This document shows positions 1 to 64,000 of a stretch of 64,000 nt of DNA, one piece after another. The position numbers and the translations under genes are program-made. Position 1 is the first letter of the stretch; each line of letters opens with the position of its first letter. The notes beneath the pieces were generated by a model. That model made no database searches, was not told the origin of the DNA, and saw only the letters and a program-made list of their open reading frames with translations. Where the stretch lies: NCBI GenBank assembly GCA_029959195.1, contig CP114120.1, positions 992,001-1,056,000 of the forward strand, in the 5' to 3' direction. This DNA comes from Dictyophora rubrovolvata. Taxonomy: Eukaryota; Basidiomycota; Agaricomycetes; Phallales; Phallaceae.

Positions 1-3000
1 GCTGTCGACTCATGCGTTGCCCAGCTACCTCGCTTGTTAGCTCGCGAACGGAATCCTGCAGAGCCATATGAATATGTTCCAAACAGTTTCTTTGCAGATT
101 CGTTGACAGCATTTGATGTATGGTTATCACGAGGCGGCTGTGCTTTGTCGATACCGGTCCCAGCACCCAACCCGGAACATCCTCCTGTGGACCCTTTAAC
201 GATTCCTGTAACATGTGATGCAACTCATAAACACGCACTAGTTCCGAGACGACCACCAGAACAACTACCTACCGTTTTACAAGTACTCCTTGCGCAGGTT
301 CATCGTCTAAGAGCACTTATTTCCTTTGCACAATTTTGTGATCTCGGTCCGTGGGCTGTCAACCTTGCGTTAACAATAGGAATATTCCCGTACATGGTCA
401 AACTTTTGATGGCGCCTCCAGGAGATGTACGTCCTGTCCTGATTTTCATATGGGCAAGGATCTGTGCTGTTGCCCCTGACGTCCGGACAGAACTTCTTGG
501 CGTCGGCGCTGGATCCCCTGGCGTGAACGGTGTGAGCTATTTTGCTAGCGTTCTTGCTGCCCGGGAAGAACCGACCTTCGTCCTTATTCCCAATGCAGCC
601 GAGCATCGGGCCATGTGCGCATTCGTTTTGACAACTATTGCCCGCGGCAGTTTAGCTGGTCAGACGGCTCTGGCAAACGAGCATGTTCTCGAAACATGTT
701 TAGAACGCCTAGATGACTCGTCGGATTATTTGCTGAGAGTATGGGTGATCATGTGCATTGCGCAAATGTGGGCGGGAAACGATAGGATTAAAGACGATGC
801 TACTTTATTGGATGCTCCACAGTTGTTGATAACCCAGCTTGGGGCGGAGCAAGCCCCGGATGTGCGGGCAGCGTTCGTATATGCGCTTTCTACCTTCCTC
901 GGGGCGATTGGTGCACCTGCATTGGACGGCGATGACTCCCAGCTTATGGATTCGCCACCTGTTGTAGACGCTCAGTTTTTGCAGGGAGGTGGAGGAACAG
1001 GGTCGTTACCTAGTGTTCTAGAACGAGGGCATTACAAGCTTGAAGCCGGTATCTCTACAAGCGCATGCTTAGCTGTTCGTGATGATGCAAGCCCCATGGT
1101 GCGAAAGGAAGCAGTTGTTTTGATTAGCGCGATCGTTGAGGCATGGAGGGGTCATTTTATTATTTGTGCTTGGGTATATTGGGAAGAGGAGCGACTGTCA
1201 TTAAGGCCTCAGCTGACAACACAGGACTCTCCGGGAAACTTTGTTGATACTGTTCTGAATGTCTGGCGAAAACACTTACACCTCGATCCTGATGAGACCT
1301 GGCCAGAAACTTGTTATCAAGTTTTATCGGGATATTTTACAGCCTGGGCAGCTTTGCTTGAGTTGGCCGGAGATCCCTTTCCTGAAGTTGCAGACAGAGC
1401 AAAATCCGTAGTCGACTGGGTCGTCGAAAGATTACTCAAGTCAGGTCTGCCAATAATGGGCACTGATGCTGAATTTCAGCGCGATCAGAAACAGAATCGC
1501 GCGCACACTCCTCCTGATTCACTCGGACCTCATACTAAGAAACCAGCGCATTTGAAACGCGCGTCGTCATTTGCGCATGCTTTGAAGAATCTAGGAAGCT
1601 ACGCTTTAGACGGTTTATCAAGACCTCCTTCTCCATCGCGTCTATCTACTCCCCAATGGGATGATGGACGACCGGATCAAGAATACAGAGTTAAAGAAGT
1701 TGTTGAGGCGCTTGAGCAATTAATCTCGGAGGATATGCTACGACTCAAAGCTAGACGAGCGGGTAAAAAATTCAAGGATGAAGACGCTGAACAGGTGGCT
1801 TCTGGCGTAAAATTACCCCTAAGAAGTAAATATTATGAATGGTGCAATGAGTATTTCATGGAGCCTCAGATGAAGGTAGGTTAGACGATGGTTTCTTGAT
1901 TGAGTGATGTTGACATTCTCGTTTTTCAGCAAGTGGAAAGTCACGAACCAGGGAGTAAAGTTTATAATATGCAACTGTGGCGAAGATCACGAAACGAACG
2001 CATTCTTTCGGAGACTCAGACGCAGGCTGAACTTGCTCGTTAGTTAAATCAATTTCGTGATCGATGTTTTATTTAGCCTTTTCTTTAGCTCAGTGTGAGT
2101 GGGACAGATGTGTGAGCACAATCCATGCATCCGGTATATCGCCGAAAATAGCTTTACACGCCTACGACACCTACGTGGCCGTTGCCACCGATCGTGATAA
2201 ACTAAGGTGACAGTCGATTAAGCCACTCCAGTAATGATTTTAGATTAACATTTTACAGTGTGTGGGATTGGACCCAACGCAGATGCCTAAGAACGTGGTC
2301 TAATGGCAATTCGAGTTTGAGTACTGTGACCTCGGTGCGTTTCATCAATGATGATACGGACGGCCTCGTCGTTGCTGGGTCGTGTACGTTATGTTTTGAA
2401 ATGACCTTTGTCATTCTAATACCTTACCTCCTCATTTGACAGCCGATGGGGTCCTTCGTATTTGGAGGCACGAGAACGAGAGCGGCGAGACCAGCCTCCA
2501 GTTATTGTCGGCTTTCCGAGCTATACCCTCTCTCATCGTTATGAAGCGAGGTCCAGGTTTAGTGATGGATTGGTCACAAACCGCAGGTGCATTTGTAGTT
2601 GGCGGAGATTCTAAAGAGCTGCTAGTTTGGGATGCCACGGCGGAGAGTAAAGTGGATGTAAGTCACGATAGTTCTCCTCCGGCAAGACCCTCTCTTATGT
2701 TGAAGTAGACCATCACAACCCAGTCGAATAGCCCGCTCACAGCTTTGACGGCTGATTTTTCTAGGAGCCCGCTCATTGTTGCGGGCTTTGCCGATGGCAC
2801 TCTCAAGGTTTTTGATCGACGCTTGCGTGATGTTGACTCTGTTGTCCGTATTCATCGCGATCACACTTCATGGATAGTTGGCGCAAAGTGTCAAAAATAT
2901 GACGAGAAAGCTTTAGTCACTGCGAGGTGAGCTGCCTTTCTTTTTTTTTTTTTTCTTTCTTTTCTTGGTAGAACATTTTACAATATTTATTACATGCAGC

Positions 3001-3524
3001 ATGGATGGTCAGGTTCATTTATGGGATTCGCGTAACGCGACGCGTTCGGTCCACGAATGGCGGGTACACGAGCGGCTTGCTTCGTTCGATTTACACGAAC
3101 AGACAAGCGTCTTTGCCTGGTACGACGTCTCTTCTCAAGGTCTGACAATCCATAGTAAATTTTATTTAGTTCTTCAGCTCTCACCCAATCAAATTGGAGA
3201 TCGCATACCACAGTCGTGCATTCGCTGCCTTTATGTGGAAGTAGAGATGACGTTTTATCACGTGTAGTGCACCCGACTGGACTACATGAAATGCCTAGCA
3301 CCCATATTCTCCCCTTTCATAGCGACACCGTTTTTCATCCTAATGAGATGCTATATGCTGTGGCTGGTCCTGACGGTACAATTCGGCTGATGGGATGTAG
3401 ATTGCACGAAAGAAGAGAGCAACCATATACTGGTATATTACGACCCTATGATATGGTCCCTATGGAGAGATCAACGCTGGACGTCAATGGTTTCCAAAAT
3501 ACAAATTCATTGCCTTTCATTTAA
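1..3524 (+). CDS. kog1: Raptor (TORC1 scaffold, Mip1/Kog1), 3' part of gene
   Basis: Raptor presents substrates to the TOR kinase in TORC1 and controls growth in response to nutrients. The frame is open from base 1, so the gene starts outside the window and its caspase-like N-terminal domain is not seen. Exon 1-1875 encodes the helical HEAT/armadillo region, with the family hallmarks PEQLPTVLQVLLAQVHRLRA and LGPWAVNLALTIGIFPYMVK. The next exon starts at 1930 after a 54-bp intron. Further short exons, joined by apparent GT-AG introns around 2.04-2.09, 2.2-2.26, 2.39-2.44, 2.65-2.71 and 2.93-3.0 kb, encode the C-terminal WD40 propeller (VWDW, DGVLRIW, DGTLKVFD, DGQVHLWDSR, GPDGTIRL). The frame closes at 3524, about 40 residues after the usual family end, so the last exon may stop earlier or use another splice. 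Identification is secure; exon borders are inferred. Confidence 0.93.
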
Positions 3525-3937
3525 TGGTTTTGATTACACCACCTTTAATTCATTCATGTATTCGGTAGATGCCGAAAATCTGACAACAATATTAGGCATG
3601 GCACTGTTCCTGAGTTCAATATTTACCCGAAAAAGTTTTAATGGGAGGGAATATGCCATTAGCAGAGTGCTGCCAGGCACTGGTGTTCAGCTGAGTAGGT
3701 AAGTGCCATTGCTGTCACAATGGCACCTTGTCTAGCTCTCTGACCTCCATGACAGAGACTCATAGCACTCACTAGAATTCATTTCATCTCCTTTTGCATT
3801 CATTTCTTTCCCACCCTTCCACCCTTATGTACTAAATTTGGCTCTAATATCAAACTAGCACACTAAGAGTTCCCTTTGTACATACACAATTCACAGTAAC
3901 AAGCATTGAGTTTACCCTGCAAGCAAGTGGCAGTGAG
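3525..3937. other. Raptor 3' flank, no gene seen
   Basis: No convincing coding frame. It probably contains the raptor 3' UTR and terminator, then AT-rich non-coding sequence up to the first LTR. The short ORF around 3448-3702 has no recognisable protein features. Confidence 0.5.
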
Positions 3938-4600
3938 TGTCAGGGCTACTCTCTCAGACTAGAGGGAGGGGATCCTAGGTAAAATATATTTTGGGAAAAA
4001 TACCAACTCACCTAGAGGGAGGGGATCCTAAGAGAACAAACTTAGGGATCCCTCCTCTAGGGCTACTAACTATATATTATGAAAAATAGCAAAGGTTGTA
4101 TGTGACCCTCAGTTCATGGACTGGGCATGGATATGTGCCAGTTCTGGGCTTTGTCAGGGTACACTAGCACTGTTCCCTTCTTTTCTCTATGTTTAATATC
4201 AGTTCTTGTTTATTTCATTTATTTCCCTATTTCTCATATTTTATCCTATCTCTTGCTTTCGCCATTCCCTCCGTATTCCTGCTTCTCCCATCAATAGATG
4301 CTGAGTACCCATTCCCATGAGCGCCATGGCCTAGGCCCCAGCTAAAGGTCCAGGACTGGCATATATCCACACCCAGTCCATGAACCAAGGGTCGCATGCA
4401 ACCTTCACTGTTTTTCATAGTATATAGTTAGTAGCCCTAGAGGAAGGATCCCTAAGTTTGTTCTCTTAGAATCCCCTCCCTCTAGGTGAGTTAGTATTGG
4501 TCTCAAATATATATTTTGCTTAGGATCCTCTCCCTCTAGTCTGAGTGAGTAGCCCTGACAGGCTTTAGCTGGGGCCTAAGCTATGGCACTGATAGGAACT
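3938..4600 (-). mobile_element. LTR-B (outer copy), split and truncated
   Basis: In plus-strand reading it begins TGTCAGGGCTACT, the 3' terminus of LTR-B reversed. It continues to 4151, is interrupted by a second LTR-B (4152-4560), and resumes at 4561 with TAGCTGGGGCCTA to about 4600, where it is truncated against other repeat debris. The complete copy at 25915-26300 supplies the comparison. It is a fossil remnant of an LTR retroelement. Confidence 0.85.
4147..4565 (+). mobile_element. Solo LTR-B nested in LTR-B, with 5-bp TSD
   Basis: A 409-bp solo LTR (4152-4560), TGTCAGGGTACAC to GCCCTGACA, inserted head to head into an older copy of its own family. The target duplication GGCTT is intact on both sides (4147-4151 and 4561-4565). 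The sense strand is assigned by similarity to LTR-A, whose orientation is fixed by the gypsy element at 38.4-46.8 kb. The right part carries the inverted-repeat module with CCCTAGAGG and CCCTCTAGG that LTR-A also has. Confidence 0.92.
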
Positions 4601-4686
4601 GTCAAGATCCAAAATTGTTCGAGATCATGAAATTGGGAAATCAAGTGAAACAAGGAACCTGGCCTCAACTTGTATATTGCGCCCAC
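4601..4686 (-). repeat. Fragment related to the LTR-D/G 3' portion
   Basis: Read on the minus strand it contains GTGGGCGCAATATACAAGTT, matching the motif GTGGGCGCAGCATATAAGTT in LTR-G at 44.97 kb. It is a short truncated remnant with no coding sense. Confidence 0.5.
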
Positions 4687-5031
4687 TATCACAGTATGCT
4701 AGCAACACTTAGCAATGTATCGTTTACTCTTTCTGTTTTCCTGTATTCATGTTCTCTCTGTGTTTATTTCATCTTTTCTCATTTTCTCATTCTCTTCATT
4801 TCTGACTATTTCTCATTTTCAACTTGTTCTCTCATTTTCACTTGTTATCACCACAAATCCCATGGGGATCAACCAAGCATCTGTACTCATATATATGTAG
4901 TCGTTTTCCCTAGAGAAGGATCCCTAAGCTTTTTCTCTTAGGTTTTCCCTCTAGGTGAGTAACTAGTCATTTCCTATGAATAGATCTTAGATTTTCCCTC
5001 TTCTAGATGTGTGCCCTGAGTTGCCCTAACA
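4687..5031 (+). mobile_element. Solo LTR-A
   Basis: A 345-bp LTR starting TATCACAGTATGCTAGC and ending GTTGCCCTAACA, same family as the LTRs of the gypsy fossil at 38.4-46.8 kb. It has the U5-like inverted-repeat module before its end. The right flank GTATT belongs to element F, but the left flank does not match it, so the left target site has been lost or rearranged. Confidence 0.85.
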
Positions 5032-5887
5032 GTATTCTTAGATAGGAATCAGAGAAGGTAGCCATAATATACTTTCATCCACCTCCATGTTCATGTCTAA
5101 GTGTCATGATCCAAATTCATGACATCACTAGTGATACAGATTCCTTATCCTATTTCCTTATCTTATTGTATCTAAACATTATCTTATCACAATCGCATTG
5201 CAGATGCTATGACCAGAAGTCTTGTCAGACTTCATCACCATTCCATGAAGTCCTAGACAACATCATCTTCCTAAGACTTACAGTAAGCCACAGATAGACC
5301 TTTGGTCTACATTCTAGTTCCAAACTGCGCATGAGATCATCTATGATAGTTGTAGGTCTTTGTATGTGTTTTCCCTTTGTTCTTGTTATCTCATGTTTGC
5401 CACATAGCAAACTGACCCTGCATATACTTATGATACTCATGAACTGCTATGACTTGTATACAATCTTAAGTTTGTTATTTATTTTGAACTGAGATTCAAA
5501 CCTCTAGTATACTTGTATATAAAGCCTTCTATACATCATAGCTAGACTTCTCTTTAGACTTAATATTGAACCTAGTTCGATATCTCAATATAGTCTTCCT
5601 TTTTCATTAACACTTCCGTCATTGCCAAACATTTTAAGTCTAAACCATTCGTAGTGACAATGCCGTTCTGGCATTGGATCTATTACTTCTTTCATCTCCT
5701 CTTCTTCTGCTTCCTTATCGACAATCTATTTCTACAGATCGTTCTAGACTTTCTAAAGCTTCAGCTCAATGATATTCTTCGAAGACTTGAAGGTCCCGAG
5801 TATCATCAGGACAAGTAGAGCTAATGTTCAGAGGACTGTCATGATACAACCCACTCAGGTTGAGACTACACTCTACAACAACATGGT

Positions 5888-7264
5888 ACTGGAGACATTG
5901 TAGAGTTTAGCCATAAAGAAAATCATTAGATAATTATGGTTTGAGGCATTGGCTTTCTATAATTTATGATATTACAAAATCATATAATGACTAATACTCA
6001 GATCAAGGGATTCTGATTTGCTAAATTGTCAATATACTGTTTTTATTATCTTGATCAAATTATCTGATAAATTTTACTTATATAAGCCTGTGAATAATGT
6101 TATTCATTCAGTAAAAATATGCACAGAGTTAAACATATATTAGTGTCACGCTCTGCGTGCCACACCTTCCTAATTTGGAAGTCCAATCCCATTCCGGTTA
6201 TTTCTGTACTCACCCCGCATCTCCATAGCAATCGCATCCCGTACTTGTCAGTACTCTGTCCGGACGTCGTCCAGACTTCAAGTCTGTCACCTTCCTTATG
6301 AGGAAACTGGCGCCTGACTCTCAGTAATAAGGAATGAAGATTTTATAATCATCACCTCTAGCTGTGTTCAACCATATGCTACCTTTCCTTATTTATTCTT
6401 ATCCCCATTCCCATAGTTCCATTCCCTCTTGTATTTAAACCCCCAGTTTCCAGCTGTGGATCCCTAGTCTGAATATCAGCTTTATTAGTTTCATCTTGTA
6501 CTCTCTAAGTCCCTGCCACTCCGAAATTGAGGGATAGATAAAGCTGGGCGAGTGGGCGCAGCTTATAAGCTGAAGCCGAGTCCCTCATCCTATACTTCCA
6601 TACTCTGTCTCCCGTCCATCCCTAGCAGTCTGGACTTTCTTGGAGATATCCAGGATAGTCCTGGACCGCTGTACGTAACAATTAGTATCAATGATACTCA
6701 AAAATTATACAGAAACATTTACTTGACCATTTGTGAAAATAATATTTCATCATAATTTAGATGCCATGGTAAACCTTGATTTCAAGCATGAAGTTACTCC
6801 TTGTATTATCAGAGTTTTTCCTGGGAAAACACTAATAATACAGTGATTTCAGGAAAATGTTAAGAAAACTCTAATGTCACAAACTGTGACCTCAAGTTTT
6901 AATTATGTATAAACTCAATATTTTCCATGTCATCAAAATTATGATAGAATACTATATTTACAAGGAGTTGAATAAACTTTTTTATATAATTTTCAAATGT
7001 GATCAATATTGATATAAGTTTTACTTTATATGCTGTTTAACTGAATAGAGAAAATTATGTATAGGCTTATAAAACTAAAAATTATTATATAATTGAATTA
7101 AGATTATTATAGCAGTATACTGACAATTTTCCAACTCAGAATCCCCTAGTCTAAGTATTACTTATGAAGTGATTTTGCAATTTTGTAAATTATCAAAAGC
7201 CTATGCCTCCACCCATGATTTCATCAAGCTTTTCTTTTTGGCTAAACCCTACAATGTCTCCAGT
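5888..7264. mobile_element. TIR DNA transposon, non-autonomous, inside LTR-C
   Basis: The termini are long diverged inverted repeats: the left starts ACTGGAGACATTGTAG and the right ends CTACAATGTCTCCAGT in effect, with similarity continuing inward for roughly 230 bp. No transposase frame was seen between them; the interior is AT-rich and carries a solo LTR-D (6144-6680). Flanks CATGGTA and TGTGGTA agree in five of seven bases, so duplication length and superfamily are unresolved. Confidence 0.7.
6139..6685 (+). mobile_element. Solo LTR-D copy D1, with TSD
   Basis: The LTR is 6144-6680 (537 bp), TGTCACGCTCTGCGTGCC to GTACGTAACA, flanked by ATTAG on both sides (6139-6143, 6681-6685). It contains a TATA-like TGTATTTAAACCC near 6431. 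It is the innermost layer of a four-deep nest. Confidence 0.92.
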
Positions 7265-7870
7265 GTGGTAATACTTGTATTATTACTAAATACGAATTCT
7301 AACGTATATACATTCGTCATCAATACCTGAGTATCAGTACTTAACACTGGGATGTGATAGACTCGTATTGTTGATACAAAATTAGCATATCATTTGTCAG
7401 AAGGTATACCTATAAAAGGATAATAAGGATAGGGAAGGAAGGAGGTGGGGGCAAGTGATTTATATCCAAGGAGTTGTACAGAATTTATAATGGGAGGGAA
7501 GGATAAGAAAGGATGAAATTAATTTTTAAATTTCAAAAAGGAAGAAAAAGAAATCATAAAAGGAAAGGAAACAAAAGATAAGGAAGTCCTTGTTTTCCAT
7601 TTTTAATTATTTCTGATTAGTCAAAGGAAGTTTTTCCTATAGCATTAACTCAGATGTCTTAAATATAGCCAAACAGAATTTCCAAAGTCGATGTAGCTTG
7701 GGAGCAGTAGAAACAGGAGTTAAAGGACAAAGAGAGGGTGATGAAGGTTCAGTGGGAGGATCAAAAGTAGAGATAGGAGGTTTTGGAGTCATGAGAATTT
7801 GTAGGATACCAGAATTGTAGAAAGGAAGGAAAAATTCAGATTCTAGTATGTGCTGATATCAATAATGGAT

Positions 7871-8305
7871 CTATAAGCAAGGAATATCGAAAATGATATG
7901 CCAGAAAGTATGTCCATGTTCCACTGTAGCCCATATCCTAGTAACCGTTTCCAATAGACCTATGTGAATCGTATACATATTCACTACAACAAACCACTCT
8001 TCATATCCTTCTAACCATAAGCATATTCCAAAGGAAACCTTCTTATCTCCTGCATCTGAATACGAGATCAGATCCGAAGCTTTATATTGACCAATAATAA
8101 TAGGGTTCAGGTATAAGGGTAATAAGGTGGAGGGATCAAGGTTGAGGTGTGCATAGGATGTATAGTAGACATAGTATTGTGTGTCCAAATCACAGAAATT
8201 GATATCAGGAGTAGAAGGGACAAAACAAAAACAATGAAAGTCATTGATAGAAGGAGTGCAAAGAGAAGGCAGAGAATGAGAAGAGCAAATTTGAAATGAG
8301 GACAT
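7871..8305 (-). pseudogene. F element ORF-A (copy F1), unknown protein
   Basis: A frame of 144 codons. The core runs from CDLDTQYYVYYTSYAHLNLD through SFGICLWLEGYEEWFVVVNM to FWHIIFDIPCL and is very close to the ORF-A of F2 and F3. I recognise no domain. The proline-rich tail seen downstream in F3 is represented by the sequence below 7870. Fossil copy of an unclassified mobile element. Confidence 0.55.
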
Positions 8306-9775
8306 ATCTTTTGTATTGATGTTTTTGGGATAATAATAAAAAAATGTTTAGATATGGGTTTTAGGTAATTGCAAAGGTGAATTCAAACTCCGAAGGACAT
8401 ATTGTGGGATTAGGGAATCTTTGGAACATTTTACTCTAATTCTTGCCAAATATAGATTTTGGTACATGACAGCACCTTTACCATATTGTGATATTTATAT
8501 AGTGTATGGTGCCTACATACTATTACATAATATTCTACATAGCGCATGTGCTAAGTCACATGTCATAGTCTAATAGACTTATACCTAAGTCCATGGTATA
8601 TATATTTACTATATCAGCAGAACTGTTACAGTCAAAGATTGACTTAATGGAAGCATATGAGCAAGTATGCATCATAGTGAAAGATGTAGTCAAAACCGTC
8701 TTTTCTACCATATATGGCACTTTTAAAAGCCATATCATACAGCAGGGAGACTGCAACACACCCTCTACATTCCAGAGGTTAATGACCCATATATTCTGAG
8801 ATTATATCAGGTGAAATATGCATACTTATATAAATAACATATTTGTATATTCAATGATAATAGAGCAATACCATAAGCATCTGGAAATCACATTCTCACA
8901 TCTGAGAAAGAAACAACTCTATCTTAGTAAGACAAAGGTAGACTTATATTCCAAGTGCATGGAATGCTTAGGCCATATCATTGATGATAATGATATCCAC
9001 CCTGATATGGATAAGATCTGTCTGTGGCAGACTCCACACATATACAATGACATCCAAAAGTTTCTAGGACTCATGTAGTACATAGTAGCATACTTTCTGG
9101 GAGTAGCTGCATACACAACCCCACTATCAGGATGCATGCATAATAACAGATAGTTTGTCTGGACCCTGGTACTGGAATGGTACTTTGAATCCATCAAATC
9201 ATTAACACTCAAGGCACCAGTATTAAAAGTCTATCAACCCTGATAGAAACGAGCTCATCTGACTCATAACCAACGATCCAAGTGTGGAGTTGGAGTGTAC
9301 TATGATCAGGGTGAAATCTAGCAGACCTGCAGACTAGCAGGGTTCATATTGAAGAAATTTACACTTGCATAGCATAACTATAGGACACATGAGCATGAGC
9401 TCATTACAGTGCTAGAAGTATTGATGAAGTGAGAGGATAAACTACTAGGTCATAAATTCACCCTAGTAACAGATAATGAAGTGCTGAAGTATTTCAAAAT
9501 GTAGCCACACATGTTGTCAAAGCAGGCGAGATGGTTTGAGTACCTTTCTCATTTCAACTATGAAACAATATACATCAAAGGCGAAACTACCACAGTTGCA
9601 GACGGACTATCAAGATACTTCAAAGATGATCTACTAGGTGAGGTACACTTACCTGAAAACTATGTCAACATAGACGTAAGATCAGACCCAAGTGGGAATC
9701 AACTACCACCTGAAAGAAGGGGTGAACTAAGAATTAGCATGATGATATACAAAAAGACTTGAAAGTGCAAGTAGA

Positions 9776-10158
9776 ACCAGTGTTAGAGCAACTCAGGGCA
9801 CATACCTAGAGAGAAAAAAATCTAAGAGATCTATTGAACAGAACTACTAACTACACACCTAGAGGGAGGAAAGCCTAAGAGAACAAGCTTAGGGTTTTCC
9901 CTCTAGGAATAGAGACTATATATAATACAGGACAAGCACTTGTAATCAATAGAAGGATCTCTGTGGGATCCACAGTAATAAGTTTGAGGATTGCAAAGTG
10001 ATTTGAGAGTTCAATTGAAGATCAAACGAAGGAAATGAAGAATGAATGGAAATAAGAGAAATGGTTCGGAACGATGAAATGATCTGAACTTCAAGACTTC
10101 AAAGTTCAAGGAAGTGATTGAAAATGGAACAGACGAACTAGCATACTCTGATAACCAG
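9776..10158 (-). mobile_element. Solo LTR-A2 inside gypsy-1, with TSD
   Basis: The LTR is 9781-10153 (373 bp), plus-strand reading TGTTAGAGCAACTCAGG to CATACTCTGATA, with target duplication ACCAG at 9776-9780 and 10154-10158. It is a subfamily of LTR-A: the left end and the CCTAGAGGGAGG inverted-repeat module are shared, but the right half is distinct. The second copy is at 30110-30428. Confidence 0.93.
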
Positions 10159-10928
10159 AGTCTATTGAACAAGAATTAACCTCCAATGAGAAGGTAGATT
10201 CAGATGACAATAATATACTGGCAGTAATGGCACAACATAGTAGTAAGACACTAAAAGTCAAGATTGAAGGCTTAAGGATTAGCCAACCTTATAAGAAGTG
10301 GTTATGGAAGAGACTCAACACTATAACAAGTGTTAGAAAACCCTGAGGCACACAAAGGGTTTAGAATTAAAGACCAATTGATCTATATGAAGAATCAGCT
10401 TTCTTATGACATAGTCTGCATCCCCTATTACTTACTTTATCAGGGGAGGAAACTGATAGAAATAATTATCAGTGAAGCTCACGAAATCATCAGACATTTC
10501 AGATAATTCAAAACATCTCAGTACATCAGACAAGTATACTGATAGAAGACAATAGTAGAAGACATCAATGAATACTGCAAATCATACAGTAAATGTCAGA
10601 CAAACAAGGATGAAAATAGATATTCTAGTGGTCTATTGAAAACACTACTAATTCCCAACAGACCATGGGAATCTGTAGGAATGGACTTTATAGGTCCATT
10701 ACCTTTATCAAAAGGATATGACTTCCTACTAGTCATAATCAACAGACTAACATCAATGGTCAGACTATGCTGACAACTATTAAGTTGACAGCCAAGGCTA
10801 CTGCTTTACTCTACTTCAAAGGAGTCGTATGACACCACAGAATGCCAGCATCTATTGTAAGTGATAGAGACACCAGATTCACTGCAAAGTTCTGGAAAGA
10901 ACTGCAACAGCTAATAGGGACGAAGCTA

Positions 10929-11149
10929 TTACAGTAGTTTGCAGTAAAGTTTACACTCAAACACCCTCTAAACTGGGCTTTTCTGGCTAAATGGCTGATT
11001 CAAAAATAAGGCTCAATTAGTAGAAAAAATTCATAAAATAAATACTTATTTTGTCTACTAATTGAGTCCTATTTTTGAATCAACTGTTTGGTCAGAAAAA
11101 CCTGGTTTAGGGGGTGCTTGAGTACAAACTCTACTGCAAACTACTATAA
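10929..11149. mobile_element. MITE family 2, copy a (221 bp)
   Basis: A foldback element: the left arm starts TTACAGTAGTTTGCAGTA and the right arm ends CTGCAAACTACTATAA. The arms continue inward over most of the element (TAAACTGGGCTTTTCTG against CAGAAAAACCTGGTTTA). It lies in the integrase region of gypsy-1. A second copy of identical length lies at 28809-29029. The termini suggest a TA-targeting (Tc1/mariner-like) origin; that is an inference. Confidence 0.88.
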
Positions 11150-12015
11150 TGTCTACCTCATTTCACCTGCAAATAGATGGAGCTATGGAATGAGCCAACC
11201 ATTTGGTGGGACAGATATTACATTCTATAATCAAAAATAACCAGAAGGATTGGGCAGAATGTATCCCAATAGTGGAATTTACCATAAATAGTAGTACTAG
11301 TGAGACTACTAAGTTCATGCTATTTGAACTGAACTACAGCTATACCCCCATGTTAGGGAGGCAACTAAACATCAACATCAAGTTTTGTAGTGTTAAACAA
11401 TTTGCACTACAGGTGAAGTGGAATCTTATGGCCACACACAATGCCATCATTGCCAATCATATAAAGCAAGCCCACCATGTGAATAGAGCCAGACAAGACA
11501 CACCAGAATACAATGAGGGTGACCTTGTGTATTTGTCCATGAAGGATTTGTCACTACTCAAAGGTAGGTCCAGTAAACTAGTACTGTATTATATTGGATG
11601 ATACAAAGTATTGTCAGTAAAAGACAATATTAACATCAGGCTGGAACTGCCCGAAGAACTCAAGAAGCATCAAATAAGGTATTCCATGTGGACTTAGTGA
11701 AACTACATATTGCCAATGATGATGAAAGGTTTCCACACCATGAGTCATTAATAACATATGACTTTGGGCAACCTGATAACATGGAATGGCACATAGACAA
11801 GCCACTTGCTCATCATTGGAATGGGTCAAGGGATAAGGACCTCAAATTTCTAGTGCAATGGACACTAGGTGATACTACTTAGGAACCTTACAATAACTGT
11901 AAGGATTTACAGGCATTCGATGAGTACATGCAACTACACAGCATAACTGAGCCACATAAATTGCCACACCTCAACTTGATGTGTGCACCCAATTGAAGAT
12001 CTGAGGACCAGATCT

Positions 12016-12383
12016 TGTTTATCATACTCAGTGGCAGTGAGGCTACAAAACTTCCTCACTCAGATGCTACTTTGAAACACAGAGTACAAAAGACTCTGTA
12101 TATGACCACCATCAGGTTGTTGTACCTACCTTGCATTATGTCCTCAGCACCCATACCCATCGTATTTCCTGCCACATTGTCATCACCTTGCAAGGGATGA
12201 TTTGAAAGCATCAAACAACGCTTGGCAGAAACTGCCGCAGAATAGAGTATAGACTCCATGAGAGGTTGGGTAGCCATTACTCATGAGGAGGGTAAATGCG
12301 AAAAGTACAACAAATACATAGCATATCTCAGCAAGTCAGCAGAACATGCTGAAAACAATCTGAAAGATTGTATAAGAGACCTG
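12016..12383 (+). pseudogene. K family Gag-like ORF, N-terminal fragment
   Basis: The plus frame contains SSAPIPIVFPATLSSPCKG at 12139-12195, then a segment with LAETAAE and SIDSMRGWVAITHEEGKC leading into a predicted coiled coil. The same protein is encoded on the minus strand at about 24.2-24.8 kb. It is probably the Gag-like part of a retroelement; no enzymatic motif is visible. Truncated fossil. Confidence 0.5.
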
Positions 12384-13366
12384 TGTTACGCCCACTTAAT
12401 GTGTACATAACCTTGCTTAACTTTCTGAAACCCTGCTCATTCCTTATTGGGCAACTCCCTGGTTTCCCAAACTTGTCCGCTGTACAGACCATATTGAATA
12501 GTCACTGAGTTGGGAGTGCACCTAATAATATGATAACACAAAGATATTTGAGGTGTGAGCAAGTCAACCTCTGCAGAGCAGGTCCAAGGTGCTGCTTGGT
12601 AGCATGCTAAATAGAAAAACAAAAACAATAACAACAACAACAACAACTGCAACAAATAAGACTATTAAGGAGTGCAATATCACAGATTGCAAGTTTATAC
12701 TCCAAGACCTTTAATTCTCAGAGTTGACCAAGGAATAGATGTGAGTGTAGACAAAGACAGGAGGACAAAACAAAAACTTAAACATAAACTTAAACAGAAA
12801 CTTAAACAGTGAGACAACTAATGTGTATGGAGCTGCTGTTACAGGTATTTACGTGCAGTATTTATATACCTTAGAACATAGATGAGGTGAGATGATCACT
12901 TGTCATTTACCATAATAACAAACAGATAAAAAGGGAGAACAAAAGAACAAAAAAAGAAAAAGGAGCATCACAAGAAAATGATAGAGGATACAATTACATG
13001 GAAACATGATGAAAATAAAGAATGAATTGCCAGAAAAGAAGAAACATAATAAAAGAAGAACAAAAAATAATCTTTTCATCACTTAGCACCATTTTACCAA
13101 AATTTAATAACCAAGGTGCCATCAGTGCCAACCTTCTCACACAACTTTGCCACAGCTTCTCCTTTTCTACCCATCATCACCTAAACTTCTTACTGATCTG
13201 TTGTCCACCACTGAGATTGCTTTGCTGTTGACCAGATAGATGGATTCTAGAGGAAGAAGAGTTGCTGTTCAATTTAGATCCTCTAGATCCTGGGTTTTGA
13301 TGTCAGTGTAGGAAGGAAGGGTTTGGGAATTATCAACAGAGAAGTTTGAGAGAGGTGTAATAGTGG
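12384..13366 (-). mobile_element. Element F-type 3' part (F8) with (AAC)n
   Basis: Read on the minus strand it shows the F 3' sequences: TATTTATA, CTGTAACAGCAGC-like motif (around 12835-12860 in reverse), AAGCAGCACCTTGGAC, and an end near TGGGCGTAACA at 12384. An AAC-rich simple repeat lies at about 12617-12652. No intact ORF. It abuts F2 head to head at 13366/13367. Confidence 0.6.
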
Positions 13367-13586
13367 TGTCGCACATCAAAATCTATATTTGGCAAAAATT
13401 AGGATAAATGTTCCAAAGATTCCCTAATCCCACAATATGGTCCCTTAGAGCTTGAATTCATCTTTGCAACTACCCAAAACCCATGTCTAAACATTTTTTG
13501 TTATCCCAAAAACATCAATACAAAAGATATGTCCTCATTCCAAATTTGCTCTTCTTGTTCCCTGCCATCCCTTCACACTCCTTCTA

Positions 13587-13970
13587 TTGATGACTCTCAT
13601 TGTTTTTGTCCCTCCTACTCCTGATATCAATCTCTGTGATTTGGACACTCAGTACTACGTCTACTTCACATCCTATGCGCACCTGAACCTTGATCCCTCC
13701 ACCTTATTACCTTTATATCCGAACCCCATTATTATCAGTCAACATAAAGCTTTGGATCTGATCTCATATTCAGATGCAGGAGATAAGAAGGTTTCTTTTG
13801 GAACACGATTATGGTTAGAAGGATATGAAGAATGGTTTGTTGTGGTGAATATGTATACAATTCACATAGGTCTACTGGACACAGTTACTAGGATATGGGC
13901 TACAGCAGAACACGGAGATGCATTCTGGCACATTGGATTTGATGTCCCTTGTTCATGGATCCATCATTGA
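13587..13970 (+). CDS. F element ORF-A (copy F2), unknown protein
   Basis: The frame continues upstream of 13587 without a clear start. Core landmarks: LCDLDTQYYVYFTSYAHLNL, SFGTRLWLEGYEEWFVVVNM, LLDTVTRIWATAEHGDAFWH, DVPCSWIHH. Aromatic-rich and acidic, with no signal peptide or transmembrane segment evident. The sequence after it encodes a Pro/Ser/Thr-rich segment (KPPISTFDPPTKPSSPS). The function is unknown to me. Neighbour ORF-B follows 350 bp downstream in the same orientation in F2 and F3. Confidence 0.5.
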   Translation: MMTLIVFVPPTPDINLCDLDTQYYVYFTSYAHLNLDPSTLLPLYPNPIIISQHKALDLISYSDAGDKKVSFGTRLWLEGYEEWFVVVNMYTIHIGLLDTVTRIWATAEHGDAFWHIGFDVPCSWIHH

Positions 13971-14320
13971 TATCAGCACACACCAGAACCTGAATTTTTC
14001 CTTCCTTTCTATGATTCAGGTATCCTGCAATTTCCCATGACTCCAAAACCTCCTATCTCCACTTTTGATCCTCCCACCAAACCTTCATCACCTTCTTTTC
14101 ATCCTATAACTCCTGTTTCTACTGTTCCCAAGCTACATTGACTTCGGAAATTCTGTTTGGCTATATTTAAGACATCTGGGATAACGCTATAGGAAGTACT
14201 TCATTTGAATAATCAGGACTAATTAAAACAGAAAACAAGGACTTCTTTATTTTTTTATTCCCCTCTTGTTTCTTTTCTTTTGGAGCCTAAATTAATTCCA
14301 TCCTTTCCTTCCCTTCCATC

Positions 14321-14857
14321 ATGAGCTCTGTGCAACCCCTTGGTTACAAATTGCTTGCCCCCACTTCCTTCCTTCCTTACCCTTTTTATCCTTTTACAGG
14401 GATAACTTTGGACAAAAGATATGTGAACTTCATATCAACAATATGGATCTATTGCATCTCTGGTGCAAACATTAAGGTAGACAGAAGCATGTTATGGCTG
14501 CATTCTCTGGTCCCCATTCAAGAATACCAGGTACCCTATGAGAAACTGGAATTCCCAGAGAATCCCAAAGTGAATGAAATAATCCCTATCAACATACTCG
14601 CTCGTTCATATGAATTGGTTTGGATTTGCCAGTTTCATCGTAGTGAACAACCTGTTTGGTGGTTCATATTCCATCAACCACTTCTTTATCACAATGAATT
14701 TCTTTTCATGGATGCTCTCACTAATGCGATTGACAATTGCCCTGTCCCTGACTACTGTCTGCTGGAGGTTGATACTTCCCAACCGCTTCCCAAGTATCTT
14801 GAATGTAGACCTCTAGTTCCATACGATTGGAGCCCTTTAACAAGAGTTCAACAATGA
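14321..14857 (+). CDS. F element ORF-B (copy F2), 178 aa, unknown
   Basis: An open frame from ATG to stop, starting MSSVQPLGYKLLAPTSFLPY. Conserved blocks: VDRSMLWLHSLVPIQEY, PYEKLEFPENPKVNEI, SYELVWICQFHRSEQPVWWF, NEFLFMDA and a C-terminal LVPYDWSPLTRVQQ. F3 keeps the same length. Diverged relatives at 20.1-20.5 kb and 15.8-16.0 kb keep PYDDLE, the YE(L/F) motif and FLF(I/M)DAP. No domain recognised. It may be spliced to ORF-A: F3 has a CTTTCAG acceptor-like site just upstream. Confidence 0.55.
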   Translation: MSSVQPLGYKLLAPTSFLPYPFYPFTGITLDKRYVNFISTIWIYCISGANIKVDRSMLWLHSLVPIQEYQVPYEKLEFPENPKVNEIIPINILARSYELVWICQFHRSEQPVWWFIFHQPLLYHNEFLFMDALTNAIDNCPVPDYCLLEVDTSQPLPKYLECRPLVPYDWSPLTRVQQ

Positions 14858-15712
14858 AATACATGGATACATATGGCAGTGGCAAACGCTCATCATTTCC
14901 AAGGATAAAGGAAGGAGATGAAGATCAAAATTTTGAGGCTATGTAGTGCTTATCGATGGAGATGTCTATTTTGGGATAATTAGTAAGAATGTATGAATTT
15001 AACCTCCTATCCTTGTTGTTCCTTCCCCTTTTAGCTCCTTTTCTTTCCTTTGTACTTGTATTGATTCTAATTCTGTTCTATTGTGTCACTCCTTTCTTTT
15101 TGTTTTGTCATCACTTCAGGTTCTCTTATTTTCTTCTTTGTAAATGTATAGTCTCGCTGACTCGTATGCTTCTCCTATTACTCATCCGTTTCTTTGTTTT
15201 CCCTTTTCTCTTTCTTTTCTTTACAAATCTGGCTCACAATTACTAATTGTGTTGCCACCCAAACTCCAAAAAACATTCTTATTGTTCTGAAAATGTATAA
15301 AATACTGCATGTAAATCCTTGTAACAGCAGCAATACCTATGTTGGTTTGACTCAAGTTTAAGTTTGTGGCTTTGTTTAGTGTTTTTGGTTTTGCCTCTTG
15401 TCTATTCTCTACACTCATGTCTTCATCTTGGAAAACTCTGAGACTGTACATTTCAGAGTATAAACTTGTGATCTGAGTTATTGTGTTTATCATACTTGCC
15501 TCACAAGTGACTTTGATCCCTAGACAATAACTGTCTTTTGGTTGTTGTTGTTTGTTTGCTGTTCCTATCACCTCCACCCTCTTTACCCTCATTTTCACGC
15601 TAAGCAGCACCTGGACTCACTCCACAGAGATTGACTACCTCACCACATTCTTTTCTTGTGTATTTTGCTAGGCATATCATTTTCCTTTTGCACGTAGTGA
15701 AGCTTACAGCGG

Positions 15713-16890
15713 TTAGAGGAGCATCTATAAAAGGAAACTAGTTAAAGCTGTAGAGTTGCCACCTGAAAACGAGTCACCAGATGGGTTGATCAGTTAGGGT
15801 GGCAGGGAGGAATCCGACCAACTTGTATGAAAAATCCATGATGTTGACTTGGGCTTGTTCATACAGAGTTAGTGTTGTCAGGAACTCCAAATCATCATAT
15901 GACAATTCAATTTCTAATGAGGGTGCAAGCATAAAGGGTAACATGGTTTTGAAGTTGATGGTGATTTCGTTACTAAGAATGTTGTAGACCCAAACATGAG
16001 CAGTGAAATTTTCATTAGGTCAAGATTGAGGAACAGGAGAAAAGGAAAATGGAGAGAAAGGGAAATGAAGAAGCAGGAGGGAATTTTGAGACATAATGGT
16101 CAGAATGAGAAGAATTTACCAAAGTACACAAAGTGCTGAACTGAAAGGGAAAAGAAAAAGGAAAGTCACTAATTTCCATTCACTATAATTATCCTAAAAT
16201 CATCCAAGGAGATTTGAACAAACACATCTGATCCTTCAAAATGATTGTATTGAAGGAGAAGGTGATCTGGGTAGAGATGGGGATGATTGGGTTGGGGTTG
16301 GTTTGGGTGATTCACTGGAAAATCAGGATATGTTGGGTTCATCAGGATAGAGATTTGCTGGTCGAAAAGGGCAGAGTTTTTTTTTGTTTGTTCATGCCTT
16401 TCATGACCACCCAACAACTTGGCACATCCAGTACCAAAAATGTAAACTCAAAGCCATCTTGTGATGCTAACCAGATTCGATAAGAATCTAAAATGGCTGA
16501 CTCTGGTGTCAAATACACATTGATAATGGTGAACCAATCTAATTTCTCCATGACATATACTTTTTCTCCAAATGAGAATCCGGGGTGAGCATAATCTGAA
16601 CTTCGACACTGACAAATATAGTGAGGTGAGGGATACAATGGTAGGTACATTTGAGAGTCAATTGTAAGGCTGGTATATTGCAAACTATAGACAGTAACAG
16701 TAGTATCAAGATCCAAATCACAAGGACAGGGGCTGGAGGGCAAATAGCAGCATGTTTCTTCCCAAAACTGTGTTTTTCTCCAAAACAAATGAGCAGAAAA
16801 ATTTCTCATAGTAAACTTATTAAATATCAATTCAAAAAATATCATATTATTTGAAAGGAATGGGGTAAATAGCATGTATTATACAAAATG
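15713..16890 (-). mobile_element. Element F, diverged subfamily copy F7
   Basis: On the minus strand, ORF-A-like coding at 16342-16875 is followed by a proline-rich segment and an ORF-B-like segment at about 15.78-15.99 kb (ELSYDDLEF, LTLYEQAQVNIMD). Nucleotide similarity to F2 is low but the protein pattern is retained. Truncated near 15.78 kb; 15713-15780 is unassigned sequence between the two F copies. Confidence 0.65.
16342..16875 (-). CDS. F element ORF-A, diverged subfamily (F7), 177 aa
   Basis: A long frame with CDLDLDTTVTVYSLQYTSLT, YLPLYPSPHYICQCRSSDY, SFGEKVYVMEKLDWFTIINV and VLDVPSCWVVMKG. Each block aligns in order with F2 ORF-A (CDLDTQYYVYFTSYAHLNL, LLPLYPNPIIIS, SFGTRLWLEGYEEWFVVVNM, FDVPCSWIHH). 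Preservation of charged and aromatic positions despite strong divergence argues the family encoded a real protein. Function unknown. Confidence 0.5.
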   Translation of the reverse strand: MLFTPFLSNNMIFFELIFNKFTMRNFSAHLFWRKTQFWEETCCYLPSSPCPCDLDLDTTVTVYSLQYTSLTIDSQMYLPLYPSPHYICQCRSSDYAHPGFSFGEKVYVMEKLDWFTIINVYLTPESAILDSYRIWLASQDGFEFTFLVLDVPSCWVVMKGMNKQKKTLPFSTSKSLS

Positions 16891-17160
16891 CAACTATTGA
16901 GAGACCCCAGACACGTGACATTTTGGATGTCACCAGGGGTGCCATAGTCATTTGTGCCAGGCTATATACAGCAAAGTCTCCCCTAGCGACACCCTGTTAC
17001 CTTCCAAAAGGAGCCAGGGAGTCACGCTGTTACATAGCCTGGTCTCGAGGCTACTTTTTTACCATTTTCCTGCTACACTGCATGTATTTCCAATAGCCCC
17101 TGTTTAGGCAATATAAGGAAATTCTGTGCATTTGTGGGAATAGTAAAACTGTTACAACAC
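16891..17160. repeat. Repeat R1, copy a, with unassigned left part
   Basis: About 100 bp at 17055-17158 (ACCATTTTCCTGCTACACTG onward) recur at about 33545-33643. The left part is unique in the window. It ends near CTGTTACAACA, so it could be the right end of another LTR family, but no left end was found. Confidence 0.45.
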
Positions 17161-18084
17161 CTTCTTTTCCTTCTTAATCTCTCTCCTCACCATGGGCAGC
17201 ATCTCCGATGCTGCTGACATTTCATCTCAAATCTTAAATCTCTATCTCAACATTTTGAAACAATGTTTGCAATGTCATCAAAACACTGGCACTCATTGTA
17301 TGACATTGTTGTATCATGCATTAATATGTGTTCCCTCAACGCCCATGCAATGACATCTCCAAACATTGTGACACATCATCTGAACCACATGCTCCCCATG
17401 TCAGATGTCACAACCATGCAACTTGAAGTCAACAGATGCATACAGTGAGGGTGCAACTCAAGAGCAAGTTAAAGCCTACTGTTTATATCTCGCACTAACA
17501 TTGCCAGACTTCATATGTGCGTTCCAGTATGTAACAACCTGGAGGACAAGCTCCAGAGTATACAACAGGCTGAGTCACCTGTATCTCCTCGCAAGAGGCA
17601 ATGTCCAATGGACAGAAGCCCTGAATGTACAGCATCATCTCACCTGGATCCATTTGCAAGTGACCATGATTCTTACTGGTTGGGATCTCAACATGATGAG
17701 ACGAATACCTCATCGCTAGGCAGTCATATAGAGCAGCATCATCTCTCCTGAGGAGAGTATGCTGGGAAAGTGCTGGATGACTTCCCAGGTGTCCCTCATG
17801 TCACTAACCAGAGCAATTCTATGAAGTGTTGGCCCATATACTGTCACAGCCATGACCCAACAGTCATGAGGAACAGGATGTCACCTGTGGAAGATATGGA
17901 TGACTCCCTCACATGGTATCTCACATGTGATCTTGATGACCCCAGCTTCAAGCTTATTGGGGAAGAAGTCTGGGTGGACAATCCAGTGTTGGACACCAAT
18001 CAAAAACATGGTGTCCACACATGCATTAAACTGACATGGGACACCAGTAGAATCTTCATCAGGTGAATGCCCTGAAGTGTTTCC

Positions 18085-18455
18085 ATATCTATCACGGTAT
18101 GCTAGTGACACTTTCCATTTTCCCGTTTTCCCGTTCTCCCATATTCATGCTCTTTCTGTGTTTATTCCACCTTTTCTCACTTTCTCATATTCCTGACTAT
18201 TTCTCATTTTTAACTTGTTCTCTCGAATTCAATCTTCGACTGAATTCTTGTTTTCGTTCATTATCACCATGGATCCCATGGGGATCAACCGAGTGCCTGT
18301 ACTCGTAGATATATAGTTGTTTTCCCTAGAGGAGGATCCCTAAGCTTTGTCTCTTAGGTTTTCCCTCCTCTAGGTGAGTAGCTAGTCACTTTCCATGAAT
18401 AGAACTTAGGTTTTCCCTCCTCTAAGTGTGTGCCCTGAGTTGCCCTAACAATATC
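18085..18455 (+). mobile_element. Solo LTR-A inside K, with TSD
   Basis: The LTR is 18090-18450 (361 bp), TATCACGGTATGCTAG to GTTGCCCTAACA, with target duplication ATATC at 18085-18089 and 18451-18455. It splits the K coding remnant. The imperfect hairpin at 18325-18374 is well preserved. Confidence 0.93.
18325..18374 (+). repeat. Conserved hairpin module of LTR-A/B
   Basis: Outer arms CCTAGAGGAGG (18325-18335) and CCTCCTCTAGG (18364-18374) pair perfectly. Inner arms CCTAAG (18339-18344) and CTTAGG (18353-18358) also pair. The module recurs in LTR-A, A2 and B copies throughout the window, always toward the same LTR end. Confidence 0.85.
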
Positions 18456-18642
18456 CTACTGAGGATAATATGGACCCCAACACTCAACATCTCTACTGCA
18501 CGTGGCAAAATGACCCTGCCACTGTACCCCCTCATATACAGGTCACTCCATCAGGTACACTGAATGAAGACAGTGTCGAAGTCATAGTCTGGATTTGGAA
18601 GATATTCCCAGACAGGGAACCTCATCACCTCATCCACCCTAT

Positions 18643-18813
18643 TGCAGTTAAGGATGGCCACAAGTATGACCTGCAGGTAATTTTGCATACTTTCAGCCAA
18701 TCAGAGTGCAGTGTTTCATCAAAATCCATCAATTTGATGAAACACTGCACTCTGATTGGCTGAAAGTGTGCAAAATTACCTGCAGGTCATACCCGTGGCC
18801 ATCCTTAACTGCA
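18643..18813. mobile_element. MITE family 1, copy a (171 bp, near-perfect palindrome)
   Basis: The left arm TGCAGTTAAGGATGGCCAC and the right arm GTGGCCATCCTTAACTGCA pair almost completely to the middle (about 80 bp per arm; loop around ATCAATTTGATG). TTAAGG at both ends fits insertion at TA. The near identity of the arms suggests a young insertion. Copy b is at 24498-24634. Confidence 0.9.
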
Positions 18814-19363
18814 GTGGAAACATGCAATGAACTGGGACTGTCCTGGTGGTATGATGTTGCAGGCATCAAATGCTGATAAGGCAGCCATGGTGACCCACTC
18901 CATCCTAAGTGGGTATTGTAAGGCATATGCTTTTAGTAAAGACTCCCCACCATCTGATGAAGATGTGTTGAAGGCATTATACTACAATGGTGCCACCACT
19001 TGATTTATTGAAAACTGACTTGGACCTCTCCTTGTGTGCTGGCATGATAAAGCTCAGAGCAATATGATTGCTGCAACATAGCACAGCACCCAGCCCATGC
19101 TACAGTATTGTGCACCAAAAATCTTCCCAATTAGGACAAGTTCCAATTTTGGTTCAACATGGAGTTCTAATCTACCGAAAACTTCAAACGACCAAGCATT
19201 TACTCTAAAGAACAAAACAACAAAAATGACGACCTTCTCTTTTCATTACTCTTCTTCTATTTCACTTCCAGTTCCTCCTTCTCCCACCAATTCATCAGTT
19301 CCCTCTACCAGTGAATCTATTTCTCCATTTCATTATTTTCCTACCAGCTCATGACTATATGAT

Positions 19364-19627
19364 TTGGATCTCTCAACAACTTTATATATCTATACTTCCC
19401 AGTATGTGAGTCTCAGCATTGACCCGGAAACATACCTGCCGAAACACCCTTCTCCTAACATTGTCCATTCATGTAGAAGTTTAGATTTGGTTCACCCCAG
19501 TCTCATGTTTGGAGAAAAGGTCTATGTCAAAGAAAAATTAGATTGGTTTACAGTTATGAATATGTATTTGACTCCAGAACCTGCTATTCAAGACTTGTAT
19601 CGGATTTGGTTGGCTACTCAAAGATGA
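19364..19627 (+). CDS. F element ORF-A, diverged subfamily (F6)
   Basis: A frame with LYIYTSQYVSLSIDPETYLP, HPSPNIVHSCRSLDLVHPSL, MFGEKVYVKEKLDWFTVMNM and LYRIWLATQ. It is closest to the F7 ORF-A (shared EKLDWFT and YRIWLA) and more distant from F2/F3. The following sequence encodes HAKLLGNHERYK and a proline-rich stretch. No known domain. Confidence 0.5.
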   Translation: MDLSTTLYIYTSQYVSLSIDPETYLPKHPSPNIVHSCRSLDLVHPSLMFGEKVYVKEKLDWFTVMNMYLTPEPAIQDLYRIWLATQR

Positions 19628-20079
19628 ATTCAAATTTGTATTTATGGTACTAGTAACTAGACATGCCAAGTTGTTGGGTAATCATGAAAGGTATAAATAC
19701 ACAACTATAGACCTGCAAATCTTGTTCCGGATGAACCAAATCTATCCCATTTTTCTACCCATTCACCAGAACCCACCTGATCTTCCCCTTCACTTCCCAG
19801 TCCTTCTTCACCTTCCAGGCAATATTTCCAAAAGATCCAGTGAGTTTGCTCAAATCCTTTAGGACAAATCTAGGACAACAAGGTCAGTGTAGGACTCCAA
19901 TACAATCGGATCATTTTTCCCACCTTCTTGTTTCCTGGACAAATTCTTAGTGCTCTAAAAACTTAGCAAACATTTCCATTGTTATGTCAAATAATAAAGG
20001 TATCCCTCGAAACTCTGTTCCATACTTGCAACTCCCTTTCTTTCCCTTTTCATTTCGTTCTTCCCTCTGAATTGGTGAA

Positions 20080-20535
20080 TTGGTCACAACCCAAATTTCC
20101 ACACCTGACTTCATGTATACAATTCCCTCACCTCTGAAATCAATGTTGATCCCTCTAACATGCTTCCTATTACCCCCTCCTCCAGCAATGGAAATTACTG
20201 TACCATATGATGATTTAGAGCTAGGATATCCACGAGCTCTGACCTTGTATGAATACACCAACATCAATGTGATGGATGAATTGTATGAGTTCATTGGATT
20301 TCTTTCAGCAAATCATCAAGAGGAGTCAATTTGGAGATTACTCTTTCAACACCAATTTCATAGTTATACTCAATTCCTATTTATTGATGCACCCCTATCT
20401 GCCATTCCTTCCCCTCCTGATTATTCTGAAGGATATCAAGTTCTCCCTTCTTACACTGATTTCCAATCCAATCTGGTTCAAGATCTAATATTATTGAGTA
20501 CAGCTTTAGCTTTTATTATTGCGCCACAGCCATGA
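20080..20535 (+). CDS. F element ORF-B, diverged subfamily (F6)
   Basis: A 151-codon frame with ITVPYDDLELGYPRALTLYE, NVMDELYEFIGFLS, SIWRLLFQHQFHSYTQFLFI and DAPLSAIPSPPDY. These blocks match F2 ORF-B in order (PYEKLEF, NILARSYELVWICQF, VWWFIFHQPLLYHNEFLFMD, DYC). Unknown function. Confidence 0.5.
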   Translation: MVTTQISTPDFMYTIPSPLKSMLIPLTCFLLPPPPAMEITVPYDDLELGYPRALTLYEYTNINVMDELYEFIGFLSANHQEESIWRLLFQHQFHSYTQFLFIDAPLSAIPSPPDYSEGYQVLPSYTDFQSNLVQDLILLSTALAFIIAPQP

Positions 20536-20873
20536 AGAAGATGATCCCATCAACCAGAACCAGATCAGTAAGAAGTTTAGGAGGGCAACAATATGATTTT
20601 GGGTAAGAGGCAGCATGAGAAGTGCTGGATGTTGATTATGGTAAACCTGTGTTAGGAGTTCAGCTCCATCTTTTCCTGATTGATCTCTTTTGTTTTCTCT
20701 TTTTGTTCTTCCCTTTTTATTCATCATATTTCTTTTATCTTCTCTAACAAAATATGTGATTCCTTTTCTGTGTAATTATATCTCCATCATTCTCTTGTGA
20801 TTCTCCTTTTCTTGTTGTTCCTTTTTGTTCTTTCATTTTGTTTCATTTGTTATCCTGGTGAACAATGAGTGAT

Positions 20874-21325
20874 TGTCTCACTATCATGTATTCCATGATT
20901 TCCTCCCTTATCTATCCAAAAACAAGTATTTCTCTTATTCTTTTTTAAGTTCTTGCTTGCTTTAATAATCCTTTATTTGTTATGTACCTTTGTTTGTTGA
21001 GTACTCTTGGGTACTCTTATTGTTTATCTTTCAGGAACAGTCAGATGACTTAGTTCCAGGAACCCTTTTATTTTCTTATCATCTCTCTCCACTTTCCTCT
21101 CTCACTATAATTTTCCCTGATCCACTATTACTCATTCACTTCCTTAAGTAATTTCTTATCTTTCACATGACCTTTCTCTTATTAATGTTTGGAGCTGTTT
21201 GCACTTGTTCAAGAGTGTATAAATAGGGGCTCATTTCTCTTATAATCTAGCCATCTTGTAACTACTGTTGTGCACTAAAGTGCTTACCAATCAAATTGGT
21301 CTTTCTCCTCTTGTCTTTTTCTACT
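20874..21325 (+). mobile_element. LTR-H copy H3, right end truncated
   Basis: It starts TGTCTCACTATCATGTATTC and follows LTR-H (42589-43196) through the TATA motif TATAAATAGGGGC at about 21218-21230 and the CCAATCAAATTGGTC motif, then breaks off at about 21325, where a duplicated block begins. Confidence 0.75.
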
Positions 21326-22838
21326 AGCAGAGAATATGTGTGGCAAGCTGCACCTGTGTTCAAGGCTTAAAATCTGAGCATATTGTATTTGAGTATAAAA
21401 AGATTAAATCTACATATGAAAGAAATTTTGTGTGAAAAATTTTCTGAACTAATTTTAAACTCTCAAAAATTCAGTCAGAGTATTCAACATCAATAAACTG
21501 CATAGGTTATAAAATCAAAACATATATGTTTCAGATTCCAACAGAGAGCAAGTGATAAACATTCAGCTGAAAAATACTCATGCCTTTGGGATTTCAGATC
21601 CACATCCCTGTCACCAGTCTAGAGTCTAGCTCATCAGCAGCAGGAGACAGGGTATGCTAATGCTATGCATTGCAATTTCCTTATTTTTGGTTCACATTTA
21701 CTCTACTTATATTGTTCCTGTGTCATACCCTCTTGAAAACATTATTCCCTTTCTTTGTACTCATTCCTTGTGCTCTGTCACGCCCTGCGTGCCACACCTT
21801 CCTAATTTGGAAGTTCAATCCTATTCCAGTTATTTCCGCACTCACCCTGCATCTCTATATCAATCCCATTCTGTACTTGTCAGTACTCTGTCCAGACTTC
21901 ATATATCCATCATCTTCCTTATGGAGATATCAGCCCCAGACTCTTAGTAATAAGGGATGAAGATTGTATAATCATCATCCCAAGCTGTGTTCAACCATAT
22001 GCTACCTTTCCTTATCTATTCTTATCCCCATTCCTGTAGTTCTGTTCCCTCTTGTATTTAAACCCCCAGCTCCCAGCTGTGGATCCCCAATCTAAATATC
22101 AGTTTAATCTTGTACTCTAAGTCCCTGTCACTCTGAAATTGAGGGATATATAAAGCTGGGCAAGTGGGTGCAGTATATAAGCTGAAGCTGAAGCTGAGTC
22201 CCTCATCTCGTACTTCTGTACTTCTGTTCCATCTGTCTCCAGTGGTCCGGACTTCCTCGGAAATATCCAGGGTAGCTCTGGACCACTGTACAATAACACT
22301 GGGTGAGTGGGTGTAACATATAAGTTGAAGCCAAGTCCCTCACCCTGTACTTCCATACTCCATCCTCTATCATCAGTGGCCCAGACTTATTCTGAATTAT
22401 CTGGAATAGTCTCAGGTCACTGTATCTAACAATACTTAGCAAAGCTATGTATATATACTCTACACCCACTTTACTAATTCTCACAAAAATACATACATGT
22501 CCCTTCAACTTTGTTCCACAAATAGATCCATGACATCTGTAATATCTAATATTAAATTATAATTTTTAGAACCCTATAATAATATCCCAAACCACAGTCT
22601 CAAGTTATTTAGTTCTCTCCTATTTTTCTTATATTTATCTCAATATTTATCTTATATCTTAGTATTTCAGTGACTTAATTTTATCTTATTGTCTCAGGTG
22701 GTTGCTCATGTTAATTCACAGTAGAACTGGAAGGGCCTCAAATTTGGTAAATGCATTTGAGTGAGAGTGTTGACTTGCACTTATTCACTCATGTTCACCT
22801 ATGACTCGGCTGTGCCTTGTGATTGGTCAACAGCCCAT
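21326..22838 (+). repeat. Duplicated block, copy 1 (contains LTR-D D2 and G tail)
   Basis: The same sequence order recurs at about 48.72-53.47 kb: AGAGAATATGTG start, about 450 bp of AT-rich sequence, LTR-D at the same position, a G-type LTR tail, then about 400 bp ending GATTGGTCAACAG. Copy 1 lacks the later insertions found in copy 2. No coding sequence recognised. Confidence 0.8.
21776..22298 (+). mobile_element. LTR-D copy D2
   Basis: TGTCACGCCCTGCGTGCCAC to ACAATAACA, 523 bp, with TATTTAAACCC. It is followed at 22299-22431 by the 3' part of a related G-type LTR ending TATCTAACA, so D2 appears to be inserted in, or fused to, that LTR. The flanks TGCTC and CTGGG do not match. Confidence 0.85.
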
Positions 22839-23055
22839 TGTCATGCACCAAAATCTATATTTGGTAAATATTGGGGTAAATGTCACAAAGTTTCCCTAAT
22901 CCCACAAATATGTCCCTTGGAGCTTGAATTCACCTTTGCAACTACCCAAATCACACCAAAACATTTTTTGTTATCCCAATACAAAAGATATGTCCTCATT
23001 CCAAATTTGCTCTTCTCATTCCCTGCCATCCCTTCGCACTCCTTCCAACAGCCCA
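22839..23055 (+). mobile_element. Element F 5' fragment (F4)
   Basis: TGTCATGCACCAAAATCTAT followed by about 215 bp of the F 5' leader and first ORF-A codons, then an abrupt change of sequence. Truncated copy. Confidence 0.75.
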
Positions 23056-24780
23056 CAGGGGGACATTGAAATGGCCATTAACTACCTAGGTGACAACTAG
23101 TTCGCTTTGCACAAGTCAGACTTTGACTTGGAGTTCAAGTCAATGGGAGAGGATGTAACAGTTCTGCTGATACAGTTGATACATGGACTTAGGCATAAGT
23201 CCATTAGACTACAACACATGACTTAGCACATGCACTATGTAGTATATTATGTAATAGTATGTAGGCACTGTACACTATGTAAATACTGCAACATGGTAAA
23301 GGCACTGGCAGCCTTTCTTACCATTTACCTGCAAATAAACAGATTTACACTGTTAGCTTGTGAACCAGTGAGAACTGGGCTACTTTATCTGTAATGAAAC
23401 ATTACATTTGCGCAAGGCACCTTGTGATACCCACTTAGGATGGAGTGGGTTATGGTGGCCAACATATTGGCATTGATGCCAGCAACATCAAGCCACCAGG
23501 ACAGTCCTGGTTCATTGCATGCCAATGCTGAAATGGAGTGAATGATGCAATGTGTTTCCCTGTCAGGGAATATCTTTCAAATCCAGGCTACAACTTCAAC
23601 ATCATCTTCATTCAACATGCCTGAATTGAAGTGACATGTATATGGGGAGGTACCGTGGTGGGATTGTTTTGCCATGTGGTAGAGATGTCAAGTATCAGGA
23701 TCCATGTTATCCTCAATAGGATAAGGAAATGCTTCAGGGCATTTGCCTATAGCTATTCATGCATCATCTCACATGTTCATCTTTCTGAGGATTCTGCTGG
23801 TGTCCCATGCCAGCTTAATGCATGTATGGATCACATGTCAGATACCATGTAAGGGGTTCATCAACATCCTCAATGGGGTGATATCCTGTTCCTAGTGACT
23901 GTGAGGAGAATATGCTGAAAAGGTCCTGGATGATTTCCCAGTTGTCCCCCAAGTTACCAACCAAAGTGACTCAACGAAGTGTTGGGCTGTGTACTGCCAT
24001 AACCATGACCTCAGGAGAGATGACAATACCCTATCTGACTGGCTAGTGACAAGGTATTCATCTCATCTTGTTATGGTTCTGACTGGTATGATACAAGTTG
24101 TGGTCACCTGCAAGTGGGTCCAGGTGAGATGGTGCCATGCATTCTGGGCTCTTGTCCATTGGATGCTGCCTCCTGCAAGGGAATACAGGCGATTCAGCCT
24201 GTTTGTTGTATACTCTGGAGTTTGTCCTCCAGGTCTTGTATGCAATCTTTGAGATCACTCTCAGCATGCTCAGCTGACTTCAAGTCCTGTGTTATCTGGT
24301 CGGCATAGTCATTGGTGCTGTTGATATACTCATGTAACTCGTCCCACTCTCACTGTAGGAATGGGAAAGCCTCGAATAAGCTTTTCTTGATGAGTTTTTC
24401 ATCAATCATGATTGCTTGTTGCTCAGCAGCTTTGCTGAGGTGGGCTATGTACTCATCACACTTTTTACATTTACCCTCATCGTGGGTAATGGCTACACTA
24501 AGGATGCTCATGGGTAATTATTACCTGTGGGTAATTGCGAGCAGTTGTAGCCAATCAGAGCATCAAATTGATGAAACACTGCACTCTGAAAGTGCGCAAA
24601 ATTACCTGCAGGTATTACCTGTGAGCGTCCTTAGGCTATGCAGCCTCTCATGGAGTCTATACTCCATTCTGCAGCAGTTTCTGCCAAGAATTGCTTAACA
24701 CTTTCAAATCATCCCTTACAGGGTGAGGACAATGTATTGGTGGATACTACAGGTGTGCATTGATCCCACACCATTGGAAG
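23056..24780 (-). mobile_element. K family Gag-like element remnant (minus)
   Basis: Read on the minus strand from about 24.78 kb: TLSSPCKG, LAETAAE, a MITE (24498-24634), a coiled-coil segment (EWDELHEYINSTNDYADQIT and SAEHAESDLKDCIQDLEDKL), then QAESPVFPCRRQHPMDKSPE and a DEPLTWYLTCD-like tail. About 23090-23400 resembles, in reverse, the sequence just left of gypsy-1 (8.48-8.64 kb). Broken many times. Confidence 0.6.
24498..24634. mobile_element. MITE family 1, copy b
   Basis: Arms CTAAGGATGCTCATGGGTAA and CGTCCTTAG with the shared interior ATCAAATTGATGAAACACTG and GCAAAATTACCTGCAGG. Shorter and less palindromic than copy a, so probably older. Inserted in the K remnant. Confidence 0.8.
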
Positions 24781-27060
24781 ATTCTTTTGTTTGCCTGACA
24801 ATTTGGACATAAGGGTGAAGGTAATAAGGGATAGGCTTCCAATGTCTCCAGGTGAGTCCAGTGTGACTGATGACATCATCCAGACCACAGGGTGAGGTAG
24901 GACAATAGGTGCTCTGGTAAATGCACTGTGCTCTACTGTTGGGCACCACTCCTTGTGAGGAAACCAGCTGCATCTCCTTGGGATAGGCTGTCTGCAATGT
25001 TTACACTCACATGAACAGCTGAGAGCTGGAGCTGTGAGGAAGCTAGTATTTGGTAGATCTCTTTCAGGGACTGGTTTGTCTGGCGGCTGTATGACCTGCC
25101 CCTGTTGACAGCCCAAACCATACCCTGATTGTCAGAGCATACTAAGATTGTCACCCCAGCCATGACTTCTGGGTAGGCTCAGATCTAAGAGTAAGTGCAA
25201 GCCCACCTCAACAGCTATGGTCCAACCAATGTTGTGCTTGCAGTGTGGGCCTATGGTGAAACCATCTCTCCAGCACCAGATTGCCCAGTGGCCAGCAATG
25301 ACTATCCCAATGCTGAAGGAAGAACTTTGCATCTCCCAACCACTGAACATTGAGGGGTGTGTTGTCACCGTGGTAGGGATGGAGGTATAGGTCCACTTTC
25401 ACAGCAGCAGCAGGAATCTACTTTACTCAAGTCCAGGTGCTGAAGGAAAGGGTGGATGAGGCAGAATATTGACAAGGCTTCACATGCTGTGAAGGGGGGC
25501 TCCAGACACTGGCCAGGCCTCCACCAAATGCATGACCTTGCTGAGCTTCTCTTGCAGTAGTGCCACAGACTTGACTTCTAGGTCCCACATGAAGCCAATG
25601 TAGTGCTGACATTGTGACAGAGGGCATGTCTTGGCTCAGCTCCATGGTACCCCAATTTGGCCTGTGAGGTTTGTACAAACTCATCCTCTGTCCATGATTT
25701 GCCTGGAAGACAGATGACCAAGAAATTGTCTACCCACTTTATGATGTGGGTCCAACCTGCTGCCTTGTACATGGCTACTAGCATGTCTGCTCCAAATACA
25801 CCAGCACTTGATGCTAGGCCAAACATGACAGCCCTGTCCACCAGATGCAAAGGATGCCTGGTGGTCTGGCTGGATTGGGGTTATCCAATATGCTGCGGAA
25901 ATGTTGAAGGTTGCTGTCAGGGCTACTCACTTAGACTAGAGGGAGGGGATCCTAAGCAAAGTATATTTTGGGAAAAATACTAACTCACCTAGAGGGAGGG
26001 GATCCTAAGAGAACAAACTTAGGGATCCCTCCTCTAGGGCTACTAACTATATACTATGAAAAACAGTGAAGGTCATATGTGACCCTTGGTTCATGGACTG
26101 GGCATGGATATGGGCCGATCCTGGACTTTAGCTGGGGCCTAGGCCACAGTGCTGATGGGAACAGGCACTCAGTGCCCATTGAAAGCAGAAGCAGGAATAC
26201 GGAGGGAACAGGAAATGCAAGAGACATGATAAAATATGAGAAATATGGAAATAGATAGAATAAACAAGAACCAAGGGTAAAAGGTTAGTGTACCCTGACA
26301 GTTGCTGCCATGGAACCACTTGGCAGGGAGAGGATTAGATCTACTGTGATATCAAAGGAGCCCCATGCCATGGGGAATTCGTTGGAATTTACTTCAGCAT
26401 TGACAGACAAGCAGCTTGAGTCATTCCAGGGAAACGAGAGGTCCTGAATCATGCAGAAGGATGAGGAGCCTGGCTTGGGGCCAATCATGGATTCCAGTTC
26501 CTCAATTGAATACATGCAAGAATAGCAGCCTGCCAACTGTTCTGTCTGGATGTAATTTGAAATGAAATTGGGGCCTAGGGCAGAAGATTTGTGATTGTCA
26601 AAATAAAATAGTGGTATTAGGAGTGCTCCAAATGTCAACATCAAAGCCATTGGTTAAACCATGTACAATAAATGAATTCAGTAGGTTATATTTATGAAGT
26701 AAAGTTTCTGTTCTGATTGGGTCAATTGGGGTGACCACCTGCCTAGGATCCAAAAGCTGGTCATTTGGCATTACCATGGCTGGGGTCTCCACAGAGGCTG
26801 CAGGCATGAAGGGATGAGCAACTAGATCCAAACTGGCAGCTGGATAGTCTGGCCCAACAGGTGCACAGCAACTTTCCTTCCAGAGAGATGGTGTTCTCAT
26901 TCTTCTGTGTGGGTGCAAGCTGAAATGGCGCTCTGCCAGTTTTCTCTGGCACTGCATGGGGAAATGGCCTGATCTATCACACTGAAAACACCAAAACTGC
27001 TCTGACTTCAGGCACTTCATTGGTTTCTCTGCTAGGCCAACAGAGTCCAAGGTCTTTCAC
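24781..27060 (-). mobile_element. Retroelement with non-gypsy RT/RNase H, split by LTR-B
   Basis: Order on the minus strand: a CCHC zinc knuckle (CFQCDRSGHFPMQC, about 26.95 kb); RT N-terminal part (26285-26650, NSNEFPMAWGSFDITVDLIL); solo LTR-B (25915-26300); RT palm (25578-25850, RAVMFGLASSAGVFGADMLV, IIKWVDNFLVICLPGKSW); RNase H-like part (24933-25370, MAGVTILVCSDNQGMVWAVN, VNIADSLSQGDA). This RT style resembles the tyrosine-recombinase (DIRS/Ngaro-like) retroelements of Agaricomycetes rather than Ty3/gypsy. No recombinase domain was found. Broken fossil. Confidence 0.65.
25910..26305 (-). mobile_element. Solo LTR-B with TSD, inside the RT
   Basis: The LTR is 25915-26300 (386 bp), plus-strand reading TGTCAGGGCTACTCACT to TAGTGTACCCTGACA, with target duplication GTTGC at 25910-25914 and 26301-26305. 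It is the best complete reference for LTR-B. Confidence 0.95.
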
Positions 27061-27475
27061 TTGGTGGAGGAGAGTTGGGGGCAGGGTGGGAGTAGTGATT
27101 GATAGTGACATAGATGGGCTTGGTTGCAGCTAGGAGTACCACCTCTAGGTCAGAGGTCCCTAGTCATGGAGCTAGTTCAAGGTGGCTGTGAAGCACTGGC
27201 ACACATCATGAGGGCTACTGGCCAACTGTGCTTACTCCAGACATGGAGAATGTATTTGTGATACCTATGCAGGGCTAAGGCTCTGGCTTCACCATGCCAA
27301 TGCCAGGTTCTCTCCACTTCCTTCTCTGCAGCAATTGCCCAGTTGAGAGAGGGAGATGGCATACTCTTTGGACAGATAGACTGGTTTCTCAATAGTCTCC
27401 ATGGAGTCCTGGTGCTGTTTTGATGAGATAAGAGATTGGCAATTGGGGATATAATGATAATGTGTGTCAATGTAG

Positions 27476-27507
<32 letters not shown>

Positions 27508-27872
27508 GTGGTAAGCTTGGTGAACATGTGTATGTGTGTGTGATGAAGAAGAGTAAAGTGACAACAAAATATAAAGGGTGTAATCAAGGATGGTGACAAA
27601 TGATGAACTTGTGTGTCAAGAATGATGAGACTATGATAATCACTGATCTGTAAACAGTTAGATGAAGGCTATTGTGGCAATTTGAATACAAAAGATAAAG
27701 ACAAGAGTAAAGAAAAAGACTAGAGACAAAAACTTTTTTTGACTTGAACTTGACTTGACTTTAAATTGTGACACAACTAAACTGTTTGGTAGATTGCTGC
27801 TGTTACAAGTATTTACAGGCAGTATTTATACCTTTTGAGAGAATAGGAGAAGGTGAGACAATTACTCATTGC
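27061..27872 (-). repeat. Retroelement leader and F-type 3' sequence, (AAC)n
   Basis: 27061-27420 continues the element on the right without a clear frame. A simple repeat of AAC/ACA units lies at 27477-27508. From about 27.65 to 27.87 kb the minus strand shows the F 3' signature (TATAAATACTGCCTGTAAAT, CTTGTAACAGCAGCAATC), an F-type 3' end abutting copy F5. Confidence 0.5.
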
Positions 27873-28808
27873 TGTTGTGCACCAAAATCCTACATTTGGT
27901 AAAAATTAAGGTTAAGCCCTGAACTCACAATATGTCCTTCAGAGCTTATCACCTTGCAAACCTGAAACCCTACCAAAATATGAATTCTATTATCCTAAAA
28001 ATATCTGTACAAAAAGATATGTCCACCTTCCAACTCTGTTCTCATTCATTGCTTTCTCTTCATACCCCTTCTCCTGATGATTCTCATTGTTTCCATTTTA
28101 ACCCTCCTACTCCTGATGTCAATCTCTGTGATTTGGACAATCAGTACTATGTCTATTTCACATCCTATGCACACCTCAACTCAATTCCTCCACCCTACTA
28201 CCTTTATACCCAAACCCTGTTATTATTTTTTTTTTTGTGGAGCTATAGTCAATAAAGTATTCAGACCTGGTCCAGCATTCAGAGACAGCTTGAGGAATCA
28301 TGTGCAGTGACCTTAAAACCCTGTTATTATTGGTCAACATAAAACTTCAGATCTGCAGGAGATAGGAAGGTCTCCTTTGGCAATTATGGTTAGAAGGATA
28401 TGAAGAATGGTTTGTAGTGGTAAATGGAAATGGTTACAAGGATATGGGCTACAGTGGACATGCATTCTGGCACATTCATGGATCCATCGTTGACATCAGC
28501 ACATACCAGAACCTAAATTTTTCCTTCCTTTCTATGATTCTGGTATCCCACCATATTCTATGACTCCCAAACCTCTTGTCTCCACCCTCCTACAGAACCT
28601 TCATCACCTTCTCTTCATCCTACCTGTTTCTACTGCTCCAAAGCTACATCGACTTCAGAAATTCTGTTTGGCTATATTTAAGATATCTGGACTATTGTTA
28701 TAGGAAGAACTCCTTTTGGCTAATCAGGGCTGATTAAAATGGGAAAACAAGGACTTCCTTATCTTTTATTCCTCCTCTTTTTTTGGTCTTGTTTCTTTTT
28801 TTCAGAGC
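27873..28808 (+). mobile_element. Element F, internally shortened copy F5
   Basis: It starts TGTTGTGCACCAAAATCC. Much of ORF-A is recognisable (about 28.0-28.25 kb LCDLDNQYYVYFTSYAHLN; 28.36-28.45 kb WLEGYEEWF), followed by the proline-rich tail region and the intron-like gap, then a MITE at 28809. Extra sequence lies at 28228-28315. ORF-B is absent. Fossil, more degraded than F2/F3. Confidence 0.7.
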
Positions 28809-29029
28809 TTACAGTAGTTTGCAGTAGAGTTTGCACTCAAACACCCTCTAAACTGGGTTTTTCTGGCTAAATGGCTGATTCAAAAATAAGGCTCAATTAG
28901 TAGAAAAGATTCATAGAATGAGTACCTATTTTTTCTACTAATTGAGTCTGATTTCTGAATCAACTGTTTGGTCAGAAAAACCTAGTTTAGGGAGTGCTTG
29001 AGTGCAAACTCTACTGCAAACTACTGTAA
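28809..29029. mobile_element. MITE family 2, copy b (221 bp)
   Basis: Same ends (TTACAGTAGTTTGCAGTAGA; CTACTGCAAACTACTGTAA) and same length as the copy at 10929-11149. It lies exactly at the junction between F5 and an LTR-J fragment. Confidence 0.88.
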
Positions 29030-29133
29030 AATGTGACAAGGAAAGGAGGAGATTGGAAAAGAATAAGAAAAATAAATGATTTTGGGGTTTTATGATGTTT
29101 TTGAGTAAAAGGGATGATGAAAGCAACCAGTTA
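29030..29133 (-). mobile_element. LTR-J fragment
   Basis: On the minus strand it begins TGTCATGTAACTGGTTGCTT and runs about 100 bp in register with LTR-J at 51558, then meets the MITE. 29134-29449 on its right is AT-rich with purine tracts and no assigned feature. Confidence 0.65.
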
Positions 29134-29785
29134 CATGACAAAATCCCCTCTCTTTTCCAAGTGATTGCCTTTTCAGAGAGAGATAGAGGAAAGAAAAAAA
29201 TATGGAAAAGAGACCATGGAAAAAAAAAAAATAGACCTAAAGGTTCACCAGTTCAACCTAATTGACAGTCATTGTTGGTGTGTTCATCTCCCTCATCTTT
29301 TTAGCTTGCATTTCCTTAACACTTGAATCTGCAGCATTTTGCTTGCCTGGTTTTCCTCCTGTTCACTTTGTGTATTATTTTCCATTGGAAGTTGATGCTT
29401 CAGAAGCCTCATCAGAAGATACAGAAGAGTTGTTGAAGTCCCAACCAAATCATGAGTTATAAAAATGATCTCTGAGAATCTTCCTCTCAAACACTTCATT
29501 GGAGTCAAGTACCTCCAGCTTGGACCTAATCTCACCCATATCAGTATTGAACTTGATCAAAGTATTTGTGAGTTGATCAAAGAGATCTTCCTGCCTGTCC
29601 AAGAAATGATGATACTCATTGTAAGATATCTCAGCTTTAGTTTCCTGAAGGTCTGCTCCCACATTGTCACCAAAGAGTAAGTTGTGCTTATAGTCAGTCA
29701 ATAGTTCATCCTCCCAGATCCAAGAGGTGATCACATGACAAGTGAAGTGGATATGCTTAGCCTCAGCTATTCATGCAAGTAGTCT

Positions 29786-30090
29786 GTTCCTGTCATGGTA
29801 TACTAGCAGCACTGAGCAATATACCATTCTCTTTTTCCATTTTCCTATATTCATGTTCTTTTTGTATTCTTTCCGTTTTGCTCATTTTCTCATTCTCTTC
29901 ATTTCCATCTAATTCTCATTTTCAACTTGTTCTCTCATTTCCACTCATTATCACTGCGGATCCCATGAGGATCAACCGAGCACCTGTACTGGTATATATG
30001 TAGTTGTTTTCTCTAGAGGAGGATCCCTAAGCTTTTTCTCTTAGGTTTTCCCTCCTCTAGATGTGTGCTCTGAGTTGCCCTAACAGTTTC
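29786..30090 (+). mobile_element. Solo LTR-A with near-perfect TSD
   Basis: The LTR is 29791-30085 (295 bp), TGTCATGGTATACTAGCAG to GTTGCCCTAACA, flanked by GTTCC and GTTTC (four of five bases). Short form of the family, with one instead of two copies of the CCTAGAGG module. Confidence 0.88.
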
Positions 30091-30104
30091 TGATTTTCTG
30101 CAAG

Positions 30105-30433
30105 GTATCTGTTAGAGCAACTCAGGGTACACACCTAGAAGGAGGAAAACCTAAGAGAACAAGCTTAGGGTTTTCCCTCTAGGGATAGAGACTATATACT
30201 ACAGGACAAGCACTCGTAATCAATAGAAAGATCTCTGCAGGATCCACAGTGATAGGTTTGAGGATTGCGAAGCAATTTGAGAGTTCAATCAAAGATTGAA
30301 CAAAGGAAACAAAGAATGAATGGAAATAAGAGAAATGGTTTGGAACAATGAAATGATCTGAACTTTGAGACTTCAAAGTTTCAAGGAAGTGACTGAAAAT
30401 GGAATGGACAAACTAGCGTACTCTGACAGTATC
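30105..30433 (-). mobile_element. Solo LTR-A2 with TSD
   Basis: The LTR is 30110-30428 (319 bp), plus-strand reading TGTTAGAGCAACTCAGGG to CGTACTCTGACA, with target duplication GTATC at 30105-30109 and 30429-30433. Sister copy of 9781-10153. Confidence 0.95.
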
Positions 30434-30880
30434 TGCAAGTAGCTCTGCATAAGATTCCTATGCAAAAATCCAATCCAAAGGGTTATCAACAGGATTGTAA
30501 TAGTCACATGAGTCCCCACTAAAATAGGGATGAGAAAGGTTCAATTCATCTAGCAGATGTTGAGGAATAATAGTGGGAAAGTGACCAGTGTAGGGATCAA
30601 CAGGCAGATTAGCAACTTGTGCAATTTTGAGGGCAGTCAAAACAAGTGTACTCCATACATGATAAGTGAAAACTCGATTGATTTTGTAGGTCTTCTTTTC
30701 ACCTGTCCTGAAACAGTGGATAACAGCCATTCTTCCTTCTATCTTCTGCATAAAAGGATTGGTATAAAATTGGTCATATTTCGCAAATACAGGAAGAAGC
30801 TGGCATCTTGATCCATCTGTACCCAGAATATCCTCTAAATAGAAATGGTCTGAGATGACTAGCATGCTTTGTATGGACAT

Positions 30881-31565
30881 TTAAAGAAGTTGTCGCTAAA
30901 GAAATAATAGGATTGAGAGGGAAAGAAGTGATTAGAAGAGAGAAGAATTCAGAAAAAGTTTTTAGAGGGGAAGAAAAGAGAAAAATGGGGTGGAAACTAT
31001 TGTTTTATTTGTAAAAAATCTAGTGTGCTGCATTTGCAGCTTTTGGTGCCTGCTGACATGCTATTTCTTCAATACTGCGGTTTTCTTCTCTTTCTGCTTT
31101 TAGTTTGATATTGAAAACAATGTCCTAGCTCTCCACAGATGCTCCCAACAGTGTAGAATGTCTGGAGCATTGGTCAGGTTCATCTTTGGGAGCCATTCAT
31201 TGTGTTCTGGGCCATACCCTTGAATCTAGTCCAGAACAGCCATTGACATTGTCCATTCTATGTTTTCCTCCATTTTTCATCAACAATCTCATCTACTTTA
31301 TACTCCAGAAGTTCTTCAAAGTGGGATACATCCTAAAGTCATCTGAAGACTGGTGGTAGGATTGTAAGTATGCTATGTTCAGTACAGGGTGAATTCAGTA
31401 CAACATGGGCAATCTAACCTGGTAAGCAACATGGCTTATTTTTTCTAATACTTCAAATGGTTCATTATATCTCATAGCAAATTTATTACCCTTCCCTTTT
31501 TCAGTCTGGTGCAAATTGAGGGACCGTGGATTGATGAGAACTTGATCTCTGAGTTGGAACTCCAG
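30881..31565 (-). mobile_element. Gypsy integrase/chromodomain fragment, gypsy-3
   Basis: On the minus strand 31395-31565 encodes an integrase C-terminal segment (DQVLINPRSLNLHQTEKGKG, YNEPFEVLEKISHVAYQVRL). The sequence to about 31.1 kb resembles a degraded chromodomain. 30881-31040 is AT-rich with no feature. The coding part abuts LTR-G on its right. Fossil fragment. Confidence 0.7.
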
Positions 31566-32000
31566 TGTCATGCCCCATGTACCCCATAGTCCAAATCTGG
31601 ACTTACATATCTGAACTCCATACTCTATCATTTGTTCTGCTCATCCAATTCCACACTCCATATCCTTGTTCATACCCCATATCACAAAATCTCCTTATGA
31701 AGAAGTCTGTCCTAGTCACTTAGTAATAAGGTACCTAGGTTATATCATCATTGTCTTGGCTCACACTAGTCTATTTCCATTTCCTTATTTGTTGTTATCC
31801 CCATTTCCATAGTTCTACTCCCTCATGTATTTAAACCACAGCTCCCCCAGCTGTGGATTTGTAGTCTGAATGTAATCAGTTATTCTCTCTTCTCTAGTCT
31901 GTCCTGTATTTTTATCCCAAATTGCATAGTTGGCTTGGACTTAGCATTTGAGTCAACTTGTACTTGTCATTCACATCATCAAAGATGATGTGGACTTGTA
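31566..32000 (+). mobile_element. LTR-G copy G1, truncated
   Basis: It starts TGTCATGCCCCATGTACC and follows the LTR at 44485-45093 through TGTATTTAAACC (near 31830) and AGTTGGCTTGGACTTA; similarity fades around 31.95-32.0 kb. The right part is missing. Confidence 0.75.
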
Positions 32001-33544
32001 CTCCATTATCATATCATATGACATTGGGCTAGTGCATGTAATGGATCTGGGAATATTACCTTTAGACTCCAGGGGTCTAAAGATTCACTATAGTGTAGTA
32101 TTTACTGTAGTTCTGTAACTACTATGTTACCACGTCACAGCGTGATGCTTAAGCGCCCATCACACCAGTAGAGCAGTGTGACAGTTTCCCTTGCACACCT
32201 GCAAGGGTTCTAGAATGGCTTTCGGATGCTAAAAAGTTATGAAACAAACAAATTATGTAATTTATTATGTAAAAATACAATGTTAATTATCCATCATTCT
32301 TACGCCCTTTTCGTCCCTCTTATATACATCTACATCTCTAAAGTTTTTACCAAGTTCACGCTGGTCACATTAAACAAATCAGTATAAAAATTAATCACAA
32401 TTCCAATATTTTTTTTCTCTGAACTGTTAACTCACATTTTGATTTTCCTTCCATTGACTGGTTTTTCGTGAGCAGATAAACAGTGGGCAAACAAGAATAA
32501 GTGTAGCTGCCTGTATCATTGGTCGTAATGTTCGTCGTCGACACCTTAAAATCATTTTAGACAATGTTTATCCCCTACATGTCTCGTTGTTGTGCACAAT
32601 TCCTCATGCAAAGATGATATGGGAATGTTATACGAACACAAAAATCTCCTTCACTCATATTTTCCAAATACTGTAATTACTCTTTTACAAACTATTGTTC
32701 TAGACATCTCTGTATTCGGCCAGCAGTAGATGTCCATATCAGAATCTGGCCATTCCACATTAAAAAAAAATTGCAAGCACTGAGAGCCGCTAATCACAAA
32801 ATCTTCTTTACATTAAAGTCACATGAAGAAAAATACTTTGTGAATATTGGTGAAAAAAGATCATAGAATCTTGCAAAGTGATAGCCGTTTGGCAAGTACA
32901 AGGAATGCCTCTTGTCGAATGGACCGAGTGCAAATTTGTAACGAGCTCATCCAAAAGACTCCTTAAACTTCGAGTTCCATCCAGGTGCAATGTCAACCTG
33001 ATAGCTAGTGAGAATATTTTAATATGTCAACCAAAATAGAAGAAATCTGACATTGTGTTCTCGTCTGATAGTACCTGTCTCGCTATAATGAATTTACTGG
33101 GCAAAGTTTCGTTCCCTTTGAAAAGTGTTTTATCTCCACCTTTGACGGTTGGTAATCATATCCATCTATAACCGCTGTGGTTGTATGATTCATTCAGCAA
33201 GTATCTTGGTTCGACCGAAATGAAGGTTAACAATGTCGACAGCTGTGCTGCTTTATCACTCTCTACCTGATGGTCATGTAGAGTGGTGACTGTGCTCTGT
33301 TCATCCAGTCCAAATTGATGGTCGTTGACTGTACTATGTTTGTTGGACTCTACCTGTGAAACTGCTTTTCGGGGCATGATTGATTTTGTTTTTTTTTTTG
33401 GACGACTCATTTTATCTATATCTCTGCATATTTCGTACAGGCTAAACAATTTCGGCCATGGGCAGTATAATGACATTCTCTGCTCTTTACAAGTGCTTAT
33501 GTTTCTCGTGCAAGGAATCACCGCTCTAGTTTAGTTACATAATT
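32001..33544. other. Single-copy island with possible gene remnant
   Basis: Unlike its surroundings, this stretch shares no repeat with the rest of the window and has more mixed composition with CpG sites. The minus strand carries two possible coding pieces: 33521-33156 (including MSRPKKKTKSIMPRKAVSQ, basic) and 32996-32800, where one frame reads FALGPFDKRHSLYLPNGYHF with one stop upstream of it. Possible host gene remnant. No domain recognised. Confidence 0.4.
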
Positions 33545-33829
33545 TTTTTACCATTTTCTTGCTATACTGCATGTATTTCCAATAGCCCCTGTTTAGGCAA
33601 TATAAGGAAATTTTGTGCATTTGTGAGAATAGTAAAATATTACACTTGTATACTTCCTTGTACTTTGAAATTGAGGAATATCATAAGCTGGGCAAGTGGG
33701 CACAATATATAAGTTGAAGCTAAGTCTCTCACCCTGTACTTCTATACTCTGTCATTCATCATCCCCAGTAGTCCAGACTTTTTTAGAACTATTCGGAATA
33801 GTCTCAGGCCACCATATGTAACATCCAGG
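33545..33829 (+). repeat. Repeat R1 copy b followed by LTR-G tail (G3)
   Basis: 33545-33643 repeats 17055-17158. It is followed by the 3' part of an LTR-G (GCTGGGCAAGTGGGCAC, then GGCCACCATATGTAACA ending at about 33829). Both are truncated remnants. Confidence 0.65.
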
Positions 33830-34180
33830 GTAAAGTTGCTTGTTGTTATAATTTTTTTGTTGGTATACTTATGCTAATAATAATATATCTTGGGCTTGTC
33901 TTCTGTTAGCAGAGAATCCTTCTACAAGCTTTTATGCTCAATCATCTTCTCTGTTACTCCCCATTAATGCCACCTCATTTGTTTGGAGGCTTTTCCAGCC
34001 TGCCTCTGTCTCTATGCTTTCTATTTCTGTATTTTTCCTGGCATTGGATAGATCTGGATCTTTCTTCATATGTCCTTCTTCTTTATTATTTTTAACTTCT
34101 AATAATGTGTCATTTCAGCCCATAAAGCCTGTATTTGACATGTCACTGCCCAAATCTGTTTTTTCTGTATTCAGATACAT
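33830..34180. other. Unassigned sequence
   Basis: T-rich, with one short ORF (34014-34241) that runs into element F. No repeat partner or domain seen. Confidence 0.4.
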
Positions 34181-34295
34181 TGTCACGCACCAAAATCTAT
34201 ATTTGGCAAAAATTAGGGTAAATGTTCTGAAGATTCCCTAATCCCATGATATGTCCCTCGGAGCCTGAATTCACTTTTGCAACTACCCAAAACCT

Positions 34296-35009
34296 ATGTC
34301 CAAACATTTTTTTTATCTCAAAAACATTGATACAAAAGATATGTCCTCACTCCAGATTCGCTCCTCTCATTCCCTGCCGTCCCTTCACGCTCCTTCTATT
34401 GATGACTCTGATTGTTTTTGTTTTGTCCCTCCTACTCCTGATATCAATCTCTGTGATTTGGACACTCAGTACTACGTCTACTTCACATCCTATGCGCACC
34501 TGAACCTTGATCCCTCCACCTTATTACCTTTATATCCGAACCCCATTATTATCAGTCAACATAAAGCTTCAGATCTGATCTCGTATTCAGATGCGGGCGA
34601 TAAGAAGATTTCTTTTGGAACACGATTATGGTTAGAAGGATATGAAGAATGGTTTGTTGTGGTGAATATGTACATGATTCACATAGGTCTACTGGACACG
34701 GTTACTAGTATATGGGCTACTGCTGAACACGGACATGCATTCTGGCACATTGTATTCGATGTCCCTTGTTCATAGATCCGTCATCAATATCAGCACATGT
34801 CAGAACCTGAATTTTTCCTTCCTTTCTACGATTCTGGTACTCCGCAATTTCCCATGACTCCAAAACCTCCTATCTCCACCTTTGATCCTCCTACCGAACC
34901 CTCATCACCTTCTTTTCATCCTATAACTCCTGTTTCTACTGTCCCCAAGCTGCATCAACTTCAGAAATTCTGTTTGGCTATATTTAAGACATCTGGGATA
35001 ATGCTATAG
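34296..35009 (+). CDS. F element ORF-A (copy F3) with proline-rich tail
   Basis: The core (34296-34775, 159 codons) starts MSKHFFYLKNIDTKDMSSLQ and carries the family blocks DLDTQYYVYFTSYAHLNLDP, SYSDAGDKKISFGTRLWLEG and FWHIVFDVPCS. The tail (34797-35009) reads MSEPEFFLPFYDSGTPQFPM, PPISTFDPPTEPSSPSFHPI, KLHQLQKFCLAIFKTSG. The tail is shared with F1, F2 and F5, so it belongs to the same product. The true start is uncertain. Unknown function. Confidence 0.5.
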
Positions 35010-35152
35010 GAAGTACTTCATTTGAATAATCAGAACTAATTAAAATGAAAAACAAGGACTTCTTTATTTTTTTATTCCCCTCTTTTGTTGTCTCATTTCT
35101 TTTCTTTCAGAGTCTAAATTAATTCCATCCTTTCTTATCCTTCTCTTCCATC

Positions 35153-35689
35153 ATGAGCCTCATGCAACCTCTTGGCTACCAATCACTTGCCCCCACTTCC
35201 TTCCTTCCTTACCCTTTTTATCCTTTTACAGGGATAACTTTGGATGAACGATATGCCAACTTCGAATCAATAATACGGATTTATCACATCTCTAGTACAA
35301 ACATTGAGGTAGACAGAAGTACATTATGGCTGCATTCTCTAGTCCCCATTCAAGAATACCAGATACTCTACGAGAAACTGGAATTCTCAGAGAATCCAAA
35401 AGTGAACAAAATAATCCATATCAACATACTCACTCGTTCATATGAATTGGTTTGGGTTTGCCAGTTTCATCGTAGCAAACAACCTGTTTGGTGGTTCATA
35501 TTCCATCGACCACTTCTTTATCATGATGAATTTCTTTTCATGGATGCTCCCACTAATGTGATCAACAATCATCCTGCCCCTGACTACTGTTCACTAGAGG
35601 TTGATACTTCTCAACTGCTTCCCGAGTACCTTGAGTGGAGACCTTTAGTTCCGTACGATTGGAGCTCTTTAACAAGAGTTCAACAATGA
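35153..35689 (+). CDS. F element ORF-B (copy F3), 178 aa, unknown
   Basis: An open frame from ATG to stop, MSLMQPLGYQSLAPTSFLPY to LVPYDWSSLTRVQQ, collinear with F2 ORF-B over its full length without gaps. Differences are scattered substitutions, many at CpG-derived positions. There is a cysteine-histidine pair (CQFH) and a tryptophan-rich centre (QPVWWFIFHRPLLYHDEFLF). No transmembrane segment evident. Function unknown. Confidence 0.55.
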   Translation: MSLMQPLGYQSLAPTSFLPYPFYPFTGITLDERYANFESIIRIYHISSTNIEVDRSTLWLHSLVPIQEYQILYEKLEFSENPKVNKIIHINILTRSYELVWVCQFHRSKQPVWWFIFHRPLLYHDEFLFMDAPTNVINNHPAPDYCSLEVDTSQLLPEYLEWRPLVPYDWSSLTRVQQ

Positions 35690-36540
35690 AATACACGGAT
35701 ACATATGGCAGTGGTGAACGCACATTGTTTCCGAGGTTAAAGGAAGGAGATGAAAATTGAAAATCTGAGGCTGTGAAGCGCTTATTGATGGTGATGTCTA
35801 TTTTGGGAAAATTAGTAAGGATGAATAAAATAACCTCCTATTCTCATCATTTCCTTTCTTGTTTGCTCCTTTTTCTTTCCTTTTGTACTTGTATTGATTC
35901 TAAATTCATTCTTTTGTGTCATTCCTTTCTTTCTTTTTGTTTTGTCATCGCCTTGAAAATCTTTTGTTCGCTCTTTATAATAGTATAGTCTCACTGACTC
36001 ATATGCCCCTTTTTTTTTTATTTACTTGCTTTTCTCTTTGTTTCTTTTCTTCTTTATTATAAATCTGGCTCACAATTACTAATTGTGTTACCACTCAAAG
36101 TCCAAAAACATTCTTATTATTCCAAAATTTATAAATACTGCATGTAAATACCTGTAATAGCAGCAATACCTACATTGGTTTGACTCAAGTTTAAGTTTGT
36201 GGTTTTTGTTTAGTGTTTTTGGTTTTACCTCTTGTCTATCTCTACACTCATGTCTTTACCTTTGGAAAACTCTGAGACTATACATTTTGGAGTATAAACT
36301 TGTGATCTGAGTTATTGTGATTATCGTACTTTGCCTCACAAGCAACCCTTGATTTGTTAACAGTAACCGTTTTTTGGTTATTATTGTTTATTGTTGTTTC
36401 CATCACCTCCCCCCCTTTATTTTGTACTAAGCAGCACTTGGACTCGCTCCGCGGAGATTGACTACCTCACTTATTCTTTTCTTGTGTATTTTGCTAGGTG
36501 TATTATTTTTCCTTTTGCGTATAGTGAAGCTTACAACGTT

Positions 36541-36704
36541 ATCCAAATACTTATGCTTTTTTCATTTTTTGAGCAACTGGAAAAGTGAATACCTTCTTTG
36601 GTATGTTCCTCCTTCTCTTTGCTATTTTCTATTTTATCTGATATATTGTTTTGACCTATGGAGCCCTCATTTGATACATCATCACTTGGTTGTGACTTAC
36701 TCAT
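36541..36704. other. Unassigned T-rich sequence
   Basis: Short stretch between F3 and LTR-A; no feature recognised. Confidence 0.3.
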
Positions 36705-37043
36705 TATTAAGGTAACTCAGGGCATACACCTAAAGGAGGGAAAACCTAAGAGAAAAAACTTAAAGATCTTTCTCTAGGGAAAACAACTATATATATGCCA
36801 GTATAGACACTCGGTTGATCCCCATGGGATCTACAACAATAATGAGTGGGAATGAGTGAGAACAAGAATTTGGTTGAAGACCGAATTCAAGAGAACAAGT
36901 TAAAAACGAGAATTGAATGGAAATGAAGTAAACAAGAAAATGAGCAAAATGGAAATGAACACAGAAAGAACATGAATACGGGAAAATGGAAAAACAGAAA
37001 AAGAAAATAGTATATTGCTAAGTGTTGCTAGCATACTATGACA
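36705..37043 (-). mobile_element. Solo LTR-A
   Basis: 339 bp, plus-strand reading TATTAAGGTAACTCAGGGC to TAGCATACTATGACA. The flanks CTCAT and TATGT do not match, so the target site has decayed or the copy arose by recombination. Confidence 0.85.
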
Positions 37044-37466
37044 TATGTTCATACACATCCTTGAACATATTCCTTTGGCATTGACATTCTTGTCTGAAAA
37101 TTGATGAGTGGTTCATCTAGCTGTCTTCTTTGTTTTCTCAGTTTTTTCTAACATTTATTTCAGCAATGCTTACTAAAAATTCTGACACTGTCTCTTGATC
37201 TAGGCTTGTCCTTGTCTTTAACTTCTCTGTTTCTGAATTTTTCTTGAGCTTGGGGAGACAGAAATCATTTTCAGTGTGTTCCTCTTCCTTCATTCTTTCT
37301 GTTCCAGCCTCCACTTGACCTTTCTGTTATAGAATTGGTCTCAGAATGGGTTCTGAACTATTCGTCAAATATTCTAGGATAGTTCTGAGGTGGAAACTAT
37401 AGAGGAGAAATGCAGGAGTAAAACTAGTAGAGGCATACACACTTGTATTATAGGTGAGTGTGAATG
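37044..37466. other. Unassigned sequence
   Basis: No frame or repeat partner recognised; T-rich with CTT tracts. Confidence 0.3.
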
Positions 37467-37960
37467 TTGTCGCATACCAAAACCTTCCTTATTTGGTAAT
37501 TGGGCTGCTTATCTAAAGTAGACATTCAATCCTCCCCTCCTAGAAAGCCGACTATCAACTTACCCAAATTCTCTCATTCAAATAATAATAAAATGTTCAA
37601 TCTTCATCTCTTATCCACATTTATAATCAGAAACCCTACTTCTTCCCCAGACACCTGAGATTCTTCCCCAGAAGATGTTATCCCTCTATTATTTCATTAT
37701 ACTCATAATAGTCCTTGTACTCATGATCTGGATATCGAGACTACTTTGTTCACTTATTATTCTCCAATACCTATCCTCTAAAATGACCTCGCAACTCTTC
37801 TCCCAGTCTACTTGCACAAGGTTCTCAGAAGTATCCATAAATGTTGAAGTTCAAATATCATACATCCCTTCTTGACATTCGGAAGAGAAGTCTACATCGA
37901 GAAGGAATTAAGATGGTTTACAGTAACTCATGTTTATTCTATGCCAGTGTTATGTGCTAT
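37467..37960 (+). mobile_element. Element F, E-type subfamily 5' part (E2)
   Basis: It starts TGTCGCATACCAAAACCTTC, the F start motif, and is close to the reverse of 50.88-51.38 kb. It encodes an ORF-A relative (about 37.6-37.95 kb: DLDIETTLFTYYSP-like, VQISYIPS) and is cut off at about 37.96 kb. Confidence 0.65.
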
Positions 37961-38404
37961 CAGAAGATAGGCAGAGAAGGATGAGAGAACCAGTGTTCAT
38001 GTGCTCAGAGGGAAATAGTGAAGGGCATTATAAATTGATTCATTCACTTCCTTTTTAAGTAATTTCTTATCTCTCACATGATGTTTCTCTTACTAATGTT
38101 TGGAGCTATTTGTATTTACTCAAGGTATATAAATAGGGGCTCATTTTTCTTATAAATAATCTATCTTGTAACTACTGTTGTGCACCAAAGTGCTTACCAA
38201 TCAAATTGGTCTTTTTTCCTCTTATCTTTCTCTATTCTCAAGGACTTAGTAATAAGTCTCTATCTATCTCTACTAATTTGAACTTAATTCTTAAGTTCAA
38301 ATATTCCTTCAAGCGTCTCACCTTCAATAACAGGACTTTTAGTTGCTGAACAATCCCTAAACAAAACTCTTTTATATTTTATTAGGAGTCAAGTTTATTC
38401 TAAA
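37961..38404 (+). mobile_element. LTR-H copy H2, left end missing
   Basis: From about 38030 it matches LTR-H through TATAAATAGGGGC (38126-38140) and ends AAATCCCTTACA at 38404. The next base begins an LTR-A lacking its own terminus, so this border is an internal recombination or deletion. 37961-38029 is unassigned. Confidence 0.75.
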
Positions 38405-38914
38405 TCTAAAACAAATCCCTTACAGGGAAAACCTAAGATCTATTCATGGGAAACAACTAGCTACTCACCTAGAGGAGGGAAAACCTAAGAGAAAAAGCTT
38501 AGAGATCCTCCTCTAGGGAAAACAACTATATATCTACAAGTACAGGCACTTGATTGAAGACTGAATTTGAGAGAACGGGTTGAAAATGAGAAATAGACAG
38601 AAATATGAGAAATTGAGAAAGGATGGGATAAACACAGAGAGTATGAGTATAGGAGAACAGGAAAACGGGAAAATAGAAAGTGTCGCTAGTATACCATAAC
38701 AGTGCTCGGTTGATCCTCACAAGATCCGTGGTGATAATGAATGAAAATGAGTGAGAATGAGAATTTGGTCAAGGACCAAATTTGAAAGAATGAGTTGAAA
38801 ATGAGAAATAGTCAGAAATAAAGAGAATGAGAAAGTGAGAAAGGACAGAGTAAACACAGAGAAAGCATGAATACAGGAAAACAGGAAAATGGAAAGTGTT
38901 GCTAGCATACCATG
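38405..38914 (-). repeat. Two LTR-A pieces at the 3' end of gypsy-2
   Basis: 38405-38701 is a nearly full LTR-A lacking about 50 bp of its terminus and ending CCATAACA. 38702-38914 is a second, partial LTR-A (from GCTCGGTTGATCC to CTAGCATACCATGACA) that directly follows the gypsy-2 internal region and is its own 3' LTR. A tandem arrangement from nested insertion or unequal recombination. Confidence 0.75.
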
Positions 38915-38935
38915 ACACCACCCTCCCCTTAAAAC
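38915..38935 (-). other. Polypurine tract of gypsy-2
   Basis: On the minus strand TTTTAAGGGGAGGGTGG lies immediately before the LTR start TGTCATGGTATGCTAGC. This is the plus-strand primer position expected for an LTR retroelement, and it fixes the LTR-A sense strand. Confidence 0.8.
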
Positions 38936-41571
38936 GAGGCGTCAACCCGACATCTGCGCAATCCTTCCCAAGGTTAAGTTGGACAGCATTGGAAAAGGAG
39001 ATCATCGATAATGTAAGGTGCGTCTGGGTGATCTCAATAGAAATCATGTAATAAACCAGAAGCTGCAAGGTCTTTCTCAGGAATCTACTGATCATGCTCG
39101 AGACCATAACCCTCCTAACATACTTTGAACTTCAGCTGACATCTGACCACATGACTGTCCAGTACCTGTTCTACCATATAGTGCTTGCCATCATCTTGGA
39201 TTTCGGGAGGCGGAGGTGGCTGAGAATGATGCCTAGGAATCAAGTCATGAATGGCGGGACATAATTTGACCACATGGAAAACGGGGTGGAGTCTTGACAT
39301 TGACTTCGGGAGAACAAGACAGTACGAGTGAGAACTGACTTTAGTGGCAATCAGGAATGGTCCTAGGAAACGATATGACAGCTTTGATAAAGAGGTCTTG
39401 TCATTTTGATATTGCTGGCATCAAGGTAAACCTTCTCTCCAAGCTTGTACTCTGGTACAGACACCCGTTTCCAGTTGTAGTACTTAGTTATGTCGTCTTT
39501 TGCTTTGATAATAGCAGAACGAACTTCTTTGAGAGATGAGGATATCCATTCTTTAAGAGATGAGGACATCCATTCTTTGAACTCGTTGATGGATTCAATC
39601 TTAGACTCTGCTAGACAAGGTTTGAAACTCATTTGCAGTTAGTAGCCTGTATCGAGTTCAAAAGGCATGGTTTGGGTTGCAGAATGTGTATGATTATTAT
39701 ATGTGAATTCAGCCATAGGGAAAAGATAATCTTGGCATTCTGAGGTGAAAATACGGAGGTATTGCTCAACCTCTGCATTAGCTCGTTCTATCTGACTATT
39801 GGTTTGAGGATGGTACATAGTGGAGGATGCAAGACATATACCAAGAAGATGTGAGAGTTCCTTGGTGAAACGAGATATGAATTGTGACTCTCAATCTGAG
39901 ATAATTTTCTCTAGTAGATCATGAAGCTTCCAAACATGCTGGAAATAGAGTGAGACTAGACCTGTAGCATCTACAGTAGTAAAGGTGGGAACAAAATAAA
40001 CACATTTGGTGAGAGAGTCTTACAACAGATAAAATTACATCGTATCCGTTCAATTCTGGGAGTTTCACAATAAAATTGACTGAAATGAATTCCCAGGGTC
40101 TAAAAGGAGTCTCAGTAGAGTGTAACTCACCAAAAGGAGCATGTCGAGCAGGTTTAGTGCGCAAGATGGGTCACAAGCTTCCACATACCGCTGAATGTAC
40201 CTCGAGATCCCTGGCCACCAAAATGTCCTTGAAACTAACTCTAAGGTCTTGAAACAACCTAGATGACTACCAATTTTCATGTCATGATGATGTTGAGTGA
40301 TTTTGTGTTATAAATCATCAACATTCGGGACATAGACCTTATCCTGATAGTAGATAATGTCTTGATCCTCTGCCCATTCACTCATATGCACCGAGTTGCC
40401 ACCCAAGGCTCTGAGGGATTTGATAGCCTTAGAAACACTGTCCTTGTGTTTACCTTCTTGATTTGCAGCGCGAATTTGGCATAGGAACTCATCCTCCTCC
40501 CCCTTAGAGTGGAATATTTGTAACACATTGATGGCAAATATTTTGGGATGAATTAGCGTAATACCCTGATTATCATCTTTATTGGTGCCATGGTCTACAT
40601 ATCGTGAAAGGCTATTGGGTTTGCCCATCAATTTACCAGGTATATGCTGTAAAGTGAAATCAAAGCATGCGAGATAAACTGACTAATAAGCTTGATGACG
40701 ATTCAAGGTGCAAGCTGTCATAAAATATTCCAGATTCTTGTGATCTGTCTGAATATCAATAGGATGACTTGCACCTTCTAAGAAATGACACCATTCTTCC
40801 AATATGCAGATTATTACCAATATTTCCTTATCATAGATTTTGTAATTACATTCCACAGGACTTACGATTTTGAGAAAAATACGACTGGATGCCACTTATT
40901 ATCCTCAGGTAGCAGCTATGATAATACTGCACCTGATATAAAGTTAGAGTTATCTACTTTAACACAATAAGGTTTTGAGGGATTGGGAATCGAGAGGACA
41001 GGAGCTGAAGTCATCACATACTTGAGAGAATTGAAAGCCTGTTGACAAATGTTGTTCCAAATGAATGGAACATCCTTTTTCATCAAACTGAACATAGGAT
41101 GAGTGATACAGGAGAAATCCTTGATAAAATGACAGTAAAAGTTTGTGAACCCTAAAAACAACTATACCTCAGTGATGTTCTTCAGTACTGGCCCCTAACC
41201 CCAGAGACCTTCACAGGATCCATCTCAACAGTGTTCTCAGAGATGATGAGGCCAAGATACTAAATTTTAGTATGACAGAATTCATATTTCTTTGCTTTGA
41301 GATATAGCTTATGTTCTTGAAGTCTTTTCAAAATGCGACACATGATGCAGTCATATTCCTCTCGTGTTCTTGTGTAGATAAGGATATCATCAATGTAGAC
41401 TGTGACAACACCTTTTGTGATCATGATCTCATTTATCATTGTCTAAAAGGTTGCCAGGCCATTAGTGAGACCAAAAAACATAACAAGGGGTTCAAATAAC
41501 CCTCAATTTGTATGAAATGCAGCCTTCCACTCATTGCCTTTCTTGATATATACATTGTTATACTCCCATCA

Positions 41572-43201
41572 GACATTGTAAGGGATTTATTTTAGATTTA
41601 GAATAGACTTAGCTCCTAATAAAATATAAAGGGGTTTTGTTTTAAAGTTGAGAGAATTGTGGATGAAAGAATGTCTAAATCTCGAAACAGACGAAGACAA
41701 AAGTTATTTCTTACTCGTTTCATCGGTTATGAAAAAGAATATGACAAATGGTTGACACGGAATCATCTGAAGAATGTACTGGAGGTTATTAAAGAATGGG
41801 AAAAGGAGAAAAGGAATCAGTCCAGTTGCATCAGTGCTTATCGATGTGAATAGTGAGACACTCCAAGACAGATGAATGTCTAGCATGAACAACTAAAACA
41901 ACATCATTTGTATGCCTAATAAAAAAATATAAAAGAGCCTTAAAAACATTTAAAAATCAGTCCAATGCTTATTCCATATCATACAACATACACAACAACT
42001 TCCTCCCAACTGGATCACCATTTACATTGATGTAGATGATCCAGACCTTCTTCTATATTATCGAAATATCCTCCATATAAATCAATTACTCTGTTATAGT
42101 ATCTATGGGCATGTATCCTCTTCCTCAACAGATGATTCCTCCAGAGCTTCTCAAGCCTCCACCCCTTCTCATTCTGATGCATTTTCTGAAACATCTTTCC
42201 AAACCCACACTCCTCCTAAAATTATCTTATCTCACAAATCTGCAGATGACAATAAAGTCTTATACAACAGAAGAAGGGCTATTATAAAATGATTCCTAAG
42301 TCAAGATGCAAATATGTCATTTGCAAGTTTGATTCTCAGGGTAGACCCTTTGTGGCATGCAGAGATTTTAGAAGAACTGGCTGATGAAGATGATTCAGAG
42401 TTCCTTAATCAATTCAATCAAGAGGGATATGTTCTCAGAACTGTTCTTTTTAAATATCTTGATCCCAAGGAGACTACTAAAGAAGATCTTATCATTACTA
42501 AAGAAGAAAAATTGCTCCTAATAATTGTATCTAAGAATAATACAAACATCACTGGGACATAGAGCATGACCTCAACCTGAGTGGGTTGTGTCACGACTAT
42601 CATATATTTCATGATTTCCTCCCTTATCTACCTAAAAACAAGTATTTCCTTTATTCTTTTTTAGTTCCTACTTCCTTTAATAATTCTTTATTTGTAATGT
42701 ATCTTATCTTTCAGGAACAGTCAGATGACTTAGTTCCAGGAACCCTTTTATTTTCTTATCATCTCTCTCTACTTCCCTATCTCACTATAATTTTCTCTGA
42801 TCTACTATTATTCATTTGCTTCCTTTTTAAGTAATTTCTTATCTTTCACATGATGTTTCTCTTACTAATGTTTAGAGCTATTTGTACTTACTCAAGATGT
42901 ATAAATAGGGGCTTATTTCTCTTGTAAATAATCTATCTTATAACTACTGTTGTGCACCAAAGTACTTACCAATCAAATTGGTCTTTTTTCCTCTTATCTT
43001 TTTCTATTCTCAAGGACTTAGTAATAAGTCCCTATCTATCTCTACTAATTTGAACTTAATTCTTAAGTTCAAATCTTCCTTCAAGTGTCTCACCTTCAAT
43101 AACAGGACTTTTAGTTGCTGAATAATCCTTAAACAAAACCCCTTTATATTTTATTAGGAGCTAAGTCTATTCTAAATCTAAAACAAATCCCTTACAGACA
43201 T
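41572..43201 (+). mobile_element. LTR-H composite bounded by inverted LTR-H ends, with TSD
   Basis: The insert 41577-43196 has target duplication GACAT (41572-41576, 43197-43201). The left end TGTAAGGGATTTATTTTAG is the reverse of the LTR-H 3' end (about 65 bp). Then come a chromodomain-like tail (41659-41850, FLTRFIGYEKEYDKWLTRNH), AT-rich sequence with an 82-codon frame (42314-42562) and a piece resembling LTR-C in reverse, then a full LTR-H (42589-43196). Fossil of an unusual integration product. Confidence 0.8.
42899..42913 (+). promoter_or_regulatory. TATA box of LTR-H
   Basis: TGTATAAATAGGGGC, identical in its TATAAATAGGGGC core in all three LTR-H copies (also near 21218 and 38128), 60-80 bp upstream of a CCAATCAAATTGG palindrome. 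Likely the LTR promoter; inferred from the motif only. Confidence 0.6.
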
Positions 43202-44484
43202 CCAGCTTAGTGAAATATTTTGCTCCTCATAATTTGTTGATAAGTTCGGGAATTAGAGGTAGCGGATACCGGTTTTTGATTGTCATTGCATTAAGAGCAT
43301 GGTAATCTTGAATAAGACAGAACAAGCTATCTTTCTTCTTGATAAAGAATACTAGGGATGCCATGGGAGACTTCAAGGGGCAAATACAGCCAGAGCAGAG
43401 ATTCTCTTCTAAAAAGATATCCAACTCTTTTTGCTTGTCCAGCGAGAGAGGGTAGATTTTACAGAACTTAGGGTCTGAATTTGGTAGCAGCTCTATCAGA
43501 TGGTCCCACTTCTTAGAAGTGGGAAGTGAGTTGAAAGCCTCCTTAGTAAAAACATCCTCGAAATCGTAAAACTGTTTGGGAATGATATCACAAAAGCCCT
43601 TTTTGGTGGGAGTTCTCGCATTGTTGGCATAAGCCTGGGCGAGTTATTAAGAAATAGTTTTAGTAGCCCTGATACGGTGGTCAGAAGAACCTTCTGGTTT
43701 TAATGAGACTGTAAAAAGACAGTCACCGTTCTCTGAATCGAACTCATCCTCAAGGTCAATTAAATCAGCCATTTCTAGATTATCCAATTCAGTCTTATTG
43801 AGTTGTACCAAACACGATCCACAAATGGTATGTATAAAATAATGAGATCCCTTCCTGGGTAGTAGTGGTGGGACATAGGATCTATACTCCGGATTGCAAT
43901 ATATGAGTTTGACCTCCCCTGTGGTATAGTCAATGATAGGATTATGGACCCTGAACTATGGTAGACCAAGGAGAACGGGATACTTTTCAAGTGCGGTAAT
44001 AGTGAATAGAACACATTCTAAAATGGGTTTGGTATCATATGATAAGCTCTACAACGTGGGTAATGCTCCCTGCTACATTGGAAGTGCCATTAACGTTGAA
44101 AATAGGGATCAGTTTTGGAAGTCGAATCATAGGGAGTCAATGTCTCTCTACAAAGTCTTGGTCCAGGAACATACTACTCACACCTGTATCAAGCATTGCT
44201 TTCATTGAGAGAACATCACCTGTGTCGATACTTTGTAGTTCCACAGCAATCTTGAGCTATTGTATGCTAGCAGTGGTCACAAGTCAATACTTGCGAGGAA
44301 GCTTATTATGTTTACCAAGTGACAAATGCAAAGGTGGGGAGAATAAGGGTTTCGGTGGGGTTGAAAGAGGAGTTTCAGAGGATGCATCAGAAGTAACAGA
44401 TTCGGAACCAGATGTCTCATTGTGTTGGTAACAAGAGAGCATCCCTTACTCATTGCCATTCTGAAAATCCTCTGTGTTAGGGAC

Positions 44485-45093
44485 TGTATGCCATGCCCCA
44501 TGTCCCCCACAGTCCAAATCCGGACCATACCGAACTCTGTACTCTGTATCCCGTTTACCCCTTGAATTCCAAGACCTGTATTTAATCCGTATTCCATATC
44601 AAACACTTTCCTTATAGAGATATGTATCCAGATCACTTAGTAATAAGGTACCCAAACTATATTGGCATCGCCTCTGGCACGTACTAGTCTACTCTACCTT
44701 TCCTTATTTGTCATTATCCCCATTCCCGTAGTTCCACTCCCTCCTGTATTTAAACCCCAAGCTTACAACTGGGGTTCCTCAGTCTGAATATAATCAGTTA
44801 TTCTCTCAGCTCTAGTCCGTCTCATACTCTTAATCCGTATTGCGTAGTTGGCTTGGACTTAACATTTGAGTCAACTCATACTTGTTATATCACACGTCAT
44901 CAGACTTGTACGTACTTGCGTACTTCCTCATATTCCGAAATCAAGGGATATCGTAAGCTGGGTGAGTGGGCGCAGCATATAAGTTGAAGCCAAATCCCTC
45001 ACCCCATACTTCAGTACTCCACCTCCCGTCATGCCCAGCAGCCCAGACTTCTTTGGAACTATCCAGAATAATCTCGGGCCACCATATATAATA
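44485..45093 (+). mobile_element. LTR-G copy G2, full length
   Basis: 609 bp, TGTATGCCATGCCCCATG to CACCATATATAATA, with TGTATTTAAACCCC (near 44744) as TATA. It is related to LTR-D in its middle and 3' part (TGTATTTAAACCC, TAAGCTGGGTGAGTGGGCGC). It separates the protease region from the zinc knuckle of gypsy-2. The flanks show no clear duplication. Confidence 0.82.
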
Positions 45094-46451
45094 CTGTGGT
45101 AACCTTGTTTTCTACCTCAACATTTTCCGTGCACATTTGAATCTTGAGAGTGTCTTGTTGGGTAAAACATTGCTCAAGAATCTCATTAATTTCATCAGTT
45201 TGCATGTAATAAATGTCAAAAGTGTGAGGACATTCACAAGCCATATACTCAATTTGTTCACAATGGAAACAACAAGACATCTTGTTCTGAACTTGGCAAT
45301 GAGCTGCATCAACATCCATCATGTTGTTTTGAGATTGAATGACAGGAGCTGCAGGAGTCAAAGATGAGAGTCTTGCAGGGGCAGGTTGGTTTACAGAAGC
45401 AGGGAATCAAGATGGTGGGAAAGGAGGTGGTGCCTACATGGGGGTTGTTATTGTTCTCTGAAAAGGTAGGAAAATGTTAAGCCTAACCCATGTCATAGGT
45501 ACCAATATTAACAGAGTGGTTGAGGGTTGTGCAGAATGTTTCATGACGTTGAATGTATTATGCGTGCGGTGAGCTTGGTCAAAGAGATACAAGGCTTTGA
45601 TCCAGCCCTCAGCATCAACATAGTCAGATCTGTTTATCATGGTCCCTACTTATATGTGGATGTCATGGTTGAGACCCAATTGGTAATATGTCATAATAGC
45701 AAGACCATCCTTAGCTGTGAAACTGGCTCATTTTATAATAATACAAAATACATCAGTGTAATTATCCACAGTACGACCTCCTTGAGCATAACGGCTTGAT
45801 TGGAGGAGATTTAGAGTGTCTTCCACTTTAGTGACAGAGAAGAATTCAGACCGAAAACAAAGTTGAAATTCATCCCAGGTTTTGAAAGGGCAAATTCCTT
45901 TACTGTACTGGGCATAAAGGTTTTCTACAAATACACCAGCATAATCTATATTCATGTATAACAATACCCATAGGATCTTAGTGTCAAGGTTAGTGAAGTC
46001 TCTGCCACAAATACTCATATAGAGAATGACCGAGTTCTAGAAAGAATGACTGTTTTTGTAATCTCTATCAAAGGCTATAGGAACAGAGGGACGAGTGTTG
46101 TGAAAGGATTTTGTATCACTTGTTGGGTTTGAGACTGGGGCCTTGGGAATAGAAGGAGACAGATTAGGGAGTGACAGCAGAAGTCTGAGTTTCAAGAAGA
46201 TAAGAGAAGTGAGTGATGAACTGATTAAGAGCTACATTCTGTGTTGCAAGACTTTCTTCAATCATGGTCAGTTGCTGTCCTTGTTCTTGGACAGCTTGAT
46301 CTAGATCCATGATTAGAGAAGATGTAATGTAAAAGATGGAGGAGTCATTTTATAAATGAAAATGTTAGGAAAAGGCAAGACAATGTTGAAGGTGAGTTTC
46401 TGAGAAAAATATCGATAGAACAACCAGTCTGAGGTAGAAAGCTTTTTCTAC

Positions 46452-46788
46452 TGTTAGGGTAACTCAGAGCACATACCTAGAGGAACTCTAGGAGGGAAAA
46501 CCTAAGATCTATTCATAGGAACTGACTAGCTACTCACCTAGAGGAGGGAAAACCTAAGAGAAAAAGCTTAGGAATCCTCCTCTAGAGAAAATGACTATAT
46601 ATTTACAAGTACAGACGCTTGGTCAATCCCCATGGGATCTACAGTGATAATGAATGAAAATGAGAGAATAAGTTGAAAACAAGAAATAGTCAGAAATATG
46701 AGAAAGTGAGAAAGGACAGAATAAATACAGAAAGAGCATGAATATGGGAAAACAGGAAAACAGAAAGTATTGCTAGTATACCGTGACA
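46452..46788 (-). mobile_element. 5' LTR-A of gypsy-2
   Basis: 337 bp, plus-strand reading TGTTAGGGTAACTCAGAGC to CTAGTATACCGTGACA. The adjoining internal sequence on the minus strand starts GTAGAAAAAGCTTTCTACC, where a primer-binding site would be expected; I could not assign a tRNA. Confidence 0.85.
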
Positions 46789-46920
46789 GTTAGTAGTCCT
46801 AGAGAAGGGATCCCTAAGTTTATTCTCTTAGGATCCCCTCCCTCTAGGTGAGTTAGTATTTTTCCCAAAATATATTTTACTTAGGATCCCCTCCCTCTAG
46901 TCTGAGTGAGTAGCCCTGAC
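46789..46920 (+). mobile_element. LTR-B 3' fragment
   Basis: GTTAGTAGTCCTAGAG to GTAGCCCTGACA, the last 132 bp of LTR-B in sense orientation, wedged between two LTR-A copies. Its left part is missing. Confidence 0.8.
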
Positions 46921-47021
46921 AAAAACGAGAAATAGTCAGAAATGAAGAGAATGAGAAAATGAGAAAAAACAGAATAAACATAAAAGAATATAAATATGGG
47001 AAAACAGAAAGAGTAAATGAT

Positions 47022-47818
47022 ATATCTGTAAGGTGTCTGCCAGTTAAGTAGACTTGTATACGTAGATAATTAAATATAATTGATTTAAATAATATTTGTC
47101 TTACAAGAGCAAAAGCTAAGTGTGTAAATTCTTGAATAATAAATTGAAGTCTTGTTACTGAAGTTGAAAAAGGGTTGAGAACACAATAATAAGGTATATT
47201 TAGCAACGAAGTTGCTGTCATGGTACACTAATAACACTTAGTAGTATATTGTTCTCTTTTTCTGTTTTCCCATTTTCCCATTCTTTTTGCATTCATTTTA
47301 TGTTACTCATTTCTTCGTTCAATTCATTTTCACTCAATTCTCGTTTCTAACTCATTCTTGCTTGTCTTCACTTATTATCGCTGTGGATCTCATGGGGATC
47401 AGTCAAGTGCCTATACTCACATATATGTAGTTGTTTTTTCTAGAGGAGGATCCCTAGGCTTTTTCTCTTAGGTTTTTCCTCCTCTAGGTATGTGTCCTGA
47501 GTTGCCCTAACAGTCACTAAATTGATAGTCACAAGGAGTTTTGATAAGATTTAGAGAGTTAGAGAGATCTGAAACAATTTGCACAAGTTAATAATTATAT
47601 TAAAGCTATCTACTTACAAAGGAATCTCATGACTTATATAAGTTGCGAGTACATTCTATAGGAGGCTATACTAATTAGGAACGATGATATCATTATGTCA
47701 TCACTCACACGTTGCGCAAGTGCTAGTAAGAGGAAATAAAATGAAAAAGAAATAATTGATACTTTACTTAATTTCTAATATTTTTTTTGATGGGGACCAG
47801 TTAATACATAACAATATC
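47022..47818. mobile_element. Solo LTR-I with TSD, middle layer
   Basis: The element is 47027-47813, TGTAAGGTGTCTGCCAG to AATACATAACA, with target duplication ATATC (47022-47026, 47814-47818). Without the nested LTR-A it is about 490 bp. It is the only copy of this family seen in the window. It has TG...CA ends and no ORF. Confidence 0.85.
47216..47512 (+). mobile_element. Solo LTR-A, inner layer
   Basis: 297 bp, TGTCATGGTACACTAATAAC to GTTGCCCTAACA, inserted in LTR-I. The flanks GTTGC and GTCAC match at three of five bases. Same short form as 29791-30085. Confidence 0.88.
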
Positions 47819-47845
47819 ACTAAGTGCCGCTAGTGTACTGTGACA

Positions 47846-48717
47846 GGCATTGGTAGCCTTTTCTTACTGTTTACTTGTGAATACACAGTTTTACACTATT
47901 AGTTTATGAACCTGTAAGAGCTGGGCTATAATATCTGTAACGAAACATTATAAAATGAGATAAATCGACTAGAAACCCTGAAAAAATAGGTATGCTGGGG
48001 GAGATTTGGACTAAAAAAGGTCTTGGGTATTTGGGCTGAAATATCCAAAATTAGGGTTTTTTGATACCGGCCTTAATAAGGATTAATGGGGGTCCTAGGA
48101 GAGGCCAATGAGCGTGCACACAGCATGGCCAGCCTGCCCATGTCAGCTGTATCCGACACTATCTAGGACCAATATCTTATATTTGGCGACATAAGTCTGT
48201 CAAACTTTACTTGACCTCACAACCACCTGACTAAGTCCAATTGATATCTATCAGAGCTGTCAGAAAGGGCTTTATAGGGATGAGATTTTTGTAACATATT
48301 AAACTGTGTTTGTGAGAATATGACCTTTTTTTCCTTAGATGTATACTCCCAGTCAAAAGTCTAACGAAATCAGACATGGCGGACCTAGTCCACTTATATC
48401 TATCTTTTTCAGTCCGTTTCTCACACATTTTATAATAAACATATCTGTACAGATTACAACTTAATGAAACTCAGTGTTTTTTTAGTTGGCTAATAGTAAT
48501 ACTAGATATCTGCTGTATACTTCACATACGCTCATTGAAAAAAATCCTGCAATGTCATCTTGATGTCACCCAATATTTTTCACTTAATGTATCAAGTTAA
48601 AATCTTAGCTAAGCAGATCCCTCATTCATCTTGACTATCATTGTCAAATATCCTACTTCCTCGCAGCCTCCACTTTGTTTCATACCACACTAACATACCA
48701 CAATCTATTTTCTCTAG
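47846..48717. other. Degraded repeat debris, no gene
   Basis: 47846-47955 resembles 23.30-23.41 kb (the GGCA-TGGTAGCC, GAACC-GT-AGAGCTGGGCTA pattern). 48345-48385 shares CAGTCAAAAGTC with the inverted repeat at 56.5 kb. The rest is AT-rich, with no frame or partner. Confidence 0.45.
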
Positions 48718-49173
48718 ACTAGTAGAGAATATGTGCAGCAAGCTGCACCTGTATTCAAAGCTTAATCTGAATATATTGTATTTGAGTATAAAAAGATTAA
48801 ATCTACATATGAAAGAAATTATGTATGAAAAATTTTCTGAACTAATTTTAAACTCTTAAAAATTCAATCAGAGTATTTAACATCAATAAACTATATAGGT
48901 TATAAAATCAAAACATATATGTTTCAAATTCTAATAGAGAGCAAGTGATAAACATTCAACTGAAAAATACTCATGCCTTTGAGATTTCAGATCCACATCC
49001 CTATCACTAGTCTCTAGCTCATCAGCAGCAGGAGACAGGGTATACTAATGCTATATATTACAATTTCTTTATTTTTAATTCATGTTTACTCTACCTATAT
49101 TATTTCTGTGTCATACCCTCTTGAAAACATTATTCCCTTTCTTTGTACTTATTCCTTATGCTCTGTCACGCCC

Positions 49174-51379
49174 TGTTGTAACTATCCGAAGATAATAGCT
49201 ATATGTCATAGCTAAATATATAATTGGAAAACTACGAAGATATTTGATTGAGGTCGTCTAGTCTCCGTAGAGCGGGTCCTGATGCTGATTTTGTAAAAAG
49301 GAAGGTGGGAAATATATGATATAGTAAGTGTGTGAGCATTGATATCAAATCAAACAATAATAACAAATATAACAATCCTAAGATCTTATGTGTGTGAGGG
49401 GGATGATGAATGTGAATTCGCAATAAAATGGTATGACAATACGCCGTCAATAATACAGCGATGTTAAACTGTTTAAAGTTACTAAGGCTTCAACAACAAT
49501 ACAAATCATTAAGTTTATACTCTGAGACCTCACTCAGAGTAATCCAAAGTAATAGATGTGAGTATAGAAATAGACTAGAGACAAAACCTTGACTTGAACT
49601 TGACTTAAACTGAACTAAAACTTGAGGCAACTGTTCCAGTAGATTGCTGCTGTTACACATATTTACATGCAGTATTTATATCATTCTGAACAAAAGAAAT
49701 ATTTTTGGAATTTTTAGGAGGTTTAACAATAAGTAATTGTAACCTGTTTTCATAAAACAATAAAAGAAAAAGAAAAGAAGAAAAAAAGAGGAAGGGTTGC
49801 AATCGGAGAGAAGAATAATAAGCGATGAGGAATTTTTAGAGAGGAAATAGAAGTACAACAAATACAAGTAGTCCCAATTTAGAAGAAAAGCGATACTCTC
49901 CTTTTTACCATTTTCGCACCATACTACCACAGTAATAATTCCTCCATTTTCCTAATCTCCTACTCTTCTCTTCTTTATAAGTCTTACATCCTCTTCTTCC
50001 ATTAGTCGAGATCATCTAGTCATCGGCAAGTAAAATGTTACTAAATTAGTAGCCTCATAATGAGGGGATGGAGTTAGAGGATTGGGAGGATTAGAGTAGA
50101 AACTGAGAGGGTATGGGAATACGTCTAAAGGGACATCAAGGAAAAGGACTTGTCTGGCTAAAAGCATAGATTGTTAGAAGATGAGTCACTAAGATAGCCA
50201 TCCATTCCGATACATCTGTAGATATACTGCAAGTTTATATGAATGTCTCTTTACTCTGATATGATATTGATCATATAAACAGAGTATTAGCAGTAATCTT
50301 AAATATAGTAGAGCATATGTTAGATGTACCTGTTATGAAAAGGTAACAAGGTTTCTTCATCAACATCGATTAGTCCTTTTTGACGGAGGACATATTCTTA
50401 TATGACAGTTTTGAAGTCACCATGCAGATGATGGAATGATGACATGGTATAGGAGGCTATGAGGTCAATCATTATGATAGCAAAGAGATAGAGTAAGGCT
50501 AAAAAAACTTAGAACTTCAAAACAAAAAGAGACCAGATAATTAAAATAGAAGTTTGCCCTTATTTATTATTTTTGTTCTTTATTATATTCTAAAACTGAT
50601 TAAACTTATTCTAGGAATTCAGAACAAACATGTCGAAGTATGCGTATTATTTGTTGATATTGAGGAGGGTGTATTGTTAATTCAGAAGAAGTTGGGAATT
50701 GGAGAGGTGAATTATGATTAGATGATGAGTTTGTTGGTTCTTTGGGAAGGGGATTAGCAGGTCGATAGAATCCTAAGACTGGTTGGTGATTGCATGATGA
50801 TAGGATCCATCAACTAGGAATGTCCAGAATCATTATCATGTATTCTAACCTAACTTGTGTCATTAACTAGACACGGTACGAATTTCATAAGGCTGATTCT
50901 GGCATAGAATAAACATGAGTTACTGTAAACTATCTTAATTCCTTCTTAATGTAGACTTCTCTTCTGAATGCCAAGAAGGGATGTATGATATCTGAATTTC
51001 AACATTTATAGATACTTCTGAGAACCTTGTACAAGTAGACTGGGAGAAGAGTTGTGGGGTTAATTTGGAGGATAGGAGTCGGGGAATAATAAGTGAACAA
51101 AGTAGTCTCAATATCCAGATCATGAGTATGGGGACTATCATATATATAATGAAATATTAGAGGGATAACATCTTCTAGGGAAGAATCTTGAGTGTCTGGG
51201 GAAGAGGTAGGGTTTCTAATTGTAAATATGGATGAGAGACGAAGATTGAACATTTTATTATTATTTGAATAAGGGAATTTGGATAAGTTGATAGTCAGCT
51301 TTCTGGGAAGGGAGGATTTGAATGTCCACTTTGGATAAGCAGTCTAATCACCAAATGAGGAAGATTTTGGTATGCAACA
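49174..51379 (-). mobile_element. Element F, E-type subfamily, full-length unit
   Basis: On the minus strand it starts TGTTGCATACCAAAATCTTC (51379) and ends GATAGTTACAACA (49174), 2206 bp. It contains an ORF-A relative (about 51.25-50.75 kb), a weak ORF-B-like region (about 50.5-50.2 kb, FHHLHGDFKTVI) and the F-type 3' region with GTAACAGCAGCAATCTACTG and GACCCGCTCTACGGAG. Because D2 gives the uninterrupted site, both borders are well defined; about 7 bp of LTR-D are missing at the site and no duplication is visible. Fossil with several breaks. Confidence 0.78.
50935..51253 (-). pseudogene. F/E-type ORF-A relative
   Basis: The frame 51253-50999 starts MFNLRLSSIFTIRNPTSSPD and contains HDLDIETTLFTYYSPTPILQ and TTLLPVYLYK, aligning with the DLD...YYVYFTSYAHL...LLPLYP block of F2. 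The overlapping frame to 50935 continues with VEIQISYIPS. Function unknown. Confidence 0.4.
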
Positions 51380-51552
51380 CATACCTTCCTAATTTGGAAG
51401 TCCAATCCTATTCTGGTTATTTCCGCACTCATCCTACATCTTCATATTAATCCCATTCCATACTTGTCAGTACTCTGTCCAGACTTCATATCCATCACCT
51501 TCCTTATAGGGATATTAGCTCCAGACTCTTAGTAATAAGGGATGAAGATTGT

Positions 51553-52612
51553 ATAATTATCATGTAACTGGTTGCTTTCATCATCCCTTCCACTTAAAAA
51601 TATCATAAAACCCCAAAAATCACTTATTTTCCTATTCTTTTCCAATCTCCTCCTTTCCCTGTTATATGTTGTGACATTCTAACCATTTCTCCTTGATTTC
51701 TCCTTAGTTTCTCCTTTTTCTTCCCGTACCCACGACTCAGCGGAAACAGTGAGTCATTCATTTCTGAGATATCACTGACTCATTCATATTTCCTTTTATA
51801 GTTAAGCTATTCACGCCCAAAAGTCTATATAAGAAGGGCACTTTTCCCCTCTAGAGATTATCTCATCTTACTATTATCCATATCATTCAACTGTCTGTAA
51901 CTACTCTGGTACCTGTTGGTCCATTATAAACTTGTGTTCAACCACTATCCTAGTCTTTAAAACTTCACTTCTCTTATCTAAACTCTCCTCTTATCTACAT
52001 CTACTTCAATAACATCTTATCAACATCACTACGCACAATATCAACACTCATCACCATTAACTAATTTCGACCTCTTACTCTTTCTTCACCATTGATATTG
52101 GACTACCCTTGACCATTGTCAGAACTATTAAATACATCGCCAAACACCGTCATAATTGCTGAACACCATCGTAATTGTTGAATGTTGTCATAATCATTGA
52201 ATATTATCGTAATCATTGAACATTGTCGTAATTGTCGATAACGTTATCATAACCGTTATCAACAACACTATTCTCTCTAGTCTAAAGGGACCCCCAAGGA
52301 CTTTCAACCTTCACCAGCAAGACCTACTCTCTCTCAAGTCTATACTCACTCAAGTAATCATTTGTAGCCACATATACTTCCATGCACACACTTGCAACTG
52401 TAAACTTGCATTAACCAAAGACACTTAAACGAAGTTTGACTTCAAGATTCAAGCTGATAGGAGATTGTCATTGATATTCTTCTTGAAGTACTCTTGATTA
52501 ATCTACAGTATTTAAATTACTGGACCTTACTTACGCAAGTGTCAGATGTTGACATAAGTACCATTACGCAAGTCACTGACGCATAAGTTGCGGCGGATAC
52601 ATCACAATAATC
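51553..52612 (+). mobile_element. Solo LTR-J with TSD
   Basis: The LTR is 51558-52607 (1050 bp), TATCATGTAACTGGTTGC to GGCGGATACATCACA, with target duplication ATAAT (51553-51557, 52608-52612). A TATA-like TATATAAG lies near 51836. A fragment of a second copy lies at 29030-29133. It contains a degenerate minisatellite. Confidence 0.9.
52135..52265 (+). repeat. Degenerate ~21-bp tandem repeat in LTR-J
   Basis: About six units of the form TCGTAATTGTTGAACACCA, with variants such as TCATAATCATTGAATATTA, in direct succession. The right end passes into a CGATAACGTTATC palindrome-like stretch. Confidence 0.75.
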
Positions 52613-53470
52613 ATCATCCCAAGCTGTGTTTAATTATATGCTACCTTTCCTTATCTATTCTTATCCCCATTCCTGTAGTTCTGTTCCCTCTTGTATTTAA
52701 ACCCCCAGCTCTCAGCTGTGGATCCCCAATCTAAATATCAGTTTAATCTTGTACTCTAAGTCCCTGTCACTCTGAAATTGAGGGATATATAAAGCTGGGC
52801 AAGTGGGTGCAGTATATAAGCTGAAGCTGAGTCCCTCATCTCATACTTCTGTACTTCTGCTCCATCTATCTCCAGTGGTCCAGACTTCCTCGGAAATATC
52901 CAGGGTAGCTCTGGACCATTGTACATAACACTGGGTGAGTGGGTGTAACATATAAGTTGAAGCCAAGTCCCTCATCCTGTACTTCCATACTCCATCCTCT
53001 ATCATCAGTGGCCCAGACTTATTCTGAATTATCTGGAATAGTCTCAGGTCACTGTATCTAACAATACTTAGCAAAGCTATGTATATATACTCTACACCCA
53101 CTTTACTAATTCTCACAAAAATACATACATATCCTTTCAACTTTGTTCCACAAATAAATCTATGACATCTATAATATCTAATATTAAATTATAATTTTTA
53201 GAACCCTATAATAATATCCCAAACCACAGTCTCAAGTTATTCTTGAATATTTAGTTCTCTCCTATTTTTCTTATATTTATCTCAATATTTATCTTATATC
53301 TTAGTATTTCAGTGACTTAATTTTATCTTATTGTCTCAGGTGGTTGCTCATGTTAATTCACAGTAGAACTGGAAGGGCCTCAAATTTGGTAAATGCATTT
53401 GAGTGAGAGTGTTGACTTGCGCTTATTCACTCACATTCACCTGCGACTCGGCTGCGCCTTGCAATTGGTC

Positions 53471-54703
53471 AACAGTGTTAAGTACCGATACTCGGGTATC
53501 GATAACAAATATATATATGTTAGAGTTCATATCTAATATTAACACAAACATCACTGGATTGTCGTAGAGTACGGTTTCAACCTAAGTGGGTTGTACCACA
53601 ACAGACCTCTGAGCATTAGCTCTACTTGTCTTGACGACACTCGGGACCTTCGAGTCTTCAAAGAATGTTGTTGAGCCGAAGCTCTAGAAAGTCTATGACG
53701 ATCTGTAGGAATAGATTGTCGACAAGGAAGCAGAAAAAGAGGAGATTAAAGAAATAGCGGATCCAACACCGGAATGGCATTGTCGCTACAGACGGTTTAG
53801 ATTTAAAACGTTTGGAAATGATTGAAGCATTATTGAATAGGAAAGACTATATTGAGATATCAAACTAGGTTCGATATTAAGTCTAAAGAGAAGTCTAGCT
53901 ACGATGTATAGAAAGCTTTATATACAAGTATGCTAGAGGTTTGAATCTCAGTTCAAAATAGATAACGAACTTGAGAATGTATGCATGTCATAGCAATTTG
54001 TGAGTATCATAAGTATATGCAGGGTCGGTTTGCCATGTGGCAAATATGAGGCAATAAGAACAAAGGGAAAACATATACAAGGACCTACGACTGTCATAGA
54101 TGATCTCATATGTGGTTTGGAACTAGAATATAGACCGAAGGTCTATCCGCGGCTTACTGTAAGTTCTAGGAAGACGATGGCATCTAGGACTTCATGAAAC
54201 AGTGATGAAGTCTGGCAAGTGTCAGGGTACACTAGCATCATCCCCTTATTTTCCTTTGTTTATCTTTGGTTCTGGTTTATCTTATTTATTTCCTTATTTC
54301 TCGTATTTTATCCTATTTCCTGCATTCCCCCTTCCTTCCGTATTCCCTTCTTTCCCTCCAACGGACACTGAGCACCTGTTCTCATCAGAGCCATGGCCTA
54401 GGCCCCGGCTAAAGATCCGGGACCAGTACATATCCATGCCCAGTCCATGAACCGAAGGCCACGTATGGCTTTCACCATTTTTTCATAGTATATAGTTAGT
54501 AGCCCTAGAGGAGGGATCCCTAAGTTTATTCTCTTAGGATCCCCTCCCTCTAGTCTGAGTGAGTAGCCCTGACAGCAAGACTTCCGGTCATAGCGTCTGC
54601 GAAGTGATTGTGATAAGATAACATTTAGATATGATATGATAAGGGAATAAAATAAGAAATTTGTATTGCTAGTGATGTCATGAATTCGGATCATGACAAA
54701 CAG
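53471..54703 (-). mobile_element. LTR-C copy C3 with TSD, hosting an LTR-B
   Basis: The LTR is 53476-54698, plus-strand reading TGTTAAGTACCGATACTC to GAATTCGGATCATGACA, with target duplication AACAG (53471-53475, 54699-54703). A solo LTR-B (54220-54574) is inserted; without it the LTR is about 860 bp, as C2. Confidence 0.93.
54215..54579 (+). mobile_element. Solo LTR-B inside LTR-C, with TSD
   Basis: The LTR is 54220-54574 (355 bp), TGTCAGGGTACACTAGC to GTAGCCCTGACA, with target duplication GCAAG on both sides. It lacks one of the two CCTCTAGG modules found in the 409-bp copy. Confidence 0.94.
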
Positions 54704-55312
54704 TCCGTCCCAGCAACTTGCGATTGGCTAACAACAACTGCTCGGCTGTGCCTCACACACTAAAGAGCAACTTTCTTGCTTACGTTAATAAAACAAAAAT
54801 ACCCACAGACACCACAGTCCTCTTTTCATATATGTAATAAAATAATAATAATACTACGAAGTACAGTTGAACAAACCTTGCTGCAGCTGTAAATGGTGCA
54901 TACAACAATTTCATACAAAACGAAATGAACAGCTGAAAAGAGCTCGGTGAGAATCATCCATTTGGTTAGGGTATTGATACATTTAGTTGTTTTATTTCTG
55001 AGATTTGTTTGTCTTCTCCATCATCAACCAGTTCTACAATGCTGAATCTTGATATTTTCACAGAACCCATTTTGAATATTGCCGCAGGACTCATTATAAG
55101 AGTTACTTTTTCTCTCTCTCCTGCTTGGTTTTCTTCGTCTAAGTTCTGATTCTCTTTCATAAATATATTGAAAATCTCTACTGGCACAGTGAGTATGACC
55201 CAACAAAGGCCATATCAGCCATGCTCATTTTTTTTTCAGATTCTCAATGTCATAACCCCTCCAGAGTTTGGTCCGGCGAGCAGTAAATGTGAGTCACACC
55301 ATAGTGCATATC
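54704..55312 (-). pseudogene. Single-copy sequence with a possible host exon
   Basis: The minus frame 55187-54966 (73 codons) reads MPVEIFNIFMKENQNLDEEN, REKVTLIMSPAAIFKMGSVK, ISRFSIVELVDDGEDKQISE. It looks like normal soluble protein but matches no family I recognise. The surroundings lack repeat partners. It could be the broken end of a host gene separated from its other exons by the repeats. Confidence 0.3.
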
Positions 55313-56180
55313 TGTCATGATCCAAATTCATGACATCACTAGCAATACAGATTTCTTCTTTTATTCCCTTATCATATCATATTCAAACGTTATCTTATCA
55401 CAATCACATTGCAGACGCTACAACTGGAAGTCTTGTCAGACTTCATCACTGTTTCACGAAGTCCTAGACACCATTGTCTTCCTAGGACTTACAGTAAGCT
55501 GCGGATAGACCTTCGGTCTATATTCTAGTTCCAAACCACATATGAGATCATCTATGACAGTCGTAGGTCCTTGTATATGTTTTCCCTTTGTTCTTATTGC
55601 CTCATATTTGCCACATGGCAAACCGACCCTGCATATACTTATGATACTCACAAATTGCTATGACATGCATACATTCTCAAGTTCGTTATCTATTTTGAAC
55701 TGAGATTCAAACCTCTAGCATACTTGTATATAAAGCTTTCTATACATCGTAGCTAGACTTCTCTTTAGACTTAATATCGAACCTAGTTTGATATCTCAAT
55801 ATAGTCTTTCCTATTCAATAATGCTTCAATCATTTCCAAACGTTTTAAATCTAAACCGTCTGTAGCGACAATGCCATTCCGGTGTTGGATCCACTATTTC
55901 TTTAACCTACTCTTTTTCTGCTTCCTTGTCGACAATCTATTCCTACAGATCATTCTAGATTTCCTAGAGCTTCGGCTCAATGATATCCTCCGCAGACTCA
56001 AAGGTCCCAAACATCGTCAAGACAAGTAGAGCTAATGCTCAGAGGACTGTCGTGGTACAACCCACTCAGGTTGAGACCGCGCTCTACGCCAACCCGGTGA
56101 AGTTTGTATTACTATTAGATACAGATTCTAACACACATACATTCATCATTGATACCCGAGAATCAGTACTTAACAATATC
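55308..56180 (+). mobile_element. Solo LTR-C copy C2 with TSD
   Basis: The LTR is 55313-56175 (863 bp), TGTCATGATCCAAATTCATG to CAGTACTTAACA, with target duplication ATATC (55308-55312, 56176-56180). It keeps many CpG sites lost in C1 (for example GAGACCGCGCTCTACGCC), so it is probably the youngest LTR-C here. Confidence 0.95.
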
Positions 56181-56640
56181 TTCTTACATCAAGCACTGAC
56201 TGTTGTTTTGATACCAGCAGGTGTCTTCTCAACCATTACATTCCCTCATCATCCTCTCTTCTCTTTCGACATCTTCACCTTTTGAAGGACTTTAGTGACA
56301 GTAAAGGAAAGGAAATCATGTGTATATAGAGTCATATTAGAACAGATTAGTAGAACAGAGATAAAGCCTTTTGAACATTTATTATCATATGCATGGTCAG
56401 ATTTGTGCATAAAGTGGCAGATTTTAGTCTAAAATTGTGCGTTTAACGGTTTTAATCGGTGAGCTTTATTAAAGGCAGATTCCGTCTGATAACGTCCGAA
56501 TTCGTCAGACGGACTTTTGACTGGGCACGTGTACTACCCGGGCTGCTTTATTTACATTAATATGTCGATCGCATTACATAACAGGTTTAGCTAGAATATA
56601 ATGGCCAGCAACGTAACAGGCATTACGATTAGTAATGTGA
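56181..56640. other. Intergenic, 3' side of the channel gene
   Basis: Not repeated elsewhere except 56467-56535, a small inverted repeat (CCGTCTGATAACGTCCG and CGTCAGACGG) whose CTTTTGACTGGG end also appears in reverse at about 48.35 kb, perhaps a MITE relic. No gene seen. Confidence 0.5.
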
Positions 56641-59600
56641 CTAAGGAAAAGCACCGGGAATGGTCTGCCGTCTTCTTTCAGGATGATGATAGTATGTCCT
56701 GTGTCTTCCTGGTGTGCCTGTGGTTAGCTCTGGAGTATTGTCACCATCCGAGTCGTCTTGATGTAAAACCTGCTGTCTAGTATCTGCCGCTTCCTCAGAG
56801 TCACTATCCTCCTGTAGCAGCCATTCACCATCCTCAGGCAGCATGATCACACCTGTAGCATGATCAAAGCTGAGTCGATGGTTGAGCAATGCAGGTGTGG
56901 ATTGGCTATGTTCAGGACTCGGCCTGTGTAGAAACGTTTGTGGGCGATCAGCCCCAGGGTTTACTTCCACAGTGTTCTGCCATGAGCTTGGGGCTGTTGG
57001 CTCGTCTATGCGCTGCCCATGCGTCGACGTCGAGGTGGACAGTCCGATACCGAACGGCAGTGACAGAGGACTAGAGGATATACTTACACCATCATTCACA
57101 AAGTCGCGAACGTCTCGTCGGATAACACTGTATCTTTTTCGTAATGTAAGGACAACCGCCTGATCGCGAGAGTCACCGTCACGTTCCACTCTAGTCGCCA
57201 GGGATTGCCCTTTTTTGATTGGGAGCCATGGTTGAGGAAGAACACCAGTTAAGGCCGGATGCCCATATCGCCGTTTCCCAGTACTACCCTCTGGTGGTTA
57301 GCGTGAATACCTGTTATTAGATTTACATACTTTAGAACTCCGGGGTACCAGCCTTGCATGGGTGGCTGTGACTGAATGAAAACATGGGCAAGTCCAACGA
57401 GGAGAGAAAAATAGCAAAATCTTACATAGTCTGTCCTATCGTCTTCGGGAGCAACATATAGCGTTTCGTCATTCTGAGCATAGCGGCGTCGACTTAAATT
57501 ACTGAGGACAAGTAAGGACTGCACGCGGAAAAGATCAGGTGTTATTAAACAAACCTTTGGGACAAACTGACGGGATGTCCCGCACGTAATCTAATCACGT
57601 CATCCGTATCTTCTCCTCTTTGTACTTCAAATGCGGAACTTAAACTGACATAACTACCGAGTGATTTGAATGTTCGATGCATAGACCATGCCCAATACAG
57701 AGTGAAGAGAATCAACGGAGTCATCAATGATGACAGCACGTAGGATTTGTTCAGCGTGAAAATGCCGGTCATAAATGTCTGGAAGATGATCATCCCCAAA
57801 AAAAGACGGCGACATGTTATTGGCCATGCCTGTCCCTGAGATTCGTACGGTTTGTAGAACACTGAGACATAGACTTAGATATAATGACAAATTCAACACT
57901 CAGACTCACCAAAGAGGAGTTTGTACTTGTAGACGACATAAGCAATCCCGAAGTAAGCGGCGCCGAAAAATACAATTAAAGGCTGGATGATGCTATATAG
58001 TAATGTGACAACGAAAACGAGAATAGCTTGAGGATAGACCGTGCCATAGTTAATCATAGGAGGAGCGTTGAGCTCGGCAAAATCTAAACAATCGTGAAAT
58101 TATATTCAGCTTCAAATGTAATCCCATGAACCTCTTGGTGTCCGCGTGACAAATAGACGTTTGAACACCGAGGGAATGAGCACACCGAGATTGAGTAACT
58201 GCAAAGGCATAATTCCAAGTCCCTGTAATATCACATAGCTAAAAAAAAGGTTAGAATCGACACCAGCACGAAAACAATTCGCTAACCAAAGGAAAAAATG
58301 CCGAGCATTGCCCTTTTGAAGGGACGCAGCAAGCCTCTCTGGAACTTTGGCAGGAGAATTTGCAAGTTCAAGGACTAATTCAAGATATGTGCTCGCAAGA
58401 AGGAAGATGAACACTACGTTTATGAGCAGAAACAGGAAGTATCTTTTTCATTATGGGAAGGACAAATATGCCAGCTGAAAGAAACTCACTTTTTTAGTAG
58501 TGAATATTCGATCCAGCTTCTAGCACGATAACCCTGGTGATAGGTGAGGACTGGATGATAAAGAAATTTCAGAAAAAAGGGCTCAGTAGACATTGAAGAT
58601 TCAATGCGCACATTCGAGGATGAATGGAAGCAGTGCCATCAAACTAATGAGAGCAATACTGGGTAAGGAATTTTGAACAATAGCCTTGATTTGAGGGCTA
58701 GAATCAATAAGCCGACCGAGCCATGGGGCGACCTTTTTTATTTCTTTGTAGCTCAATAATCCGGCTAGAGCAGTGACTGGGAAGACCCAAAAGAACAGGA
58801 GGAGACACATTAAACCCAGGACCACAAATTCACGAACTTGTAGGGTCGTGTTTGATAATGCCATGTTCGCCCAAATAATATCTCTGGGTTCCGGTGCAAG
58901 ACAGGTAATAGATTCTGACGAGCGAGGCGCATGCACCGCTTGGGTCGCGATTTGAGCACTCGACATCTTCTCGAAGGTAACGAAAGCGGAAGTTGTAGCT
59001 GGGAATTTCATCTGTCTTCTTTTAAGAACCTTATCGTTTAAATCTTGGAATTTCTGTTGAAAATATTCGATTGCGTCGACCGTCTTGAATAACATCCAGG
59101 AGGGATGAAACGTAGGGCGTTTTCTTTTGGGTATGACGAGGCGATCTCTCTGGCCTTCTAAACCATCCACGTCAGCGCGCACATTCAGACTCGGGTCATA
59201 ATTTTCCAAAGTGCTGGGATTTCCAACATAGTCTACCCAAGCATTTTCCAACTTAAGAAGGGCCTCCGTTCGTTTATGCAAAAGATCCTCTAAGACCCCC
59301 GGTTCACGAACAAGGCTGACACTTTCGACAGCCAAATTCATGTTTTCGAAATAAACAGCCAGTGAATGCTCGTTTCGGAGATGGGGTGGTAAACTGGTTA
59401 CCATGACCGTCCTGGCAGCGATCGAGTGGACAAGTTCTAAAGAGAAGAGCTGCCTCGAACGAATGAAACGCTTGTAGTTGGAATGAATGAATTTTAATGC
59501 GATGAGAGTGAAAATATATGTAAAAATGAAATGGACTGTTAGATAGGAGCTGGCTTCAGTGATAAGATCCAGCCAATCTCTAGAAGGCGTAGGGGGAACG

Positions 59601-60311
59601 CTTGGCGATGACAAAAAACCGCCCATTAACCAGTCTGAATCGTCGTCTTCTGGATCTTCGATGGCACCGATATTATTCTGACAATCGTAAATACGGACTC
59701 GGCGTCACCACAAGAGAAACACTTACTCTGTAATTAACAGGTATAAGCACAACCAAAGCAAGAAGAGAGCAGACACTAAAAAATTTGAAAGACATTTTTA
59801 AAAAACTGAGAAGCTGCAAGCGTCTTATTTCAGTTGAACATACAAGAATTCTGAAGACATACAACGGCAGCGTCCAATCCAACGATTTGCAAGATCGTAT
59901 ACTCTGACGTTCGTATTGTAGGCAGTATCCAACCAAAAAAAGCTTGATGAGCATGAGCCTCATGGGGCGAAAATCCTGGGCGATATCATCATTAGCGAGG
60001 ATGTTATACTTCGGAAGCAATTTCGAGAAAGACTCTTCTTACCTTTCAACTTTGTCCGAGGAGCGAACATGACAGGATAGCGTGTTCTGCAGTACGAAAA
60101 TAGCAGGAAAGAGAGTAGCCCTATTGAACCCGCCAAAACAAGTTGGGTTGTGAGCCATGGTCCCTCAAACCGCTCTTCAAATAATCATTAAAATAAGACG
60201 ACGTTGAAAACCTTTGCAAAAAAGATAAGCACACTCACGCCTCGGAGGAGAGCCTGGAGGTGCTCCTTCCCAAGGCTTTCCGGGATCTGTTTCATTGAAC
60301 AAGGCATTCAT
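56641..60311 (-). CDS. OSCA/TMEM63/CSC1-type mechanosensitive cation channel
   Basis: Multi-pass membrane protein of the calcium-permeable stress-gated channel family (fungal Rsn1/Phm7/Csc1 group). ATG at 60311 (MNALFNETDPGKPWEG). Inferred exons 60311-60239, 60174-60043, 59975-59863, 59813-59727 and 59677 to about 58.6 kb, then about five more. The first helix is TTQLVLAGSIGLLSFLLFSY. The family motif GLDAAV...LLSFLKMSFKFFSVC spans the third intron. The cytosolic RSN1_7TM domain contains ARTVMVTSLPPHLRNE, SAFVTFEKMSSAQIATQAVH and EPRDIIWANMA. The 7TM core follows (WVFPVTALAGLLSYKEI, YVILQGLGIMPLQLL), and the last exon (57189-56641) is a long polar C-terminal tail. Exon borders after 58.6 kb are uncertain. 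Confidence 0.92.
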
Positions 60312-60517
60312 TCTGGAGTTGTTTGAACTTGGGAAAAGGGACGCTGTCGTACACCAAGATCAAGCTTTGAATCGGACTCCACTATGTACTATGTTGTCGG
60401 AGTTTAGAACATGCTGTTGAGTTTAAACCGAAATGTCTCCTAACCAAGGAACATGACATCGTATAATTATTGCCATTATTATTTACCATACTGAAAGAAA
60501 CAAGAATATATACTAAT
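60312..60517. promoter_or_regulatory. Intergenic: channel promoter / UBX gene 3' UTR
   Basis: About 200 bp between two minus-strand genes, AT-rich near 60.46-60.51 kb. It must hold the terminator of the upstream UBX gene and the promoter of the channel gene; no specific motif recognised. Confidence 0.4.
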
Positions 60518-62296
60518 CTAATCCCTGTCATCGTTCTCTTCGTCGCTAGCTTCGACATCTACCGATCCCGGGTCTCTGAATCCTTCTACAATCAAATTAG
60601 CCCCAGCTTTTAGAGCGTCGACATCCCCGAGGAGCTGGTCCTTTACCAAAGGAATTTGACAGCGCGGGAAAGCCGCCGCAAGGGAAAAATCATATTCGGG
60701 AACATAGTTGTCGAAATCTTCTTCTTTTTTTTGAATTGGAATGACATTGTACAACATACTTCCCGTCCAGACATAAAGGTCTTCTACATGTGATGTTTCA
60801 TGAAACTTTCGGATGCCCAATCTTCCATCGGGAAGTCTGACTCCAATTCGTATGCCTCGTGCCGGTTCAGCGCGTAACAATGCAAGCTTACAAGAAAGCC
60901 ATCGTTTGTATGATTGATGTTTCTCTTCTTTACGCTTGTGTTCCTCGGCAGCTATTCGACGAGCCTCTTCTTTTAAACGAGCTTGTTCTTGCGCTTCAGC
61001 TTCTTCCCTGCGTCTTCGACGAATGCGTTCCCCGTCTGCTTGCTCCGCACTTTTGAATGCGGCGTCTTGCTGCTCCCTCAAACGTCGCTCTTCTTTTCTG
61101 GCAAGAACCTGTAAGCGGAGTGGCCGTACTCGTGGCATGATTGTGGTGGTTATATGTTCGACCAGTGCAGACGGCGTCAAAGGTATGGGCATTGCTGCAG
61201 AAGGATGTCGGGACAAAACGGTCAAAGCGGTTGGTGGCAATCCAGTTTGAGAACGGGATATAGGAAGACGAGGCTGTAAAGCAATAAATGCAACAAAGGG
61301 GAACGTAGTAGCTGACAATTTCAAAGACGCTACATGATTCAATTGAGCAAAGAAAAATCCATGAAAATACGGAATCGATAGTGTACCTTGATAAGCATCC
61401 GAAGTTCGAATTTCACCAATCCAGACAACGAATTCACCATCATGCAAGATACGAACAAAGCCTGAGTCACTCAGAACGGTCTTCTTAAAAGCAGGGGTGT
61501 CATCGTGTTCTTCGCTCAGTAGTATGACACATAAAGGACGAGCTTCTTGACGAGCAAGTTGCAATGCGGAGTCGTATGATCCGACATAGAAATCTGGGAG
61601 TAATTTACGAGACGGCTCGACAAATATCATATCTTGCACATGAGATGGTCCAGCAAGGGAAGTGGATTCTGCTTGAATTGCGCGAGCACGGCTGATAACC
61701 ATTGCGTTTGTTTCTTCCTCCAGGTCCCTGATGAGTCTTTCAGCTGCAAAAGTAGGATTGTCGGGAAGCCGTGGTGCTCTACTTGCACTGATGTTTGTAA
61801 ACATTCCTCGAGAATGTGTCAGACTAAATGAAGCTAAATTGAAGCCAATGGGTGCTCGTGGCAGAGGGATCCGTAGAAAGCGAAACACGTGTGATATTAT
61901 ACCGAACGTCAAAGTGATGGGATAGGTTGCCAATGATAATAGTGAAAAAAAAATTCTGACAGGGAAAATAGATAGGGCAGAACGTCCTCTTTCATGCATG
62001 TTTGTACTTGTGTTTTGCGCGGAATCATCAACGTTCATAGGCTCAATTTTTCGTTTTGAGCCAGAGTATATGGCATTCACGGCGCGCTGGGAAGATATTT
62101 AATAAAATGGTGTTGTATGAAATGAGTAAATATCAAACTATGCCTCAATATCCCATCCAACGCTCTCTAGAATGGCTAATTCATGGTGAATGTCATCATC
62201 TGACTTGGTTTCGCCGGGACTAGCCGTAATGGCCTGCAGTTTTTCGAAAACATCTCTGTGTTCACTTGTCAGATTTAGAGTGTCTAGTAGGGTCAT
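60518..62296 (-). CDS. UBA-UAS-UBX protein (Ubx2/Ucp10/FAF2-like), p97/Cdc48 adaptor
   Basis: Likely an ER/lipid-droplet adaptor recruiting Cdc48/p97 for ER-associated degradation, inferred from FAF2/Ubx2 relatives. Exon 1 62296-62144 (51 codons, MTLLDTLNLTSEHRD to ESVGWDIE) encodes a UBA domain. Exon 2 62086-60518 continues RAVNAIYSGSKRK, giving 573 residues. Then a hydrophobic hairpin (FPVRIFFSLLSLATYPITLT), a UAS/thioredoxin-like domain (DFYVGSYDSALQLARQEARP, YFHGFFFAQLNHVASLKLS), a charged coiled coil (GERIRRRRREEAEAQEQARL) and a C-terminal UBX domain (RIGVRLPDGRLGIRKF, PEYDFSLAAAFPRCQIPLV). The 57-bp intron appears to be GC-AG. Without exon 1 there is no UBA domain and only a GTG start, supporting the two-exon model. 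Confidence 0.92.
62087..62143 (-). other. GC-AG intron of the UBX gene
   Basis: Minus-strand donor GAG|GCATAG and acceptor CTTCCCAG|CGC. The only join that keeps frame and yields the UBA-typical GWDIE-RAVNAIY. A GT donor a few bases downstream would give a stop after the join. Confidence 0.7.
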
Positions 62297-62564
62297 CGAA
62301 GTTTCTGGGGCACTAGGACGCAGAACCTTTTCGAACCAACTGAGAGGCGCTTCAAGTTGCTGGTAGCGCACTGGCTGAGCGCTAATGCCGATAAACTCCT
62401 GATACATAATGCATAATGCATAACATCTGATATCCTGAATATTGCACAGGGAAACATAACATTTTTCGTATTTATTAAGTACATGAGATATGTTACTGTT
62501 CAAGGGACAGATACTCCGATGTTGGACGAAGAGGTAAGCCGAGCTTCCGGATTCAAAGCTTGTG

Positions 62565-64000
62565 TCAAACCTCACAAAAACAAGCAAATTGCTCTACCTT
62601 GTTGTAAACCATCTCCACTGCCTTCATCTGATTTATAGAATCCTCGGGCGATATCCAAACCTTTGGATTTCTGCCTTTTATTTTATCTATAAACGCTTCT
62701 AACTGGTATCGATAGCTATTAGTTTTACATAGTAGTACTATCAGCGCTCTGTTTGCATAGCTAGCACGCACACAAATAACACTCACGTTGTCCACCATTG
62801 TTCCCCTTTACCATTTTTGTATTTATAAGCTGTTTCGGTTCTCTGGTTTCCCAACTTTGGTTTCACTGTTATTGAATGGAATATGTATGGTGCGGGGAAA
62901 TTGCTCAGAGAGACTTCTCCATGTTCTAACCGAACTTTGATGTAGTTCAAGGGCCATCGAGGAACAAATCCAAGACGCGGGGACATCTGAAGATCACAGC
63001 CGATTTCGGCAGTGGCACCTTCAGGAAAGGTGTATAGGAAATCGACATCTCGATCTACAGTTGAATCATTTGGATGAAGCACATAATTGGTAATGATAAC
63101 AGACGTCGGCTCTGTTCCGATAAGCGTTCGAGCAACAGAGATTCTTTGAAGGTCAAAAAATAAACATCAAGTGAACGTCCCGAGCGCCGTGACTGCGTGC
63201 TATATAGTGCTTACGGATAGGTACCCATGTCCATTAAAACCCCACCGCCTAGTGAGTAATCGAGGCGGATATCATTGTCAGAGAAGAACCCGCGTGGAAC
63301 TTTCAATTCCGATTTTACTGCCTGAATTCTGCCAAACTCTCCGCTTTGGACAATCTCTGTTAGTCGAAAAAACGCCGGATGAAAGCTGGACGAAACAATA
63401 CAGTGTCGGGTGAAAAGTTAGAACGAAAGCCAGTCGATCTCACCGATAATGAAAAGCCTCTAGTAAAACGACATTATTTTGCGTCGCGATTTCAAACAGC
63501 TTTTGAGTCTCTTTGGCAGTATTAGTGCTTGGCTTTTCGAGTAAGACATGCTTCCCAGCTTCCAATGCTTTGGCCGTCCATTCAAAGTGCAGTCCGTTTG
63601 GAAGCTGAATAAGAATATAAGAGTATGAGTTTTCAGTCAACTTCACTTCAACGCTACTGGATGATCCCGGGGTGCAACTCGACTTCAGTCGGACATCTGC
63701 CAGACTCGGACTCGGAAGTGGCAGCCGCGGTCGGGAATGCTTGAACTCACCGGATTATATATCGCATCGATTTCGGGGTCATTTATCAAATCTTAAGTAT
63801 GTATTTTCAAAAGAACTGTTAGCAAGACACAACATATAAATGCTGACCTTGATATCCGGTAAGTCCATAGTAAACCTTGGTGATTTGATGCTTTTTAGCA
63901 AACGCTCTTGCTCTTTTCTCATCTCGTGCCGCCATACCTAGAACAATAGCTTCTGGATGGCTTGCCACGGCGAGGATAAGGGCGATGGGGGCGATCTTGG
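62565..64000 (-). CDS. Gfo/Idh/MocA oxidoreductase (dihydrodiol / D-xylose 1-dehydrogenase type), partial
   Basis: NAD(P)-dependent dehydrogenase of the dimeric dihydrodiol dehydrogenase / NADP D-xylose dehydrogenase group. The gene enters from the right edge, so the nucleotide-binding start is incomplete. Visible parts on the minus strand: the Rossmann segment (LPNGLHFEWTAKALEAGKHV, then LLEKPSTNTAKE with the conserved EKP lysine, VVLLEAFHYR, 63646-63440), a middle exon or exons around 63.40-63.15 kb (Gly/Leu-rich, with the LGGG-like motif), the exon 63.1-62.78 kb (DVDFLYTFPEGATAEIGCDL) and the last exon with EAFIDKIKGRNPKVWISPED, closing at 62565. At least four short introns are implied. 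The next gene downstream starts 269 bp away. Confidence 0.88.

Follow-up and report, generated by a model that had tools for sequence, protein, structure and literature searches.

What kind of mobile DNA recurs in this stretch of the Dictyophora rubrovolvata genome, and by what chemistry does it insert? The window, which is the whole stretch of 64,000 nucleotides that we analyzed (C4:992001-1056000 of a 28.24-Mb assembly in 11 contigs), contains a unit, F3, that an earlier note had described as an unclassified mobile unit with TG/CA-type ends and two open reading frames (ORFs) of no known family. We found that this description holds, and we recognized no polymerase or transposase in the unit.

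F3 and F2 are complete copies of a recurrent element

The features of F3 and of F2, the second complete copy in the window, are as follows.

34181-36535, plus strand: F3, a complete F-family element of 2,355 bp, TGT...ACA; genome copies share both ends
34181-34197, plus strand: 5' terminal motif TGTCACGCACCAAAATC, in the form common to the F, G, and H families
34177-34180, unstranded: left target duplication of F3, ACAT (decayed ACGT), from flank reading
36536-36539, unstranded: right target duplication of F3, ACGT, from flank reading
34296-34775, plus strand: ORF-A, 159 amino acids (aa) in F3, with an early stop
35153-35689, plus strand: ORF-B of F3, 178 aa (193 to 195 aa in several copies)
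36130-36144, plus strand: promoter-like box TATAAATACTGCATG of the 3' module, 406 bp before the 3' end
36440-36459, plus strand: conserved 3' motif GGACTCGCTCCGCGGAGATT (82 genome hits; control, 0)
13367-15708, plus strand: F2, between the duplication copies GTGG (13363-13366) and GCGG (15709-15712)
14321-14857, plus strand: ORF-B of F2, 178 aa, by translation and homology

As the earlier note had stated, F3 and F2 are collinear from end to end: positions 1 to 2355 of F3 align with 13367-15708 at 86.6% over the whole length. The 3' end had been placed at TTACAACA. We found that the true end is TTACA at 36535 and that the ACGT that follows is the target duplication. No known RNA family matched 34100-36640 at E values up to 1.

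The note had also proposed searching the host genome for further copies. With F3 as query, the best 40 of 170 candidates yielded 60 match rows, and 23 of these rows, F3 and F2 included, were near end to end. Counts from the genome searches are lower bounds; the unit thus recurs as at least 23 nearly full-length F rows with common ends.

Three related families share ends, ORF order, and a 3' module

Units of this kind fall into three or more related families. We distinguished F, G, and H, which measure about 2.2 to 2.37 kb and share their ends, the order of their ORFs, and the 3' module. A literature search of freely readable journals found no description of an F, G, or H element.

The 5' motif by which the earlier note had recognized these units was barely above chance within the window, where we counted 19 sites with up to two mismatches; the expected number was 11.7, and 4 in 100 shuffles gave as many as 19. 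Genome-wide it was far above chance, with 158 exact occurrences of TGTYRYRCAYCAAAA and one of its reversed control. We retrieved 30 motif sites: an F-, G-, or H-type unit starts at 29 of them, and the other (L049) looks like a chance match. The second motif, GGACYYGCTCCRYGGAGAYT near the 3' end, had 82 genome matches, and its control had none.

Distances from the 5' motif to the 3' module were taken for 99 of the 158 motif sites (100 listed, less that of L049). For 47 of the 99, the 3' motif lay on the same strand within 12 kb, at 2,098 to 2,281 bp in 36 cases and at 2,605 to 11,871 bp in 11; none of the 47 measured units had a distance below 2,098 bp. Thus, the measured units are uniform, and there is no shortened form among the 47. 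At the remaining 52 sites, where an exact 3' motif was absent over 12 kb, shortened forms may have escaped notice. In F, G, and H, we found no inverted repeat at the termini other than TGT, with local scores lying within those of shuffled sequences.

The genome contains more than 100 whole or partial copies of F/G/H-type mobile DNA, and the group has been recently active. The scored G copies (best 40 of 101 candidates) include units 95 to 98% identical to the G query copy, and G appears to be the youngest family. In the first 56 ORF-A rows, all at least 87% identical to the G query, 21 were free of stops, and nearly all of the stops were TGA. The observed/expected ratio of CpG was 0.25 in F2, 0.52 in F3, 0.97 in the gene-rich end of the window, and 0.95 in 1.5 kb of a G copy. 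Together, the TGA stops and these ratios fit CpG decay after insertion. Across the window, CpG is depleted in the repeats and not in the gene-rich end, which points to methylation-driven decay of repeats.

Units insert into a CpG-centered 4-bp target

Reading the flanks of many copies for their termini and duplication length had been proposed in the earlier note. We read 25 insertions at both ends: 22 F units (20 fetched, plus F3 and F2), two G units, and one H unit. The 3' ends of F units were placed by the terminal AGCTTACA/GGCTTACA or by GTTACA. We found common termini: F units start with TGT, save one TGC and one TAT variant, and the three families share TGT...ACA ends. We also found that the units are flanked by a 4-bp duplication, NCGN or a decayed form of it with TG or CA at the center. 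The central pair was CG, TG, or CA on both sides in 25 of 25 insertions (background in the window, 16%), and CG was kept on at least one side in 22 (background, 1.7%). The outer bases of the duplication agreed at 46 of 50 positions, whereas 20,000 permutations averaged 15.2 and never exceeded 29. Two of the four outer-base mismatches fall in L024, where a matching duplication was not seen, and the others fall in L010 and L017. Duplication lengths of 2, 3, and 5 to 9 bp were near background in the 25 insertions.

When the two flanks were joined, they matched an uninterrupted repeat over at least 155 of 160 bases in 9 of the 25 insertions. These nine joined flanks are empty sites within other repeats. 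Nested insertions occur among them: the 3' module of a G/H-type element hosts one F copy (L022), and an F unit hosts one G copy. We also counted exact-motif 5' ends in the fetched loci, of which 43 were left after 16 duplicate loci were dropped. All 43 are preceded by N(CG/TG/CA)N, and 21 are preceded by CG. We concluded that the whole unit inserts into a CpG-centered 4-bp target, NCGN, which is then duplicated.

ORF-A and ORF-B appear to be kept by selection

The stop at 34775 shortens ORF-A of F3; read from the aligned position, the frames of L015, L016, and L027 are 237 to 238 aa. G and H encode homologues of A and B, at roughly 25 to 35% identity and in the order seen in F. Genome searches with the G proteins gave at least 151 matches for ORF-A (best 150 of 218 candidates) and at least 150 for ORF-B (best 150 of 185 candidates). 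Apart from run-on frames, the matches listed lie in frames of about the proteins' own size. Among them, no A frame was longer than 438 aa and no B frame was longer than 229 aa; the matches listed thus include no larger protein with these domains.

Between families, dN was 0.64 to 0.95 and dS was 1.85 to 2.9 or saturated. The summed dN/dS within families was 0.37 for B in F and 0.57 for A in F; a set of A frames from seven G copies and one H copy gave 0.29. The G ORF-B set alone showed little constraint (0.75). These substitution ratios suggest that selection maintains A and B in F, G, and H alike. The two proteins are probably distantly related to one another. Their comparison by hhalign was marginal (E of 0.001, probability of 21%), and a B profile matched A frames at an E of 2.5e-4 in a small set.

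The earlier note had recommended profile searches and structure prediction for both proteins, and these gave no convincing family or fold match. Pfam and NCBIfam gave no match to A or B, and PHROGs gave only a scrap at an E of 0.3. The best hit among PDB sequences was a T-cell receptor (E of 0.069), which we took as chance, and no relative of ORF-A was confirmed in viral contigs. AlphaFold models built from three to five window sequences had a pLDDT of 47 for A and 39 for B, and the best Foldseek hit for A had an E of 0.24. Because model confidence is low, the fold comparison of A carries no weight. We found neither a match of A or B to a known transposase or capsid family nor a lack of common ends among the copies, the two outcomes that the note had named as counting against its description.

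No clear enzyme partner was found

We searched the genome with the rve, RVT_1, RVT_2, and H2C2 profiles and compared H2C2 and reverse transcriptase (RT) rows by eye. Seven of the 69 rve matches had no RT within 6 kb. Among five of these seven (C9:1056057 and C1:2609432 were left out), none was a clear orphan integrase partner. The match at C4:2009388 was rejected, as its score equals that of a Copia copy, and so was the match at C3:653444, whose score equals those of Gypsy-2 copies. The rve matches beside F copies in L024 and L026 continue into a chromovirus integrase (86 to 88% identity to that of L050), and the one beside the F copy in L010 continues into a more distant relative of the chromovirus integrase (39%); we rejected all three.

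Other candidates were set aside as well. Copia is not the owner of the 3' module at C9:645058, where L059 shows a Copia inserted in an H element. That locus (C9:638800-645400) contains a Copia with an intact 1,437-aa frame inside the H element. G is not the LTR of the Copia at C1:2492583, since it interrupts the pol region, and an ORF that follows a Gypsy-1 pol was rejected as a relative of ORF-A, with a score of 1.7 bits.

We found no catalytic protein inside the element. One possible reading is that the element is autonomous and that A and B together are its transposase, a new class of CpG-directed integrase. According to this model, A and B would act as a two-protein integrase with no recognized fold, and F, G, and H would found a new superfamily of autonomous transposons whose ends are retrovirus-like. 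The three families, which have the same ends and the same target, conserve both ORFs; the measured units include no shortened derivatives; and no orphan integrase clearly partners them, all of which is as the model would have it. However, no catalytic motif was recognized in A or B, and their predicted strands are beta-rich at low confidence. Acidic residues are conserved in A (D64, D82, and D165 are invariant, and D103 is nearly so), yet they are not invariant in B. We consider an autonomous element unlikely.

Units compared with LTRs

From the TG/CA-like ends, the earlier note had suggested either an unusually long LTR with its own genes or a nonautonomous LTR-type element mobilized in trans. 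We used LTR families of this genome as controls. Chromovirus LTRs had 5-bp duplications in 5 of 15 copies, one with a mismatch, and the rest were recombined, internal, or unclear. Gypsy-1 had 5-bp duplications in three of seven copies, two with one mismatch, and the single Gypsy-2 copy had CGGAC/CGGAC. As a rule, these duplications are not CpG centered. Because the units duplicate 4 bp while the three Gypsy families give 5 bp, both LTR readings are weakened; they are weakened further by the lack of paired units around pol (see below).

In one such reading, the units are solo LTRs of 2.2 to 2.37 kb that code for two accessory proteins in U3 and carry the TATA box, R, and U5 in their last 400 to 500 bp, their interiors having been lost by LTR-LTR recombination. 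Mouse mammary tumor virus codes for an accessory protein, sag, in the U3 of its LTR, and long LTRs recombine readily. The units resemble solo LTRs in their TGT...ACA ends, their short fixed duplication, their occurrence as single-unit copies, and their TATA/leader-like right end, which recalls a U3-R-U5 layout. In the F, G, and H units examined (one each), the box TATAAATA precedes the 3' end by 406 to 508 bp, and such boxes are also present in two Gypsy LTRs that we read in this genome. This placement, as expected of an LTR, is the main point in favor of the reading.

In contrast to solo LTRs, the units carry two conserved ORFs, and we found no full-length element among the matches listed, even though there are more than 100 units and some G copies are nearly identical. 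For the best 40 of 101 G candidates, no G partner lay on the same strand within 100 kb. The ORF-A matches listed contained at least nine closer pairs of the same strand and family, 6 to 15 kb apart (10 rows, with one unit twice), including C7:2120125/2127359, C9:746682/753193, C5:72531/81436, and six more. Family was judged by identity to the G query and interiors by RT and integrase matches. None of the nine pairs had a same-strand RT or integrase match inside; one (14.6 kb) encloses an RT match and an integrase match on the other strand, and the other eight enclose none. By eye, the F units at C8:902813 and C8:910584 lie in the same orientation about 7.8 kb apart. The first of these (L020) has its own target duplication, and the RT match between the two is on the other strand. 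The check for paired units around a pol-bearing interior, which the earlier note had proposed, therefore found no same-strand RT or integrase between units among the matches listed.

Likewise, none of the 69 rve matches lay between a 5' motif and a 3' motif on the same strand (up to 9 kb to each; 99 of the 158 motif sites used). All 43 of the 5' ends follow a CpG-type target, whereas in full elements one LTR start in two would be preceded by interior sequence. Finally, the duplication is 4 bp and CpG centered, versus 5 bp in the LTR families tested here. Taken together, these data make solo LTRs a rather unlikely explanation.

A further alternative is that the units are nonautonomous passengers carried by Gypsy or Copia elements. 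The genome does contain both types, with 69 rve, 75 RVT_1, and 24 RVT_2 matches and, in some elements, long open frames. However, the chromovirus, Gypsy-1, and Gypsy-2 controls, all three of them Gypsy families, differ from the units in duplication length and, as a rule, in target, and a single unit without an LTR pair, a primer-binding site, or a polypurine tract is not a substrate for LTR replication. We regard this alternative as very improbable. Mobilization in trans as such is possible, and not by the three Gypsy families tested.

Similar flanks were seen in seven left-flank pairs and six right-flank pairs, not all of which were classified. Several are chromovirus LTRs that host units (L036, L025, and L048), and several of the right-flank pairs are chance matches of short patterns. 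Units often have chromovirus LTRs (TGTCAGGG...CCCTGACA, about 407 bp) as neighbors (L023, L030, L050, and others), and units are inserted in such LTRs in L025, in L023, and, for a G unit, at C1:889753.

A search for head-to-tail or circle junctions gave three pattern matches, with spacers of 11, 9, and 8 bases. Among the matches listed, no ORF-A row lies just upstream on that strand, so we did not count the three as junctions. In the G 3' module, at about 1084 to 1104 of L052, the TATA box is followed by a TACTAAC-like branch site and an AG acceptor, an arrangement that would suit a spliced leader.

Related pieces and neighboring repeats

The earlier note had listed further pieces of the unit in the window. 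We found that they are indeed related and lie in both orientations, and that they belong to several elements (F, G-like, and H-like) rather than to one.

7351-8471, minus strand: F copy, 5' 1.1 kb only, by alignment to F, with an extra 60-bp scrap at 5032-5091
12384-13366, minus strand: probable 3' portion of a G-like element that predates F2 and was split by it, from joined flanks (outer limit from the earlier note)
15709-16890, minus strand: probable 5' part of that F2-split G-like element, with ORF-A at 16342-16875 (outer limit from the earlier note)
19106-20873, plus strand: G-like element, 3' truncated; a Gypsy LTR piece starts at 20884
22839-23045, plus strand: F 5' fragment, by alignment to F
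27873-28807, plus strand: F-like fragment, 5' part, by alignment to F
37468-37934, plus strand: H-family 5' fragment, by alignment to H
49177-51379, minus strand: H-family element, near complete, without a clear duplication

The claim that all of the pieces start with the 5' motif failed. F2 probably inserted into an older minus-strand G-like element, of which 12384-13366 and 15713-16890 would be the two halves, and because of this split not every piece begins with the motif. When the flanks of F2 are joined, the sequence to either side of the junction aligns with G in a single register; the alignments are short and weak (E of 1e-4 to 5e-4).

A 600-bp LTR of a Gypsy family (TGTCATGTATT...CTCACA) occurs in the window at 21266, 38176, and 42948 and also in L060. 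Soon after its TATA box it contains TGTTGTGCACYAAAGTRC, which is nearly the F 5' end motif and is not preceded by NCGN. The likeness may be due to chance. Elsewhere, at C1:875538-900266 (L033 to L040), four motif sites are mirrored about one center, and the mirrored pieces match at 99.6 to 100%, which points to a large inverted duplication, some 24.7 kb in size and nearly perfect.

Discussion

With about even confidence, we favor the explanation that F3 is a stand-alone element inserted by integrase-like strand transfer, that A and B are its own mobility proteins, and that the enzyme acts in trans or lies within A and B. From the TG...CA-type ends together with the short fixed duplication, we infer a 4-bp staggered strand transfer, which a DDE enzyme of the retroviral-integrase or Ginger type would make. 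A and B would serve the element's own movement, for example, by recognizing the target or the ends, binding DNA, or assembling a complex, and the catalytic enzyme would be supplied in trans or be hidden in A and B. The putative TATA-type promoter and leader-like module at the right end could drive A and B only in a joined form of the element, such as a circle, or when another unit lies downstream.

The units differ from known classes of DNA transposons. Nonautonomous DNA transposons and miniature inverted-repeat transposable elements (MITEs) occur in many copies without a recognizable transposase, as do the units. MITEs are short and noncoding and have inverted repeats; in contrast, the units lack inverted repeats, are of uniform measured length, and carry two ORFs that appear to be under selection. 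Helitrons make no target duplication and encode a Rep/helicase, whereas the units have a 4-bp duplication and no Rep/helicase domain in A or B.

The closest likeness in insertion is to Ginger1. According to its published description, Ginger1 makes 4-bp duplications of CCGG or CCGT/ACGG and has TGTNR termini, terminal inverted repeats of 40 to 270 bp, and a Gypsy-like integrase (PMC2836005). The units share the 4-bp duplication with CG in the middle, and their termini at both ends, TGTCG/TGTCA and TGTAA (one F, G, and H unit each), fit TGTNR. In contrast, their target is the broader NCGN (also ACGT, GCGG, TCGC, CCGC, ACGA, and CCGA), they lack inverted repeats of 40 to 270 bp, and, instead of a Gypsy-like integrase, they encode two proteins without a match in Pfam. 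Because of these differences from Ginger1 as described there, we did not file F, G, and H as Ginger elements, and the resemblance would bear only on the chemistry of insertion.

If A and B are catalytic, they would represent a new class of transposase; if the units are LTRs, the LTR element to which they belong would have conserved genes in its U3. With its many copies, its recent activity, two proteins that match no family searched, and a target, CpG, that is the usual site of DNA methylation, the element offers a test case for how mobile DNA can read methylatable sequence.
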